In this document: positions 1-64,000 of the stretch, piece by piece
Layout: each line of letters begins with the position of its first letter
How positions within the stretch are numbered: the stretch's first letter is position 1
Origin: Candidatus Limnocylindrales bacterium
GTDB taxonomy: Bacteria > Moduliflexota > Moduliflexia > Moduliflexales > JAUQPW01
Direction of reading: 5' to 3'
Assembly: GCA_035559535.1 (NCBI GenBank)
Contig: DATMBG010000022.1
Span: 285,980 to 349,979, forward strand
DNA: 64,000 nucleotides
The notes under the pieces: generated by a model
What the model was told of the DNA's origin: nothing
The model's input: the letters and a program-made list of their open reading frames with translations, nothing else
The model's database searches: none
Translations under genes and position numbers: made by a program

Positions 1-858
1 AAGGTCTGTTACGAGTTAAAGCTGGGGATCCAGGGAAAAAATCTGGTTTACCTGGATATCACCCATCTGGATCCCCAGCTTATCGAGACGAGACTGGGAG
101 GAGTGGTGGAAATCTACCAGAAATTTATGGGAGAAGACCCCCGGAAGGTCCCCATGAAGATTTTTCCCGGTATGCATTACTCCATGGGCGGGCTCTGGGT
201 GGATTATAATCAGATGACAAATATCCCGGGACTCTTTGCCGTAGGGGAATGTGAATATCAATATCATGGAGCCAATCGATTAGGAGCTAATTCCCTTTTA
301 TCCTGCTTTTACGGGGGAATGATCATCGGAAGATCCGTGGTGGAATATACAACCGGATTACAATCCGGAGTAGAAAGTGTTTCCTCTACGGTATTTGAGC
401 GTGAACTGAAACGTCAGCAGCAAATAAACGATCAGCTCCTCCGTTCTGCCGATGGCCCTGAAAATCCTTATCAAATCCACAAAGAAATGGGAGAGTGGAT
501 GACCCAGCATGTAACCGTTATTCGCTATAACAAGAACCTTCAAGAAACCGATCATAAACTCCAGGAACTCCTGGATCGATATAAAAAAATCGGATTAAAC
601 GATCGCGGGAACTGGGCAAATCCTTCCCTTCCCTTTGCACGTCAGTTATACAATATGCTTCAACTCGCCCGTGCCATTACCATCAGTGCACTGGCCCGTA
701 ACGAAAGCCGGGGGGCCCATTATAAACCTGAATTCCCCAACCGGGATGACGAAAACTGGCTCAAAACTACCAAGGCCCGCTTCACTCCCCATGGACCTGA
801 ATTAAGTTATGAGCCGGTGGATGTGTCGTTAATTAAACCGAGACCGAGGAAGTATTAA
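1..858 (+). CDS. sdhA: Succinate dehydrogenase/fumarate reductase flavoprotein subunit, C-terminal part
   Basis: This is the FAD-binding catalytic subunit of succinate dehydrogenase (complex II), which oxidises succinate to fumarate at the membrane. The reading frame is open from base 1, so the gene starts upstream of the window and only about 285 C-terminal residues are seen. The sequence HYSMGGL carries the substrate-contacting His, and GANRLGANSLL is the conserved C-terminal FAD/substrate segment. The tail NESRGAHY is typical of SdhA helical domains. It ends 43 bases before sdhB on the same strand, so the two are an operon. The sequence resembles the Bacillus-type enzyme, but this cannot separate succinate dehydrogenase from fumarate reductase. 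No membrane anchor gene follows sdhB; it probably lies upstream. Confidence 0.93.
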   Translation, partial: KVCYELKLGIQGKNLVYLDITHLDPQLIETRLGGVVEIYQKFMGEDPRKVPMKIFPGMHYSMGGLWVDYNQMTNIPGLFAVGECEYQYHGANRLGANSLLSCFYGGMIIGRSVVEYTTGLQSGVESVSSTVFERELKRQQQINDQLLRSADGPENPYQIHKEMGEWMTQHVTVIRYNKNLQETDHKLQELLDRYKKIGLNDRGNWANPSLPFARQLYNMLQLARAITISALARNESRGAHYKPEFPNRDDENWLKTTKARFTPHGPELSYEPVDVSLIKPRPRKY

Positions 859-901
859 CCCTATTCCCCCTTAACCCTAACCAGATAATAATCCATCGTG
901 C

Positions 902-1651
902 ATGGAGACAAAGACGGTATATCTAAAAATTAAACGGCAAAGGAGACCTGAGGAGGCACCCTATTGGGAGGAATTTGAAATTCCTTATCGACCCAATATG
1001 AACGTGATCATAGCCCTGCAAGATATTCAGAAAAATCCGGTTACCCGGCAAGGACAGAAGACAACGCCGGTTGTCTGGGATTGTAATTGTTTGGAAGAAG
1101 TCTGCGGGGCCTGTTCGATGATCATTAACGGTCAGGTCAGACAGGCCTGTTCGACTCTGATCGATAAACTCTATCAACCCATTGTCCTGGCACCCATGAC
1201 CAAATTCCCGGTTATTCGGGACCTGCTGGTGGACCGGAGCCGCATGTTCGAGAGTCTAAAAAAAATAAAAGGCTGGATTCCCATTGATGGGACCTATGAT
1301 TTGGGACCGGGTCCCAGAATGGCCGAATCTGAACGGCGTAAAGCCTATGACTTTTCCCGATGCATGACCTGTGGCTGTTGCCTGGAGGTCTGTCCACAGG
1401 TAAATCCCTTATCTGAATTTATGGGCCCGGCTGCATTGGGACAGGTCCGGTTATTTAATACCCACCCAACCGGACAAATGAACCAAGCAGAACGATGGGA
1501 AGCTATTATGGGACCCGATGGTATTGTCAATTGTAGTAACGATCAAAATTGTGTGAAAGCCTGTCCGAAAAATATCCCTTTAACCGAAGCCATTGCAGAG
1601 CTTAACCGGGACCTGACATTCTACGGTATCTTAGGATTATTGAGGAGATAA
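902..1651 (+). CDS. sdhB: Succinate dehydrogenase/fumarate reductase iron-sulfur subunit
   Basis: This subunit passes electrons from the flavoprotein to quinone through three iron-sulfur clusters. At 249 residues it has normal length. The N-terminal plant-type ferredoxin domain shows CNCLEEVCGAC followed by a fourth Cys (QAC), the [2Fe-2S] ligands. The C-terminal domain has CMTCGCCLEVCP and CSNDQNCVKACP, the ligands of the [4Fe-4S] and [3Fe-4S] clusters. The ATG at 902 is the only sensible start. It follows sdhA with a 43-base gap. Nothing related to the complex follows downstream, so sdhB is probably the last gene of its operon. Confidence 0.95.
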   Translation: METKTVYLKIKRQRRPEEAPYWEEFEIPYRPNMNVIIALQDIQKNPVTRQGQKTTPVVWDCNCLEEVCGACSMIINGQVRQACSTLIDKLYQPIVLAPMTKFPVIRDLLVDRSRMFESLKKIKGWIPIDGTYDLGPGPRMAESERRKAYDFSRCMTCGCCLEVCPQVNPLSEFMGPAALGQVRLFNTHPTGQMNQAERWEAIMGPDGIVNCSNDQNCVKACPKNIPLTEAIAELNRDLTFYGILGLLRR

Positions 1652-1839
1652 CCGACTTGACCGGTGTAAGGATTCTAAATATCCAACGACAGATAAGTAA
1701 GTCAACCTATCAGAAATTGTAAAAACTGAAAGGATTCCCCTGAATGGCCGATTCCCTATAGAAGCTACAAAGTAAAGAAGAGTTGAATCCTGGAAAATAG
1801 GTTCTTCGTACTTTTGTAGTAGATTACCTGTGAAAGACT

Positions 1840-2424
1840 ATGTCTCGAAAAACCACAGATCCCAAACGAATACCTCCGGGCCAAACGGTTACGGAGAAAT
1901 TTCCTGTACTTCATGTAGGTTCTATTCCAACCTTCGATGAAAAAACCTGGGATTTCCGGGTTACCGGACTTGTAGAAAACCCAATACGACTGACCTGGAG
2001 TGAGTTTCTTCAACTTCCCAAAGTAACTATTATCAGCGATTTCCATTGTGTAACGACCTGGAGTCGCTTCGATAACGTTTGGGAAGGGGTTAGTTTCAGA
2101 TATCTTGCAGATCTGGTTAAGCCGAAACCGGAAGCCCGGTATGTTGTGACCGATGATGGGAGGGGTTATACTGCCAATCTTCCCCTGGAGGTTTTGATGG
2201 ATGAGGACGTTCTGTTTGCTTACAAACACGACGGTCAGCCCCTAGCCCCTGAACATGGAGGCCCCCTTCGATTGGTGGTTCCTAAAAGGTATGCCTGGAA
2301 ATCTACCAAATGGGTTCGCGGGGTTCGCTTCCTCCAGGAAGATGAACCGGGTTACTGGGAAGTTAGAGGGTATAGTAATACAGCCGATCCCTGGACAGAA
2401 GATCGATTCAGCCAGGGCTGGTAA
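1840..2424 (+). CDS. Cytosolic sulfite-oxidase-like molybdopterin oxidoreductase
   Basis: A 194-residue member of the sulfite oxidase/YedY (MsrP) molybdopterin-binding fold (COG2041 type). The fold's Mo-coordinating Cys is Cys70 in DFHCVTTWSRFD. Downstream motifs APEHGGPLRLVVP and KSTKWVRGVRF match the pterin-binding part of the family. There is no Tat or Sec signal, unlike MsrP, so it should act in the cytoplasm. Members of this short cytosolic group are common but their substrate is not known. No heme or membrane partner gene lies beside it. The upstream 188-base spacer (1652-1839) shows no clear signal to me. The neighbours (sdhB before, a lipoprotein on the other strand after) give no functional hint. 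Confidence 0.85.
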   Translation: MSRKTTDPKRIPPGQTVTEKFPVLHVGSIPTFDEKTWDFRVTGLVENPIRLTWSEFLQLPKVTIISDFHCVTTWSRFDNVWEGVSFRYLADLVKPKPEARYVVTDDGRGYTANLPLEVLMDEDVLFAYKHDGQPLAPEHGGPLRLVVPKRYAWKSTKWVRGVRFLQEDEPGYWEVRGYSNTADPWTEDRFSQGW

Positions 2425-2444
2425 TACAAAGAGGCAGGATATTA

Positions 2445-2500
2445 GATACACGAGAATACGGGGACAGGGAGGTTATTTCCTCGTCTCCATGTCCTCGCAT
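2445..2500. repeat. GC-rich word-like spacer repeat (cgggga-type)
   Basis: The spacer between two converging genes holds the words ACGGGGACAGGGAGG and CCTCGTCTCCATGTCC. The same vocabulary (acgggga, ctccgtgtcc) recurs at about 31740-31880, 44350-44430 and inside the E2 gene at 49451-49600. The two halves are roughly complementary and could fold as a hairpin ending both genes. Confidence 0.4.
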
Positions 2501-2532
2501 TGTTTATGACTTATATCCCCGCGTCGGAAATT

Positions 2533-2898
2533 TTATCGCGGATTGGCGGGTACCCATACCTGATGTTGGGGAATCCACTGACCATTAACCCACTGACCAG
2601 GAACTGTGACCCAATAACCAGCCCCGGGGTTGTAAGTAGAATAACCTAAAGTTGGATTACCGTATTGACCGTATCTTTGCTGATCATATTTATCCATGGC
2701 ATTTCCGATCACAGCCCCGGTTAACCCACCTAATGCCGTACCGATTAAAGTACTCTGTGTATCATGGCCAATGGCCTGTCCAGCCAGAGCTCCAGCCCCA
2801 GCACCTATGGCAGCTCCGGTTTCCGTTCGATACCCGGCACAACCCGCCGTCCACAACAAAAGACCTATAACCAGTAAAATTAAACCTGGCTTTTTCAT
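2533..2898 (-). CDS. Glycine-zipper lipoprotein
   Basis: A 121-residue predicted lipoprotein. The N-terminus MKKPGLILLVIGLLLW is a signal peptide and TAGC is the lipobox with the acylated Cys at about residue 20. Residues 27-68 form a glycine-zipper repeat (GAAIGAGAGALAGQAIG, then GTALGGLTGAVIGNAM), as in the YMGG/Gly-zipper outer-membrane lipoproteins. The C-terminal third is rich in Tyr, Trp, Gly and Pro with a GYWVTVPGQWVNGQW segment, like the YXWQ-rich tails of several envelope stress lipoproteins. Function within the envelope is not known. It stands alone on the reverse strand. Confidence 0.85.
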   Translation of the reverse strand: MKKPGLILLVIGLLLWTAGCAGYRTETGAAIGAGAGALAGQAIGHDTQSTLIGTALGGLTGAVIGNAMDKYDQQRYGQYGNPTLGYSTYNPGAGYWVTVPGQWVNGQWIPQHQVWVPANPR

Positions 2899-3322
2899 GT
2901 TATCTCATCTCCTTTATCTTAGATGCTAGAAAAGCCTTAGCCCAACTGGATCCTTTTAACCCTTGGCTTCTCTAACTTCTAATTCCTATATTAATATAAG
3001 CGATTATTTCCAACCCGCAAGGAGTATACCATCCATTGAGATTTATCTCTCCAAACAAGGAAGACGTTGCCAAAATAAAAAAGTTGCAAAAATTCTTGAA
3101 ACTCTCCTAAAAAAATCTTCAAGGTGAATACGAAATTCCCATTGACAAAACCTATTTTTATAAGGAAAATCCAGGGGTAAAAATCAAATTCATCCACACC
3201 TTGTTTCCAGGCCGGAACCTCACAGAGGATAACCGGAAGGATTCAACTCTTTTTCACATTCTTAAGTCAACAACCCGGGGCCCTGCCTGGAGCTGAGAAC
3301 AGGGAAGAAGGAAAGAATTTGC
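2899..3322. other. AT-rich spacer without recognisable genes
   Basis: This 424-base spacer separates two diverging genes and must hold both promoters. It is richer in A+T than its surroundings. I see no RNA gene, no palindromic repeat and no open frame with protein-like composition. Confidence 0.5.
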
Positions 3323-4834
3323 ATGCTAAATTTGGAGTCTATTCCAAGCTCGTTCCATAGCTTTTTTCTGGGAAGTTATAGCCTGACTCTGATAAGTATT
3401 TTTTTCTTTAGCTTTATTATATTCTTCGGTCAGGCCCGTTGGATTTCCCGGCTTAAATTTATTTTATTATCGATTCTGGTCTGGTTTACACTGTTTATAG
3501 GTTTCTACCCCCTGGTCAGAGATAACTTCCAACTGAATCGTTACTTTGAACTGTACCTGATTTCTTATTTGTTTGCATTTATTTTCATGCTTCACCAGGT
3601 CAATTACCGGAATTATGCACTTTTTCCCCTGATAACTTTACTCAACGGAACCGGACTTCTCTTACTCTATCGCTTGAGTTATTTTTCTCATCTGAACACG
3701 CAAAAAGAGTTCAGCAAACAGGCTTTATTTTCGGCGGTTGGACTTTTTTTTATGGTTTTAACCACCTGGACCCTTAAGGTAACCCTTCAGGTCGATGTAC
3801 ACAGGGATAGCTTTGCCTTGTTAAAACCCCCCAAACTGGATCTAGTCCTGGGCTGGATCATTAACCACCTGATATTTAATAACTTTGTGTCTTATCACTT
3901 CTGGCTCATTATCACGCTTATTTTATTGACAATTCCCATTATCTTTGGAACAGGCATGCGGATCACTTTAAGTGGGGTTCAGTTTCAACCCAGTGAGTTT
4001 GTTAAAGTTACGTTTATTTTTTACCTTACCTATCATTTGGTTAAATATCGAGAAAAGATCGGAGGATGGGAAACACCTCTTCGCCAACGGTTAGGATTTC
4101 TTATCTTTCCCCTAATAACCTTATCTTTACCTTTTGCTGGTTATGTTCTCCAAAAGGATTTTGGACCTTTGATGCTCTATTCGTTGGTGTTGATGGCCAT
4201 GTTCTTTGTCGGAACATCTCGGATATTTGAGGTTGCTTTCATCATAAGTCTTTTTACCCTGATTATTTACGTGTATAATACTTTCTCCTCGGTTATCAAT
4301 GCCGTTATACCAAAATACGCTTCGATTATTGTGGATCGGATCAATATCTGGCAAAATCCCTGGTTGCACACAAAGGGTGAGCAAATTGTTCGTTCTTTAT
4401 GGGCCATTAAAGAGGGAGGGCTCTGGGGAACAGGCCTGGGGGCTGGACATCCTGAATTTTTTCCTTCTGAGGTTCAGCATGACTTTATTTTTACCTTAAT
4501 GACCCATGAATTAGGCCTGTTGGGTGGTTTCTTGATCATCCTGGCTTATATTGGTTTTTGTCTTTTGGGGATCCGAATTGCCTTTGCAAACCGTAAAGAT
4601 TATACCTGGAATGCTAAATGGGCTGAACTTCGACTTATCCTTGCCTTGGGATGTACTTTGATTATTTTTGTCCAAGCCATGATTAATATCGGTGGGGTTA
4701 TCAATTTTAGCTTGATGACCGGGATCACCTTACCTTTCGTAAGTTATGGAGGGACTTCCATTATGGTGAGTTATATCGTGGTAGGGATATTATTGTTTTG
4801 TTCCCTCAGCCGAAGGGAGTTTACTTTCGTTTAA
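3323..4834 (+). CDS. FtsW/RodA/SpoVE-family (SEDS) peptidoglycan polymerase
   Basis: SEDS proteins are multi-pass membrane glycosyltransferases that polymerise lipid II for elongation (RodA) or division (FtsW), each with a partner class B PBP. At 503 residues this one is longer than typical RodA/FtsW (about 370-400), with roughly 110 extra N-terminal residues forming additional membrane helices. The SEDS core is clear: GVQFQPSEFVKV, GGLWGTGLGAGHPEFFPS, the DFIFTLMTHELGLLGG segment with the conserved Asp before FIF, and the C-terminal signature TLPFVSYGGTS. No class B PBP gene is adjacent, so elongation and division cannot be told apart. A two-PATAN regulator follows 76 bases downstream. Confidence 0.88.
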   Translation: MLNLESIPSSFHSFFLGSYSLTLISIFFFSFIIFFGQARWISRLKFILLSILVWFTLFIGFYPLVRDNFQLNRYFELYLISYLFAFIFMLHQVNYRNYALFPLITLLNGTGLLLLYRLSYFSHLNTQKEFSKQALFSAVGLFFMVLTTWTLKVTLQVDVHRDSFALLKPPKLDLVLGWIINHLIFNNFVSYHFWLIITLILLTIPIIFGTGMRITLSGVQFQPSEFVKVTFIFYLTYHLVKYREKIGGWETPLRQRLGFLIFPLITLSLPFAGYVLQKDFGPLMLYSLVLMAMFFVGTSRIFEVAFIISLFTLIIYVYNTFSSVINAVIPKYASIIVDRINIWQNPWLHTKGEQIVRSLWAIKEGGLWGTGLGAGHPEFFPSEVQHDFIFTLMTHELGLLGGFLIILAYIGFCLLGIRIAFANRKDYTWNAKWAELRLILALGCTLIIFVQAMINIGGVINFSLMTGITLPFVSYGGTSIMVSYIVVGILLFCSLSRREFTFV

Positions 4835-4910
4835 CCGTTTGAGAATATTTTTTTCTTGATCTTCGTCTTGTTTACGCCTATTATAATTTATAACCTTAAT
4901 CAGGAGTTCT

Positions 4911-6518
4911 ATGCTGGATCATAATATCCTCATAGTTGGAACAGATCCCAGTGTGGTCGGTTTACTGAACATCCATCTGGAGGAAGAGGGGTTTTCAGTT
5001 TCCATTTCCGATAATATCCCCGATAGTCTTTCTTACCTGGAAAGAAAGAAGTTCGATCTGGTGGTGTTAGATCTTACGGAACTGGGAGCCGAACTTTATC
5101 ACAGGGTCGGGAGTAATCCTGAAACCGCGGACATTCCTTTTATTTTATTGAATCCCTGGGGGGAAAAAATCTCCTTTACCCCCCGTTCTCGAGATCACAT
5201 TGTGGAAGATATGAACATGGAGGAGATTGTAGGCAAGGTCAAAGATCTTCTCCATATTACCCAGGAACTGCAAAAATCGAATTCTAAACCGTCTGTTAAA
5301 GTCCAGGAACCGGAAAGTGCACCTGCAGAACTTCCCATAACAGTGGAAGATGGGGTTGTGTTTAAAGGATGTCTGGAGAAAATAAGGATCGATGAGATTT
5401 TAAGAGGCCTCTCCCTGATGGGAAAGAGTGGTAAACTTCTGGTCACGTATGGAGAGCGAAAGGGCTTTCTTTACTTTACGCAAGGTCATGTGGTCCATGC
5501 AGTGACCGGAAATTTAAAAGGGGAAAAGGCGGTATACCGGCTCCTCCTCTGGCATAAGGGACAATTTTTATTTGATCCCCAGACCATCTTAATAGAACAA
5601 AACATCCATACTCCCACGGAGACCCTTCTCATCGAATGCTCTCGACGTCTGGATCAATACAAACACCTGCTTACCCAGCTTCCCTCTTTAGAAACACGGA
5701 TCGAGACGTTATCCCTGAGCCAGCTTAAGTCCTTAAACTCCCAGGAGATGAAGATTTTGAGTATAGCCAACCGTCAGCCGACCCTTCTACGCCTTATCGA
5801 GACATGTCCCCTGGATGATGGAATTACCCTTCAGATCGTAGCCCGGTTCTACAAGCAGAAGGTCATCGGTCCGGTAGAAGAAGAGGAAGAAGAAGCTACC
5901 CAAGCAATCCCATCCCCGGAACCTACAGCGGCTTTAGAGGGTAACCTGAAAGAGATTAATATTGGGGAAGTCATTCAAATTCTGGTACTAAGCCGGAAGG
6001 AAGGAAGGCTTCTGGTTGCCTGGGAGGATCGTAAAGGGGAAGTTTACATCCAGAATGGAAACATTACCTATGCGACGGTCGAGCGTCTCAAAGGGGAGAG
6101 TGCCGTCTACCGGCTCCTAACCTGGCGAGAAGGAAAATTTCGCTTTGACACCGGGGTTACCCTAAAGGGTCGTAACGTTCAAAAATCCCTGGAAAGTATC
6201 TTCTTCGAAGGTCTGGATATTTTAGAAGAATATAAGCGGTTTATGGAACAATTCCCTTCCCTGACGGCTTACGTGGAGGTTATCTCGGTTACGGGTCAAG
6301 AAAAGATCACACCAGATGAGGCAAAGATTCTAAAAGTCGTTAATGAATCGGATACCCTCCAGGATATTATTCACCACAGTCCCTTTGAAGATCTCAAGAC
6401 GCTCAAAATTTTGAGTAAGCTTTATTCGGATCGTATCATCGGAATAAGTAAAGGGGCACCGGATAAAAAGTCCCAATCGGTTAATTATGATCAAATCGCA
6501 GATGATTTGTTTGGATAA
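4911..6518 (+). CDS. Receiver-like domain plus two DUF4388 (PATAN) domains
   Basis: A 535-residue signalling protein. Residues 1-120 look like a response-regulator receiver: ILIVGTD at the start and FDLVVLDL with the presumptive phospho-Asp near residue 54. The segment that should carry the conserved Lys and the second acidic residue is poorly matched, so phosphorylation is doubtful. Residues about 155-270 and 345-460 are two PATAN domains, the DUF4388 fold that binds other proteins, each with the pattern SGKLLV, KGFLYFTQGHVVHA and GEKAVYRLL (second copy: EGRLLV, KGEVYIQNGNITYA, GESAVYRLL). A short helical domain follows each copy (near KILSIANR and KILKVVNE). A highly acidic linker (EEEEEEAT) divides the halves. 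No output DNA-binding domain is seen. Confidence 0.82.
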   Translation: MLDHNILIVGTDPSVVGLLNIHLEEEGFSVSISDNIPDSLSYLERKKFDLVVLDLTELGAELYHRVGSNPETADIPFILLNPWGEKISFTPRSRDHIVEDMNMEEIVGKVKDLLHITQELQKSNSKPSVKVQEPESAPAELPITVEDGVVFKGCLEKIRIDEILRGLSLMGKSGKLLVTYGERKGFLYFTQGHVVHAVTGNLKGEKAVYRLLLWHKGQFLFDPQTILIEQNIHTPTETLLIECSRRLDQYKHLLTQLPSLETRIETLSLSQLKSLNSQEMKILSIANRQPTLLRLIETCPLDDGITLQIVARFYKQKVIGPVEEEEEEATQAIPSPEPTAALEGNLKEINIGEVIQILVLSRKEGRLLVAWEDRKGEVYIQNGNITYATVERLKGESAVYRLLTWREGKFRFDTGVTLKGRNVQKSLESIFFEGLDILEEYKRFMEQFPSLTAYVEVISVTGQEKITPDEAKILKVVNESDTLQDIIHHSPFEDLKTLKILSKLYSDRIIGISKGAPDKKSQSVNYDQIADDLFG

Positions 6519-6547
6519 CTAACCCTCAGTTGTCCGTTGCTGTCGGG

Positions 6548-6601
6548 CCATGGAGAAAGGCACAGTAAATATTCGCTTCCAGATATGTGAAGTCTCCATG
6601 G
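6548..6601. repeat. Imperfect hairpin in spacer
   Basis: GCCATGGAGA at 6548-6557 is matched by its reverse complement TCTCCATGGC at 6592-6601. The outer words TGTCCGTTGCTGTC and ACGGACCCTAGACAGC are also roughly complementary. It belongs to the word-like repeats that fill spacers in this region. Confidence 0.5.
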
Positions 6602-6629
6602 CTTACTAGATAACGGACCCTAGACAGCT

Positions 6630-6902
6630 ATGTCAGGAGTTGTATCCTTTAAAAAGGGTGAAGAAGGAAGTGACAATCACAAAGTATTGGAGTTAATTTT
6701 TGAAACGGCCAGTGAGTTAGTACCTAAAATTGTTGATAATGTAACCAAAACCTTGAATCGTTCCAGTTTCACCATCAAATGCACGGCCGAATATAATAAA
6801 GACGATGAGCTGGTGATTAAGGTCAGCGGAGCCTGTTCGCTCCCGACAGAAACCATCGAGCGAAAAGGAGAGATTCTCGAAGGTAAATTGAAGCTATGGT
6901 AG
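6630..6902 (+). CDS. Conserved-looking small protein of unknown function
   Basis: A 90-residue acidic and basic mixed protein without a signal peptide or membrane segment. I do not recognise a family. The sequence begins MSGVVSFKKGEEGSD, continues with a long amphipathic helix (residues 18-45) and then a strand-rich part (SFTIKCTAEYNKDDELVI, then a short loop containing a Cys). Codon use matches the neighbours and the ATG is clear. It lies between the PATAN regulator and the MEMO-family gene, on the same strand but separated from both by repeat-bearing spacers, so co-transcription is uncertain. Confidence 0.55.
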   Translation: MSGVVSFKKGEEGSDNHKVLELIFETASELVPKIVDNVTKTLNRSSFTIKCTAEYNKDDELVIKVSGACSLPTETIERKGEILEGKLKLW

Positions 6903-6908
6903 ATCAAT

Positions 6909-6989
6909 AAAACGTAATGGGTAATGCGTAATAGATAAAAAATGACCGGTTATTTAAGGAACTCTAAGCAGGTGTTACCATTACGTTTT
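6909..6989. repeat. Inverted repeat with tacgttttac words
   Basis: AAAACGTAATGG at 6909-6920 is the exact reverse complement of CCATTACGTTTT at 6978-6989, and the words GTAATGCGTAAT and TGTTACGTTTTAC repeat nearby up to 7018. It fills nearly the whole spacer before the MEMO-family gene. Similar words (TAACGT, GGATAATGG) recur at 47240-47290. Confidence 0.6.
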
Positions 6990-7019
6990 ACCTGTTACGT
7001 TTTACAGCCTACGTAGTTC

Positions 7020-8249
7020 ATGGATTATCCAAAACTGCGTTACATTAATGCATTCCCCGTAGAGCATGAAGGGCAAAACCTGATTTGTATTCAAGACCCT
7101 GCAGGTTTTTGTGAAAAAGTTTTTTTTGTTTCCTATCCCCTTTTTACCTTAATGGCTTTTTTTGATGGTCAGCACTCCATTCGGGATATTCAGGTAGAAT
7201 ACATGCGCCGCTATGGGGAACTTCTCTATAAGGAAAACATTGTGGCGTTGATTAACGAGTTGGATAATCACTTACTGCTGGAGAGTGAGCGATTTGAGGC
7301 CCATCGCAAGAAATTAGAGAATGAATTCAGGCAGTTAACGTATCGTCCGGCGGCCCTGGCCGGAAAGAGTTACGAAGCGGATCCCGTTCGTTTGGAGAAT
7401 CAACTACTCAGCTTTTTTACCTCTCCGGAGGGGCCCGGCCCCATCCCGGAGACTAAACCTTCAAGAACCCTCAAAGGGGTCATAGCTCCCCATGTGGATC
7501 TTCGAAACGGGGGACCCTGTTTTGCCTGGGCCTATCAAGAAATCCAGACCTGCTCAGAAGCCGATCTTTTTATCATCTTTGGTACGGCCCATAACCCAAC
7601 CAGGGGGTTTTTTACCCTTACCACGAAGGATTTTGAAACCCCTCTGGGAACCGTGGAAACCGATAAAGAGTTCATCCAGGAATTGGAAAAAAAATATCCC
7701 TACGACCTTTATCAAGACGAATTAAATCATAAAACCGAACACTCGGTTGAATTCCAGGTTGTGTTCCTTCGCTATCTTTACCGGAACCGCCGACCCATCA
7801 AAATCCTCCCCATCCTCTGTGGTTCCCTCCATGAACTCATTGTAACCGGGGTTAATCCCATGACGGTTCCGGAAGTGAAGGATTTTATTCAAGCTCTCCG
7901 GGAGGTCATCACAGCCCGGTCTTCTAAAGTTTGCATGATCGCCGGAGCCGATCTGAGTCACATTGGTCCCCGTTACGGAGACCCTGAAGCACCTTCCCAG
8001 GCTTTCCGTAAATACATTGCCCGGGAAGACCTTTCTATGCTTCAGCAGATCGAACAGCTAAGCCTGGAAGGATTTTTTCAATCTATTCACAAAGATCATA
8101 ACAAGCGTAGAATTTGCGGAGTGGCTCCGATTTATGCCTTATTGGCTTCCCTGGATGCCTCCCAGGGTAAGCTCCTTAAATATGATCAGACCATCATAGA
8201 TCCTGTAACGCAATCGGTCGTCAGCTTCGCCAGTATGGCTTTCTATTAA
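7020..8249 (+). CDS. amrB: MEMO-family protein (AmmeMemoRadiSam protein B) with extra N-terminal domain
   Basis: MEMO proteins have a fold like extradiol dioxygenases. In bacteria they usually occur with AMMECR1 and a radical SAM protein in the AmmeMemoRadiSam set, whose chemistry is still poorly defined. The MEMO domain spans about residues 150-409: GVIAPHVDLRNGG carries the first metal His, FGTAHNP the second and RRICGVAPIYALL the Cys. The N-terminal 120 residues form a separate domain that looks like a PqqD-type winged helix (LMAFFDGQHSIRDIQ). Neither AMMECR1 nor the radical SAM partner is in the window, so the gene is an orphan here. The dehydrogenase gene begins 34 bases downstream. Confidence 0.85.
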   Translation: MDYPKLRYINAFPVEHEGQNLICIQDPAGFCEKVFFVSYPLFTLMAFFDGQHSIRDIQVEYMRRYGELLYKENIVALINELDNHLLLESERFEAHRKKLENEFRQLTYRPAALAGKSYEADPVRLENQLLSFFTSPEGPGPIPETKPSRTLKGVIAPHVDLRNGGPCFAWAYQEIQTCSEADLFIIFGTAHNPTRGFFTLTTKDFETPLGTVETDKEFIQELEKKYPYDLYQDELNHKTEHSVEFQVVFLRYLYRNRRPIKILPILCGSLHELIVTGVNPMTVPEVKDFIQALREVITARSSKVCMIAGADLSHIGPRYGDPEAPSQAFRKYIAREDLSMLQQIEQLSLEGFFQSIHKDHNKRRICGVAPIYALLASLDASQGKLLKYDQTIIDPVTQSVVSFASMAFY

Positions 8250-8283
8250 ACCCTGGAGGGTGAAAGGCCGTTATTTAAAAGCT

Positions 8284-9372
8284 ATGAACTATCAAATCGC
8301 CGTAATTCCCGGAGATGGAATTGGTCCTGAAGTTATTAACGAAGGAATTAAAGTGATAGAGGCTGTTCAGCGCCGTATTCCTGGATTAAGTTTGAAATTT
8401 ACCCGCTATAAGGCCGGAGCCGACTGCTATCGGGAAACCGGAATTCCTTTCCCAAAGGAAGCTTACAAAGCCTGTATAGAAGCCGATGCAATTTATTTGG
8501 GAGCCGTTGGTTATCCCGATGTTCTCATGCCGGACGGGACAGAAATAGCCGGAGAGGTCGTCTTGAAACTTCGCTTCGATCTGGATCTTTATGCCGGGGT
8601 CCGTCCCATTAAATTGTATCCGGGTATTGACTCCGTTCTTAAAGGTCGAACTGCAGGGGACATCGATTATGTCATTTTAAGAGAAAACACGGAAGGATTG
8701 TACGCTTCCCGGGGAGGTGGAAACCTTTTAAGAGGGGAAGTAACCACCGATACCATGGTTTTGACCCGTAAGGGGACCGAACGGATTATCCGATATGCCT
8801 TTGAATTGGCGAAAAAGCGAAAAGGGGCACCTAAGGATGGGAGAAAGCGAGTAACCTGCGTGGATAAGGCCAATGTTCTTAAAAGCTATGCCTTTTTCCG
8901 AAAAATCTATCATGAAGTTGCCAGAGATTATCCGGATATAGATCGAGATTATGCCTACATTGATGCCATGGTTCTCTGGATGAACCAGATACCTGAACAC
9001 TACGATGTTATCGTCACTGAAAATATGTTCGGGGATATCATTTCGGACCTGGCTGCCAGCACCGTAGGCGGCATGGGTATGGCCCCTTCTGGAGATATCG
9101 GCGACCATCACGCGGTTTTTCAACCCTCCCATGGAACGGCCCCGACCCTGGCCGGAAAAGGAATTGCCAACCCCCTTGCAACCATCTTATCCGGGAGTAT
9201 GATGCTGGAGTGGCTGGGTTCCCGGCATCGAGATGCTCAGGCCCTTGAGGCCGCCCAGAAAATTGAGGAAGCCGTTACCCGGGTTCTGGCCGAAGGAAAA
9301 GTCCGAACTCCAGATATCGGGGGAAGTGCAAAAACCTGGGAAGTGGGAGACGCCATTGTAGAAAGACTTTGA
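8284..9372 (+). CDS. Isocitrate/isopropylmalate-family dehydrogenase
   Basis: An NAD(P)-dependent beta-decarboxylating dehydrogenase of about 362 residues. It oxidises a 2-hydroxy acid with decarboxylation; the family covers isopropylmalate, isocitrate, homoisocitrate and tartrate enzymes. Visible motifs: [13 protein letters not shown] at the N-terminus, [10 protein letters not shown], the Lys of VDKANVL, the metal-binding [13 protein letters not shown] and the cofactor loop [14 protein letters not shown]. The nicotinamide-side substrate loop does not let me choose one substrate. No leu or lysine-pathway genes are near. I place the start at the ATG at 8284 ([12 protein letters not shown]), where family members begin. 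A GTG at 8260 directly after GGAGG would add eight residues. Confidence 0.85.
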
Positions 9373-9392
9373 GAAAAAAGGAGGGATAGGTC

Positions 9393-9488
9393 ATGAAAGA
9401 GTTTGTAGCCGTTGTTCTCGGTCTTTTGATGGGGAGTACTATTGTACTTGTCAGTATTTCTATTGGATACCTGATAGCCTCTCACTGA
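9393..9488 (+). CDS. 31-residue single-pass membrane peptide
   Basis: A very short gene with a strong ribosome-binding site (AGGAGGG, 9379-9386 region) at ideal distance before the ATG at 9393. The product begins MKEFVAVVLGLLMG and is one hydrophobic helix flanked by charged or polar ends, finishing IASH. It starts 20 bases after the dehydrogenase stop on the same strand and ends 28 bases before the converging tRNA-Pro, so it may be the last gene of that transcript. I know no family. The ribosome-binding site and helix are seen directly; that it is expressed is inferred. Confidence 0.5.
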   Translation: MKEFVAVVLGLLMGSTIVLVSISIGYLIASH

Positions 9489-9516
9489 GGAAAGAGATGG
9501 GATTAAAAAAAGGGAA

Positions 9517-9592
<76 letters not shown>

Positions 9593-9637
9593 ATACTTTT
9601 TGAAAACAACCAGTACTCTATTTATTTGACCGGTATT

Positions 9638-10297
9638 CTACGTTTCCCAGCCGTACTTTCCGAGCAGTTTTACAAAGGTACATTGGCAAATCTTCTGGAC
9701 TTCGAAGGTATCGCCTTTTTTTGTAAAAACCTTCAGGTGTTGTAATAATTTATTTCCAATGGGAATAACCAGTCGACCCCCATCGACCAATTGTTCCAGA
9801 AGGGGTTTCGGGAGGTTTGGAGCACTGGCCGTAACGATGATCCCGTTATAAGGGGCATGTTCTTTCCAACCCAGGGTTCCATCGCCAACCTTAATAAGAA
9901 CGTTATAGTATCTTAAATAATCCAAAATTTTCCAGGCCTTTGTAGCCAGAGAGGGGAGACGTTCTATGGAAAAAACCTGATAAGCCAGTTCTGCCAGAAC
10001 AGCCGTCTGATAGGCAGAACCAGTCCCGATTTCTAAAATGCGGTCTTCGGGATCTATCTTCAAAGCCTGGGTCATGACTCCCACCATATAAGGTTGGGAA
10101 ATCGTCTGGTTTTCTCCTATAGGAAGGGGGTAATCATCATAGGCCCGATCTTGAAGTGCCTCCTCTACAAACAAATGCCTGGGGACTTTGGTCATTGCCG
10201 CAAGGACTCGGGCATCTTGAATTCCTCTCTGTATAAGCTGCTCCTCCACCATACGTTTCCGTGCTTTTTCAAAATCTACAATGGATAACCCGATCAT
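9638..10297 (-). CDS. pcm: Protein-L-isoaspartate O-methyltransferase
   Basis: This enzyme methylates L-isoaspartyl residues in age-damaged proteins using S-adenosylmethionine, starting their repair. At 219 residues its length is normal. The SAM-binding loop is LEIGTGSAYQTAVLA (motif I). VPRHLFVEEAL and NQTISQPYMVGVMT are typical of the family, the latter carrying the Ser/Gln active-site region, and DGTLGW is motif II. It is sandwiched between two tRNA-Pro genes on the same strand, an arrangement that suggests the three are transcribed together. No surE or nlpD gene, its usual neighbours in proteobacteria, is present. Confidence 0.93.
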   Translation of the reverse strand: MIGLSIVDFEKARKRMVEEQLIQRGIQDARVLAAMTKVPRHLFVEEALQDRAYDDYPLPIGENQTISQPYMVGVMTQALKIDPEDRILEIGTGSAYQTAVLAELAYQVFSIERLPSLATKAWKILDYLRYYNVLIKVGDGTLGWKEHAPYNGIIVTASAPNLPKPLLEQLVDGGRLVIPIGNKLLQHLKVFTKKGDTFEVQKICQCTFVKLLGKYGWET

Positions 10298-10336
10298 TTT
10301 ATCCTTTTTTTTAATCTATCCGGTCCTAAAAGTAAG

Positions 10337-10413
<77 letters not shown>

Positions 10414-10586
10414 ATAGAGTAATAGATTGGTGCTACCTCTGTAAAGCTATTTTAGGGTACACATCATACATTAAGTTGGTATTTTTATCCTGTCAAGTTC
10501 TTGCATTCCAAAATCTAGGGAATTAAATTTATTTGTCCGGTAAGATTTAGCTTTACAATTTTGAGTCCCGATGATAATTTCACCTT

Positions 10587-12893
10587 ATGCCCGGGCCGAT
10601 GATCCGCAAATTTCTGATTGTCTTTTCTATTTTCCTCTCTATAGGTGCAGGGGCGGCGGGAGGTATGCTCTATCTTTATTTACAAGATTTACCTCCCATA
10701 TCAAAGCTCGAGGAGTTCGAGCCAAGTCTTATTACCAGGGTATATTCCGAAGAAGGGGAGTTAATCGGAGAATTTTTTGAAGAAAGGCGTATTTTAGTCA
10801 ATTATGCCGATATTCCTAAGAACCTGATCAATGCCACCATTGCCAAGGAAGATCGGAGATTTTATCAACATCACGGTATTGACTTTTACGGAATTGCCCG
10901 GGCAGCCCTCGCCAACCTTAAATCCGGTAAGTCTAAAGAAGGCGCCAGCACCATTACCCAGCAATTGGCCCGGGTTTTGTTTTTAACCCCCGAAAAAAGG
11001 CTTGAACGGAAAATTAAAGAAATATTGCTGGCCCTTCAAATCGAAAAGAGGTACTCCAAAGAGGAGATTCTTCGTCTTTATTTTAACCAAATCTACTATG
11101 GTCACGGGGCCTATGGGGTAGAAGCGGCCGCACAAACTTATTTTAACAAAAGCGTTAAAGACTTAACCCTTGCAGAATGTGCCATGTTGGCGGGTCTTCC
11201 GAGATCTCCCAGGTATTACTCCCCCATCCTTTATCCAGAACGGGCCAAACAGCGACGAAAACAAGTCCTTGACTGGATGGTTAAAGAAGGGAAAATCTCA
11301 GAGGAAGAAGCCAGAAAGGCTGCGGAAGAACCTTTCAAGCAGAGAGTAGGACCTGTTCAAAAGCAAATCAATAAAGCTCCTTACTTTGTGGAATACGTTC
11401 GTCAGTATCTGGAGGATAAGTACGAGAGCCAGGCGGTTCATCGAAGTGGACTCAACGTTTATACCACCCTCAACTTAAAAATGCAGGAAGCCGCAGTGAA
11501 AGCTCTACAACAAGGACTTCGGGATCTGGATAAACGGCAGGGGTTCAGACCCCTCAAGCGGGATAAAACGGAGGAGGAATTGAAGGCGGAGCTGGAGAAA
11601 ATCCGGGAAGAGGAATGGGCTTCACCTCCCGAGATAAATCAGGTTCTTCACGGAATCGTAAAAGACGTCACGCCTAAGAAAGCAACGGTTCAAATGGGGA
11701 ATTACGTGGGTTCACTACCCCGGGAACGAATAGCTTGGACGGGTAGAACCTTGGAAGCTGTTCTTAAACCCAACGATCTCATTCTGGTCAAAGTCGTGGG
11801 AAAAGATGAGAAAACCGGTGAATTTATTCTGGCTTATGATCAAGAACCTCTGGTGGAGGGTGCTTTATTGGCCTTAGATCCCAGGACGGGTGCTATTAAG
11901 GCCATGGTCGGAGGTTATGATTTTTATGAAAGCAAGTTCAACCGGGCGACGCAGGCCCTACGGCAACCGGGCTCGGCCTTTAAGCCTTTTATCTATACAA
12001 CCGCCATCGAAAAAGGATATACGCCCGCCTCTAAAATTGAAGACTCCCCCTTTGTTCTTACTGATCCTCAAACCGGTAAGGAATGGCAGCCAGAAAATTA
12101 TACCCACCGATACTACGGACCTACCACGCTTCGGGTGGCCCTGGAACAATCCCGAAATGTCGTCGCCGCCAAGCTCTTGATGAAGGTGGGGATCCGTCAT
12201 GTGATCGATACAGCCCGAAGAATGGGCATCACCAGTGTTTTAAGTCCTTATCCTTCCCTCGCTCTGGGCAGTTCTGAAGTAACTCTGTTGGAAATGGTCT
12301 CAGCCTACAGCATTTTCGCCAACCAGGGTATCTTGATGGAACCCATCTTTATAACCAAAATTACCGATCGGAACGGTAAAGTTATCGAGGAAAATATGGG
12401 AAGGGCCCAAGAAGTTCTCTCCGAATCTACCGCTGCCATCATGGTTTCTATGCTGAAAGGAGTTATTGAAAGAGGGACGGCTAAAAAAGCCAAAGTTCTT
12501 AATCGACCTCTGGCCGGTAAGACCGGAACCACCAACGATTATACCGATGCCTGGTTTATCGGTTTTTCTCCAAACCTTGTCGCAGGGGTCTGGGTCGGGT
12601 TTGACGAAAAGAAAAAGCTGGGCAAAGATGAAACCGGAGGAAAAGCCGCCCTTCCTATCTGGATCGCCTTCATGAAAGAAGCTCTGGCCGAAGAACCGGT
12701 TGAGGATTTTCCCATTCCAGATAGTGTCAGAGTTGTCAAGATGGATGCAGTATCCGGCCTGTTAGCCAACGGAGCCTGCGAAGGAAATATGGTCCTTCAG
12801 GCTTTTAAAAAGGGAACCGAGCCTAAAGAATTTTGTGGTTACAGCTTTGAACCTGAGGATTTTTCTAACGCAACCTCCTACGAAGCGGACTGA
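10587..12893 (+). CDS. mrcA: Class A penicillin-binding protein (PBP1A type)
   Basis: A bifunctional peptidoglycan synthase of 768 residues, anchored in the inner membrane by one N-terminal helix (residues 7-32). The glycosyltransferase domain (about 60-235) shows KEDRRFYQHHGID with the catalytic Glu, then GASTITQQLARVLFL and RKIKEILLALQIEKRYSK. The transpeptidase domain (about 420-690) has the three penicillin-binding motifs: SAFK (Ser nucleophile), SRN and KTGTT. Between them lies an OB-like insert (residues 355-420), a feature of PBP1A. An ATG four codons further in is an alternative start. A 31-bp perfect inverted repeat follows directly and probably ends transcription from both this gene and the converging gap. 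Confidence 0.93.
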   Translation: MPGPMIRKFLIVFSIFLSIGAGAAGGMLYLYLQDLPPISKLEEFEPSLITRVYSEEGELIGEFFEERRILVNYADIPKNLINATIAKEDRRFYQHHGIDFYGIARAALANLKSGKSKEGASTITQQLARVLFLTPEKRLERKIKEILLALQIEKRYSKEEILRLYFNQIYYGHGAYGVEAAAQTYFNKSVKDLTLAECAMLAGLPRSPRYYSPILYPERAKQRRKQVLDWMVKEGKISEEEARKAAEEPFKQRVGPVQKQINKAPYFVEYVRQYLEDKYESQAVHRSGLNVYTTLNLKMQEAAVKALQQGLRDLDKRQGFRPLKRDKTEEELKAELEKIREEEWASPPEINQVLHGIVKDVTPKKATVQMGNYVGSLPRERIAWTGRTLEAVLKPNDLILVKVVGKDEKTGEFILAYDQEPLVEGALLALDPRTGAIKAMVGGYDFYESKFNRATQALRQPGSAFKPFIYTTAIEKGYTPASKIEDSPFVLTDPQTGKEWQPENYTHRYYGPTTLRVALEQSRNVVAAKLLMKVGIRHVIDTARRMGITSVLSPYPSLALGSSEVTLLEMVSAYSIFANQGILMEPIFITKITDRNGKVIEENMGRAQEVLSESTAAIMVSMLKGVIERGTAKKAKVLNRPLAGKTGTTNDYTDAWFIGFSPNLVAGVWVGFDEKKKLGKDETGGKAALPIWIAFMKEALAEEPVEDFPIPDSVRVVKMDAVSGLLANGACEGNMVLQAFKKGTEPKEFCGYSFEPEDFSNATSYEAD

Positions 12894-12909
12894 TCAAAGT
12901 ATAGAAGTG

Positions 12910-12991
12910 TGGGAGTGTGGGAGTGTGGGGGTATGGGAGTGTGGAAAGTAAAGTGTTCATACTCCCATACCCCCACACTCCCACACTCCCA
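12910..12991. repeat. 31-bp perfect inverted repeat, family A, copy 1
   Basis: Bases 12910-12940 are the exact reverse complement of 12961-12991, with the core GTGTGGGGGTATGGGAG. The 20-base loop is GTGGAAAGTAAAGTGTTCAT. Another copy at 14073-14195 carries the same loop in reverse orientation, so the two copies bracket the gap gene. Lying between converging genes, this copy could act as a two-way terminator although it lacks a T run. Confidence 0.9.
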
Positions 12992-13047
12992 TACCCCCAT
13001 TACTTTCCCTAGTCCTTCATGGATAAAATCCATAACTTCCGAGCTTT

Positions 13048-14049
<1,002 letters not shown>

Positions 14050-14072
14050 CTAACCTTCCTATTTAGCGTAAG

Positions 14073-14195
14073 GAGTATAGGCGTGGGGAAGTGTGGGAGT
14101 ATGGGGGTATGAACACTTTACTTTCCACACTTCCATACCCCCGCACTCCCACACTTCCATACTCCCATACTTCCATGCTCCCCTACTTCCACACG
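14073..14195. repeat. Family A repeat, copy 2 (inverted relative to copy 1)
   Basis: The 20 bases 14109-14128 are the exact reverse complement of the loop of copy 1 (12941-12960). They are flanked by the same GTGTGGGAGTATGGGGG-type arms, here degenerate and with an extra run of CTTCCATACTCCC words to 14195. It fills the gap-glyA spacer. Confidence 0.85.
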
Positions 14196-14207
14196 CCCCT
14201 ACCGCCT

Positions 14208-15458
14208 TTATCCTTTGTTAAATTCTGGATATAGAGGAAACTGGGAACACAATTCTCGGACCTCCCCGGCGACTCTCTTTTGCAGATCCACGTTGGTAAC
14301 ATCCTGAAGCACAGCAGCAATCCATCTTGCGATCTGGATACATTCTGCTTCTTTCATGCCTCGCGTGGTGATAGCGGGGGTTCCGATCCGAATACCACTG
14401 GTTACGAAGGGGCTCTGGGTTTCAAAGGGTACCGTATTTTTATTAACCGTAATTCCCGCCTGGTCTAAAGCCTTTTCTGCCTCCTTACCGGTTAGATTTT
14501 TATTGGTCAGATTGACCAACATCAGATGATTATCGGTACCTCCGGAGACGAGTCGAAATCCATGCCGCTTGAGCTCTTCGGCCATAGCCTTGGCATTTTT
14601 TACAATCTGCTCTTGATATTTGCGGAACTCCTCGGTCATGGCTTCTTTCAAAGCCACGGCCTTGGCCGCAATGACATGCATTAAGGGTCCTCCCTGCATT
14701 CCAGGAAAAACATTTTTATCGATGATCTGGGCAAATTCCTGTTTGCAGAGAATCATCCCACCCCGGGGACCTCGAAGGGTTTTATGGGTCGTTGTAGTAA
14801 CAAATTCCGAATAGGGGATAGGACTTGGATGCATCTTACCTACAATTAGTCCGGCGATATGGGCAATATCCGCCATTACATAGGCTCCAACTTCATCGGC
14901 GATTTCCCGGAATTTTGCAAAATCGATGATTCGGGGATAAGCACTGGCCCCTACAACGATCAGCCTGGGTCTATACTCCCTGGCCAGATCGCGAACCTGC
15001 TTGAAATCGATCTGTTCGGTTTCCTTATCCACTCCGTAAAAAACCACCTGGAAATATTTTCCCGAAAAGTTAACCGGACTCCCATGGGTCAAATGCCCAC
15101 CGTGGGATAAGTTCATCCCCAGAATGGTATCGCCGGGTTTTAATACGGCAAAATAGACTTCCATGTTAGCTTGAGATCCCGAGTGGGGTTGTACGTTCAC
15201 ATGATCGGCTCCGAAGAGTTGCTTGGCACGCTGAATGGCCAAACTTTCGGCTATGTCCACAAACTCACATCCCCCGTAATATCGTTTCCCCGGGTAACCC
15301 TCTGCATATTTATTGGTCATAATGGATCCCTGGGCCTCCAATACCGCCGGGCTCGTAAAGTTTTCCGATGCTATCAACTCCAGTTTCGTACGCTGTCTTT
15401 CGATTTCCCGCTCTATAGCCGTTGCAATCTCCGGATCAACTTCCCTTAAAAATTTCAT
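14208..15458 (-). CDS. glyA: Serine hydroxymethyltransferase
   Basis: This PLP enzyme interconverts serine and glycine while loading tetrahydrofolate with a one-carbon unit. The 416-residue length is typical. Motifs are [17 protein letters not shown] at the N-terminus, [15 protein letters not shown], and the PLP-binding Lys in [26 protein letters not shown] near residue 325 and the C-terminal [12 protein letters not shown] contact folate and substrate. It follows rpiB (gap about 100 bases, filled by TTGTCC words) on the same strand, the rpiB-glyA order found in many bacteria. nrdR, which often completes that cluster, lies elsewhere in the window, at 40977. Confidence 0.96.
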
Positions 15459-15558
15459 CTCTATCCCTTATCTCTTGTCCATTGTCCGTTTTTCATTGTA
15501 GGAGCAAGGGATCGGTCACCTGCCTTACAACGAATCCCGGACTACAGACAACAGATCA

Positions 15559-16008
15559 TCACATATTTTCTTCTATAAGTTTTTCAATTTTTTCTAACCT
15601 TTTAGAATGTCGCCCGCCTTCAAATTCCGTACTCAGCCAGATTTTTACCATCTCCCGGGCCAATCCTTTACCCACCACCCGACCCCCCATAATCAAAATA
15701 TTGGCATCGTTATGTTCCCGGCTCATGCGGGCTGTATAGAGGTCCTGACAAAGGGCTGCCCGAACCCCCTTTAACCTTCCGGCGACAATGGACATACCGA
15801 TTCCCGTTCCACAAATGAGAATACCCCGATCTACCTCTTTTCTGGCAACAGACCGGGCCACTTTAATCCCGAAATCGGGATAATCTACCGACCGGGTATC
15901 ATAAGTTCCATGGTCGATAACTTCATGACCTCCCAGCTCTTTAAGATAAGCTTTAATTTCTTCTTTGAGCTCAAAGCCTGCATGGTCACTTCCAATAGCT
16001 ATTTTCAT
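15559..16008 (-). CDS. rpiB: Ribose-5-phosphate isomerase B
   Basis: RpiB interconverts ribose 5-phosphate and ribulose 5-phosphate in the pentose phosphate pathway. The 149-residue protein starts [16 protein letters not shown], the phosphate-binding start of the RpiB/LacAB family. The catalytic Cys lies in [11 protein letters not shown], and [15 protein letters not shown] supplies further active-site residues. The gene is the first of the rpiB-glyA pair on the reverse strand. Upstream lies a 480-base region without genes. Confidence 0.94.
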
Positions 16009-16506
16009 ATTCTAAAGGATACCCACAGCCCTGAGGACTGTCAAGAGTTTTAATCGTTGTCCGTGTAAAAGGACTACAGGGATTGAAACGAGATATACCC
16101 GGGTCCTTTTTAACAGGCAAAAGAAGAATTCCCTTTACCTCCCCTACACGCCAGGTCAAGCTGAAAAGCCCCTCAGGGGCGAACTGTCGGTAGCCTCCGA
16201 TGTAAATCGGGGGATTCAATCATTCAGAATTTTTTCAAGCTCCGTGGCAGCGGCCTGTTAACTGGAGGGGGGATGGGGGGTGTTCAGACAGAAAAAGTGA
16301 CACCTACTAAATTGGTATAGTTACCCGACATCCATTTTTGTTGACAGGCGCCTCAAAATATGGGAAAAAATAAAAGAAGAGGTCCCATAATCCTTGTCAG
16401 GCTGTAGGACGGTTACACAGCTTCTTCACCTCCTGATTTTCCTTCCCCTAAGCAAGGGCGAGGGGAACAGGAGATAAGGGAGGCAATTTCGATGAGGAAG
16501 GAGAAC
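16009..16506. other. Gene-free spacer with mobile-element-like remnants
   Basis: No convincing gene lies here. Two items stand out. Bases 16056-16089 end in GGACTACAGGGATTGAAAC, which resembles the 3' end of many type I CRISPR repeats, but only one copy exists. At 16168-16180 GCCCCTCAGGGGC is a perfect hairpin, and at 16194-16213 CCTCCGAT pairs with ATCGGGGG; hairpins like these occur at the right end of IS200/IS605-type TnpB elements. No tnpB frame is recognisable. The stretch 16436-16480 has GC-rich words of the kind seen at 17480-17630. Confidence 0.4.
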
Positions 16507-17424
16507 ATGACCTTGGCCTTGCCGCTTGTCATAAGGGAATCTCAAGGTCTTTATCGTTCCAAGATCCCCATTGGCTGTACAAGAACCTGCTTGTGCCCAT
16601 CCAATCATATAAACTGCCTGACGGCAAAGGAGTGGATCAAATGCCAGCTTGGGATTTGGCAATTCTTTTATGAGGGTGGGGATATTCGTGACAAAAACGT
16701 CCATCCGGCGACATTCCCGATTGCCCTTTCCAAAAGGGTCATCGGTCTCTTTACACACGAAGGTGAACTTGTCCTCGACCCATTCGTAGGAAGTGGTACG
16801 ACCCTTGTGACGGCAAGAGATTTGAATCGAAATGCCATAGGCTTTGACCTCCAAGAAAAGTATATTAATCTTTGCATTGAACGCCTGGCTTCTGGTAATT
16901 TGTTCAACCGTGCTCAACAATTAGCCGTTCAAGATGATGCAAGAAACATCCCGGCCTACCTGAACCCCGAAACGGTCAGTCTGATTTGGACCTCTCCACC
17001 TTATGCTAATCTATTAAATAGAAAACGCCTCAATAAATCCAGACGTGACCGACGCAATGAACAGTTTGGAAGGATCGAACAGTACTCACAAGATCCGCGG
17101 GACTTAGGCACCATGCCCCTTGAAGAGTATACGAAAGCTATGGGGGACATTTTCGAAGCCTTGCTGCCTTTGCTCAGACCCAAGGCGCATTGCGTTATCA
17201 ACGTCCCGGACATGTGGTGGGAAGATCGGCGTATCACCCTTCACGTTGCTCTCATTGAAGAGTTACGAAAGCGAGGGTATGAACTCAGGAATATCATCAT
17301 TTGGGATAAAACGAATATTGTGAACAAGATAGGTATATTCGGTTGGCCGAGCAATTATATTACTATGGGGACAACGTTTGAGTATCTCTTGGATTTCTGG
17401 AGGCCACCGAATGGAACTCTATAA
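16507..17424 (+). CDS. Orphan DNA methyltransferase (N6-adenine or N4-cytosine type)
   Basis: A SAM-dependent methyltransferase acting on exocyclic amino groups in DNA. The SAM-binding motif I is VLDPFVGSGTTLV (about residue 90) and the catalytic motif IV is TSPPYANLL (about residue 160). Motif I therefore precedes motif IV. The stretch HPATFPIALSKRVIGLFT before motif I is the usual lead-in to it. Catalytic motif SPPY fits N4-cytosine or N6-adenine methylation. I chose the ATG at 16507 because AAGGAG lies just before it; an ATG at 16492 would add five residues. No restriction endonuclease gene adjoins, so it looks like a solitary methylase, possibly regulatory or a remnant of a lost system. 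Confidence 0.82.
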   Translation: MTLALPLVIRESQGLYRSKIPIGCTRTCLCPSNHINCLTAKEWIKCQLGIWQFFYEGGDIRDKNVHPATFPIALSKRVIGLFTHEGELVLDPFVGSGTTLVTARDLNRNAIGFDLQEKYINLCIERLASGNLFNRAQQLAVQDDARNIPAYLNPETVSLIWTSPPYANLLNRKRLNKSRRDRRNEQFGRIEQYSQDPRDLGTMPLEEYTKAMGDIFEALLPLLRPKAHCVINVPDMWWEDRRITLHVALIEELRKRGYELRNIIIWDKTNIVNKIGIFGWPSNYITMGTTFEYLLDFWRPPNGTL

Positions 17425-17477
17425 AAGATGAACTGATAGACATAGGGCTTTGTTTACTTAGTTTTACTTGACTTTTA

Positions 17478-17632
17478 AACGGCCCTCACCCCCGGCCCCT
17501 CTAACCTCCCCCTCACCCTCTCCACTTGTGGAGAGGAGGTGGGGGGGGTTAGGGGGGATTAGGGAGTTGATCTGGGGATTTGCCGGCTCCCCTCTCCCAC
17601 GCTGTGGGAGAGGGGCCGGGGGGAGGGGAAAT
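17478..17632. repeat. GC-rich hairpin cluster (ctctcccac words)
   Basis: CCCCTCTCCCAC at 17589-17600 and GTGGGAGAGGGG after a GCT loop form a perfect 12-bp hairpin. Upstream, CTCTCCAC-TTGT-GGAGAG and long C and G runs (ccccctcaccctc, ggaggtggggggg) form a second, imperfect one. The same words occur at 59763-59880 and 62222-62290. Confidence 0.75.
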
Positions 17633-17668
17633 CAGACAGCTTTTTCAATAAAATCATAGGGAGAGAAT

Positions 17669-18091
17669 ATGGAGAGAAAAAACATATCAACGGGAACTCC
17701 TTGGGAACCGATAGTAGGATATTCCCGGGCCGTCCGGATAGGGCCCTTTGTCCACATATCGGGAACGACCGCCACCGATGAAACCGGTCGAATCATAGGC
17801 CTGGGGGATCCTTACGCCCAGACCGTCCAGGCCCTTCGAAATATTGAATCAGCTCTACGCCAGGCCGGAGCCGGCTTAAAGGATGTGGTTCGTACCCGGA
17901 TTTATGTGGTCAATATCCAGGATTGGGAGAAAATCGGGAAAGCCCATGGAGAATTCTTCCGTGAAATTCGACCGGCTACCAGTATGGTAGAAGTAAGCCG
18001 ATTAATTGCTCCGGAGATGCTGGTGGAGATCGAAGCAGATGCTTTTATTTCAGAAGGAGGGCAGGAAGGGTCTTCTGCCGAGACACTTTAA
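17669..18091 (+). CDS. RidA/YjgF-family protein
   Basis: RidA proteins hydrolyse reactive enamine/imine intermediates made by PLP enzymes; other subfamilies have other, partly unknown roles. The 140-residue protein has the trimer-forming fold pattern: [14 protein letters not shown] near the N-terminus, [20 protein letters not shown] in the middle and VRTRIYV. The C-terminal signature of true RidA contains Arg in the R-P-x-R motif. Here [12 protein letters not shown] keeps RPATS, and the following LVEIEADAF is typical. The C-terminal tail of about 12 residues is extra. The start has a reasonable upstream AGGGAGAG. It sits 118 bases before methylmalonyl-CoA mutase on the same strand. Confidence 0.85.
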
Positions 18092-18209
18092 GCTGCCTTT
18101 ATAAATTGCAGGATTTATCAGAAATCCTGACCGGGGATGGCCACCTTCGGCAGGCGGGTTTTTGGGCGTTGGGGCTCGAAGATACGTCTGAAGGGGCGGA
18201 CATCCAGAA

Positions 18210-19895
18210 ATGAGATCCATGTACGACCTCATCAAGTTAAATGAACTTAAAAAAGCTAAAGAAACCTGGGAAACTAACCTATCCAAGAAACTCGCACAGA
18301 CGCCTGAAAGGAAAAAAGAATTTAAGACTCCCTCCGGGATTGAAATGAAGCGGGTTTTTACCCCGGAAGATATCCAGGATCTGGACTATCTGGAAAATCT
18401 AAACTTCCCCGGCAGTTACCCTTTTACCCGAGGCGTTCAGCCGACCATGTACCGGGGACGGCTCTGGACCATGCGGCAATATGCCGGATTTGCCACGGCA
18501 GAGGAGTCCAATAAACGTTACCGGTATCTGCTGGAACAGGGCCAGACCGGATTAAGTATCGCTTTCGATCTTCCCACCCAGATGGGATATGATTCTGATG
18601 ATCCTCGGGCTTTTGGAGAAGTGGGAAAAGTCGGGGTAGCTATTGATTCTCTGGAAGATATGGAAATTTTATTGAAGGGAATCCCTTTAGATAAGGTCAG
18701 CACTTCTATGACCATCAACTCCACAGCAGCTATTCTTTTAGCTATGTATATCGCCGTAGCAGAAAAGCAGGGGGTTCCCTCGGAAAAACTGCGGGGAACG
18801 ATTCAGAACGATTTACTGAAAGAATATATTGCCCGAGGTACCTATATTTACCCCCCGGAACCCTCCATGCGGATTATTACCGACATCTTTGCCTTTGCCA
18901 AAGACCACGTTCCCAATTGGAACACCATCAGCATCAGCGGGTACCATATTCGGGAAGCCGGAGCCACGGCAGTTCAAGAAGTTGCTTTTACCTTAGCCAA
19001 CGGAATTGCTTACGTAGAAGCAGCTCTCAAAGCGGGTCTGGCGGTAGATGATTTTGCTCCTCAACTCTCATTTTTCTTTAATGTCCACAATAACTTCCTG
19101 GAAGAAGTAGCCAAGTTTCGGGCAGCTCGAAGGATGTGGGCCAGGATTATGAAAGAGCGTTTCAAAGCCCAAGATCCGAGGTCCATGATGCTACGATTCC
19201 ATGCCCAAACGGCCGGAAGTTCTCTGACGGCGCAGCAGCCAGATAATAATGTAGTACGGGTAGCTTTACAGGCCCTGGCAGCTGTTTTCGGTGGTGCCCA
19301 ATCCCTCCATACCAATTCCCGAGATGAAGCTTTGGCCCTTCCCACCGAAGACTCTGTACGTATCGCCCTGAGAACGCAACAAATCATTGCTTATGAAACA
19401 GGCGTGGCGGATACCGTTGATCCCCTGGCCGGTTCTTACACCATAGAAGCCCTTACCTGTGAAATTGAAACACGGGCCTGGGCCTACCTTCATAAAATCG
19501 ATGAGCTGGGAGGTATGATCCGGGCCATCGAATCCGGATATGTCCAGAGGGAAATCCAGGAAAGTGCCTACCAGTACCAAAAAAGTATTGAAAATAAAGA
19601 ACAAATTATCGTAGGGGTTAATGAGTTTGTCATGGAAGAACGGATACCCTTTGAGATTCTCAAACTCGATCCGGAGTTGGAAAAAGCCCAGGTGCGGCGG
19701 GTTCAAGAGCTCCGGAAGCGTCGAGATAATGAAGCGGTTAAATCGGCTCTAACCCGTTTAAAACAGGTCGCCCAGGGAACCGATAACCTCATGCCTGCAA
19801 TCCTGGATGCGGTTAAATGCTATACCACCCTGGGAGAGATCTCCCATGCTTTACGGGAAGTGTTTGGAGAGTATCACGAATCGATTGTATTTTAA
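18210..19895 (+). CDS. mcmA1: Methylmalonyl-CoA mutase, large (catalytic) subunit without B12 domain
   Basis: This subunit catalyses the radical interconversion of methylmalonyl-CoA and succinyl-CoA. At 561 residues it contains only the TIM-barrel catalytic part; the cobalamin-binding domain is a separate protein in this archaeal/actinobacterial-like arrangement and is not in the window. Motifs: [21 protein letters not shown] with the substrate Tyr, [31 protein letters not shown] (catalytic His), and [16 protein letters not shown]. The start may be the ATG at 18210 or the one three codons later. Together with the class II ribonucleotide reductase it indicates dependence on adenosylcobalamin. 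A repeat-like spacer follows. Confidence 0.94.
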
Positions 19896-19907
19896 GGGGA
19901 ATATTGT

Positions 19908-19970
19908 CTATGGCCCGAGGTCCAGGGTTGATAGGACCTCCCATGGACCACGGATCATAGACCACAGACC
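19908..19970. repeat. Word-like repeat (ccatggacca / agaccacagacc)
   Basis: The words GGTCCAGGG, CCATGGACCACGGATCAT and AGACCACAGACC fill the spacer between the mutase and the pseudouridine synthase and run up to the first codons of the latter. There is no AUG, GUG or UUG in the expected place for the synthase start. Confidence 0.4.
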
Positions 19971-20021
19971 ATTAAACAGAGTTTTACCCTTCGCGTTCTC
20001 GATTCAGATGCCCATCAACGG

Positions 20022-20912
20022 TTGGATACCTTCCTTGCCCACCGGTCCGATGTATCTTTATCCCGATCCCAGGCTGCAAAACTTATTAAACAGGAGCGGG
20101 TTCGGGTGAACGGCCGTCCGGTAAAGCCCAGTTACGAAGTGCAGGTAGGAGATTGGATTGAGGTAGATCTGCCGGAACCGGAACCGCTGGAACTCGTTCC
20201 CGAAGAAATCCCTTTAGATATTCTCTATGAAGATGAAGCCCTTATCGTTTTGAACAAACCGGCGGGCCTGGTGGTGCATCCGGCACCTGGACACCCAAAA
20301 GGAACCCTTGTCCATGCCTTACTGGCCCATTGCCAGAATCTTTCGGGGATCGGAGGGGTCCAAAGACCCGGTATTGTCCATCGACTGGATCGAGATACTT
20401 CCGGAGTTATGCTGATAGCTAAAACTGATCAGGCCCATCAAAGCCTTTCTACCCAACTGAAGAATCGGGAGATCATCAAGGAATATCTGGCCGTTGTTCA
20501 TGGAATTTTTAAAGATAAAAAAGGGACTCTTTCCACAGTGATCGGACGGCATACCCATGATCGTAAGAAAATGTCCGTCTTTACCCGGCAGGGTCGTCCG
20601 GCCGTTACTTCCTATGAAGTGATTGAAGAATTTCCCAATTATTCGCTGGTGAAAATCCAGATCCACACCGGACGTACCCATCAAATCCGGGTCCATATGA
20701 AATATCTGAACCATCCTGTGGTAGGAGATCCTTTGTATGGAAGAGGTGCTAAAGATCAGGCCCTTATCCAGCGCCAGGCCCTCCATGCAAAACGTATCAC
20801 TTTTAAACATCCGGTAACCGATCACCCCCTGGAGTTTGTGGCACCCCTACCGCAAGATATGAAAAATCTCCTTGAAAAGCTGCGAGCCTCATATGGAACT
20901 CAATCTCATTAA
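20022..20912 (+). CDS. rluD: RluA-family 23S rRNA pseudouridine synthase (RluD-like)
   Basis: The enzyme converts specific uridines of 23S rRNA to pseudouridine. It has an N-terminal S4 RNA-binding domain (SLSRSQAAKLIKQERVRVNG) and a catalytic domain with the nucleophilic Asp in RPGIVHRLDRDTSGVML. ALHAKRITFKHP near the C-terminus is also typical. The standard initiation codon nearest the homologous start is the UUG at 20022, but the same frame reads SFTLRVLDSDAHQRLDTF further upstream, which is the usual N-terminus of this family. An AUU at 19971 or a start lost to the upstream repeat is possible. The 3' end overlaps the CheW-fusion gene by 20 bases, so those two are probably translated together. 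Confidence 0.88.
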   Translation: MDTFLAHRSDVSLSRSQAAKLIKQERVRVNGRPVKPSYEVQVGDWIEVDLPEPEPLELVPEEIPLDILYEDEALIVLNKPAGLVVHPAPGHPKGTLVHALLAHCQNLSGIGGVQRPGIVHRLDRDTSGVMLIAKTDQAHQSLSTQLKNREIIKEYLAVVHGIFKDKKGTLSTVIGRHTHDRKKMSVFTRQGRPAVTSYEVIEEFPNYSLVKIQIHTGRTHQIRVHMKYLNHPVVGDPLYGRGAKDQALIQRQALHAKRITFKHPVTDHPLEFVAPLPQDMKNLLEKLRASYGTQSH

Positions 20913-22218
20913 ATTTAGAGTCGGTGGAGTAGATTTTGGAATTTCCGTTGAGGAAGTCCAGGAGGTTATCTTCTATCCTAAACTGCGCCCATTACCAAGA
21001 CCTCTACCCCCTGTTAAAGGGGTCTTCGAATTTCGCAATAGCCTGATCCTTCTCGTGGATCTACGGAAAAGATTGGGATTAGACTTTACCGGTTTAACAC
21101 GCAATACCCGGGTGATTGTAGCCAGATTAACCCAGGGACTTACGGGAATACTCGTGGAATCCCTCTCAGACTTCAAACGTATATCAACAGAGTCTCTCCT
21201 CCCTCCCATTCCTTTGGCCGGATTCGGTGAAGACCTTTTGAAGGGAATTTATTTACAGGACGATGAGATGATCCTGCTTCCCGATTTTAATAAGATTCTA
21301 TTTTCATTTATCCGGATCCAGTTGTCACCTCCCAGCCTCTTCGATCGGATAGCCCTTCGACATAAATTTAATAAAGGTCCGTTAACTTCGATCCTGGAAG
21401 AAATTTATACCCACCGGCAGATACCTTTTTCGACGACGCAGGCCAAGATACTTGCCAGATCCCTGGATCTGCCTGTTACCCAACTTTGTAAAATAACCTC
21501 CTTCTATCAGCGGTTTCATCCTATCTCCCCTCCCATTGAGTCCCTTGAAAGCCCGAGAATAGCCCAATTTGGGGATCAGGAATATCTCCAGCTTTCTCAA
21601 CGTTTAGAAGAAGAGGAAAGAAAAGGAAAATTAAACCTTCTGGAGATAGAATCCCATAAGGAATCCCAAGATCTTATGGAGAGATGGGATAGTTTCCTGG
21701 ATAGAAATCCCTTTGACTTACCAAAGCCGGGCCCTAAGCAAGAAGCAAGGAACAAGACGCGAAGTTTTCTTGCTTCCCACCTCTTACCCCTGGTCACGGA
21801 TTCTGGGAAGCAAATCCCTTTAACCCGATATAGAGATTTGGCCCGGAGACTGGATCTACCTACCCCCCAACTTGCGCATTTTATCTCCTTCTATAAAGGA
21901 AGTAGGGACAGGAAAATGAGCAAAGAGGATAAAGGGGAGGCCGCTGAGGTTAAATCGAAACCTGAGCTTTCTGTTAAGACCCTTTCGGAAGATCTTTTAT
22001 CCGATAAGAACCAACCCTTACCGGAGGTACTTTATACCATTCTGGACCGACAAGGCTCTATCACCCCTGAAGATATTCGATTTATCAGTCGGGTTCGAAA
22101 CCTTCCTGCCACGCAAGTCTACAAACTGGTTTCCTTTTTGTACGGGACGGAGGTCATTTTGAAAACAGAAAACTTGACAAGGAACCCGCAGGCAGTAGAT
22201 AATGCCGGCTATAAATAA
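20893..22218 (+). CDS. CheW domain fused to three NuoE-like helical domains
   Basis: A 441-residue protein with an arrangement I do not know. Residues 1-145 form a CheW domain, the scaffold of chemotaxis signalling (FGISVEEVQEVIF, LPPVKGVFEFRNSLILLVDLR). After it come three helical segments, each resembling the N-terminal helical bundle of NuoE, the 24-kDa subunit of complex I and of bifurcating hydrogenases: about 162-213 (LTSILEEIYTHRQ, then LARSLDLPVTQLCKITSFYQ), 292-337 (LARRLDLPTPQLAHFISFYK) and 374-420 (LPEVLYTILDRQGSITPEDI, then LPATQVYKLVSF). The thioredoxin-like [2Fe-2S] half of NuoE is missing. A charged linker (residues 215-285) separates copies 1 and 2. The ATG at 20893 is preferred over a UUG at 20872. 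NuoF-like and hydrogenase-like genes follow, so the NuoE-like parts may dock on them. The CheW call is firm; the NuoE likeness is from pattern and context. Confidence 0.75.
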   Translation: MELNLIKFRVGGVDFGISVEEVQEVIFYPKLRPLPRPLPPVKGVFEFRNSLILLVDLRKRLGLDFTGLTRNTRVIVARLTQGLTGILVESLSDFKRISTESLLPPIPLAGFGEDLLKGIYLQDDEMILLPDFNKILFSFIRIQLSPPSLFDRIALRHKFNKGPLTSILEEIYTHRQIPFSTTQAKILARSLDLPVTQLCKITSFYQRFHPISPPIESLESPRIAQFGDQEYLQLSQRLEEEERKGKLNLLEIESHKESQDLMERWDSFLDRNPFDLPKPGPKQEARNKTRSFLASHLLPLVTDSGKQIPLTRYRDLARRLDLPTPQLAHFISFYKGSRDRKMSKEDKGEAAEVKSKPELSVKTLSEDLLSDKNQPLPEVLYTILDRQGSITPEDIRFISRVRNLPATQVYKLVSFLYGTEVILKTENLTRNPQAVDNAGYK

Positions 22219-22253
22219 AAGGAAGATATTTCTCAAAAGTTCAGGTATTCTGA

Positions 22254-22454
22254 AAGCAGATTTTAAAATTTTGGGGTGAAAGACATCCGGGGAGCGAGGG
22301 AAATTTATTTCCGGTTCTGAATAAGATAAAAAAGGAATCAGGATCTCTGACCCTGGATGAGGCTAAACATGTGGCTTCTTTACAAGATATTTCCCATGTC
22401 CGGCTTCATAAGCTTCTCATAGTTTATAACGTAAGCGTCCCTATGGAACGTTGA
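22254..22454 (+). pseudogene. Stray NuoE-like helical domain without a start codon
   Basis: This frame is open from 22254 to a TGA ending at 22454 and has no AUG, GUG or UUG before its conserved part. It reads LNKIKKESGSLTLDEAKHVA, then LQDISHVRLHKLLIVYNVS, the same pattern as the three helical repeats of the preceding gene and of NuoE. It lies between the CheW-fusion gene (different frame) and the NuoF-like gene. It may be a decayed fourth repeat, a NuoE remnant, or a real short gene using a rare start such as CUG at 22317. Confidence 0.5.
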
Positions 22455-22483
22455 ACGTTAGATGAACGGTCATTACGCTGATT

Positions 22484-24268
22484 GTGAAAACCCTTACCGA
22501 TAAATGTTGTTCAAAATGCTGGGACAGTGAACTCCAACGCTGTCCGGTTTTTACAGAGTGCCAACCTCAACGGCCTTTGTCCCACTGTCATACAGATGAG
22601 GCTTGTATTCGTCAGCGTGAGGAGGTTGTCACCCGACTCCGGTATGGAGCCGGAACTTTGATTCGGGTTGGAGTGGGCACTTGCGGTCAACAGGCAGGAG
22701 CTTCTTCGGTATTGGGAGCTATTTTCATAGAACTTCAACGACGAAATCTTTCCCATGTAAGCCTTTCGATAACGGGATGTCTGGGAAATTGCTTCCAGGA
22801 AGTTGTGGTTTCCATTTCTCATCCTAAATACCCCACCGTTCTTTACACCCAGGTAAGTGAAGACAGGGTTCCGTATTTGATTTCCGAGCACATCGAAAAA
22901 AAGCGTATTGCCCGGGATTTGGTTTTAGCTCAACTGGAGGAGCCCGGGAAAAAGCCTTTAGGTCATGTTCCGGTCTTCAAAAATCTAGATTTTTTCCGAA
23001 AGCAGATCTGGCGCGTCTCAGAACGTTGTGGGCATATGGATCCTGAAAGCCTGGACGACTTTTTGTTGCATGGAGGTTTTCTAGGTCTTTCTAAAACCAT
23101 CAGAGAAGCTAAGCCGCCGGACCTGTTGAAATTGCTTAAAGAATCTAAGTTAAAGGGTCGTGGGGGGTCTGGAGAAGATGTGGCCGATAAATGGGCCCGC
23201 GTGGCTGCTGCAGATGGAGAGGAAAAATATATCATCTGTAATGCCCATGAAGGAGATCCGGCCTCCTTTAAGGATCGAAGGTTACTGGAAAGTGATCCCC
23301 TGGGGGTCATAGAGGCTATGACCCTGGCCGGATATACCGTTGGAGCCGGAAAAGGGATTATCTTTCTGAACCCCAGGTATGAACTGGCTAAAAAACGCTT
23401 AGAACTGGCCCTTACGAAGGCACGGGCCTTTAATTACCTGGGGAAAGAAATTCTCGGCTCGAACTTTTCTTTTGATATCGAGATTCGATTATCCCCAGGA
23501 GATTACCTGTCGGGAGAGGAAACTTCTTTGGTTACTTTCCTGGAAGGTAAAGCCGGGGTTAGAAGGGTCCCACCTCCCTTAACCAGCCAGGGTCTGTGGA
23601 ATCTTCCTACGTTGATCCACAACGTAGAAACCCTCTTGAACATACCCCTTTTGGTGGTCAAAGGGGTTGATTGGTTTCGTGAACAGGGTACCGGGAACAG
23701 TCCGGGAACTCGATGCTGGACCTTATCCGGATGCCTTCAACGGAGGGGGATCGTAGAAGCTCCCGTCGGTATTTCGATTCAAGATCTGCTGGATATGGGG
23801 GGTGGGGCCCTGCCCGGGAAGAAAATTAAAGCCGTTCATGTGGGGGGATATGTGGGAGGTTATCTGCCGGAGAGTCTGTTTCAGACTCCTTTAGACGACG
23901 TGTCCCTGAAAAAATCAGGTATTAGCTTGGGAATCGGATCTCTGGTAGCCCTGGAGGAAACCACGTGTATGGTTCATAAGACCTGGCAAGACGCTCTTTT
24001 TACGGCTAAAGAAGAGTGTGGTCAGTGTACCCCGGGGCGGGAAGGCTCTTATCAGATATCTCGATTTCTGGAGAAAATCTGCCGGGGAAGAGGAGTCCGA
24101 AGTGATCTTCAGAAGCTCAAAGAAATTGCTTTCTATATGCGGGAGGCTTCCATGTGCGCTTATGGGCGCTTTTCCCCTGGACTTATATCCAGCTCTCTGG
24201 AGTATTTCCACTCTGAGTATGAGGAGCATTTGCAGAAGCACTGCCCGGCAGGGGTTTGTTTTAAATAA
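22484..24268 (+). CDS. NuoF-like NADH-binding flavoprotein with altered cluster ligands
   Basis: A 594-residue relative of the NADH-oxidising subunit of complex I and of bifurcating hydrogenases (HydB/HndC). In order: a Cys-rich start (Cys 8, 9, 12, 20, 26, 35, 41), a thioredoxin-like ferredoxin domain (about 60-135), the FMN/NADH domain with GRGGSGEDVADKW (225-237) and NAHEGDPASFKDR, then the four-helix domain that normally holds cluster N3. Two ligand sets are incomplete. The thioredoxin-like domain has Cys67, Cys99 and Cys103 but no first Cys. The N3 motif reads CGQCTPG, with Gly518 where the third Cys should be; Cys512, Cys515 and Cys558 remain. There is no C-terminal ferredoxin domain. 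Start is GUG at 22484. The HydA-like gene begins 9 bases after the stop, so they are one operon. Confidence 0.85.
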   Translation: MKTLTDKCCSKCWDSELQRCPVFTECQPQRPLSHCHTDEACIRQREEVVTRLRYGAGTLIRVGVGTCGQQAGASSVLGAIFIELQRRNLSHVSLSITGCLGNCFQEVVVSISHPKYPTVLYTQVSEDRVPYLISEHIEKKRIARDLVLAQLEEPGKKPLGHVPVFKNLDFFRKQIWRVSERCGHMDPESLDDFLLHGGFLGLSKTIREAKPPDLLKLLKESKLKGRGGSGEDVADKWARVAAADGEEKYIICNAHEGDPASFKDRRLLESDPLGVIEAMTLAGYTVGAGKGIIFLNPRYELAKKRLELALTKARAFNYLGKEILGSNFSFDIEIRLSPGDYLSGEETSLVTFLEGKAGVRRVPPPLTSQGLWNLPTLIHNVETLLNIPLLVVKGVDWFREQGTGNSPGTRCWTLSGCLQRRGIVEAPVGISIQDLLDMGGGALPGKKIKAVHVGGYVGGYLPESLFQTPLDDVSLKKSGISLGIGSLVALEETTCMVHKTWQDALFTAKEECGQCTPGREGSYQISRFLEKICRGRGVRSDLQKLKEIAFYMREASMCAYGRFSPGLISSSLEYFHSEYEEHLQKHCPAGVCFK

Positions 24269-24277
24269 GAGGGGAAA

Positions 24278-26026
24278 ATGGATCTCATTTCGATTCTTAT
24301 CGATAACCGGGAAATTCAGATTCCCAGAGGAATTACGGTTTTAGAAGCGGCTGAATCCCTGGATATTAAAATTCCTGCACTATGTGTTTCCCCAGGCTGG
24401 GGAACGTCCGGTTTTTGTCGAAGTTGCGTGGTAGAGGTGGAAGGAGAGGATTACCTTCCCATAGCCTGTAGTCTGCCCGTTCAAGAAGGGATGGTTATCA
24501 AAACGAACTCCCCCAGAGTACTTGAATCCCGTAGATTAACGGTGGAATTGCTCCTTGCCCGCCATACCATGGATTGTGCTGTCTGTTATCGAAATGGCAG
24601 GTGTTCTCTCCAAGATCTGGCAAATACCTACGGAATCAAGGAATCTCGATTTCTTACCCGAGAGAAACCCCTGGAAATCGATGATAAAAGTCCGGCCATT
24701 GTGCATAATCCCAACCGCTGTATTCTATGTGGTTTATGTGTTCAGGCCTGTTGCGATATCCAAACCGTTTCGGTGATTGATTTTGCCCATCGAGGATTCG
24801 ACCGGGTCGTGGAACCGGCCTTCGGACAGAGTCTTAATGAGGTGGAATGTGTTGCCTGTGGGCAGTGCATCCAGATCTGTCCGGTAGAATCTTTCTATGA
24901 AAAAAGCGAGATCGATAAAGTAAGGGAAGCCCTGAGAGATCCCCATAAAGAGGTTGTGGCGTTTTTATCTCCTTCGGTGCCGCTCTCTATCGGAGAAGAG
25001 TTTGGAATCGAGCCCGGAAAGTCTCTCTCCGGAGAAGTTATAAAGGCCTTGAAAATGGCCGGTTTTAAGAAGGTTTTTGATACCGCTCTGGGGGCCGATT
25101 TGGTAATCATGGAAGAAGCTTATGAGCTGTTAACCCGCTGGAATTCGGGTAAAAGTCTCCCTCTGATAACCTCCTGTAGTCCGGAGTGGGTCAAGTTCGT
25201 CGAGCACTTTTATCCGGAACTCTTACCTCATCTCTGTCCTACCAAATCCCCCCAGCAGATCATGGGAACTTTAGCCAAGACCTATTTTGCCGAGATTACG
25301 AAGATAGATTTGAAAAATCTCTTTACGGTTTCTATAACTCCTTGTACGGCTGAGAAGTTTGAGCGGACCCGACCGGAGTTAAATATCCAGGGTTTTCCGG
25401 ATATAGATGCCTGTTTAACCGTCAAAGAGGTAGCCCGCCTCATTCGGATGACCCTGGGAAACCCTTTTCCCGATATCGGCTCCGAAGAGTTTGATCAACC
25501 CTTCGAGGTCTCATCGGGAGCAGGAGTTATATTCGGAGTGGCCGGGGGGGTCATGGAAGGTGTGCTGAGGACTCTGTACGAGCTTAAAGTCGGTAAGAAG
25601 TTGAAATCGGTAGCTTTTGAGAATATCCGGGAAGAAGTCAGAACTTCTTACAGCGGAGGCCTTCGGGAAGTGGAGGTTCAAGTAGGAAATGAAACCCTTC
25701 AGGTTGCTGTGGTGCACGGATTAGGAAATGCCAGAAGGATATTGGAGGCCCTTCGATCCGGGAAGAGCCGGTATCATTTTATCGAAGTAAAAGGATGCCC
25801 CAACGGCTGTGCTCAGGGGGGCGGTCAACCTATTCCAGCTACCCTTGAAATTATTCAGGCTCGAGAACGCGGCCTTTATCTAGAGGATGAAAAAAGAAAA
25901 ATCCGTAAAGCCCATGAAAATCCCAGAATCAAAGAACTTTATGAAAAATTTTTTAAAAAACCCGCCAGTCCCACGGCCAGAAAATTCCTACACACGGAGT
26001 TTACGCCGCGGGAACACCATCTCTAA
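24278..26026 (+). CDS. [FeFe]-hydrogenase-like protein (HydA/NuoG type) with changed H-cluster residues
   Basis: A 582-residue protein with the domain order of large [FeFe]-hydrogenases: [2Fe-2S] ferredoxin (CVSPGWGTSGFCRSC), His-ligated cluster (HTMDCAVCYRNGRC), two [4Fe-4S] sites (CILCGLCVQACC and CVACGQCIQICP), H-cluster domain, and a fused small-subunit tail. The three H-cluster motifs are present but changed. Motif 1 reads TSCSPEW: Cys300 stays, but Ser301 replaces the second Cys, the cubane ligand C300 of the Clostridium pasteurianum enzyme. Motif 2 reads TPCTAEKFE: Thr and Glu359 replace the Met and the Lys that bind the two-iron site. Motif 3 reads VKGCPNGC: both Cys stay but Met becomes Lys. 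Such changes suggest it does not make or use hydrogen, and may instead relay or sense electrons. No hydE, hydF or hydG maturases are in the window. Confidence 0.85.
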   Translation: MDLISILIDNREIQIPRGITVLEAAESLDIKIPALCVSPGWGTSGFCRSCVVEVEGEDYLPIACSLPVQEGMVIKTNSPRVLESRRLTVELLLARHTMDCAVCYRNGRCSLQDLANTYGIKESRFLTREKPLEIDDKSPAIVHNPNRCILCGLCVQACCDIQTVSVIDFAHRGFDRVVEPAFGQSLNEVECVACGQCIQICPVESFYEKSEIDKVREALRDPHKEVVAFLSPSVPLSIGEEFGIEPGKSLSGEVIKALKMAGFKKVFDTALGADLVIMEEAYELLTRWNSGKSLPLITSCSPEWVKFVEHFYPELLPHLCPTKSPQQIMGTLAKTYFAEITKIDLKNLFTVSITPCTAEKFERTRPELNIQGFPDIDACLTVKEVARLIRMTLGNPFPDIGSEEFDQPFEVSSGAGVIFGVAGGVMEGVLRTLYELKVGKKLKSVAFENIREEVRTSYSGGLREVEVQVGNETLQVAVVHGLGNARRILEALRSGKSRYHFIEVKGCPNGCAQGGGQPIPATLEIIQARERGLYLEDEKRKIRKAHENPRIKELYEKFFKKPASPTARKFLHTEFTPREHHL

Positions 26027-26224
26027 AAAATCTTTAAAAACCATCTTGTAAAAGTGTTGAAAGTTTATGTAATTTTATCTATCATTTCCTCCTCTTGTTC
26101 CTGAAATTTTACCTTCTGTCAAACGAGACGTTTAACCTACCTGGGTTAACTCAAGGACGGGTAAAAGAAGTTGAATACCTTTTAGCGGAGGAAATTTTCT
26201 TCTACCAATCTGGAGAATAGAAAC

Positions 26225-26929
26225 GTGCTGATAGTTGATAAAATTTGTGTTTTCTATGGAGATATACAAGCCCTATGGGAAGTTTCTTTTCAGGTGAGGG
26301 AAGGGGAAATTGTCGCTCTGGTAGGAGCCAACGGAGCCGGCAAAACAACCATTTTGAAGACCCTGGTAGGGATTCTGCGTGCGGCGTCTGGAACCATTAC
26401 CTTTCAAGATGAAGATATCACCCACGAGTCGACCCATAAAATCGTCGAAAAAGGAATTTCTTTAATTCCTGAAGGGCGTAAACTTTTTCCTCAAATGTCG
26501 GTCTACGAGAATCTGGAAATGGGGGCTTATTCCCAACGGGCCAGGAGTAAAAAAAATGAGATGCTCGCCCGAGTTTTTAGATTGTTTCCCATTTTAGAAG
26601 AGCGAAAAACTCAGCCGGCTGGAACCCTTAGCGGAGGAGAGCAACAGATGGTTGCCATTGGCAGAGGGTTAATGGCACTTCCCAAACTTCTGCTTATCGA
26701 TGAACCTTCTCTGGGATTAGCACCTAGGATTGTTAAAGAGCTTTTTCAAGTCATTCAGGAGATTAATCAACAAGGAGTGACTATTCTTTTGGTAGAGCAG
26801 AATGTCCATCAGGCTCTGAAAATCGCTCATCGAGCCTATATACTGGAAACCGGTCATATTACCCTGGAAGGGAAAGGAGCCGAGCTCCTTCAGAATGATT
26901 ATATAAAGACGGCCTATTTAGGATTGTAA
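26225..26929 (+). CDS. livF: Branched-chain amino-acid-type ABC transporter ATPase
   Basis: A 234-residue LivF-type ATPase of the high-affinity branched-chain amino acid or amide uptake family. It has Walker A GANGAGKTT, the signature LSGGEQQMVAIGR, Walker B LLLIDEPSLGLAP and the H-loop region. The start is a GUG. The 198-base spacer before it shows no feature I recognise. The matching substrate-binding protein follows at 27017, but LivG and the permeases LivH and LivM are not nearby, so the operon is either incomplete here or split. The true substrate may differ from amino acids because this family also transports urea and amides. Confidence 0.9.
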   Translation: MLIVDKICVFYGDIQALWEVSFQVREGEIVALVGANGAGKTTILKTLVGILRAASGTITFQDEDITHESTHKIVEKGISLIPEGRKLFPQMSVYENLEMGAYSQRARSKKNEMLARVFRLFPILEERKTQPAGTLSGGEQQMVAIGRGLMALPKLLLIDEPSLGLAPRIVKELFQVIQEINQQGVTILLVEQNVHQALKIAHRAYILETGHITLEGKGAELLQNDYIKTAYLGL

Positions 26930-27000
26930 ATACAGAGGCAAGAGGCAAGAAGCCAGGGTTTTAGAGGCTGATCTGGCTTACCATAGGCTTCTGGCTCTTT
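26930..27000. repeat. Word-like inverted repeat (aagaagccag / ggcttctggctc)
   Basis: GAGGCAAGAAGCCAG and AGGCTTCTGGCTC are roughly complementary and enclose a TTAGAGGCTGATCTGG core. The same agaagccag words occur at 41470-41530 and 49843-49905. Confidence 0.5.
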
Positions 27001-27016
27001 GTTTCTCGAGAAAATC

Positions 27017-28255
27017 ATGGATCGAAGAACCTTTCTTAAGGGCACAGGTGCTTTAGGGATTATAGCTGTTGTTCAGGGGTTTCCTGCCCTGGTTCGAGGG
27101 GCCGGGCAAGAAATTAAAATCGGCGCGACACATCCGTTAACCGGACCCTTGGCCGATATTGGTCAGTCTTGCCGCAGAGGGATGTTGTTGGCTGTAGAGA
27201 AAATTAACGCTGAGGGCGGGATTAAATCCCTAGGAGGTGCTCCACTGAAACTACTAGAGGGGGATGATCAGGCCAGGCCGGAGGTTGGGATTGCCGAAAC
27301 AGAACGGCTTATTCGAGAAGGAGCCGTCGCACTGACTGGTCCTTTTACCAGTCAGGTGGCTATGGCAGCCACCCAGGTTGCAGAGCAACATCAGATCCCT
27401 TATGTCGTCAGTATCGGTGCAGCCGATCAAATTACGGAACGGGGGTTTAAGTATACCTTCCGAATCTTCGTTACCACCGATACCATCGGTCAGGATGTAA
27501 TTAAATATATCGTAAAACTTTCGGAAGTGACCCACATACCCATTAAAACGGCGGTATTAATCCATACCAATGACTTGTTCGGCAAAGTTCAATCGGATAA
27601 AGTGATAGAACATTTAAAAAAAGCAGGCTCTCCCTTTGAAATTGTAGAACGAATTTCCTACGACTATACCTCCAAAGATCTGAGTGTAGAGGTGGCCAGG
27701 GCAAAGGCTGCTAAACCCGACGTGCTCCTTCCCATCTCTCGACTCCAGGATGCCATCCTCATCACCCGGGAGATGTTCAAACAGAGATTCGAGGTAAAGG
27801 GAATTATCGGTGCCCCCAGTCCGGGCCATTATGAAACAGAATATATCAAATCCCTGGGTAAACTGGCAGAGTATACCCTGGATGCCGCTCCCTGGTATAA
27901 TGTCAAAGATCCTAAAGTACAGGCCATATCCACCGAGTTTGAGAAAAAATTTAATAAATTCTTTGATCTCAACGCCGCTTATAGTTACGATGCCATTCTG
28001 GTTATCGCAGATGCTCTGGAACGGGCGGCATCTACAGAGCCTGACAAACTGGTCGAAGCCTTGAGAGCTACCCGGTTAAACAGTCATCTCATGATTTCCA
28101 GAGGACCTATCCAATTCGATGAAAAAGGAAATAATATCAACGCAGGTCTTTCTTTTTTCCAAATTCAGGAAGGTCGGGTCAAGGTCATCTTTCCGGAGGA
28201 ATATGCAGAGGCCAAAGTCGTTTTTCCGGTTCCCCTATGGAGTGAGAGAAAGTAG
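27017..28255 (+). CDS. Branched-chain amino-acid-type ABC transporter substrate-binding protein
   Basis: A 412-residue periplasmic-binding protein of the LivK type (Peripla_BP_6). The N-terminus MDRRTFLKGTGALGIIA is a twin-arginine-type signal (RR at 3-4). The mature part begins near QEIKIGATHPLTGPLAD, the standard start of this fold, and GLTGPFTSQ with a later SIGAADQITER segment match the family. I use the ATG at 27017 because it opens the signal peptide; a UUG at 26999 would add six residues encoded partly by the repeat before it. It likely works with the preceding LivF-type ATPase. The ligand cannot be named from sequence alone. Confidence 0.88.
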   Translation: MDRRTFLKGTGALGIIAVVQGFPALVRGAGQEIKIGATHPLTGPLADIGQSCRRGMLLAVEKINAEGGIKSLGGAPLKLLEGDDQARPEVGIAETERLIREGAVALTGPFTSQVAMAATQVAEQHQIPYVVSIGAADQITERGFKYTFRIFVTTDTIGQDVIKYIVKLSEVTHIPIKTAVLIHTNDLFGKVQSDKVIEHLKKAGSPFEIVERISYDYTSKDLSVEVARAKAAKPDVLLPISRLQDAILITREMFKQRFEVKGIIGAPSPGHYETEYIKSLGKLAEYTLDAAPWYNVKDPKVQAISTEFEKKFNKFFDLNAAYSYDAILVIADALERAASTEPDKLVEALRATRLNSHLMISRGPIQFDEKGNNINAGLSFFQIQEGRVKVIFPEEYAEAKVVFPVPLWSERK

Positions 28256-28404
28256 TATTTCCTCCATAAGGCAAATGATAACCTCTTGCTGACCACGAAA
28301 ATTATCGTAGCCAAACTCCGAACGGAGCAGTTGAAGGGGATGTTCAGGCCTATTTAGTTATTTATACCCTTTATGGGTCCTACCGGCCGGGATAAAATGA
28401 GTCC

Positions 28405-29004
28405 TTAAATTTCCCGCCGTCCCTCTAAAGCCCTGGCCATGGTTACTTCGTCGGCATATTCTAAATCTCCACCCACCGGAATTCCATGGGCAATTCGGGT
28501 AATCTTAATGCCTAAGGGTTTCAGGAGTCTGGAAATGTACATGGCTGTCGCTTCCCCTTCCACATTGGGATTGGTAGCTAAAATAATCTCATTACGACTC
28601 TCTCGTTGAATCCTGTTGAGTAAACTTTTGATCTGAATATCATCCGGGCCAACTCCTTCCAAGGGGGAGAGAGAGCCCATGAGAACATGATAGACACCTT
28701 TATACCCCCCTGTTTTTTCAATAGCCAGAAGATCATTGGGCTCTTCAACCACACAGATGACTTTTCGATCTCGTCGGGGATCTGAACAAATATTACACAG
28801 TTCCTTTTCTGTAAGATTCCCACACTCAGAGCAATATCCTATTTTCTCCTTAAGATCAATCAGAGCCTTGGCCAGACGTCGTACGTCTTCTACGGGCATT
28901 TTAAGGAGAAAAAAGGTTAATCTTTGGGCAGTTTTTTCTCCGATTCCAGGGAGTTTGACCAATTCGTCGATAAGCTTTGCAACCGACTCTGTATAACGAG
29001 CCAC
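28405..29004 (-). CDS. recR: Recombination mediator protein RecR
   Basis: RecR works with RecF and RecO to load RecA onto gapped DNA. The protein has a helix-hairpin-helix ([22 protein letters not shown]), a zinc finger with four Cys ([16 protein letters not shown]), and a Toprim domain ([15 protein letters not shown]). I start it at the GUG at 29004 ([11 protein letters not shown]), which gives about 199 residues, the family norm. The frame runs 15 codons further upstream, but those codons come from an inverted repeat. It is the last gene of the dnaX-ybaB-recR run on the reverse strand. Confidence 0.93.
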
Positions 29005-29011
29005 TGGCTGG

Positions 29012-29088
29012 TAGATAGTAAGTGGAGTAAGTAGTGAGTAGTAAATCATGAGCAGGAAAGTACCGACTACTTACCTCCTACTCACTTT
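29012..29088. repeat. Inverted repeat between ybaB and recR
   Basis: GTAAGTGGAGTAAGTAGTGA and the matching words CTACTTACCTCCTACTCACT lie about 20 bases apart and can pair imperfectly. Read through, this repeat would supply extra N-terminal residues to recR. Confidence 0.65.
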
Positions 29089-29423
29089 TAAGAAGTAAGT
29101 CCGGGTATTTTGATCCCACCGGTTAATTTAGACATTTCTTCGGCCATCATTTCCCGGCTTTTCTCAATGGCCTGATTTACGGCGGCAACAATTAAATCTT
29201 GAAGCATTTCTATATCATTCAGACTGATCACCCCCGGATCGATTCGAATAGACTTGATTTCTTGCTTTCCATTGGCTATCACCGTAACCATACCACCACC
29301 CGCAGAACCTTCTACCGTTTTATTGGCCAGTTCCTCTTGTAATTGAGCCATGCGGGCCTGGACTTCTTGAAGCTGCTTCATCACGTTTCCGAGGTTTCCG
29401 AGATTTCCTATTCCTTTAAACAT
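29088..29423 (-). CDS. ybaB: YbaB/EbfC family nucleoid-associated protein
   Basis: A 111-residue DNA-binding protein of the YbaB family, which bends DNA and is nearly always next to recR. Features: the N-terminal helix MLKQLQEVQARMAQLQEELA-type (seen here as MKQLQEVQARMAQLQEEL), the GGGMVTVIANGKQEIKSIRI sheet, and DLIVAAVNQAIEKS. Co-transcribed with dnaX (30-base gap) and recR. Confidence 0.95.
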   Translation of the reverse strand: MFKGIGNLGNLGNVMKQLQEVQARMAQLQEELANKTVEGSAGGGMVTVIANGKQEIKSIRIDPGVISLNDIEMLQDLIVAAVNQAIEKSREMMAEEMSKLTGGIKIPGLTS

Positions 29424-29453
29424 AATATCTGTCCTCCATTCTTATGGGGTTAA

Positions 29454-31310
29454 TCATTGGGGAGCCTTTCCATCAAACAATTGTAAGATCTTTTTAAGGA
29501 CCTTCTGCTCGTCATCTTCCAACATTGTTGGATCCGAGGTAGAAACCTGGGATCGTTCCCCCACTGGGGAATTTACTTCTACGGAAGGTTGAATGACTGA
29601 AGGGACCGGTCTGGCAAACTTTCCGTTCTCTCTGGGAATATCCTGCTCTTCTTTAAGGAAAGTTACTTTAATTTTAGGGGTTATCTTGAATTCTTCATGT
29701 AAAATATCCCGAATAATCTTCAAACTATCAGGTTCCTCAACCTTCTCTTTGGCAAAACTGGAATTTTTACTAAATCCGATAACAATGGCTTCTGGAGATA
29801 CCTCAATCACCTGACCTTTTCTTAAAGTAGAATTCAGAGAAGGTTTGATTTTCTCCGTTCTGGCCAGAATACGTTCCCACACATCCCCTACCGGTTCCGA
29901 ATCTTTTTCATCCCCCGGCGATGCCGAACGATCTTCCCCTCCGACCAGGATTTCTTCCGATTTCTCGACCACTCCGGTTTCCATAGGAGGGGGCGGTTCT
30001 ACCGGTTCTTCCTGTTTGGGTACCTTCATTTTCTCAGATAAAAGGGGCTTTTCCAGGACAGGAGGCTGGGATGGTCTGGAGCGAGAACTCCACTCCCTGA
30101 AGAGATCCAGGGAATTTTCTGAACCTTTCGGGGGTTCTAAATCTAAAGAGCCTTCGGAGGCCAGCTTTTCTTCCAGTTGCTGAATTTTCTCTAGGAGGCT
30201 TTCTACAGGTTGAAGAGAAGCGAGCTGGCCTGCACGGATTAAAGCCATTTCTAAAACAAACCGGGGATAAGAAGTACGTTTTAACTCCGATTCGGTTTCC
30301 AGCAAGAATTTAAAAATTTGCTGGAGTTCCTGGAGAGAGACCTTCTGAGCCTGTTCTTGTAATTTTTGAAGATCCAGAGAGATATCCTCGATAAAGGTAT
30401 GGGGATCGGGAATCAGCTTTACCACGATCAAATTGCGGAAGTACTCGATGAGTTCTTTACAAAACTGTCCTAAATCATATCCGCGAAGCGTCAAATCTTC
30501 TACGAGTTGAAAAATCTCCCGGGTTTTTTTAGATAAAATAACCTCGGCAAAAAGCCTTAAAGTTTCCTGACCGATAACTCCCAATAGAGCACGAACATCT
30601 TCCTGGTGGACCTGAGTTCCGCTATACGAGATGATCTGATCGAGAAGGCTTTGGGCATCCCGCATACTCCCCTCGGCGGCTTTGGCGATATAAACCAGGC
30701 TTTGGTCATCTATCTGGACGGATTCCGATTCTGCGATATGTTTCAGGCTTGCCGTAAGCTCTTTTAGCGAAACCCTTCGAAAATCGAACCGTTGACAGCG
30801 GGAGAGGATGGTAACCGGGATTTTATGAACATCGGTGGTAGCCAGGATGAAAACCACGTGTTTAGGAGGTTCTTCCAACGTCTTCAGGAGTGCATTAAAA
30901 GCCTCGCGGGTTAGCATGTGGACTTCATCGATGATGTAGACCTTATAACGGAATTTGGCAGGAGCGTATTTAACACTCTCACGAAGTTCCCGGATTTCAT
31001 CGATTCCCCGATTGGAGGCGCCGTCGATTTCAAGGACGTCCACCGAAATCCCCTGTTTAATTTCTAAGCAGGCCTCACAGTTATCACAGGGAACAGGAGT
31101 CGGTTTCTCTTCCTTTTGGCAATTAAGTGCTTTGGCCAGAATACGGGCGGTGGTTGTTTTTCCAACTCCTCGAGTTCCTGAGAACAGGAAAGCATGGGCA
31201 ATACGTCCACCAGAAATTGCATTTTTTAGCGTTTGGGTTACGTGACTCTGCCCGATAACCTCATCAAATTGTTGGGGACGCCATTTCCGGGCAATAACTT
31301 CGTAAGACAT
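29454..31310 (-). CDS. dnaX: DNA polymerase III subunits gamma and tau
   Basis: DnaX is the clamp-loader ATPase of the replicative polymerase. Starting at the ATG at 31310 (MSYEVIARKWRPQQFDEV) the protein has about 618 residues. Walker A is SGTRGVGKTTTAR. The zinc finger Cys cluster is seen as CQKEEKPTPVPCDNCEAC. DEVHMLTREAFNALLKTLEE carries Walker B and the adjacent helix. The C-terminal third is a low-complexity, Pro/Glu-rich linker followed by a tau-type end. An upstream frame extends 21 codons but these come from a repeat. The SRP RNA gene lies just upstream on the same strand, as in Bacillus and many others. Confidence 0.95.
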   Translation of the reverse strand: MSYEVIARKWRPQQFDEVIGQSHVTQTLKNAISGGRIAHAFLFSGTRGVGKTTTARILAKALNCQKEEKPTPVPCDNCEACLEIKQGISVDVLEIDGASNRGIDEIRELRESVKYAPAKFRYKVYIIDEVHMLTREAFNALLKTLEEPPKHVVFILATTDVHKIPVTILSRCQRFDFRRVSLKELTASLKHIAESESVQIDDQSLVYIAKAAEGSMRDAQSLLDQIISYSGTQVHQEDVRALLGVIGQETLRLFAEVILSKKTREIFQLVEDLTLRGYDLGQFCKELIEYFRNLIVVKLIPDPHTFIEDISLDLQKLQEQAQKVSLQELQQIFKFLLETESELKRTSYPRFVLEMALIRAGQLASLQPVESLLEKIQQLEEKLASEGSLDLEPPKGSENSLDLFREWSSRSRPSQPPVLEKPLLSEKMKVPKQEEPVEPPPPMETGVVEKSEEILVGGEDRSASPGDEKDSEPVGDVWERILARTEKIKPSLNSTLRKGQVIEVSPEAIVIGFSKNSSFAKEKVEEPDSLKIIRDILHEEFKITPKIKVTFLKEEQDIPRENGKFARPVPSVIQPSVEVNSPVGERSQVSTSDPTMLEDDEQKVLKKILQLFDGKAPQ

Positions 31311-31322
31311 GATGAAACTAAG

Positions 31323-31432
31323 AAACCCGTTTTTCTCCCTCTGGAGCCATGCAGACGCGAAGTAAGGGCGCAATGCCTTGCGCCCCTACCATTTTTATCG
31401 GCATGGATCTCCAGGGTAAAAAACGGGTTTTT
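31323..31432. repeat. Nested inverted repeat upstream of dnaX with GGGCGC palindrome
   Basis: AAACCCGTTTTTCTCCCTCT at 31323-31342, continuing to about 31352, pairs imperfectly with GGTAAAAAACGGGTTT near 31417-31432. Inside lies GGGCGCAA-TGCC-TTGCGCCC (31366-31385), followed by CTAC. A second copy of that palindrome, reversed, is at 33092-33111. The whole could act as an attenuator between the SRP RNA and dnaX. Confidence 0.7.
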
Positions 31433-31451
31433 CGGATAGTTTCAGTTTAGA

Positions 31452-31722
31452 GACCGTGCACCCAACCTTCGAATACCACTCCCCTGCGTTACAGTCTACA
31501 GTTAGCTCCGGTCAGGCACCCCCACGGCACACGAGAAAATCTCCTTAAGGCTGCTTCCGTCAGGACCTGACCTGGTTCGGAGCATCTCGTCGCGTGGGAC
31601 CCAACCATCAACACCACTTATAGACTGTCTGACCAGAAGAATGGGACCCTCGGGTTGGGAATTAAACCCCGCTAAGCGGATTTCGGGTACAGGGCACCGC
31701 TACCTCCCCGTCTAGCACGGTC
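31452..31722 (-). ncRNA. ffs: Signal recognition particle RNA, large (Bacillus-like) type
   Basis: Read on the reverse strand the 271-base gene begins GACCGTGCTAGACGGGGAGG and ends GGGTGCACGGTC, with the ends pairing. The 5' third (GGTAGCGGTGCCCTGTACCC, then ATCCGCTTAGCGGGG) is the Alu domain of the long SRP RNA. The Ffh-binding arm reads AACCAGGTCAGGTCC-TGAC-GGAAGCAGC. The usual GGAA tetraloop is UGAC here (URRC type). dnaX follows downstream as in Bacillus. The similarity is to the known Bacillus subtilis RNA, recalled, not searched. Confidence 0.95.
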
Positions 31723-31770
31723 AACCGTAAAGTCTCGGAGACACAGGGGTATCGTCAGATGCGTCTCTAG

Positions 31771-31880
31771 ACACGGGGTTTTAGGACGCGGGGACTGAGA
31801 GACACGGAGATGCGGGGAAATATCCTGCATCTCCGTGTCCTAAAACCCCTCGTCCCTCAAGTCCCCGCATCCCCCGGTCC
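31771..31880. repeat. GC-rich word-like repeat with 13-bp hairpin
   Basis: GACACGGAGATGC at 31801-31813 is the perfect reverse complement of GCATCTCCGTGTC at 31827-31839. The words GGGGTTTTAGGA (31775-31786) and TCCTAAAACCCC (31838-31849) also pair, giving a longer, branched foldback. It lies just upstream of the SRP RNA on the transcribed strand. Confidence 0.8.
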
Positions 31881-31882
31881 GG

Positions 31883-31976
<94 letters not shown>

Positions 31977-32089
31977 GGGAACTTCTCAGTGACCCTTTGC
32001 TTTCGTATAAGGTCTCTTATCAATATACATCTTTATCTTTTTTGGTGCGAGGAGAATTCTTTATCTTCTCCCCAATATTTAAAAGAGCA

Positions 32090-32177
32090 CGGAGAGGGGG
32101 GGATTCGAACCCCCGAGGGACATAAAATCCCTAATGACTTTCGAGGCCATCCCGTTCAACCACTCCGGCACCTCTCC
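32090..32177 (-). tRNA. tRNA-Ser (anticodon CGA)
   Basis: Reverse strand: acceptor GGAGAGG/CCTCTCC with discriminator G. The anticodon loop CTCGAAA gives CGA (codon UCG). The variable arm is AGGGATTTTATGTCCCT. It lies 45 bases downstream of tadA. Confidence 0.95.
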
Positions 32178-32221
32178 AGGGAAAAATCAAAAGTAGAACC
32201 AACCTGTATCTCGCCCCAGGC

Positions 32222-32698
32222 TTAACCCTTCCAAGACCCTACCGGGCGGAGGGTTTTAAAAAAAGTCTTTAAAATCTCGCTACAGGCCGCCTCCAGGATT
32301 CCGGAAGTGACTTCGATTTGATGATTTAACCGGGGGTCTTGAGCGAGGTTGTAAAGGGATCCTACTGCTCCTGCCTTGGGATCTGAGACCCCATACACGA
32401 GATGCTGGATGCGAGCTAAAATTAACGCCCCCACACACATGCTACAGGGCTCCAAAGTTACATAAACGGTTGCATGGGGTAGCCGCCAGGAATTCAACTT
32501 CCGACAGGCTTCCCGGAGAGCCAGCACCTCTGCATGGGCCGTAGGGTCCTGTAGGGCTTCTCGTTGATTATGACCTTTTCCTACTATCTGACCTTCGACG
32601 ACTACAAGGGCTCCTACGGGTACTTCACCTTCTTTGAAGGCCAGCCCGGCCTCTTGAAGGGCCAGGCGCATAAACTCTTCATGCCGATGATTTTCCAT
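32222..32698 (-). CDS. tadA: tRNA-specific adenosine deaminase
   Basis: TadA deaminates A34 to inosine in tRNA-Arg(ACG), allowing it to read CGU, CGC and CGA. The 158-residue cytidine-deaminase-fold protein has the zinc and catalytic motif TAHAE (His and Glu) and PCSMCVGA (two Cys). GEVPVGALVV and NSWRLPHATVYVTLEP also fit. Its substrate, tRNA-Arg(ACG), is encoded 97 bases upstream on the same strand, so enzyme and substrate are probably on one transcript. Confidence 0.95.
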   Translation of the reverse strand: MENHRHEEFMRLALQEAGLAFKEGEVPVGALVVVEGQIVGKGHNQREALQDPTAHAEVLALREACRKLNSWRLPHATVYVTLEPCSMCVGALILARIQHLVYGVSDPKAGAVGSLYNLAQDPRLNHQIEVTSGILEAACSEILKTFFKTLRPVGSWKG

Positions 32699-32794
32699 AA
32701 AATCTACTTTTACTCCTACAGCACCTTATCTTTAAGAGTCGGCAGGACCTTCTGGAGCGTATCGAAGAAGGTAATACCCAGAGTAGAAAAGAAA

Positions 32795-32868
32795 TGCGCC
32801 CAGGAGGAGTCGAACCCCCAGCCTACAGATCCGTAGTCTGTTGCTCTATCCAATTGAGCTATGGGCGC
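32795..32868 (-). tRNA. tRNA-Arg (anticodon ACG)
   Basis: Reverse strand: acceptor GCGCCCA/TGGGCGC with discriminator A. The anticodon loop CTACGGA gives ACG, the form converted to ICG by TadA. The T arm has GGGGG-TTCGACT. It is flanked by tadA and tRNA-Ser(GCT) in the same direction. Confidence 0.96.
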
Positions 32869-32885
32869 ACGACACAAACAAATTC

Positions 32886-32977
<92 letters not shown>

Positions 32978-33113
32978 CAGCCCCTCCCTCTCCCTCCCCG
33001 TATACGGGGAGGGCTGGGGTGGGACGCTGTTAAACTAACAATATATATTTTAATTGAAAACCCGATTTATTTCAACCTTTGTTTTAAGTACGGGCGCAAG
33101 GCATTGCGCCCCT
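32978..33113. repeat. Two hairpins in spacer: CCCTCCCCGT palindrome and GGGCGC palindrome
   Basis: CCCTCCCCGT-AT-ACGGGGAGGG with outer CCCAG/CTGGG words lies at 32978-33020. GGGCGCAA-GGCA-TTGCGCCC followed by CTAC lies at 33092-33111; it is the reverse complement of the copy at 31366-31385. Both lie in the spacer between two tRNA-Ser genes. Confidence 0.8.
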
Positions 33114-33156
33114 ACCGGGTTCTGATCTCACAGCAATAAATTCTAAAATTTATAGG

Positions 33157-33243
33157 CGGAGAGGGAGGGATTCGAACCCCCGGACCTCGTAAAAGGTCTG
33201 CGGTTTTCAAGACCGCCCCGTTCGGCCACTCCGGCACCTCTCC
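33157..33243 (-). tRNA. tRNA-Ser (anticodon TGA)
   Basis: Reverse strand: acceptor GGAGAGG/CCTCTCC with discriminator G. The anticodon loop CTTGAAA gives TGA (codons UCA, UCG, UCU). Variable arm AGACCTTTTACGAGGTCC. Its 5' end lies only 3 bases after the serS stop codon, so it must be processed out of the serS message. Confidence 0.96.
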
Positions 33244-33246
33244 GAT

Positions 33247-34569
<1,323 letters not shown>

Positions 34570-34630
34570 CTAATCTAGGATAGATATCCCTTCTATCAAT
34601 TATAGGGCTGAAAACAAAGTTCAACGTAAT

Positions 34631-34659
34631 AATTTAACAGCAAGGTCTCTTGAAGTCAA
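34631..34659 (-). promoter_or_regulatory. Candidate sigma-70 promoter of the serS-tRNA operon
   Basis: On the reverse strand TTGACT (34659-34654) is followed after exactly 17 bases by TAAATT (34636-34631), 71 bases before the serS start. The -35 differs from TTGACA by one base and the -10 from TATAAT by two. No T-box motif is seen. Confidence 0.4.
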
Positions 34660-34804
34660 CGGTTTTTTATGAAGTCCCAGGCCTTTGTTGAGACTGGAAA
34701 TTCGTTTCAGGTGGGGGGGGTTATAAAGATAAATTTTCATACTCTATGACGATCCAGAGGGAGGCAGGAAGGTTTTGAGTTAAAATTGATCCTTCAGGCA
34801 GCGA

Positions 34805-34843
34805 AGCCCTTCCATAAACTCAGGACGGGTTTATGGAAGGGCT
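34805..34843. terminator. Perfect 15-bp hairpin between clpC end and serS
   Basis: AGCCCTTCCATAAAC at 34805-34819 is the exact reverse complement of GTTTATGGAAGGGCT at 34829-34843, with a 9-base loop. It lies between the end of clpC and the start of serS, both on the reverse strand, so it may terminate upstream transcription or process the message. No T run follows, so a terminator role is uncertain. Confidence 0.5.
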
Positions 34844-34936
34844 CCGGCCAGGCTCCGATGAGGGGTTGCTTTTCATGACAGCCTGGGAACCTCCCATCAA
34901 CCGGGTCAGGAGGGGGAGGTACAGGAACAGATCCTT

Positions 34937-37666
34937 CTAGGTTTTGCTTGCAGATACCGGCTCCTGGGTTACCGGCTCCTGGACTTTGTCAAAGAGTATA
35001 GTTTGGGAAGCCCGGTCATAGCGAAGCTTAACCGTTTCCCCTTCTTTAATATCTCCCTTAAGCATGGCCGCAGCCAATTTTGTCTCCACTTCACTGCGAA
35101 TGCGTCGTTTCAGTTCTCGAGCTCCGAACTCGGGTTGATAACCCACCTCGGCCAGATACTCAACCAGGGAATCCTCCAGGATCAGATTAATATTTTGGGC
35201 ATGGGCCGTCCTTTTGACCCGTTCCAACTGTAATCTGACAATCTCCTTAATCTGTTCTTTACTCAGGGCGTGGAAAACAATGATTTCATCTATACGATTG
35301 AGAAACTCGGGTCGAAAATGCTGCCTCAAGATCCCCATTAACTCATTCTTGAGTTGCTCGTAACTTAGCTTGTCCTGGTCCCGAGCATGGAGATTTCGCT
35401 GAATAATATCAGAACCCAGATTGCTGGTAGCGATGATAATGGTATTGGTAAAATCCACTACCCGGCCTTTTCCATCGGTCAATCGACCTTCATCGAAAAC
35501 CTGCAAAAGGATGTTATGGACATCGGGATGGGCTTTTTCAATTTCATCCAGTAAAATTACGCTGTAAGGACGGCGTCGCACCCGTTCGGTAAGCTGTCCA
35601 CCTTCTTCGTACCCTACATAGCCCGGCGGAGCCCCTATCAAGCGGGAAACCGTATGACGCTCCATGTATTCGCTCATGTCAATGCGGATGACGGCGTCTT
35701 CATCTCCGAAGACGACCCAGGCCAGTGACTTTGCCAGCTCGGTTTTACCAACCCCGGTGGGACCCAGAAACAGAAAGGTTGCAATGGGATGACCGGCTTC
35801 TTTCAAACCCGCTCGGGCCAGACGAATGGCATCACTGACGGCTTTAATGGCTTCTTCCTGACCGACCACCCGTTCATGCAACTTCTCTTCCAGTTTAAGC
35901 AATCGTTCCCGTTCTTCCAAGGTAAGTTCGGTGACCGGAATACCGGTAAGTTTTGAGACAATCTCGGCAATATGTTCGGCCCTCACTTCGGCAGATTTAG
36001 AGGCTGTATCCTTCTTCCACTTTTCCGTTGCTTCGGCCATTTGCTGCTCTTTGGTTTTTATTTCAGATTCGATTTTTTTCGCCTTATCGAACTCCTTGCG
36101 GGATACGGCATAGTCTCGCTCTCGTTTGAGTTGTTTGATGGAATTCTCTAACTCTTGAATTTCTCTAGGGCGTGAGGTAGCGGAAATACGGACCCGTGCA
36201 GCGGCCTGATCGATAAGATCAATGGCTTTATCCGGCAAGTAGCGGTTCGTAATGTACCGGTCTGAGAGTTCTGCCGCTGCTACAATGGCCTCATCGGTAA
36301 TTCTGACCTTATGATGGGCTTCGTAACGATCCCGTAGACCATATAAAATGTTAATAGTTTGTTCTACGGTGGGTTCTGCAATGAATACAGGTTGGAAGCG
36401 ACGCTCCAGGGCCGCATCTTTTTCAATGTACTTCTGATATTCATTAAGGGTGGTTGCACCGATCAAATGGAGTTCTCCCCGGGCCAGAGCCGGTTTGAAG
36501 ACATTGGCCACATCCAGGCTACCTTCTCCGGCCTGACCGGCTCCCATAATGGTGTGTAATTCATCGATAAAAATAATCAATTCGTCCTTATGGGCCACGA
36601 TTTCATCTAAAACCTGTTTGACACGCTCCTCAAATTCGCCCCGGTATTTCGACCCGGCCACCATGGCGTTCACATTCAACTCAACCAATCGCTTGTTGCG
36701 GAGAACCTCTGGAACTTCTTCGTTGACGATGCGTTGGGCCAGTCCTTCCACAATGGCAGTCTTGCCAACTCCCGGTTCCCCGATGAGCACCGGATTGTTC
36801 TTGGTTCGTCGGGCCAGAATCTCAATGGTGGTTTCGATCTCCGTGGAACGTCCTATGACCGGATCCAGTTTCCCCTGGCGGGCTAAAGCGGTCAAATCCC
36901 GCACATATTTATCCAGATGGGGAGTAGGCGTTGGCGGCTCGACGCGTCCTTCTTCCGCTCCTTTTCCGACCACTTTCACAACCTGTTGACGAAGGGCATT
37001 GGAGGTTAACCCGTACTTACGCAATACATCCCCTGCCAGCCCATCTTGCTCCTCTACCAGACCGATGAGCAAATGTTCCGGTCCGATGTAACTGTGGCCT
37101 AATTCACGGGAAATATCAAAAGCGCGCTCCAGGGCGCTCTTCACCCGAGGAGAAACCGTAACCTCCACCGTCTCTTTTTCGGGTTTTTGATACTCTCCCC
37201 TGGGAGCATTGGCTTCAATATAACCTCGGAGATCCTCAGGAGAGATTTTGAACTGGTTAAGGATGGCCCGGACGACTTCACTGTCGGTCAAAGCGTACAA
37301 CAGATGTTCGGTATCCACCTCCTTTTTGCCGAACTCTACTGCCTTTTGGGCGGCCTGTTGGAGAAGCTCCTTTGTATGTTCGCTCAAGAAAGTATCGAGA
37401 TCAACAGCCTCTCGATCCCTGCCGCGCCATCCTCTATCGGAAAAAATCGACTCAAAGTCCTCCAACCCTGAGTCCCTGAAAAAGTCCTCGAAAAGACTCC
37501 CTCGAAAAAGGGATTCCAGGGGTGATAAGGGTCTGCGATCTTGACGGCGAAGTCTCGCATAATCCATATCACAGATATCGAGGGTTCTTCGTCTTCCATC
37601 CTGAGTAACCGTGACGCGTACCGTCGCCGGTCTGATTCCACACATTTCACAAAGTTTGGCAGCCAT
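34937..37666 (-). CDS. clpC: ClpC/ClpE-type AAA+ unfoldase with N-terminal zinc-finger-like segment
   Basis: An unfoldase of about 909 residues that feeds proteins to ClpP, or acts as a disaggregase. Starting at the ATG at 37666, preceded by AAGGAG, the order is: a zinc-finger-like segment (CEMCG, later DICDMDY), a low-complexity linker (DRRPLSPLESLFRGSLFEDF), a double Clp N domain (about 80-220), the first AAA+ domain (Walker A GEPGVGKTA; VIGR), a middle coiled coil with a UvrB/C-like segment (SRKEFDKAKKIESEI), and the second AAA+ domain (GPTGVGKTELAK). The finger has three Cys and an Asp in place of the fourth Cys of ClpE. No clpP, mcsA or ctsR lies near. Confidence 0.9.
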   Translation of the reverse strand: MAAKLCEMCGIRPATVRVTVTQDGRRRTLDICDMDYARLRRQDRRPLSPLESLFRGSLFEDFFRDSGLEDFESIFSDRGWRGRDREAVDLDTFLSEHTKELLQQAAQKAVEFGKKEVDTEHLLYALTDSEVVRAILNQFKISPEDLRGYIEANAPRGEYQKPEKETVEVTVSPRVKSALERAFDISRELGHSYIGPEHLLIGLVEEQDGLAGDVLRKYGLTSNALRQQVVKVVGKGAEEGRVEPPTPTPHLDKYVRDLTALARQGKLDPVIGRSTEIETTIEILARRTKNNPVLIGEPGVGKTAIVEGLAQRIVNEEVPEVLRNKRLVELNVNAMVAGSKYRGEFEERVKQVLDEIVAHKDELIIFIDELHTIMGAGQAGEGSLDVANVFKPALARGELHLIGATTLNEYQKYIEKDAALERRFQPVFIAEPTVEQTINILYGLRDRYEAHHKVRITDEAIVAAAELSDRYITNRYLPDKAIDLIDQAAARVRISATSRPREIQELENSIKQLKRERDYAVSRKEFDKAKKIESEIKTKEQQMAEATEKWKKDTASKSAEVRAEHIAEIVSKLTGIPVTELTLEERERLLKLEEKLHERVVGQEEAIKAVSDAIRLARAGLKEAGHPIATFLFLGPTGVGKTELAKSLAWVVFGDEDAVIRIDMSEYMERHTVSRLIGAPPGYVGYEEGGQLTERVRRRPYSVILLDEIEKAHPDVHNILLQVFDEGRLTDGKGRVVDFTNTIIIATSNLGSDIIQRNLHARDQDKLSYEQLKNELMGILRQHFRPEFLNRIDEIIVFHALSKEQIKEIVRLQLERVKRTAHAQNINLILEDSLVEYLAEVGYQPEFGARELKRRIRSEVETKLAAAMLKGDIKEGETVKLRYDRASQTILFDKVQEPVTQEPVSASKT

Positions 37667-38308
37667 GTCTTTATCTCCTTCTGTGTTAAAAAGAATCAAC
37701 CCTCCCTGAGAGGGTGATCAAATTTACCGTATCCGGATAGATCCAGGATTCAGGCAGGCTCATATCCCTCAAAATCCATGTCTAAGTTGGCCCAGATTGA
37801 TTTTCGGTGAGAAAATTAAAAACGATTCTGTTAGAGACACCTTTAAGGAGGGTTGCAGAAACGCCCATATCTTGCAAGGGATTCTACAGGAAGTTCAGAT
37901 ACCTGCACCCTTAGATTGTAGGGGAGATCCGTAAGAAGATCGGTAAAAGAACCCCTCGCCTGGGTAAGCAATTCTCCCTTTGAACCCTATCAAGATCTAT
38001 CCTGGATAAACAGGTTATATGTAGGGTTTATATCTCATTATTCAAAAATGTCAATAAAAATTTCCAAAAATACCCATATAAATTCTGAAAATCATAAGAA
38101 AATGAATTTTTACAAAATTTCTGAAACCTTTCTTCTTCCCATACATTGCTTCAAGCAGAAGTTAACAGCCCATTATAGCCCTCACCGACTCGGCTTAATT
38201 TTATAGGTTTCTCTTTTTAGAGGTCTGAAAGGTTCAGAAAGCCTCTCTTTGGCCTTATCAAACCTTAAAGGGTCCCAAAGGGGACTGGATTATGAGGTAT
38301 AAAACCAT
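37667..38308. other. Gene-free spacer upstream of the ClpC gene
   Basis: The 640-base spacer has no protein-like frame. ACCCTC-CCTGA-GAGGGT near 37700-37717 makes a small hairpin in the leader of the ClpC gene. I find no CIRCE box (TTAGCACTC palindrome). The AT-rich half (38030-38150) lies downstream of the protease gene end. Confidence 0.4.
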
Positions 38309-39160
38309 TTATTTTCTTCTTCGGCTACCGAACACAGGTTGCTCTGGCTCACGGGAGCGTGGTGTCGGAATATACTCCACCGAGGGACGCCGTTGGGCCG
38401 TTTGGGGATAGAGTGCCATAATCTGATAGACCTGTTTGGGCATATTGGTACTGACCGGTAGACCGAGCTCTTGGGCTTCACGAACCGTGATGGGATAATC
38501 ATGGGTGAAAACCCCGGTCGCCAGCGTCGTGGCCACCCGTTCTGCCTGCTGTTCACCCATTTTCTCCCTCAGTAATTCCATTACCATTGCTTTTACCTGC
38601 CGAATAGCCTTCTCGGCAATATCGGCCATGATTAACGTATTATCTTCTATCTCTTCGATGGGTTTTCGCTCCAGCACTTTCAGGATGGAAGCAGCAGGTT
38701 GCTGGCCGAGTTGGGGATCAACGGGTCCCAGAACGGCATTATTATCCATGACAATCTCGTCGGCAGCCAAAGCAATGAGGGTACCCCCTGACATGGCATA
38801 ATGGGGTACAAACGCGGTCACCTTGGCCGGGTGCTGCTGTAAAGCATAGGCTATTTGTTCTGCCGCCAGGACTAACCCTCCAGGCGTATGGATGATCAGA
38901 TCAATGGGCACATCGGGATCGGTCAGTTTAATAGCACGCAGGATGGCTTCGGAGTCATCAATATCGATATATCGTACGAGGGGAAATCCCAGGAAACTCA
39001 TGGTTTCCTGCCGATGAATCAGGGCAATTACCCGGCTGTTTCTTTCACGTTCCAGGCGCTCCAGCATCCGTAACCTCTCCATCTCCAGCATCTTCTGGCG
39101 AATGACCGGTTGCAGGGATGAAATAATAAAGAAAATCCACAGCAGAGAAAAAAAGTCCAT
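38309..39160 (-). CDS. Membrane-anchored ClpP/crotonase-fold serine protease (SDH/SppA-like)
   Basis: A 283-residue protein of the serine dehydrogenase proteinase family (SDH_protease, PF01972), relatives of the NfeD-linked and SppA proteases. An N-terminal helix (MDFFSLLWIFFIISSL) anchors it. The ClpP-like core has IIHTPGGLVLAAEQIA and the nucleophile Ser in HYAMSGGTLIALAADEIVM, followed by LGPVDPQLG. Its function is presumably quality control of membrane or envelope proteins. It lies 27 bases downstream of a rhomboid protease gene on the same strand, so the pair may act together. Confidence 0.88.
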   Translation of the reverse strand: MDFFSLLWIFFIISSLQPVIRQKMLEMERLRMLERLERERNSRVIALIHRQETMSFLGFPLVRYIDIDDSEAILRAIKLTDPDVPIDLIIHTPGGLVLAAEQIAYALQQHPAKVTAFVPHYAMSGGTLIALAADEIVMDNNAVLGPVDPQLGQQPAASILKVLERKPIEEIEDNTLIMADIAEKAIRQVKAMVMELLREKMGEQQAERVATTLATGVFTHDYPITVREAQELGLPVSTNMPKQVYQIMALYPQTAQRRPSVEYIPTPRSREPEQPVFGSRRRK

Positions 39161-39187
39161 AAAACATCCCCTCCTTTTGGATTTACT

Positions 39188-39883
39188 CTACCAGGGAAAA
39201 TATTCGTCGGCATAGACACGACGAATGTAACGATGGGATACAAACGGGCGTACCAACACGAGTCCGGTCAGGAAACCTCCGACATGGGCCCACCAGGCAA
39301 CGCCACCAAACGCCTGCACTCCAGCTACAATGGTTAAAATACCATTGAGTAACTGGGACACAAACCAGAACCCGAGATAAAATACCGCCGGGATTTCGAC
39401 AAACCAGGGTAAAAAGAACAACGGCACCAGGGTAATCACACGGGCAGTTGGAAAGAGTATCAGATAAGCCGCCAGTACCCCGCTGATTGCTCCACTTGCT
39501 CCCACGGTGGGGATAAGGGAGTTTGGGTTGAATGCAATATGAACAAAGGCCGCCGCGAGACCACAGAGCAGATAAAACAGGAGGTAGCGACCACTTCCCA
39601 TCCGATCTTCCACATTGTCTCCAAAAATATAAAGGGCCATCATGTTGCTAATCAGATGGGCCCATCCACCATGAAGAAACATAGAAGTTAATAAGGTGAA
39701 GAATTCAAACGGACTGGGATAAGCTAATAAACGCGCAGGAACCAGGCTAAAAATGGTGACATAAACTTCGGCGAGAGGCCCTAAAGACAGCAGAACGAAG
39801 AAAATAAAAACATTAATCGCAATAAGCGTCCAGTTCACTACAGGAAAAGACCTGGACTGGACTGTATCTTGCAACGGGAACAT
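39188..39883 (-). CDS. Rhomboid-family intramembrane serine protease
   Basis: Rhomboids cleave transmembrane segments inside the bilayer. This 231-residue protein has about six membrane helices. Catalytic Ser lies in VGASGAISGVLAAY and catalytic His in WWAHVGGFLTG; GWAHLISNMMALYIFG carries the HxxxN motif. Loop 1 has the usual conserved residues (MFLHGGWAH). It is the first gene of a two-gene run with the SDH-type protease. Confidence 0.92.
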   Translation of the reverse strand: MFPLQDTVQSRSFPVVNWTLIAINVFIFFVLLSLGPLAEVYVTIFSLVPARLLAYPSPFEFFTLLTSMFLHGGWAHLISNMMALYIFGDNVEDRMGSGRYLLFYLLCGLAAAFVHIAFNPNSLIPTVGASGAISGVLAAYLILFPTARVITLVPLFFLPWFVEIPAVFYLGFWFVSQLLNGILTIVAGVQAFGGVAWWAHVGGFLTGLVLVRPFVSHRYIRRVYADEYFPW

Positions 39884-40130
39884 AACCCCTTCACTTTTTA
39901 GAGTTCTGGCAAAGGCTATCCTCTCTTATCCCGGCAGAACTCCCTGCTGGTGGATACACCTTTGCCTTCCATGGGATAATTATACGATCCTCCGATGGGA
40001 TCAGATTTGAACCCTGCTTCTCCATGTGGAAATATCACGAGCTTACCTTATCGAAGGGGGATTAGATAGTCAAGCGAAAACTGTTGGACCAGACAGGAAA
40101 GTCGAAGTTATGAGGAGAGCTGCTTAATTT

Positions 40131-40778
40131 ATGACCGGGCCTATTGCCGTGGAGGAAGCTGAACCGGGAGATACGTTGGAGGTTCGGATCTTGGGCATGA
40201 CCCCAAGACTTCCCTATAGTACCAATATTGCGGCCCATTGGGGCTACCTCTACAAAGACTTTAACACGGAGCGTATTACCATTTATAAATTCGATGTAGG
40301 GACCCGACTCGCTCGAGCCGAGTTTGCTTTTACCTACAAAACGACCCCCAAGTACGACCGACCCGGTCCTATTACCCCTCCAAATCCGGAAGCTCGACAA
40401 AAGGTTCTTCAAGGGGTGGTAGTGCTTTTACGTCCTCACTTCGGCGTTATGGGGGTAGCTCCCAAAGAAAGTGGAAAGATCAATAGTATTCCTCCAGGAG
40501 ATTTCGGGGGAAATATCGACAATTGGAAAATCGGAGCTGGCGCTACCATGTATTATCCGGTCTTTAACAAGGGGGCTAATTTTTATATGGGAGATCCCCA
40601 TATGGCTGAAGGAGATGGTGAACTGAGCGGTACGGCCATCGAAGCCTCGGCCAATGGATGGGTACAGATCTTTGTACGAAAAGATTTTCCCATCACCAAT
40701 CCGATTTTGGAGACTGAGACCCATTGGATCACCCAAAGACCCTATCGGCCAACAGGGGATACCCATTCTGATGGATAG
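40131..40778 (+). pseudogene. Acetamidase/formamidase remnant, truncated at both ends
   Basis: This frame (215 residues) matches the middle and C-terminal parts of the FmdA/AmdA acetamidase/formamidase family: GPIAVEEAEPGDTLEVRI, LRPHFGVMGVAP, IPPGDFGGNIDNW (the catalytic region), and GDPHMAEGDGELSGTAIE. Normal members are 300 residues or more. The N-terminal 60-80 residues are missing upstream, with no in-frame continuation, and the end turns from ETETHWIT into an unrelated tail (QRPYRPTGD), consistent with a frameshift or recombination. It is therefore probably inactive. Confidence 0.75.
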
Positions 40779-40881
40779 ATCGCATTCTATGGCAGGTAAA
40801 GGCCTGGGACCTGGGGTTTTACCTATTTAAAGCTGTGGTCCCGGCTCCTATAAAAAAAGAAAAGTTTTTTCCTTTTTAGCT

Positions 40882-40910
40882 TGACAAACCTCCCAATTGT
40901 GGATATATAT
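40882..40910 (+). promoter_or_regulatory. Sigma-70-type promoter of nrdR-nrdJ
   Basis: TTGACA at 40882-40887 is followed after 17 bases by TATATA (40905-40910), 67 bases before the nrdR ATG. The -10 overlaps the first NrdR box. Confidence 0.7.
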
Positions 40911-40947
40911 TGATATACCAAAACATAGATATACTATATATAGTATA
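40901..40947. promoter_or_regulatory. Tandem NrdR boxes upstream of nrdR
   Basis: ATACTATATATAGTAT (40932-40947) is a perfect palindrome and agrees at 14 of 16 positions with the known NrdR box consensus acaCwAtATaTwGtgt. TGGATATATATTGATA (40901-40916) is a weaker, half-conserved second copy. Their centres are 31 bases apart, about three helical turns, as in known paired NrdR sites. The first copy overlaps the -10 region, so binding should block transcription. Confidence 0.8.
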
Positions 40948-40976
40948 TTTTTTGCCTTTATTCTTTATCCAAAGTT

Positions 40977-41507
40977 ATGAAATGTCCTGTTTGTGAAAAA
41001 GATGAAGATAAGGTGATTGACTCACGTTCGGCCAGGGGGGGGAGTGTCATTCGGCGACGAAGGGAATGCCTGAGTTGTGGTCATCGTTTTACCACGTATG
41101 AGACCATTGAACAGGCCCCTATTTATGTGATCAAAAAAGATGGACGTCGAGAACCCTTTAATAGAGAAAAACTGTTAAGTGGAATTTTGATGGCCTGTAA
41201 GAAGCGTCCGATTCCCATGGAAACTTTAGAAACCATTGTCCAGGAGATTGAGACCAAAATTCATAATAACTTTCCTATCGAAGTACCCAGTCGCGTTATC
41301 GGAGAAATGGTTATGGACAGGCTACAAGAGCTGGATGAAGTCGCCTATGTCCGATTTGCTTCTGTCTACCGACAGTTCAAGAATGCCCAGGAATTCATGG
41401 AGGAATCCGAAGCGGTACAAAAACGGCGAATACAAAAGGAAATGGATAAGTCCCAGTTATGGATATTTAATCAGAAGCCAGAAATCGGAAGTCAGAAGTC
41501 TTTTTGA
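40977..41507 (+). CDS. nrdR: Transcriptional repressor NrdR
   Basis: NrdR represses ribonucleotide reductase genes when dATP is high. The protein has the N-terminal zinc ribbon ([11 protein letters not shown], then [12 protein letters not shown]), the ATP-cone domain ([20 protein letters not shown]) and the usual ending [18 protein letters not shown]. The core spans about 150 residues; the last 25 (to [12 protein letters not shown]) are an odd tail encoded by a word-like repeat. Placed directly upstream of the class II reductase and behind two NrdR boxes, so it should regulate itself and nrdJ. Confidence 0.96.
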
Positions 41508-41530
41508 ATTCTGACTCCTGAGGTCTGATG
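41470..41530. repeat. Word-like repeat forming the nrdR tail (agaagccagaaatc)
   Basis: AGAAGCCAGAAATCGGAAGT and GAATTCTGACTCCTG surround the nrdR stop and encode its last residues. GAAGCCAGAAATC occurs again at 49850-49862 and related words at 26945-26995, so the nrdR tail is probably repeat-derived. Confidence 0.6.
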
Positions 41531-41551
41531 CTTGGGAGAAGAGGGGGTATC

Positions 41552-44329
41552 ATGGAGCCATTCAACAACGGTGCTAAAGGAAACCTAGAAATTCTGAATC
41601 GTTTTACTGCCGGGTCCGTTGGAGAGGGTTTAAAAATCGAAAGGTTTTTTACCAAACCTGGCATTCATCCCTTTGATGAACTGGAATGGGAACTTCGGAC
41701 GGCTCTCATTACCAATGAAAGAGGAGAAAAAATCTTTGAACAAAAAGATGTGGAAGTTCCCAAAACCTGGTCTCAGACGGCTACCAACGTTGTGGTCCAG
41801 AAGTATTTCCATGGTACCCTGGGGACCCCCCAGCGGGAACGAAGTGTGAAAACCTTGATCCACCGGGTAGCCCGTACCCTTACCGACTGGGGAATCCGGG
41901 ATGGATATTTCGCTTCCGACGAAGATGCAGAGGCTTTTTACCAGGAACTATGTCATATTCTGGTCAATCAGAAAGCGGCCTTTAACAGCCCGGTATGGTT
42001 TAATGTGGGGATTGAACTCAAACCTCAGTGCTCGGCATGTTTTATAAATTCGGTGGAAGATACCATGGAATCCATTCTAGATCTGGCCAAGACCGAAGGG
42101 ATGCTTTTCAAGTACGGTTCAGGAACCGGCACGAATTTCTCGACCCTCCGTTCTTCAAAGGAAAGGCTTTCGGGGGGTGGGATACCCAGTGGGCCTGTTT
42201 CCTTTATGCGCGGATATGATGCCTTCGCGGGGGTCATCAAAAGTGGAGGGAAAACCCGAAGGGCAGCCAAAATGGTGATCCTTAACATCGACCACCCGGA
42301 TATTGTAGAATTCATTAACTGTAAGGCCAACGAAGAAAAAAAGGCCTGGGCGCTTATTGAAGCAGGATACAGTGGAGATTTCAATGTTCCAGGAGGGGCG
42401 TACGATAGTGTTGCTTTCCAGAATGCTAATCACAGTGTTCGGGTTACCGATGAGTTCATGCGGGCGGTTTTAGAAGATAAAGAATGGAAGACCCGGGCGG
42501 TAACCACAGGCCAGATCATAGATACTTATAAGGCTCGGGATCTTATGCGGATGATTGTAGAATCAGCGTATATTTGCGGGGATCCAGGTTTACAATTTGA
42601 TACCACCATCAACGACTGGCATACCTGCCCGAATACAGGCCGGATTAATGCCAGCAACCCCTGCTCGGAATATATGCATCTAGATGATAGCGCCTGTAAT
42701 CTCTCTTCCCTGAATCTCATGAAGTTCCGAAAGGACAACGGAGAATTCGATATCGAAGCTTTTCGCCATGCGGTAGATATCATGATCCTGGCCCAGGATA
42801 TCATTGTAGATAATGCCAGCTATCCTACTCCGAAAATTGACAAAAATGCCAAAGCTTACCGGCAGTTAGGATTGGGGTATGCGAATCTGGGGGCTCTCCT
42901 GATGGCCCGTGGACTACCCTATGATAGCGATGAGGGGAGGGCTTATGCTGCGACGATTACGGCGCTTATGTGTGGGGAAGCCTATCGGATGTCGTCGATC
43001 CTTGCAGGGCGAATCGGTCCCTTTGAAGGGTATGCCAAAAATCGGGAACCCATGCTCCGGGTTATCCAAAAACACCGGGAACATGTAGACAAAATTGATC
43101 GGTCTTTGGTACCCCATGAACTCTGGATGGCCGCAAAAGAGGTCTGGGATGAGGCTTATCTCCTGGGGAGTGAGTATGGTTATCGAAACTCCCAGGTTAC
43201 TGTGCTGGCACCTACAGGAACCATCGCGTTCCTCATGGATTGTGATACTACCGGTATAGAACCGGATATCAGCCTGGTTAAATATAAAAAGTTGGTCGGT
43301 GGCGGACTCCTCAAAATCGTCAATCGAACGGTTCCAGAAGCCTTGAAAAAACTCGGATACTCTGCAAACCAGATCCAGGCCATCTTACAATACATTGACC
43401 AAAACGATACCATTGAAGGGGCTCCGGAGCTAAAACCAGAACATCTGCCGGTTTTCGATTGTGCTTTCAAACCCTTAAAAGGAACCCGCTCCATCCACTA
43501 TAACGGGCATATTAAAATGATGGCAGCCGTTCAACCTTTCATCAGCGGGGCTATCAGCAAAACGGTTAATATGCCCCATGAAGCAACCCCCGAAGACATC
43601 TGGCAGGTATACATGGATGCCTGGAAGCTAGGGTTAAAAGCCATTGCTATTTATCGGGATGGATGCAAGCGGACCCAGCCTTTAAGTACTTCCAAGGGAA
43701 GTCCGGGGACTAAAACCCTGAGTCCTGAGCCAAAATTAAGTTCACAACTCACTGATTTCAAGCCGGTCCGTAGGCGGCTCCCGGATGAAAGGAAGGCGAT
43801 CACCCATAAGTTCAGCGTTGCAGGCCATGAGGGGTATATCACAGTGGGTATGTATGAAGACGGGAAACCCGGAGAAATCTTTATTGTTATGTCTAAGGAA
43901 GGATCTACCATCTCAGGGCTCATGGATGCCTTTGCGACCGCTATCTCCATAGCTCTCCAGTATGGGGTCCCCTTAGAAGTTTTGGTGAACAAATTCAGTC
44001 ATATGCGGTTCGAACCTTCTGGATATACAGGGAATAAGCAGATCCCCATTGCTAAATCCATCATGGACTACATCTTCCGATGGTTGGCCTTAAAGTTCTT
44101 ACCGGAAAAGGCAGAAGCCCAGGTGTTAGAACCGTCTACTCCTAAATCCTTGAGCAACGGCACCCCAGGTTCTGAAACTCTAGATGAAGAACGTCGGGGT
44201 ATACTGGAAAAACAGATTTTCCAAACTCAGGCCGATGCACCCCTTTGCAGTGATTGTGGTTGCTTGATGGTCAGAAACGGTTCCTGCTACAAATGTCTGA
44301 ATTGTGGAGCAACCAGCGGCTGTTCATAA
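41552..44329 (+). CDS. nrdJ: Adenosylcobalamin-dependent (class II) ribonucleoside-diphosphate reductase
   Basis: This enzyme reduces ribonucleotides to deoxyribonucleotides using adenosylcobalamin, independent of oxygen. About 925 residues. Motifs: FNSPVWFNVG near the N-terminus, ACFINSVEDTMESIL, KYGSGTGTNFSTLR, the catalytic triad in NPCSEYMHLDDSACNLSS (Cys and Glu), and TGIEPDISLV. The C-terminal zinc ribbon (CSDCGCLMVRNGSCYKCLNCG) follows a linker (residues 715-750) of low complexity. I start at the ATG at 41552, which has AGAGGGGG before it; the longer frame from 41528 is repeat-derived. It follows nrdR in one operon behind paired NrdR boxes. Confidence 0.95.
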   Translation: MEPFNNGAKGNLEILNRFTAGSVGEGLKIERFFTKPGIHPFDELEWELRTALITNERGEKIFEQKDVEVPKTWSQTATNVVVQKYFHGTLGTPQRERSVKTLIHRVARTLTDWGIRDGYFASDEDAEAFYQELCHILVNQKAAFNSPVWFNVGIELKPQCSACFINSVEDTMESILDLAKTEGMLFKYGSGTGTNFSTLRSSKERLSGGGIPSGPVSFMRGYDAFAGVIKSGGKTRRAAKMVILNIDHPDIVEFINCKANEEKKAWALIEAGYSGDFNVPGGAYDSVAFQNANHSVRVTDEFMRAVLEDKEWKTRAVTTGQIIDTYKARDLMRMIVESAYICGDPGLQFDTTINDWHTCPNTGRINASNPCSEYMHLDDSACNLSSLNLMKFRKDNGEFDIEAFRHAVDIMILAQDIIVDNASYPTPKIDKNAKAYRQLGLGYANLGALLMARGLPYDSDEGRAYAATITALMCGEAYRMSSILAGRIGPFEGYAKNREPMLRVIQKHREHVDKIDRSLVPHELWMAAKEVWDEAYLLGSEYGYRNSQVTVLAPTGTIAFLMDCDTTGIEPDISLVKYKKLVGGGLLKIVNRTVPEALKKLGYSANQIQAILQYIDQNDTIEGAPELKPEHLPVFDCAFKPLKGTRSIHYNGHIKMMAAVQPFISGAISKTVNMPHEATPEDIWQVYMDAWKLGLKAIAIYRDGCKRTQPLSTSKGSPGTKTLSPEPKLSSQLTDFKPVRRRLPDERKAITHKFSVAGHEGYITVGMYEDGKPGEIFIVMSKEGSTISGLMDAFATAISIALQYGVPLEVLVNKFSHMRFEPSGYTGNKQIPIAKSIMDYIFRWLALKFLPEKAEAQVLEPSTPKSLSNGTPGSETLDEERRGILEKQIFQTQADAPLCSDCGCLMVRNGSCYKCLNCGATSGCS

Positions 44330-44344
44330 CTATTGATTTTATTT

Positions 44345-44431
44345 ATCCCTGCTTGTGGGGGGCGCGTCCCTCTGTCCCTGCATCCCTTGGTCTCTGCGTC
44401 CCCCTGTCCCTCTATCCAAGGTCCCCGTGTC
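44345..44431. repeat. GC-rich word-like repeat (tccctctgtccctgcatccc)
   Basis: CGTCCCTCTGTCCCTGCATC, TCTGCGTCCCCCTGTCCCTC and CCCCGTGTCTTA recall the words of 31740-31880 and 49451-49600. It lies between the converging nrdJ and MBL-fold genes; no perfect hairpin is present. Confidence 0.5.
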
Positions 44432-45205
44432 TTAATAGGATGGGTAGCCTAAAACCAGAATCTCCGTACTTGCCGGTAAAGTGGCCTTGCGAACCTCAAG
44501 GGTTGAACTTTTGACCTTACGTACCGGATACTTATCTCCCACAAAAGAAATAAAGTTGTCGATCATACCTTTAAAATCATACTGCATCGGAATAACCACC
44601 CGGGGTTTCAATTGTTCAATCACGGTTAAGACATCCCTATGACTCATTGTCCAGCTTCCATCTACTGAAATAAGAACAATATCAATTCTCCCTAAGGTTT
44701 TAATCTGTTCTTCGTTTAGAGGATGCCCCAAATTACCCAGGTGGGCAATACAGACCTCTCCTATTTCAAAGACAAAAATCGAATTAACCCCCAACCCTCC
44801 CCCGGTCCTGGTATAAACATTAAAGATCCGTATATCCTTGATTTTCTCATCGATCTTATTCCATTCCCCTTGGGGATTTACCCCCAAGAGCTGAATGGGA
44901 TTCCCTTTGACTGCTTTTGTATTATCGTGGGCATGATGAAGATTGCTCACTGTAACAATATCCGGAGGGGTATCCGGAACATAGGGTAGAAAAGGATCTG
45001 TCAAAACCGTTGTACCCTCTGGCGAAGTAATCAAAAAGCTAGAATGCCCCAGCCGTTGAATAAGCACAGAGTTTGCGTTTACCAGTGTATAGTTAACCGG
45101 AATGACCCGGTCACGGACCATTTCTAAATCACAACCCGCAAACGCCTGGGGCAGAAAAGTCAGGGTGAAAATCAAAGAAATAAAAAAGAACAGGTTCTTT
45201 TCCAT
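44432..45205 (-). CDS. Exported MBL-fold metallohydrolase
   Basis: A 257-residue metallo-beta-lactamase-fold protein with a signal peptide (residues 1-23, KNLFFFISLIFTLTFLPQAFA). The metal motif SNLHHAHDN resembles HxHxDH, with HLGNLGHPL further on, in the pattern of the YtkL/UlaG-type L-ascorbate-lactonase and related hydrolases. A Cys at position 25 (AFAGC) could instead be a lipobox. It is exported or membrane-attached, so an extracytoplasmic hydrolase, substrate unknown. It is alone on its strand. Confidence 0.8.
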   Translation of the reverse strand: MEKNLFFFISLIFTLTFLPQAFAGCDLEMVRDRVIPVNYTLVNANSVLIQRLGHSSFLITSPEGTTVLTDPFLPYVPDTPPDIVTVSNLHHAHDNTKAVKGNPIQLLGVNPQGEWNKIDEKIKDIRIFNVYTRTGGGLGVNSIFVFEIGEVCIAHLGNLGHPLNEEQIKTLGRIDIVLISVDGSWTMSHRDVLTVIEQLKPRVVIPMQYDFKGMIDNFISFVGDKYPVRKVKSSTLEVRKATLPASTEILVLGYPSY

Positions 45206-45823
45206 GAAAACTTACCTCCCACCTGTTGAACTAAACTTATTTTAAAAATCTGATGATATTTTCTATAAAGAAATCCTCCTTATTTGAGATTGTCAAGATT
45301 GTCAAGGAACTTCTCCGAGTTTAAAGTAAAGAACAGGGGGGTAAAGAAAGACGTTTCTATCGCATCCTACCCAACCGGACTGATGTATCTTTAATGAATT
45401 GAGACGTCCTTCTGACCCCTTTAGAAGGACCAGAAAGGGGTTAAATAAAACCCCACCAGATGCCGTATTTTACGAAAGAAACTCCAACAGGGATACGTTA
45501 GGGAGATTTAACCCTCTTAATAAATTCTACTGAAGATATTCGTAAAAGCCTTCCAGTACTCTGTTAATCCAGGTTTTCCACCTTTTTATTTAGGCTCCCG
45601 GTCCCCATCCCGGCCCCTTGTATTTTTCATTCTCCCCAGGCACAGAACTTGCTCCCTTAATCTTTAGAGTTTGTAGTGGGTAGAGCGGTTTTAAGCCTGA
45701 TATTCGGGTTATTGTAAACCGATGGATAACAGATTCAGTCCGGATAAAAACTTTGACCCGGATTGGGAAGGATAGAACCCTCAAGAGGATAGAAAGTTAA
45801 ATCCCAAAAGGAGGGAAGGTAAT
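45206..45823. other. Gene-free spacer
   Basis: The 618-base spacer between diverging genes has no protein-like frame or recognisable RNA. GATTGTCAA is repeated twice at about 45287-45305. Confidence 0.4.
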
Positions 45824-46282
45824 ATGAATGCCATTCAATTACTTACCGAGGACCATAACAAAGTAACCGGCTTATTCGATGAATATGAAGCAACAGACGA
45901 TATAAATCGGAAGAAGGAAATTGCCGAGAAGGTTTTTATGGAGCTTGAAGTTCACTCTAAAATCGAAGAAGAGATCTTTTATCCGGCCGTAAGGTCGAAA
46001 ACGGATGAGGAAGGTAAGTCTCTGATTTCTGAGAGTATTGAAGAACACCAGAGGGTTAAAGACCTCATTCAAGAACTTCGGGACCTTGATCCTGAAAAGG
46101 ATGAATTTGATGATAAATTCGACGAGCTTATAGATAACGTCGAGCACCATGTGGATGAAGAAGAAAGCGAAGTGTTTTCTAAGGCCGAAGAGTATTTCGG
46201 TAACGAGCTGGATCGTTTAGGCTCAGAAATGGAAACCCGCAAGGAACAACTTATGACTTCCCCTCGCTATATATCTTCTTAA
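45824..46282 (+). CDS. Hemerythrin HHE-domain protein
   Basis: A 152-residue four-helix protein with the HHE pattern for a di-iron site: EDHNKV (His), VHSKIEEEIFYP (His, Glu), ESIEEHQRVK (His), and VEHHVDEEESEVF (two His, Glu). Such proteins bind oxygen or sense NO, or store iron. Good ribosome-binding site AAAAGGAGGGAAG before the ATG. It heads a row of stress-type genes and is followed by a hairpin (46310-46359). Confidence 0.9.
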   Translation: MNAIQLLTEDHNKVTGLFDEYEATDDINRKKEIAEKVFMELEVHSKIEEEIFYPAVRSKTDEEGKSLISESIEEHQRVKDLIQELRDLDPEKDEFDDKFDELIDNVEHHVDEEESEVFSKAEEYFGNELDRLGSEMETRKEQLMTSPRYISS

Positions 46283-46309
46283 ACGTGAAAAGGTTTTTTA
46301 AGAGTGGAA

Positions 46310-46359
46310 AAAGATCAAGACCGGAAGGTAAGTCTTCCTACCCTGTGGTCTTGATCTTT
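46310..46359 (+). terminator. Hairpin after the hemerythrin gene
   Basis: AAAGATCAAGACC (46310-46322) pairs perfectly with GGTCTTGATCTTT (46347-46359). A second stem GGAAG/CTTCC lies inside. It follows the hemerythrin stop by 27 bases and precedes the next gene, consistent with a terminator, with a modest T run (GTTCTTT) after it. Confidence 0.65.
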
Positions 46360-46454
46360 GTTCTTTAGGTTCAGGCCCTTTTTCAGAGTTATAAACTCTA
46401 GCTCCTCAGACTCTCTGGTAACCCACCCCATGAAGAAAGAAAAGGAGATCTTAT

Positions 46455-47228
46455 ATGAAAACCGTGGTTGGAATTTTTACTTCACATTCCGATGCCAAAC
46501 AGGCCGCCGAACGTTTACGATCGGTGGGCATCTCAAAGGATCGTATTAACTTTCTGATTCCGGGCTCTTCTGGAAAAGAGCCTCAGACAATCCCAATTAC
46601 AGAAACAGAACAACCTGGGATAGGCAAAGCTATCGGCAGTGTAGTTGGGGGGGCTGTAGGTGCCGGTGCAGGTCTGGCTATTCCGGCTTTCTTTTTACCG
46701 GGAGTCGGTCCCGTTATTGCCCTGGGATTTATTACCTCGGCTCTTTTAGGTACCGGTGGTGCCATTGGTGGAGCAATGGTCGGAGGGGCTTTGGAAGATT
46801 ACCTTGCCCAGGGATTACCTAAAGACGAGTTATTTCTCTACGAAGATGCATTGAGACGAGGCCGTACCGTCTTGATGGCCCTTGTGGAAGAGGAGACCCA
46901 GGTGGAAACAGTCCGTGATATCCTCACACAGATCGGAGCAGAAAGTCTCGATTCGGCCCGTGAGGATTGGTGGATAGGACTCCGCCATGCTGAAGAATTA
47001 TCTTACACGGCCCAGGGTGGAAATTTTAAACGAGATGAACAGAGTTATCGGCGTGGTTTCGAAGCTGCTTTACATGTAGAAACCCGGGGTAAGCCTTATG
47101 AAGAGGTCCTAGACTATCTCCAGAAGCATGATCCAGGTCTGTATCAAGAAGAAGCTTTTCGCCGTGGATATGAACGTGGTCGGGCTTATTATCAAGACTT
47201 AAGGGAAAGGTATCAAAGCAAGGATTAA
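46455..47228 (+). CDS. General-stress-protein-like protein with glycine-zipper membrane segment
   Basis: A 257-residue protein. Residues 1-45 match the YflT/general stress 17M fold (VVGIFTSHSDAKQAAERLRS). Residues 55-110 form a hydrophobic, glycine-zipper region (IGKAIGSVVGGAVGAGAGLA and a second stretch, GTGGAIGGAMVGGALEDYL) that may insert into the membrane. The C-terminal 140 residues are charged and helical, with tandem short repeats (RGFEAALHVETRGK, RGYERGRAYYQDL). Ribosome-binding site AAAGGAGATC. Probably part of the hemerythrin stress group; exact role unknown. Confidence 0.75.
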   Translation: MKTVVGIFTSHSDAKQAAERLRSVGISKDRINFLIPGSSGKEPQTIPITETEQPGIGKAIGSVVGGAVGAGAGLAIPAFFLPGVGPVIALGFITSALLGTGGAIGGAMVGGALEDYLAQGLPKDELFLYEDALRRGRTVLMALVEEETQVETVRDILTQIGAESLDSAREDWWIGLRHAEELSYTAQGGNFKRDEQSYRRGFEAALHVETRGKPYEEVLDYLQKHDPGLYQEEAFRRGYERGRAYYQDLRERYQSKD

Positions 47229-47297
47229 TCTTTTGTACGTTGTCTGTTGTCTATGAAGAGGTAACGTACAACGGATAATGGATAATGGACCAAAAGA

Positions 47298-47450
47298 ATG
47301 GCGTCAAGAGATATAAAACCTACAGTTAACCGGGATATTTCAGGTATCCACCCGGAGGGGGAGCAATCTAACCCAGGTACTAATCCCGGTGGGGATATAG
47401 AAGAAACAGACCTTATAACGGATCCGGGATACTTCTCTCATTCGTTATGA
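47298..47450 (+). CDS. Possible 50-residue hydrophilic protein
   Basis: The frame starts at ATG 47298 and ends with TGA at 47450. It codes for a short acidic, Gly-rich peptide beginning MASRDIKPTVNRDISGIHP and ending ITDPGYFSHSL. Codon content looks plausible, but no ribosome-binding site precedes it and I recognise no family. It sits between two members of the stress group and may be a degraded gene. Confidence 0.3.
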   Translation: MASRDIKPTVNRDISGIHPEGEQSNPGTNPGGDIEETDLITDPGYFSHSL

Positions 47451-47475
47451 AAATGGGCAACCCCTGAAAGCCAAA

Positions 47476-47628
47476 ATGAGTAATATCAACGTTGGCGATA
47501 CCGAACGTTGGGCCTTTGTAGGAGGAGGCGCCCTGCTGATGCGTTCCGGTTTAAGGCATAGTTCTTTAAAGGGTCTATTTCTGACACTTTTAGGCGAGAC
47601 TCTTATTTTGTCATTACTCACCGGATGA
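47476..47628 (+). CDS. Small membrane protein, YgaP/DUF2892-like start, possibly truncated
   Basis: The frame begins at ATG 47476 and gives 50 residues: [20 protein letters not shown], then a hydrophobic stretch, ending in LSLLTG. This is the N-terminal pattern of the small membrane proteins often found with stress genes and polyketide-cyclase-type (SRPBCC) domains (NVGxTERW..GGGALL). Normal members continue about another 20 residues or into a longer protein; here a stop follows LLTG. It may be a short true gene or a truncated one. Confidence 0.5.
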
Positions 47629-47763
47629 GGTTGGAAGATGCGCCTTATGGTTACAAGATTTTTAGGGATAAAGAAGATCATTGCATTAAAAGAGTACTCA
47701 GACCATAATGTAATAAAGAAGGACCTTGGATAAAGTCTTACATGGAGTATAAAGATCTTTAGT

Positions 47764-47792
47764 AGGGGTGCGTGATTCCGCACCCTTACGGG
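47764..47792. repeat. Palindrome GGGTGCG/CGCACCC
   Basis: GTAGGGGTGCGTGATTCCGCACCCTTAC is near-perfectly palindromic, with GGGTGCG and CGCACCC stems. It resembles the GGGCGCAAGGCATTGCGCCC palindromes near 31370 and 33100 in layout (GTAGGGG lead, palindrome). Confidence 0.6.
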
Positions 47793-47819
47793 AGGTAGGA
47801 TCTCTCTTATCCAAAAATT

Positions 47820-48500
47820 ATGGAGATACGATTCCGAGATCGAAGGGAAGCGGGTCGTATACTAGGTCAGAGGCTGGCAACTTATGCGAATCGCCAGGAT
47901 GTATTGATACTTGCGCTCCCACGGGGGGGTGTACCGGTAGCTTTTGAAGTGGCTAAAGCCCTTAAGGCTCCACTGGATGTATTCGTCGTACGTAAGCTTG
48001 GCGTACCCGGTGATGAGGAACTGGCAATGGGAGCCGTTGCTACAGGAGATGTATGCGTGCTTAATGAAGATGTGATTCGGGCTTTGAAGATACCTGAGAC
48101 GGTTATTGAAACGGTTACAGAAAAAGAAAAGCGAGAACTTGAACGGCGTGAGTTTATTTATCGAGGGAATCGTCCCCCGCTGGATGTACGTGCACGTACT
48201 GGTATTCTGGTAGATGATGGCCTTGCGACAGGCTCCACCATGCGAGCTGCAGTTGCTGCACTCAAGCAGCAGCAACCTGCCCGAATTATTATTGCGGTTC
48301 CCGTTGCCGCACCTTCGACCTGTGAAGAGCTCCGGGCTGAGGTAGATGAGATTGTATGCCTGGCAACTCCGGAACCCCTCTTCGCCATCAGCCTGTGGTA
48401 TGAGGATTTCTCACAAACAACCGATGAAGAAGTCCGTAACCTGCTGGAACAGGCCATGGAGGGATCTTCTGCAAACTATACGAATTCATCCCCACAATAA
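47820..48500 (+). CDS. Phosphoribosyltransferase-domain protein
   Basis: A 226-residue protein of the PRTase type I fold found in many stress-gene groups. The PRPP motif is [16 protein letters not shown]. Conserved [18 protein letters not shown] and [19 protein letters not shown] define the orphan PRTase-like group usually seen beside hemerythrin, DUF2892 or HSP20 genes. Its substrate base is unknown. Probably the last gene of the stress group. Confidence 0.85.
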
Positions 48501-48553
48501 CTCCCCTACTTCCGGTAAGACAAGAAGGAACCCGTAAGGTACAACATAGATAC

Positions 48554-49831
48554 CTAATAATCCAGCTCCATGGTTTCTAAGTTTCGGGCAAACGCCTGCA
48601 GGAATTGCGCTGCAGTACTTCCATCCACCGCTCGATAATCATAGGATAAAGAAGCGTACATCATCCAACGGATGCCGATCATATCCTCAACGACCACGGG
48701 TCGCTTCTTAACTGCACCAATTCCTAAAATCCCAATCTGGGGAGGTTGAATAAGGGGAGCATCTACCACAACCCCGAAAGCCCCGGCATTGCTGACAGTA
48801 AAGGTTCCTCCCTGGAGTTCTTCAGGCTCGAGTTTCCTGGTTTGAGCCCGATAAATCAGATCCTCAATGGCTTTGGACATTCCCAATAAATTTAAGCCTT
48901 GAGCCTCTTTAATAAGAGGTACAACAACCCTATCTTCCAAAGGTACTGTAAAGCCGATATGGACAGATTCCTTTAAAGCAATCGTTCCGTCCTCTATAAG
49001 ACCATTTAAGGTAGGAAATTGCTTGAGCGCCTTAACCGTGGCCACCAGGACAAAAGGTAGAAAGACCCACTCAGACGATCTTATGATCTTCTCTCCCTGG
49101 GTTTTTTCCAGGTGCCGGACGATCCGCGTCATATCTACTTCTATCAAAGCGGTTGCATGGGGTACGAGCTGGGGGCCTAAGACCCGGAGACGTGGGATCG
49201 CAGAGATACCAGGTTGTCTGAACCCTATTTCCCTTTCCTTACCTTCTGGTTTCTGCACTTCTTCTTCCAGAACCTGAGAGGGAGAAGGAATCGGCTCGGG
49301 TTTCGTTTCTTGAATCCTTCTTTTCGTTTTCAGGTCTGCCAGAATATCCTGCTTCATGATCCTACCACTCGGACCACTTCCCTGTTTCTGCTCGATTTCT
49401 TCTAGAGGGATCCCTTCCTTTTCGGCGATAGCCCGGGCCAGGGGAGAAATACGGGGACGTGGGGATGTCATTTCCACCTTTCTATCCTCCTGCCTTTGCA
49501 CCTCTATCTCCTCCTGTCTCTCTATCTCTCCACGTCCCCGTGTCTCCGTCTCTCCGCGTTCTCCTGTCTCCGTGTCCCCACGTCCCTCCTCTACCTCTGT
49601 TTCAATCGAGGCGACTTCTGCCCCCACAGGGACCGTCTCTCCCTCGGCAAACAAGATTCGACTGAGTTTTCCTGTGGCCGGAGCCGGCACTTCTGCATTT
49701 ACTTTATCCGTACTCAGGACCAGAAGGACTTCATCCTTCTTTACAAAATCTCCCTCCTTTTTGTGCCACTCCAGAATCGTCCCTTCGACTACACTTTCTC
49801 CCAATTGGGGGATTGTAACGCTGACTTTCAT
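48554..49831 (-). CDS. Dihydrolipoyllysine acyltransferase (E2) with altered catalytic His
   Basis: This E2 component of a 2-oxoacid dehydrogenase complex has a lipoyl domain (1-78, lipoyl Lys in LSTDKVNAEVPAP), a linker rich in Glu, Arg and Thr (about 83-128), an E3-binding domain (SPLARAIAEKEGIPLEEIEQ), and a catalytic domain from about 195. The catalytic motif normally reads DHRxxDG, but here the sequence is SYDYRAVDG with Tyr399 in place of the His. The linker between lipoyl and E3-binding domains is encoded by a word-like repeat. The neighbouring oxoglutarate dehydrogenase contains its own E2 catalytic domain with an intact His, so this protein may serve mainly as the lipoyl carrier. Confidence 0.88.
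   Translation of the reverse strand: MKVSVTIPQLGESVVEGTILEWHKKEGDFVKKDEVLLVLSTDKVNAEVPAPATGKLSRILFAEGETVPVGAEVASIETEVEEGRGDTETGERGETETRGRGEIERQEEIEVQRQEDRKVEMTSPRPRISPLARAIAEKEGIPLEEIEQKQGSGPSGRIMKQDILADLKTKRRIQETKPEPIPSPSQVLEEEVQKPEGKEREIGFRQPGISAIPRLRVLGPQLVPHATALIEVDMTRIVRHLEKTQGEKIIRSSEWVFLPFVLVATVKALKQFPTLNGLIEDGTIALKESVHIGFTVPLEDRVVVPLIKEAQGLNLLGMSKAIEDLIYRAQTRKLEPEELQGGTFTVSNAGAFGVVVDAPLIQPPQIGILGIGAVKKRPVVVEDMIGIRWMMYASLSYDYRAVDGSTAAQFLQAFARNLETMELDY
49451..49600. repeat. Word-like repeat inside the E2 linker
   Basis: ACGGGGACGTGG (49451-49462) has its perfect reverse complement CCACGTCCCCGT at 49530-49541. Words such as CCGTGTCTCCGTCTCTCC follow to about 49600. In frame it codes for the Glu/Arg/Thr-rich linker of the E2 protein. 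The same words occur at 31740-31880 and 44350-44430 in spacers. Confidence 0.8.
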
Positions 49832-49842
49832 TATGCATCGGA

Positions 49843-49905
49843 AGCCAGAAATCAGAGGTTATTCTAAATTCCCCACTCCGACTTCTGGCTTTTGATTCCT
49901 GATTT
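49843..49905. repeat. Inverted repeat between E2 and E1 genes (ggaagccagaaatc)
   Basis: CGGAAGCCAGAAATCAGAGG and CGACTTCTGGCTTTTGATTCC are roughly complementary and fill the 76-base gap between the two genes. Its words match those at 41470-41530. Confidence 0.65.
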
Positions 49906-49907
49906 CC

Positions 49908-52900
49908 CTATCCTTTAAGGGCCGTTTCAATAATTTGTCTTTGTTCCTCCTGATGAATCTTTAGAGAGCCGGTTGCAGGGCTGGCACTTTCTGGACGACC
50001 CACATAGATGGGTTCTGCATCTCTGAGTTTAGGGAAGAAGGATAAATCTTGCCGGAGTAATTTGCACAGGCGAGGACTTATATAACCCCAGGCACCCATA
50101 TTTTGAGGCTCTTCCTGTACCCAGAAAAGCTCTTGCAGATTGGGATACGTTCGTAAGAGTTCTTGAAGCCGGGCTTCAGGGAAAGGATAGAGTTGCTCCA
50201 GACGTAGCAGAGCCATGTGACGGATTTGACGTTTTTCTCGCTCTTGTAAGAGCTCGTAATAAACTTTACCATTACACAGAATAACCCGGGTTACCGGCTC
50301 TTTAGAATTCAATAGGGTATCATCCAGGATTTCCTGAAAATGACCCTTTATCATCTCCTCAAGGGTTGAAACTGCCCGTGGGTGTCGCAACAGACTCTTT
50401 GGGGTGGCTATAACGAGGGGTTTACAGGTTCCATCATAAACCTGACGACGCAGGAGGTGGAAATACTGGGCCGGGGTTGTACAATTACAGACCTGAATAT
50501 TATCCTTGGCGCAGAGTTGTAAAAATCGTTCAAGTCGAGCAGAAGAATGCTCTGGCCCCTGTCCTTCATAGCCATGGGGAAGTAACAGGACAATATCACT
50601 GGACTGACCCCATTTTTCTTCGGAACTGGCCAGGAATTGATCGATAATGACCTGAGCTCCGTTGGCAAAATCACCAAATTGGGCTTCCCAAAGCACCAGA
50701 GTGGAAGGATCCGCAACGCTATATCCGTATTCAAAACCGAGTACGGCTGCTTCAGAAAGAAGACTATCAAACACATCAAACTTTGCCTGGGTAGGTTCGA
50801 GATGGTTCAAGGGGACATATTCCTGTTCGGTTTCATAGTCATAGAGAATGGCATGGCGCTGGCTAAAAGTACCCCGGGCGCTATCTTCTCCGCTCAACCT
50901 TACGTGGATTCCTTCGGTCAGCAAACTACCAAACGCCAGGGCCTCGGCAAAGGCCCAATCTATAGGAGCCTGAGGATTGGTGAGAATGGCTCTCCGTTTT
51001 TCCAGGAACCCATGAAGTTTGGGATGCAGCTTGAAATCCGAGGGAAGTGTAGTCATTCGCTCTGTAATCAGGATTAATCGATCTTTCTCGACCCCGGTAT
51101 CTGAAAGTTCTTTAGGCTTTGGTTTTGCCACGTCTATTAAAGGATTCTTGGATAGACGAGGGGTCGTTGTGGGCTTGAGGGACTTGACCACTTCCAGGGC
51201 CTGTTCAAAGCGTTTGTGAAAATCTGCCGCCATTTCTTCAGCTTCCTCCGGCTTCAATTCGTTATCTCGAAGTAGCTGTTCGGTATAAATCTGCCGGACC
51301 GAGGGATGCTCCTGGATTTTTTTATAAAGCACAGGGTGGGTGTAACTGGGTTCATCCACTTCGCTGTGACCGTGGCGACGATAGCAAATAAGGTCAATAA
51401 CTACATCGGTTGCAAACTTTTGCCGATAGGCAAACGCCAACTTTACCACATGGACCGTTGCTTCCGGATCGTCCCCGTTAACATGGAATATGGGTACCTG
51501 CAACATTTTAGCAATGTCGGTTGCATAGAGCGTAGAACGGGCCTGCTCCGGAGAGGTGGTAAAACCTATTTGATTATTGATGACAATATGAACGGTACCC
51601 CCCGTACGATATCCTCGAAGCTGAGAGAGGTTAAGCGTTTCAGCCACAATGCCCTGACCGGCAAAGGCAGCATCCCCATGGATTAGGACCGGGATGACCT
51701 TTTTCCTGTTGGTATCGCCGATCCGCTCCTGTTTAGCCCGGGTCATTCCTTCTACGACCGGATTGACGGCTTCCAGATGACTTGGGTTTGAGGCCAGCGA
51801 AAGGTTGATTTTCTTACCGGTGGGAGTTTCATAGAATCCGGTAGCTCCCAGGTGATACTTGACATCTCCGGAACCTTGAGGTGCGGTCGGGTCTATATAT
51901 TCTTCGAACTCCGAAAAGATTTTTTCATAGGATTTACCGATAATATTGGCCAATACATTTAATCGTCCCCGATGGGCCATCCCCATCACGACTTCCACCA
52001 CTCCCTGTTCCGCGGCTTCGTCTAATAAGGCATCGAGCATAGGAATCAGGGTCTCAGCCCCTTCCAGGGAAAAGCGCTTATAACCCACATATCGGGCATG
52101 GAGGAATTTCTCAAAGGCCTCGGCGGCATTCAATCTTAAGAGGATTCGGCGCTTGGCTTCACGGGAGAGCTGGGTTTTATTACGGCAACTCTCCATCCGC
52201 TCCTGAAGCCACAGCTTTTGCTCCGGGTTTTGGATATTTCTATACTCCACACCGATTTTCCCACAGTAAGTTTCCCGCAAGGTATCCAAAATATCCCGCA
52301 GGGTAGCAACCGACTGGCCTCCCAATCCTCCCGTAATAAACTTTCGATCAAGATCCCAAATGGTCAATCCATACTGAGCCGGATCCAACTCGGGATGATA
52401 GTGAGGCTCATAACCTAAAGGATTGAGATCTGCAAGTAAATGCCCTCGGACTCGATAAGCATTGATAAGCTGTAACACCCGGGCCTGTTTTTCTATAGCT
52501 TCAAGGTTACGGGTTAAATCCAGGAGCTCTTTATTCTCATCACGTTCCCAGTGGACAGGTTCATGGGGTAGCTTAAGATCCGTAAAGATTTGTTCATAGA
52601 AGCCATCTTCTCCCTGGAGCAATTGATGAATTCGAGCCAGATAGGAACCCGATTCGGCCCCTTGAATGATCCGGTGATCATAGGTGCTGGTAAGGGTCAT
52701 GACTTTACTGACCCCCAACTGAGAGAGGGTCTCCTCGGACATCCCTTGATACTCCGCCGGATAATCAATCGCACCCGTTGCGATAATGGCTCCCTGTCCT
52801 GGCATAAGCCTTGGGACCGAAGCTACCGTACCTATCATTCCAGGATTGGTTAAACTAATGGTCGTGTCCTGAAAATCCTGGAGTGTCAACTTACCCGAGC

Positions 52901-53576
52901 GAGCCCGCTGAACCACATCGTTATACGCCTTCAGAAACTCAAGGAAGTTCATTTTATGAGCGTTCTTGATATTAGGTACCAGTAAAACCCTGGAGCCATC
53001 TTTTTGCTCAACATCTATTGCCAGCCCCAGATTGACCTCGGTCCTCTGAACCCTATGGGGTTCTCCGTTTAAGACCATAAAGGCCGAGTTCATATTGGGA
53101 TAATCCTTCAGGGCTTTAACCATCGCCCAGGCAATAATATGGGTATAAGAAGCCTTCCCCTGTCCCATCAAACTCAGGTGCTGATTGATGATCCGCCTAT
53201 TTTCTTCCAGTACTTTAACCGGTATCACACGAACAGACGTAGCCGTCGGCAAGGTTAAACTGGCCTCCATATTCTCTGCAATCTTGGCCATAACTCCCCG
53301 AAGGGCCTTGATTTCTCCCGTAGGCAACGAACGATAAGCCGTGGATAGTTCCTCTTTTTCCGGCTTCCGGCTTCTAACCTCCGGTCTTTTGTCCTCTCCA
53401 GGGGCTCCTCCATTACCTGCCTGAAAATCCCGTTCATAACCCGCAAAAAACCGCCGCCAGCTCTCACTTACCGCTGAAGGGTCCTTCAGGTACTGCTCAT
53501 AAAGATCCTGGACAAAGTCGGAGTTAAATCCAAACTGCATTATTTTCAAGTCTTTATCCGACATTTTCTCTTTCAT
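49908..53576 (-). CDS. kgd: Multifunctional 2-oxoglutarate dehydrogenase E1 fused to an E2 domain (Kgd/OdhA type)
   Basis: A 1222-residue protein of the OdhA/Kgd arrangement best known from Actinobacteria, in which an E2 succinyltransferase domain precedes the E1 thiamine-diphosphate dehydrogenase. The start (MQFGFNSDFVQDLYEQYLK) is the usual short tail. The E2 domain (about 85-340) ends in the catalytic STYDHRIIQGAESG, with the His intact. The E1 part has RGHLLADLNPLGY, MGMAHRGRLNVLANIIGK, and the thiamine-binding HGDAAFAGQGIVAETLNLS. A Gln/Arg/Glu linker (about 50-70) may be repeat-derived. It makes the succinyl-CoA step of the TCA cycle together with the E2 encoded downstream. E3 (lpd) is not in the window. 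Confidence 0.93.
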   Translation of the reverse strand: MKEKMSDKDLKIMQFGFNSDFVQDLYEQYLKDPSAVSESWRRFFAGYERDFQAGNGGAPGEDKRPEVRSRKPEKEELSTAYRSLPTGEIKALRGVMAKIAENMEASLTLPTATSVRVIPVKVLEENRRIINQHLSLMGQGKASYTHIIAWAMVKALKDYPNMNSAFMVLNGEPHRVQRTEVNLGLAIDVEQKDGSRVLLVPNIKNAHKMNFLEFLKAYNDVVQRARSGKLTLQDFQDTTISLTNPGMIGTVASVPRLMPGQGAIIATGAIDYPAEYQGMSEETLSQLGVSKVMTLTSTYDHRIIQGAESGSYLARIHQLLQGEDGFYEQIFTDLKLPHEPVHWERDENKELLDLTRNLEAIEKQARVLQLINAYRVRGHLLADLNPLGYEPHYHPELDPAQYGLTIWDLDRKFITGGLGGQSVATLRDILDTLRETYCGKIGVEYRNIQNPEQKLWLQERMESCRNKTQLSREAKRRILLRLNAAEAFEKFLHARYVGYKRFSLEGAETLIPMLDALLDEAAEQGVVEVVMGMAHRGRLNVLANIIGKSYEKIFSEFEEYIDPTAPQGSGDVKYHLGATGFYETPTGKKINLSLASNPSHLEAVNPVVEGMTRAKQERIGDTNRKKVIPVLIHGDAAFAGQGIVAETLNLSQLRGYRTGGTVHIVINNQIGFTTSPEQARSTLYATDIAKMLQVPIFHVNGDDPEATVHVVKLAFAYRQKFATDVVIDLICYRRHGHSEVDEPSYTHPVLYKKIQEHPSVRQIYTEQLLRDNELKPEEAEEMAADFHKRFEQALEVVKSLKPTTTPRLSKNPLIDVAKPKPKELSDTGVEKDRLILITERMTTLPSDFKLHPKLHGFLEKRRAILTNPQAPIDWAFAEALAFGSLLTEGIHVRLSGEDSARGTFSQRHAILYDYETEQEYVPLNHLEPTQAKFDVFDSLLSEAAVLGFEYGYSVADPSTLVLWEAQFGDFANGAQVIIDQFLASSEEKWGQSSDIVLLLPHGYEGQGPEHSSARLERFLQLCAKDNIQVCNCTTPAQYFHLLRRQVYDGTCKPLVIATPKSLLRHPRAVSTLEEMIKGHFQEILDDTLLNSKEPVTRVILCNGKVYYELLQEREKRQIRHMALLRLEQLYPFPEARLQELLRTYPNLQELFWVQEEPQNMGAWGYISPRLCKLLRQDLSFFPKLRDAEPIYVGRPESASPATGSLKIHQEEQRQIIETALKG

Positions 53577-54024
53577 ACCTCCTGATTATTAATTTAAGGT
53601 TAAACAATCCCCTAAGGCCAGAGTAAATCTCGGATTTCTTTCGTAGTCAATCAGACTCCAAGTGAGTACTCCTTAATCCCCTCAGAGTAATCTTTCCATG
53701 AAGAAAAAGAATAAACCTTTTGCTCCCATGGGGGGGGGTGACTCTCTGCTGGAGCTGTAAAGGATACCCGGAGAAACACCCCTCGTCTTTCCTATCTAAC
53801 GATTTTTCCCTAATCCTTTAACCGACCTTTTATACTATTTTTTATCTTTTATTTTCACCTTATGTTCCCTTGAAAATAGGAGGTTAACATAAAAACAATC
53901 ATCCGGTTGAAGGAGCACCTGTTCGTCAGGCGCAGAAAGATCAGCAAAATATTTCAACCGACCGCCAGGGGTAAGGGTTAGGGTTGATCAACCCCTTGAT
54001 TTCAAGGCCACACATCTTTGAACT
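53577..54024. other. Gene-free spacer with palindrome
   Basis: No protein-like frame. GGGTTGATCAACCC at 53981-53994 is a perfect 14-base palindrome near the end of the downstream membrane gene. GTAAGGGTTAGGGTTG before it is a short repeat of no obvious role. Confidence 0.4.
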
Positions 54025-55440
54025 TCATGAGGAAGCAGTCTTCCACAGATTTCCTGCCAGACAGAGAACGGCTAACCATCCGATGATCCCTGAAAAGGCA
54101 AAGGCAGTTTTAGCGACCCACACACTTGCGGGAACTGCTTCAAATAGAGCTGAAGGGAGAAGCAAAGGAAATATACGGCAGATGGTGGCTACAGTGCCCA
54201 ACCAGAAGGTCAAATCTACCAGTTGTGTGCTGGCTACTCGCTTCTTCTTAATAAAGCCCGGAATCATACGTACGGACATACCGAAAATCAAGTGGGTAAT
54301 GAAGCCTAACAAATACAGATGTCGTATCACATCATTCCCGATACTAACCGGGCGTCCCCACAGGGTAGCAATCCCCAGAAGGATTTCAAAGAAGGCCCCC
54401 ACGACAAGCCATACATAAGCGGCATAGACCGGTCTCTCAAATCGACCAAATTCCCCGTAATCCGGCATACCCGGTCGGGTGGGTCGGCGGTCTGGGGCTG
54501 GTTGTAAAGCCCGTTGACCTGTCCAGGGTTCCCGAAAGCGGGTGAGAATATCCAGCTTCCAAACAAACCAGAAGATAATCCCTCCCTTTAGGAGCATCCC
54601 TACCTGGGATAGGTAGAAAGACGCCCGGGGTATCAGATCTGAAAGGGGAGGAAAAGCAGGAACAGTTTGTAAGCAAAAGGCAAAAAGGTAGGCATAAGCG
54701 ACCCTACAAACAGGCCAATCGATAGGAGCAAGGCGGAAATAAAGCGGAAACGTACGAATCGAAAAGGCAAAGGCGACCGGAAGAAGAACCAGACTAACAA
54801 ATACCTGGATGGAAAATTCGTTCCAGGCCGGATTTATCATACTCCCTTTGCTCAAAACCATCTGGATAAGCAAAATAAGGTTGAGGCTGGCATAAAAAAG
54901 CCAGCCAACCAGCATCATACCAAAGTAGGGTTTTACCGATGTCAAGGCCGGACGTTGGTCCACCCCCTTTACCCCGTAAAGGGTTTTACTTAACAAAAAT
55001 AAATAGGCAAAAATACCCGACCCTTCTAACAATCCTGAGCCGACAACCATTCCGCCGAAAAGAACAAACAACGTGCTTCCGGTTACATAAGGTAAAATTA
55101 CATGGCCGATGCTCCGAAGCAAAAGCCCACCTCCCATCAGCCAAAGGATGCGGTGGATCCACCGGGGTTGAGAAATGGGGACTCCGGCCAGCCGGGGAAT
55201 AAAATGGAGGCTAATTCCAAGGATAAATAACCCGGCCCAGCCAACCAACTGGAGATGGCCGTGGGTTTGAATAAAACTGTGATAGCCTTTTCCCAGTGGA
55301 AAGTCATAACCAATGACAAAAGTTAAATGGGCACCGATGTCAAACCCTGCAAATAAAGCAGCAGACAGCGCCACCCAGATATAGCCTATTTGAAACTCTG
55401 CCTGTTTACTTCTCGATTCAGGAATAGACTCGTTTAACAC
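54025..55440 (-). CDS. NnrS-family membrane heme-copper-like protein
   Basis: A 471-residue integral membrane protein with about 12 helices. The family, linked to NO and nitrosative stress, has HGHLQLVGWAGLFILGISLH (two His) near residue 60 and conserved His and Arg in helices such as DVIRHLYLLGFITHLIFGMS near residue 385, likely metal or heme ligands. A hydrophilic insert (residues 305-330, TGQRALQPAPDRRPTRPG) is unusual. It is alone on the reverse strand, diverging from the TetR regulator. An FNR/NNR-type box in the 258-base spacer upstream is not evident. Confidence 0.8.
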   Translation of the reverse strand: MLNESIPESRSKQAEFQIGYIWVALSAALFAGFDIGAHLTFVIGYDFPLGKGYHSFIQTHGHLQLVGWAGLFILGISLHFIPRLAGVPISQPRWIHRILWLMGGGLLLRSIGHVILPYVTGSTLFVLFGGMVVGSGLLEGSGIFAYLFLLSKTLYGVKGVDQRPALTSVKPYFGMMLVGWLFYASLNLILLIQMVLSKGSMINPAWNEFSIQVFVSLVLLPVAFAFSIRTFPLYFRLAPIDWPVCRVAYAYLFAFCLQTVPAFPPLSDLIPRASFYLSQVGMLLKGGIIFWFVWKLDILTRFREPWTGQRALQPAPDRRPTRPGMPDYGEFGRFERPVYAAYVWLVVGAFFEILLGIATLWGRPVSIGNDVIRHLYLLGFITHLIFGMSVRMIPGFIKKKRVASTQLVDLTFWLGTVATICRIFPLLLPSALFEAVPASVWVAKTAFAFSGIIGWLAVLCLAGNLWKTASS

Positions 55441-55668
55441 TGTCCCTGAAAGGAATAAAAAATAACTGAGATCATCCGAGAACCCAAAATCGATTTAAAT
55501 ATAAACCGACTATTTGTTGCATCAAGGAAAAATTTGAACTTTTCAACAGGCCTGGAGAATCCAGTCCCATGGTCGGATATCCGACCGAATTAAGAAGGTT
55601 AAAAGGGGAATCCTTTCAAAATTTTGAATCTTCTCTTGACGGCGAAGGAGATCGGCTTTCTCTTATAA

Positions 55669-55684
55669 GTGAAAGCAGATTCAC
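55669..55684. promoter_or_regulatory. Candidate TetR operator 1
   Basis: GTGAAAGCAGATTCAC ends 14 bases before the preferred TetR start at 55699. It fits GTGAAW-N4-ATTCAC, shared with a second site at 56313-56328 before the exporter operon. Shared sites suggest autoregulation by the TetR protein. Confidence 0.5.
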
Positions 55685-55698
55685 AAAAAGGAGAAGAT

Positions 55699-56298
55699 GT
55701 GGGTATAGAAAAACTGAGGACAGAAATCAGGAGAGAGCAAATCGTTCAGGCGGCCCTGAACCTGATTGCCAGCCATGGCATGAGGAAGTTAAGCATAGCC
55801 GGGGTAGCTCGCCGGGTTGGTCTGGTTCCCTCTGCCATTTACCGCCACTTTAAGAATAAGGACGAGGTATTGGATGCGACTCTGGAATTTATCCGAAATA
55901 GACTCCTGGACAACGTCAAGGAGGTCTTTGAAGAAACTCCAGACCCGCTGGAGCGTCTCAGGCGATTGTTGATGCGCCATGTCAGACTGATCCGAGAGAA
56001 CCAGGCCATCCCGCTGGTTATCTTTTCTGAAGAGGTCTACCACGGTTCCCCGGAGAGAAAAGCCAGAGTTCGTGGAATTATGCAGGGGTATCTGGATAGG
56101 GTGGGGGACATTGTTCGCCAGGGCCAGCGGGAAGGGCGTATACGTTCCGAGATCGATCCGAAAACAATCTCTCTGATGTTTATAGGTCTGTTCCAACCGG
56201 CGGCGATCTTCTGGCATATAAGTGATGGAGGGTTCGATGTAACAAAGCATACTGAGAAAGCCTGGAAGGTTTTCAGTAAAGCGATTCAGAGAGGTTAA
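55699..56298 (+). CDS. TetR-family transcriptional regulator
   Basis: A 199-residue repressor with an N-terminal TetR helix-turn-helix (residues 5-55: QIVQAALNLIASHGMRKLSI, then AGVARRVGLVPSAIYRHF) and a C-terminal ligand-binding domain. The GUG at 55699 follows AAAGGAGAA and is preferred; a GUG at 55669 would overlap a candidate operator. It precedes the exporter operon by 139 bases on the same strand and shares a 16-bp palindrome with it, so it probably represses the exporter and itself. Confidence 0.9.
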   Translation: MGIEKLRTEIRREQIVQAALNLIASHGMRKLSIAGVARRVGLVPSAIYRHFKNKDEVLDATLEFIRNRLLDNVKEVFEETPDPLERLRRLLMRHVRLIRENQAIPLVIFSEEVYHGSPERKARVRGIMQGYLDRVGDIVRQGQREGRIRSEIDPKTISLMFIGLFQPAAIFWHISDGGFDVTKHTEKAWKVFSKAIQRG

Positions 56299-56312
56299 TT
56301 TTTGTAATTTCT

Positions 56313-56328
56313 GTGAATTCCTATTCAC
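56313..56328. promoter_or_regulatory. Candidate TetR operator 2
   Basis: GTGAATTCCTATTCAC is a palindrome with 6-base arms. It matches site 1 at both arms (GTGAA and ATTCAC) with a 4-base centre. It lies 109 bases before the exporter start, directly in front of CATAAAATGG, a possible -10. Confidence 0.55.
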
Positions 56329-56437
56329 ATAAAATGGAATAGGAAAGATTACTACTCCCTTTTTTTAATGAAACCCTTCAGGCAGAACAATTTTTTAGTT
56401 CTGGATACCAGTCGGTATTTGCAGAGGAGGGGCAGCC

Positions 56438-57613
56438 ATGAAGAATAAGAAAAAGCTGATCATCTTGTTCTCCATCCTGATAATCGCCGTCCTGCTGATC
56501 TACGAGTATATCCAGGGTAGATCCGGCAAGGAGCCGAACATCCTTCGGGTTTCCGGTAATATTGAAATTACAGACGCTGAAATAAGTTTCAAAATTGCAG
56601 GCCGGGTGGAAGAGCGTCTGGTCTCAGAAGGTGAGAGGGTCCAGGCGGGTCAGGTCGTGGCCCGATTAGATCATACGGAGCTGGTTCATCAGGTTGCTCT
56701 GCGTAAAGCAGAAGTTGAAGTAGCCCGTGCAGCCCTTGCCGAACTCGAAGCAGGACCTCGACCGGAAGAAATTGCTCAGGCCGAGGCTGTGGTCCGGAAG
56801 GCACAGGCACAACTCGACGAACTGCTGGCCGGATCAAGGCCCCAGGATATAGCCGTTGCAGAGGCAGCGGTACAACGGGCGAAGGTTGAAGTAAACCGTT
56901 TAAAAGCAGACTATGAGCGGCGTTATAAACTCTACCAGGAGGGAATCCTATCCACCAACGAATATGAAGCGGCACAAACGGCTTATAAAGTAGCTACTGC
57001 CCAGCTAAAAGAAGCAGAAGAGCGTTTGAAACTCCTCAAAGAGGGTCCCCGAAAAGAGCAAATCGAACAAGCCCGTGCAGCGTTGATGCAGGCCAAAGAG
57101 ACGCTTACTCTGGTCAAAAAAGGTCCTCGTAAAGAGACCATCGATCAAGCCCGTGCCCGCCTGGACCAGGCTAACCAGGCCCTGGCAATGGCAGAAACCC
57201 AGTTAGACTATGCAACCCTGGTCTCACCGATCTCCGGGGTTGTGCTGTCTAAGAACGTCGAGCCGGGAGAATATGTTGCTCCCGGAACACCGGTTGTTAC
57301 CCTTGGTAATCTGGATAATGTGTGGTTACGGGCCTATATCAACGAAACCGACCTGGGTCGCGTGAAAGTAGGCCAACGGGTGCAGGTGACCACCGATACC
57401 TATCCAGGTAAAGTATATGAAGGACACATTTCCTTCATTGCTTCGCAGGCAGAGTTTACACCCAAGAATGTGCAGACCGAGAAGGAGCGCGTGAAGCTTG
57501 TTTATCGCATTAAAATCCATATCCCCAATCCCAATATGGAGCTGAAACCTGGAATGCCCGCCGACGCAGATATTCTGATCTCCAGTACTGACAGGGAGGA
57601 GGTTTTAAAATGA
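56438..57613 (+). CDS. HlyD-family membrane-fusion protein (YbhG/YhiI-like)
   Basis: The periplasmic adaptor of an ABC exporter. The 391-residue protein has an N-terminal membrane anchor (residues 4-25), a biotinyl-lipoyl-like half (GRVEERLVSEGERVQAGQVV), a long coiled-coil hairpin (about 75-245, with tandem short repeats such as ARAALAELEAGPRPEEIAQA), and the beta-barrel part (LVSPISGVVLSKNVEPGEYV). First gene of the exporter operon; the ATPases and permeases follow directly. Confidence 0.93.
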   Translation: MKNKKKLIILFSILIIAVLLIYEYIQGRSGKEPNILRVSGNIEITDAEISFKIAGRVEERLVSEGERVQAGQVVARLDHTELVHQVALRKAEVEVARAALAELEAGPRPEEIAQAEAVVRKAQAQLDELLAGSRPQDIAVAEAAVQRAKVEVNRLKADYERRYKLYQEGILSTNEYEAAQTAYKVATAQLKEAEERLKLLKEGPRKEQIEQARAALMQAKETLTLVKKGPRKETIDQARARLDQANQALAMAETQLDYATLVSPISGVVLSKNVEPGEYVAPGTPVVTLGNLDNVWLRAYINETDLGRVKVGQRVQVTTDTYPGKVYEGHISFIASQAEFTPKNVQTEKERVKLVYRIKIHIPNPNMELKPGMPADADILISSTDREEVLK

Positions 57614-57759
57614 GGAAACCTGAACTACGTCAAGATGCAGCAGCTAAAGAATGGGTTATGAGGGTCGTAAGCCATGCCAGGCGGTTATCTGTGTTTGCAG
57701 TAAGGACGCCGACATGCCCAAGCCGATGGATATTGGAGGTATATCATGGAAGCTATTAA
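57610..57759 (+). CDS. Possible 49-residue frame overlapping the adaptor stop
   Basis: The frame starts at the ATGA that overlaps the adaptor stop and ends inside the next gene. It reads MRKPELRQDAAAKEWVMRVV and continues as a short basic peptide. The overlap makes translation possible, but no family is recognised, so it may be chance. Confidence 0.3.
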   Translation: MRKPELRQDAAAKEWVMRVVSHARRLSVFAVRTPTCPSRWILEVYHGSY

Positions 57760-58669
57760 GATCAGCCGTCTTACAAAGACCTTTGGGGACCTACGAGCGG
57801 TTGATGACCTTACTCTTGGTGTATCTCAAGGAGAAATCTTCGGACTTGTGGGCCCGGACGGGGCCGGGAAGACCACTACCCTGCGACTCCTCACGGCGAT
57901 TCTGAGTCCTACTTCGGGAGATGCCTGGATAATGGGCAAACATATCGTTCGGGAAGCAGAAGCTCTTAAGGAAGAGATCGGTTACCTGAGCCAGCGCTTT
58001 GGACTCTACCCGGACCTGACGGTAATGGAAAATATCCATTTCTATGCAGATATCTATGGTGTACCACGCAGGAGTCGAGACTCAAAGATTGATAGGTTAC
58101 TCTCTTTCAGTAATTTAACCCCTTTCAAAAACCGTCTGGCAGGAAATTTATCCGGTGGAATGAAGCAAAAGCTTGGCCTGATTTGTGCGCTGATCCATAC
58201 CCCAAAGGTACTCTTCCTGGATGAGCCGACCAACGGGGTGGATCCCCTTTCACGCCGGGACTTCTGGCGCATCCTGTATCAACTACTTCGTGAGAAAGTT
58301 ACCATCTTTATTTCCACCGCTTATCTCGATGAAGCCGAGCGCTGCAATCGGGTGGGTCTCATCCATAAAGGCAGGCTTCTTGCCTGTGGAACCCCCCTGG
58401 AGGTGAAGAAGTTGATGCAGGGAACCATCCTGGAGGTTCGCCCCTCAGAGCCCCACAAAGCTACAACTCTCCTGCGCCAACGGTTTGGAGCCGACCTGGT
58501 AAGCCTGTTCGGTGATCGTGTTCACGTTATAACTCAGGAGCCAGACCGGACCCTGGTTCAGGTGGAAGGAATCCTCACCGAGGCTGGTCTTAAAGTCCTG
58601 GACACGCAATCTACCGAACCGACGCTTGAGGATGTGTTTATCTCGGTTCTTGCCAGGGATAAAGGGTGA
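57746..58669 (+). CDS. ABC exporter ATPase subunit 1 (YbhF N-half/RbbA-like)
   Basis: A 307-residue ATPase of the drug/polysaccharide exporter type. Walker A GPDGAGKTTTLRLL (Asp replaces the usual Asn), signature LSGGMKQKLGLICAL, Walker B VLFLDEPTNGVDP, H-loop region STAYLDEAERC with Ala in place of the usual His-preceding residues. It matches the first of two ATPase halves of E. coli RbbA and YbhF. A repeat-filled 146-base spacer separates it from the second half. Confidence 0.92.
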   Translation: MEAIKISRLTKTFGDLRAVDDLTLGVSQGEIFGLVGPDGAGKTTTLRLLTAILSPTSGDAWIMGKHIVREAEALKEEIGYLSQRFGLYPDLTVMENIHFYADIYGVPRRSRDSKIDRLLSFSNLTPFKNRLAGNLSGGMKQKLGLICALIHTPKVLFLDEPTNGVDPLSRRDFWRILYQLLREKVTIFISTAYLDEAERCNRVGLIHKGRLLACGTPLEVKKLMQGTILEVRPSEPHKATTLLRQRFGADLVSLFGDRVHVITQEPDRTLVQVEGILTEAGLKVLDTQSTEPTLEDVFISVLARDKG

Positions 58670-58671
58670 AG

Positions 58672-58799
58672 GGGAAGGGGGAAGTGTGGGGGGTATGGAG
58701 GTAGGAGAGTATGGAGGTTTGGGTAAGTTGCCTCCACTCCTCCACTTCCCCACTTCCCCGCTTCCCCACTCCCATACTTCCATACCCCCACACTTCAAT
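58672..58799. repeat. Family A repeat, copy 3, inverted
   Basis: GAAGTGTGGGGGGTATGGAG and CCATACTTCCATACCCCCAC lie at the two ends and are almost complementary, with CACTTCCCCACTTCCCCGC between. The words match the copies flanking gap (12910-12991 and 14073-14195). It lies between the two ATPase genes. A long frame from 58711 runs through it, but no start signal supports reading it as protein. Confidence 0.75.
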
Positions 58800-58815
58800 A
58801 ACAGAAAAGAGGACC

Positions 58816-61014
58816 ATGAACACCGGTAAAAATGAAAAGGCTGTAATCGTAAAGGACCTGGAAAAGCGGTTTGGTAGCTTCATTGCTGTGAATCGTATTA
58901 GTTTCGAGGTTGCCAAAGGGGAGATTTTCGGTTTCCTGGGTCCCAACGGTTCGGGCAAATCCACAACAATTCGTATGCTGTGTGGTATTCTGGCTCCTAC
59001 TGCCGGGACAGGAACGGTTGCTGGATTTGATCTTCGTACCGAAGCGGAAAAGATCAAGGCCCATATTGGTTACATGAGCCAGAAGTTCTCGCTCTACGAG
59101 GATCTCACCGTCGAGGAGAATATAACCTTCTACAGTGGCATCTACCGCATCCCTCCGGAAAAAAAGAAAGAACGTAAGGAATGGGTCATGGAGATGGCCG
59201 GTCTCAAGGAGCATCGACATTCTCAAACAGCCATTCTGTCGGGCGGTTGGAAACAGCGATTAGCCCTGGGGTGTGCCATTCTCCACGAGCCGCCGATTCT
59301 CTTCCTGGACGAACCCACATCGGGTGTGGACCCTATCAGTCGTCGTCAGTTCTGGGATCTGATCTATGAGCTTTCTGGCAAAGGAGTGACGGTCTTCGTC
59401 ACCACCCACTACCTGGATGAGGCCGAATATTGCCATCGCATCGGCTTTATCCACCAAGGTGAGTTGATTGCCGTGGGAACCCCCCAGGTGCTCAAGACCG
59501 AATTCATACAAGAAGATATCCTGGAAGTCTTGTGTGAACGGCCTCAGGACGTAATAGATGAGATCGAGAAGGTGGCAGGTGTCAAGGAAGTCACTCTGTT
59601 CGGTCAAGGATTGCATATCACAACCGGGGAGAGCCGTAAGGTTTCGGCAATTGTTCAGAACCTCCTCAACGCGCGAGGTTATCCGGCCGACCGTATCAAG
59701 AAAATAGTCCCTTCCCTGGAAGATGTATTCGTTTCACTCCTTTCGGCCCGGAATCGAGACCTCACTCCTTCTTCCCATCCCCGCCCCTTTAGGCCCTCCC
59801 TCCCCCTCTCCCAGGTTGGGAAAGGCGAAAGGGAGAAGGGGAAGGAAAGGGAGAGAGAGGAGGTGGGAAGAGGTTCGACGATAAAGTTATTGCGAATTTG
59901 GGCAATTGCCCGTAAGGAGTTTACCCATATCATCCGCGATCCCCGAAGCCTCGGAATGGCCATTGCCATTCCCATACTCATGTTGGTACTCTTTGGTTAC
60001 GCACTGACGTTAGACGTGGATAACGTGCCGATGGTTATCTGGGATCAGGACAATTCCAAGATAAGTCAGGAGTTTATCAGTCACTTCGATGGTTCTCGCT
60101 ATTTCTCGATTCGGGGATATGCCCGTAACTATCGGGAAGTTGAGCGGGCCATTGATTCCGGACAGGTCCTCCTGGCCCTCGTTATTCCGACAGATTTCGC
60201 CCAGCGTATCGAGTCCGGGCGGTCGGTTTCGGTCCAATTGATTGTGGACGGGAGTGATTCCAACACAGCGATTATCGCCATAGGCTACGTCGAGGCGGTA
60301 ACTTTGACCTATTCCCGAAGTATTGCCATTGAGGAGATCCAGAGAGTCGGCGGGCGTACACCTTATCTACCACTGGAGTTGCGACCCCGGGTTTGGTTTA
60401 ATACCGACATGGAATCCAAAAATTACATCATCCCCGGCCTCATCGCCGTGATTACCATGGTGATCGCAGCACTTTTGACTTCTCTAACCGTCGCCCGCGA
60501 ATGGGAACGCGGCACCATGGAGCAGTTGATTTCTACACCCGTCAAGGGCCAGGAACTGATCCTTGGGAAGCTTCTGCCCTACCTTGCCATCGGTATGTTT
60601 AACGTGCTGCTGGCCGTGCTTATGGGCCAGTTCGTATTTCAGGTTCCCCTACATGGTAATGTGGCTTTACTCTTTGGGGTAGCTTTCATATTTGTAACAG
60701 GGGCTTTATCCCTGGGCATGCTGATTAGTATCGTGACCAAGAACCAGCTTTTGGCTAACCAGTTGGCCATGGTACTGACCTTTCTGCCCTCGTTTCTGCT
60801 ATCCGGGTTTGTGTACGCCATTAGCAATATGCCCCAGCTACTTCAACTCATCACGTACCTGATCCCTGCCAGGTATTTCATGACCCTCCTCAAGGGTATC
60901 TACCTGAAAGGTGTGGGGTTAGAGATCCTGGCCATGGAGACAGGCCTCCTGACCCTCTTCAGTGCGGCCATGGTAACTCTGGCCAATCTAAAGTTCAAGA
61001 AGAAGCTGGAGTAG
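58816..61014 (+). CDS. ABC exporter ATPase subunit 2 fused to a permease domain
   Basis: About 732 residues. The N-terminal ATPase has Walker A GPNGSGKSTTIRML, signature ILSGGWKQRLALG, Walker B ILFLDEPTSGVDP and H-loop VTTHYLDEAE (about 1-310). The C-terminal half (about 360-732) is an ABC2-type permease with about six membrane helices (NYIIPGLIAVITMVIAALLT, and LLSGFVYAISNMPQLLQLIT). This resembles the second ATPase and permease of RbbA. The linker, about residues 314-355 (highly basic and acidic, e.g. KGEREKGKEREREEVGRGS), is encoded by a word-like inverted repeat. ATG 58816 is the start because GAGGACC precedes it; the frame opening at 58711 is repeat-derived. Confidence 0.92.
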   Translation: MNTGKNEKAVIVKDLEKRFGSFIAVNRISFEVAKGEIFGFLGPNGSGKSTTIRMLCGILAPTAGTGTVAGFDLRTEAEKIKAHIGYMSQKFSLYEDLTVEENITFYSGIYRIPPEKKKERKEWVMEMAGLKEHRHSQTAILSGGWKQRLALGCAILHEPPILFLDEPTSGVDPISRRQFWDLIYELSGKGVTVFVTTHYLDEAEYCHRIGFIHQGELIAVGTPQVLKTEFIQEDILEVLCERPQDVIDEIEKVAGVKEVTLFGQGLHITTGESRKVSAIVQNLLNARGYPADRIKKIVPSLEDVFVSLLSARNRDLTPSSHPRPFRPSLPLSQVGKGEREKGKEREREEVGRGSTIKLLRIWAIARKEFTHIIRDPRSLGMAIAIPILMLVLFGYALTLDVDNVPMVIWDQDNSKISQEFISHFDGSRYFSIRGYARNYREVERAIDSGQVLLALVIPTDFAQRIESGRSVSVQLIVDGSDSNTAIIAIGYVEAVTLTYSRSIAIEEIQRVGGRTPYLPLELRPRVWFNTDMESKNYIIPGLIAVITMVIAALLTSLTVAREWERGTMEQLISTPVKGQELILGKLLPYLAIGMFNVLLAVLMGQFVFQVPLHGNVALLFGVAFIFVTGALSLGMLISIVTKNQLLANQLAMVLTFLPSFLLSGFVYAISNMPQLLQLITYLIPARYFMTLLKGIYLKGVGLEILAMETGLLTLFSAAMVTLANLKFKKKLE
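59763..59880. repeat. Word-like inverted repeat in the ATPase-permease linker
   Basis: CCTTCTTCCCATCCCCGCC, CCCTCCCCCTCTCCCAGG and their rough complement GGGAGAAGGGGAAGG and GAGGAGGTGGGAAGAGG lie around a central AGGTTGGGAAAGG. It is in frame in the gene and supplies its charged linker. The same words occur at 17480-17630 and 62222-62290 in spacers. Confidence 0.75.
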
Positions 61015-61016
61015 AT

Positions 61017-62147
61017 ATGTTTGAACGCATAAAATACATGCTCTTCAAGGAGTTCATCCAGATCTTTCGAGATCCACGGATGAAGTTTGTTATATTCGTG
61101 GCACCTGTGGTTCAGGTCCTGGTGTTTGGATATGCCGCAACAAACGATATACGACAGGTTCCCATTGCGGTTTACGATCTTGATAATAGCGTAACCAGTC
61201 GAGAACTCATAGCCCGTTTTGTGAGATCGGGTTATTTTAATATTGTGACGTTCGTTCAGGATGAGCGTCATGCCACTACGTTAATAGACCGTGATAAGAT
61301 CCGGGCTGTGCTTCGTATGAATAAAGGTTTCGAAGAGGATGTGGGAGCCGGAAGGACGGCCCAACTTCAGGTGATTGTAGATGGAACGGATTCCAATATG
61401 GCAGGAATCGTACTCAATTACAGTACCAGGATTGTCGAGCAGTTCTCACAGGAGATTTTAACCACAAGGCTCATGCGGCTTCAAGGCCCGGTCCGAACTC
61501 CCGGGCAAATAGAGGTGCAAACCCGGACCTGGTTCAATGAGAACCTTGAGAGTCGTAATTTTTACGTGCCTGCCATCATCGCCAACCTCGTTTTACTCAT
61601 GACCATGTTGTTGACGAGTATGGCCGTTGTGCGTGAGAAGGAGATCGGTACCCTGGAGCAGATTCTTGTCACTCCCATCACCCCAGTGGAGTTCATCCTG
61701 GGTAAGACCACTCCTTTCATCCTCATTGGTTTTGCCAATGTAAGTTTAATTACAGGGGTGGGGGTATTCTGGTTTAAGGTACCCATCCGGGGAAGTCTGA
61801 TATTGCTTTTCTTTGCCACAGCCCTTTACTTGATGACGACGTTAGGGGTGGGACTTTTGATTTCAACCATCAGTCAGACTCAACAGCAGGCTATGATGAG
61901 TTCTTTTTTCTTTACTTTTCCGGCGATGCTCTTGTCGGGATTCATGTTTCCAATTACCAGTATGCCTCAAGTCATCCAGTGGCTAACTTATCTGAACCCT
62001 CTGAGGTATTTCCTGGTCATTATTCGGGGTATCTTCCTTAAAGGGGTAGGAGTGAGCATTCTTTGGCCTCAAATGGTCGTATTAGCCCTCATAGGCCTTA
62101 CCGTACTGGGGTTGGCATCGCGAAGATTCCAGAAAACCCTTACCTGA
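61017..62147 (+). CDS. ABC exporter permease (YhhJ/YbhR-like)
   Basis: The final gene of the exporter operon, starting 2 bases after the fused gene. The 376-residue ABC2-type membrane protein has an N-terminal membrane helix (IFVAPVVQVLVFGYAATNDI), a large extracytoplasmic domain (about 50-170), and about five C-terminal helices (NFYVPAIIANLVLLMTMLLT and so on, LNPLRYFLVIIRGIFLKGVG). Its second half resembles the permease half of the preceding protein, so the two form the membrane dimer. Confidence 0.92.
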   Translation: MFERIKYMLFKEFIQIFRDPRMKFVIFVAPVVQVLVFGYAATNDIRQVPIAVYDLDNSVTSRELIARFVRSGYFNIVTFVQDERHATTLIDRDKIRAVLRMNKGFEEDVGAGRTAQLQVIVDGTDSNMAGIVLNYSTRIVEQFSQEILTTRLMRLQGPVRTPGQIEVQTRTWFNENLESRNFYVPAIIANLVLLMTMLLTSMAVVREKEIGTLEQILVTPITPVEFILGKTTPFILIGFANVSLITGVGVFWFKVPIRGSLILLFFATALYLMTTLGVGLLISTISQTQQQAMMSSFFFTFPAMLLSGFMFPITSMPQVIQWLTYLNPLRYFLVIIRGIFLKGVGVSILWPQMVVLALIGLTVLGLASRRFQKTLT

Positions 62148-62221
62148 TGGCTAAGGAAATTGCTAAAGAGGGTTAATAATACCAAGTTGATATTAACCTA
62201 TAGGAGGTAAAGTAGGGACAG

Positions 62222-62290
62222 CCCCATCCTGACCCTCCCCCCATGGGGGGAGGGAAGGAAGTCAGGTTAGAAAAACTACCTCAGAAAAAG
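62222..62290. repeat. GC-rich inverted repeat after the exporter operon
   Basis: CCCTCCCCCC and GGGGGGAGGG flank CAT in the stretch 62236-62262. Further CCATCCTGAC and GTCAGG words pair. It fills part of a 361-base spacer (62148-62508) that has no other feature I recognise. Confidence 0.6.
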
Positions 62291-62508
62291 GGAAGGGAGG
62301 GGCTACCTGCTTGAGAGCGACCGACAGGGGTAGTTCCAGAGGGTTGTCCTGTAGGAGAGTAGATAATTGCCGCCCGGCCCCCCTTTAGGCAACATTTTTA
62401 TTGTGAAGGGGGGAGACAGTAACGAAATAATCCCCTTAAAGAGGAAGGGAGAAGGAATGGAAGAAAGGGAAAGTCCATTTTTCTTTTCTTTCCTGCTAGA
62501 GTAAACCT

Positions 62509-64000
62509 ATGAAAAGTCCTGGTATGCCAACTACAGATCCCGTCCATGACGTTTTGCGCTATGAACGTCAACCCCTGGATGCGATCTTCGCACCGCGGAA
62601 TGTGGCTGTAATCGGTGCGACCGAAAAGGCTGGCAGTGTCGGACGTACCGTTTTATGGAACCTCATCCATAATCCCTTTGGGGGAGTCGTTTTTCCTGTC
62701 AATCCGAACCGACATAGCGTATTAGGGATCAAAGCCTATCCCCATATTGGAGCGGTACCCGATCCGGTGGACCTTGCCGTTATTATCACACCGGCACCTA
62801 CGGTACCTGGAATCATCGGAGAGTGTGTCGATGCCGGTGTAAAAGGAGCGATTATCATCTCCGCCGGTTTCAAGGAGTGTGGGCCGGAAGGTGCTGAGTT
62901 AGAGCAACAAATCCTTGAGCAGGCGCGTCGTGGGAAGATACGCATCATTGGACCCAATTGTCTGGGTGTGATGAACCCGCTTACCGGTCTTAACGCCACC
63001 TTCGCCAGGACTATGGCACGACCCGGGAATGTCGGCTTTATCAGCCAGAGTGGTGCACTGTGCACAGCTATCCTGGATTGGAGTTTACAAGAGAACGTAG
63101 GATTCAGCGCCTTCATCTCTATCGGCTCTATGCTCGACGTCGGTTGGGGGGATCTCATTTATTACCTGGGTGACAATCCCCACACCCACAGTATCGTCAT
63201 TTATATGGAGTCCATAGGGGATGCCCGATCGTTCCTCTCTGCGGCTCGGGAAGTAGCCCTCACTAAACCCATCATTGTCATCAAGGCCGGTCGTACAGAG
63301 GCTGCAGCGAAGGCCGCAGCTTCCCATACGGGGGCTCTCACCGGGAGCTATGAAGTCCTGGAGGCAGCTTTTCGCCGTTGTGGTGTACTTCACGTCAATA
63401 ACATTGCCTATCTTTTCCATATGGCCGAAGTGCTCGCCAAGCAACCGCGTCCCCGAGGTCCGCGGCTAACGATTGTTACCAACGCCGGTGGCCCCGGGGT
63501 ACTTGCCACCGATGCCCTGATCGCAGAGGGGGGAGAATTGGCGGAATTATCCCCGGAAACCCTGGAATCCCTCAACCAACTTCTCCCGGTTTACTGGAGC
63601 CATAGCAACCCTATCGATATTTTAGGAGATGCCGACCCTCAGCGATATGCAAAAGTCCTGGAGATTGCCGCGAAAGATCCGAATAGCGATGGTCTATTGG
63701 TCATTTTGACTCCCCAGGCGATGACCGATCCGACCCAAACGGCGGAGCAGTTGAAAGCTTACGCCCAGAATAGCCACATACCTATCCTCGCCAGTTGGAT
63801 GGGTGGGGCCGATGTTGCGGCGGGAACAGCGATTCTTAACCAGGCCGGTATTCCTACCTTCCCTTACCCGGACACGGCTGCCAGGGTGTTCAATTACATG
63901 TGGCGATATAGTTACAACCTGCGGGGTCTATACGAAACTCCGGTCCTCCCGGTAGGGGGGTATGAGAGTGTCCACACCTCTATCCCCACACCCCCCCCCC
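62509..64000 (+). CDS. NDP-forming acyl-CoA synthetase (ACS), N-terminal part, cut by the window
   Basis: An acetyl- or acyl-CoA synthetase (ADP-forming) or Pat-type protein; such proteins make acyl-CoA reversibly with ATP or GTP. About 497 residues are seen. The CoA-binding Rossmann half starts [20 protein letters not shown]. Ligase-CoA motifs follow: [36 protein letters not shown], and the phosphorylated His in [19 protein letters not shown]. The last 45 bases (GGGGTATGAGAGTGTCCACACCTC-type, then a C run) look like a repeat and code for an odd end ([12 protein letters not shown]). The ATP-grasp half would follow outside the window. The start at ATG 62509 is the first in frame. Confidence 0.85.

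Follow-up and report, generated by a model that had tools for sequence, protein, structure and literature searches.

Gene organization and distribution

The window, which is the whole stretch of 64,000 nucleotides analysed here, contains a row of four genes encoding an rluD-type pseudouridine synthase, a fusion of a CheW domain with NuoE-type helical bundles, a NuoF/HydB-like protein and a HydA-like protein of the group A type (Table 1). The two partner genes had been correctly named in the earlier note on this DNA. The last 20 bases of the rluD-type gene are shared with the fusion gene. The open reading frame of the fusion runs from the ATG at 20893 to the TAA at 22216–22218; the program-made reading frame starts at the TTG at 20872. 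Elsewhere in the window, five tRNA genes (four Ser, one Arg) occupy 1.4 kb of the minus strand at 31887–33243, and several short overlapping reading frames on the plus strand are likely to be spurious.

Table 1. Coordinates of the features at the fusion locus, numbered from the first nucleotide of the window.
Feature	Position	Strand	Description
rluD-type pseudouridine synthase	20022–20912	+	Pfam PF00849 and S4; constant upstream neighbour of the fusion
CheW and NuoE-type helical bundle fusion gene	20893–22218	+	441 aa
CheW domain	20908–21300	+	Fusion residues 6–136
NuoE-type bundle 1	21340–21525	+	About residues 150–211
Linker motif G-D-x-x-Y-x-x-L	21571–21594	+	After bundle 1; four positions invariant in 13/13 fusion rows
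NuoE-type bundle 2	21739–21903	+	About residues 283–337; least certain bundle
NuoE-type bundle 3	21982–22146	+	About residues 364–418
TAA stop and relic of bundle 4	22216–22442	+	Open in sister genome G001
NuoF/HydB-like protein	22484–24268	+	594 aa; CCxxC prefix, thioredoxin-like part, Nuo51 and iron-sulfur regions
HydA-like protein	24278–26026	+	582 aa; NuoG-type Fe-S region 1–211, H-domain 224–515, small-subunit region 524–578

The order to which the window belongs (taken as candidate phylum KSB3) was represented by four genomes: that of the window itself (G000, a 5.6 Mb assembly), that of a second species in its genus (G001), and two from another family, candidate division KSB3 bacterium DOLJORAL78_50_49 (G002) and bacterium UASB270 (G003). 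The latter is one of two KSB3 genomes described by Sekiguchi et al. 2015 (PMC4312070). All further genomes searched were related to that of the window only at the domain level. The row of rluD, fusion, NuoF-like and HydA-like genes was found on one strand in 4/4 genomes of the order and so in two families, and the regions upstream of rluD and downstream of the HydA-like gene differ between these families. The earlier note would have been refuted by a fusion unique to one genome; the fusion is present in the genomes of the order and in further database proteins, and the gene order recurs in the four genomes.

The multi-bundle fusion was not found outside the order in the genome searches. A model of the bundle region gave 29 matches among 385 genomes. 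The four genomes of the order matched nearly all or most of the model, and each of the other 25 matches was limited to one stretch, 79 positions long at most; the two of these that were examined were NuoE-like reading frames with a CxGxC region. A further search gave 18 loci. Three of them belong to genomes of the order, and in the other 15 the match ends at or before residue 154. When the fusion was used against a protein database, 11 of the 12 proteins obtained were fusions, most of them without a phylum assignment, and one (P0012) contained CheW only. This search scored 7995 candidates sharing most words, and distant fusions may be missed. Among the fusion rows 6/11 match a HydA-like row in the size of the longest contig, as do 11/34 of the NuoF-like rows, which suggests, but does not prove, that the genes are linked there as well. 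No description of a fusion between CheW and NuoE-type bundles was found in the open-licence papers searched.

Domain composition of the fusion protein

The N-terminal part of the fusion gave 87.6 bits against the Pfam CheW family (cut-off 23.5) and 41.1 bits against the NCBIfam CheW equivalog NF007903, below its cut-off of 260. The positions that align with G57, R62, E38 and G63 of Escherichia coli CheW, which we take to be conserved receptor/CheA contact sites, were compared in 13 fusion rows. Those of G57 and R62 are invariant (13/13), that of E38 is kept in 12/13, and the residue at the position of G63 is replaced in all 13. The fusion proteins contain between zero and five cysteines each, none of them conserved in a common set. 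CheV is a coupling protein in which CheW is fused to a receiver domain. Like such CheW and CheW-fusion coupling proteins, the KSB3 fusion has a full CheW domain with the G57 and R62 positions kept; unlike CheV, it has no receiver domain, adds a row of NuoE-type bundles and is changed at the G63 position.

The similarity to NuoE is confined to the helical part of that subunit. The whole fusion protein scored 26.2 bits against the NuoE family PF01257 (cut-off 24.8), although no single stretch passes alone; the best stretch covers residues 372–415, and the match spans only positions 11–54 of the 145 in the profile. Weak NCBIfam matches below cut-off were obtained to the formate dehydrogenase gamma subunit (residues 151–209), HoxE (371–416) and NuoE (378–415). 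The thioredoxin-like domain that carries the four 2Fe-2S cysteines of NuoE/HydC is absent from the fusion.

The NuoE-type bundles

These genomes supplied the eight ordinary NuoE N-termini from which an HMM of this region was built (of 12 loci tried, four gave none by pattern). It recognized 24 stretches in the 13 fusion proteins, against one in 260 shuffled copies. The window's own fusion contributed two of these stretches, both weak (6.2 and 3.8 bits). Profile comparison with hhalign gave, for the family of the window, probabilities to the NuoE N-terminal profile of 97.3% for repeat 1, 96.0% for repeat 3, 94.6% for repeat 4 and 64.9% for repeat 2, with 0.2% for a CheW control. Bundle 2 aligned to bundle 1 with 95.7%. 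In the other family repeat 3 reached 85%, and repeats 2 and 4 only 17–19%.

The structure model of the fusion, calculated from an alignment of 13 rows, had a mean pLDDT of 63 and a pTM of 0.38, and therefore bundle-level matches alone were used. With the model of the sister protein, structural re-ranking placed chains of complexes with NuoE/HydC-type subunits in rows 12–41 of 50, over repeats 3 and 4, with a match to repeat 1 further down the list. No row of the re-ranking matched bundle 2 to NuoE, and a nuclear-pore chain spans residues 253–337 (row 42). Foldseek alone listed NuoE-type chains at E values of 0.057 or worse, interspersed with low-probability sigma-factor and other helical rows. 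Judged from profiles and models, most repeats appear to resemble the NuoE bundle, the resemblance being weak for bundle 2 and for bundles 2 and 4 of the other family. The fusion of CheW with NuoE-type bundles described in the earlier note is therefore real by Pfam, the HMM, hhalign and structural re-ranking, and its proposal that the repeats fold as the NuoE bundle was not refuted, most of them being NuoE-like by HMM, hhalign and structural match. The number of three bundles given there holds for the window's protein and not as the form of the family, which has four, as seen in most relatives. The fourth bundle of the window is a broken relic (about 22219–22442), cut off by the in-frame TAA and by a gap of one base in the comparison with G001.

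The NuoF/HydB-like protein

The last residues of the NuoF/HydB-like protein are CPAGVCFK. It lacks the C-terminal ferredoxin domain that bifurcating HydB has and that both ordinary HydB genes of DOLJORAL78_50_49 encode. The third cysteine of the 4Fe-4S motif CxxCxxC is a glycine in the window's protein (CGQCTPG) and is lost in 34/34 rows of the clade. The same 34 rows have NAHE in place of NADE, and the aromatic residue of the GRGGxGF NADH loop is gone from all 33 rows that cover the loop. The cysteine and the aromatic residue were kept in 33/33 outgroup rows and NADE in 32/33. The CCxxC prefix of the protein (22484–22639) is kept in the copies of the four genomes; it gave 32.7 bits against NF040902 (cut-off 45) and is perhaps a metal site.

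The HydA-like protein

In the HydA-like protein of the window, M353 is replaced by Thr, K358 by Glu and M497 by Lys (CpI numbering, counted on a CpI alignment). A search with four HydA-like queries separated 40 clade rows, above a gap in score from 857 to 741 bits, from the ordinary NADH-linked HydA that followed. All 40 clade rows have Thr or Ser at 353, Glu at 358 and Lys at 497; the three residues are kept as Met, Lys and Met in 80/80 ordinary HydA rows, these being the best-scoring ordinary rows of 3951 hits, of which 120 were listed. [FeFe] hydrogenases contain the motifs MPCxxKxxE (L2) and ExMACxxGC (L3) (PMC6085437), and the replacements, two in L2 and one in L3, mean that the clade misses both motifs in 40/40 rows. 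The three remaining cubane cysteines of L2 and L3 are nevertheless kept in all 40. The L1 cysteine (TSC[C/S]PxW) is kept in 6/40 rows, among them the window's family, with Ser or Ala in its place in the other 34. L1 alone was rejected as proof of inactivity: ordinary relatives listed have TSCSPGW and the window TSCSPEW, one residue apart.

The 16 ligand positions of the four relay clusters (the 2Fe-2S cluster, the His-Cys3 4Fe-4S cluster and two further 4Fe-4S clusters), assigned from known motifs, are kept in every covering row (n = 40, with one or two rows gapped at the 2Fe-2S positions). The structure model of the window's protein had a pLDDT of 89.1 and a pTM of 0.89 and aligned to Thermoanaerobacter kivui HydA with a TM-score of 0.88, so that the fold, H-domain included, is kept in the predicted structure. 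In a tree of 64 rows, a branch with 100/100 support separates the 40 clade rows, together with the window and UASB270, from 22 ordinary rows, 20 of them from the 80 above and two from DOLJORAL78_50_49. At E values up to 1 the protein matched 22 listed Pfam families, none of them PAS.

Preserved relay clusters and a modelled H-domain fold would suit a redox enzyme with a changed reaction, in which the HydA-like Fe-S chain would deliver electrons to a different partner, with CheW as a mere protein contact. HylA, a HydA homologue that lacks the L1–L3 motifs and is thought to pass electrons (PMC6085437), offers a precedent. We regard such an enzyme as quite unlikely. Throughout the clade the NuoF-like subunit is changed in both its NADH loop and its 4Fe-4S motif, the fusion lacks the thioredoxin-like 2Fe-2S part of NuoE, and no further oxidoreductase is encoded between the three genes.

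Maturases, selection and chemosensory genes

Of the four genomes searched for HydF and HydG, only DOLJORAL78_50_49 contained both over cut-off. Neither was found above cut-off in G000, G001 and UASB270, whose assemblies are 93–97% complete and could hide single genes; the maturase search covered these two proteins. DOLJORAL78_50_49 also has two ordinary HydA genes with intact L1–L3 motifs, each near NuoE- and HydB-type genes (loci L102 and L103), and in L103 the HydG and HydF genes are close to HydA. In UASB270, where the search covered the HydA type of hydrogenase only, the sole full-length HydA-like match is of the dead type, though H2 formation has been predicted in print for this organism.

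A working though unusual [FeFe] hydrogenase with its electron output tied to chemotaxis is very improbable, and was rejected on the motif and maturase evidence. Its case consists of the similarity to group A HydA, with 432.6 bits against TIGR02512 (cut-off 405.95), and of the L1 cysteine kept in the window's family. It is opposed by the replacement of M353, K358 and M497 throughout the clade, by HydF and HydG falling below cut-off in three genomes and by a score of 706.7 bits against NF040763, the NADH-dependent group A6, which is under the cut-off of 765.

Between G000 and G001 the dN/dS ratio was 0.17 for the fusion, 0.12 for the NuoF-like gene and 0.08 for the HydA-like gene, compared with 0.12 for rluD, 0.08 for livF and 0.035 for a mutase among the neighbours. 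All three genes are under purifying selection in this single species pair. Active-site losses and the lost fourth bundle of the window could be read as signs of decaying pseudogenes without function, but the ratios of 0.08–0.17 are in the range of rluD and livF, if above the mutase, and three open frames in a single gene order persist in 4/4 genomes. On these two grounds the pseudogene reading was rejected as scarcely credible.

The four genomes gave 5, 3, 5 and 8 matches to the CheA dimerisation domain, and 17 CheW-domain matches were counted in G000.

Proposed function

Both partners of the fusion look like dead enzymes by their sequences, a feature missed in the earlier note. Because the active-site residues are replaced, HydF and HydG are missing above cut-off from three of four genomes and dN/dS is low, the sequences indicate that the three genes are retained for a purpose other than H2 turnover. 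The earlier suggestion of a redox module coupled to a signalling array is still the interpretation that we prefer. A functional hydrogenase, or a novel NADH-linked complex for electron transfer, is not supported, because key active-site residues of both partners are replaced across the clade and the two maturases are below cut-off in three of the four genomes. We propose, with a probability of roughly 0.4, that the fusion, the NuoF-like and the HydA-like protein form a non-catalytic redox sensor that reports to a CheA chemosensory array.

In complex I and HydABC, NuoE/HydC packs on NuoF/HydB through its N-terminal bundle. The bundles of the fusion would, by analogy, dock on NuoF-like subunits in the same way, so that as many as three or four pairs of NuoF-like and HydA-like proteins would hang from one CheW adaptor. 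The CheW end of the fusion may enter the rings of CheA-P5 and CheW. The assembly, and with it the output of the kinase, could then change with the oxidation state of the HydA-like Fe-S chain, which ferredoxin may set; energy taxis or a gliding response would follow. The ancestor of such a system may have been a HydABC hydrogenase in which catalysis was lost and a CheW-bearing scaffold took the place of the NuoE subunit. In its fullest form, which we put forward more tentatively, the former hydrogenase would be the core of a redox-sensing array with several dead HydAB pairs at each CheW position, the redox state of their Fe-S clusters steering gliding KSB3 filaments.

The sensor has weak points. 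The path from the HydA-like clusters to CheW is unexplained, the NuoF-like subunit between them has lost its redox sites, and the bundles of the other family have drifted. The main rival is a structural scaffold, in which the dead subunits are building material or an anchor and the role of CheW is in placement or in spacing the array, with no redox sensing. The lost NuoF-like sites, a fusion with no conserved cysteine and the repeated docking bundles all fit that role. We nevertheless consider a scaffold unlikely, since it would have no need of the 16 relay-cluster ligand positions that have been kept despite the loss of catalysis.

The redox sensor that we favour is consistent with the known behaviour of these organisms. 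KSB3 filaments glide along sugar gradients and their signalling genes are unusually abundant (PMC4312070). According to the same paper some KSB3 hydrogenase genes lie near signalling genes and may serve signalling and chemotaxis; CheW is unmentioned in its main text, and the passages on the hydrogenase proteins report no sensory domain in the proteins themselves (PMC4312070).

Comparison with known systems and significance

Among the closest known systems is HydABC, the NADH-linked [FeFe] hydrogenase of Acetobacterium woodii, T. kivui and Thermotoga maritima. As in HydABC, the HydA-like and NuoF/HydB-like genes lie side by side, a third gene carries the NuoE/HydC helical bundle, and the HydA-like model is close in structure to T. 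kivui HydA. The KSB3 proteins differ in the replaced H-cluster residues, in the altered NADH loop and 4Fe-4S motif of HydB, in the missing C-terminal ferredoxin domain of HydB and 2Fe-2S domain of HydC, and in having the bundle multiplied and placed on CheW. Sensory [FeFe] hydrogenases of the HydS type bear a PAS domain. They share with the KSB3 system a hydrogenase fold apparently used for signalling; the KSB3 protein has no PAS domain, has its catalytic residues replaced and is linked to CheW instead of a kinase or phosphatase. The eukaryotic Nar1/NARF proteins are further HydA homologues without H-cluster chemistry, and to our knowledge they have no link to CheW or NuoE bundles. HylA resembles the KSB3 protein in the same respect and likewise has no known link to either.

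Each of the domains is already known, as are HydA homologues without H-cluster chemistry (HylA, PMC6085437). Their combination, with multiplied NuoE bundles on a CheW adaptor replacing the NuoE subunit of a dead hydrogenase, was found neither in the genomes searched beyond the order nor in the open-licence papers searched. HydA homology alone is no proof of H2 metabolism, because the sole full-length HydA-like match found in UASB270 belongs to the dead clade. If the proposed function is correct, a whole redox enzyme complex would have become part of a signalling system, giving up catalysis and keeping the electron wire, and it would be tied directly to a chemotaxis adaptor, bypassing the membrane receptor. 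It would provide a cytoplasmic energy sensor for the KSB3 filaments, which are bulking agents in anaerobic reactors.
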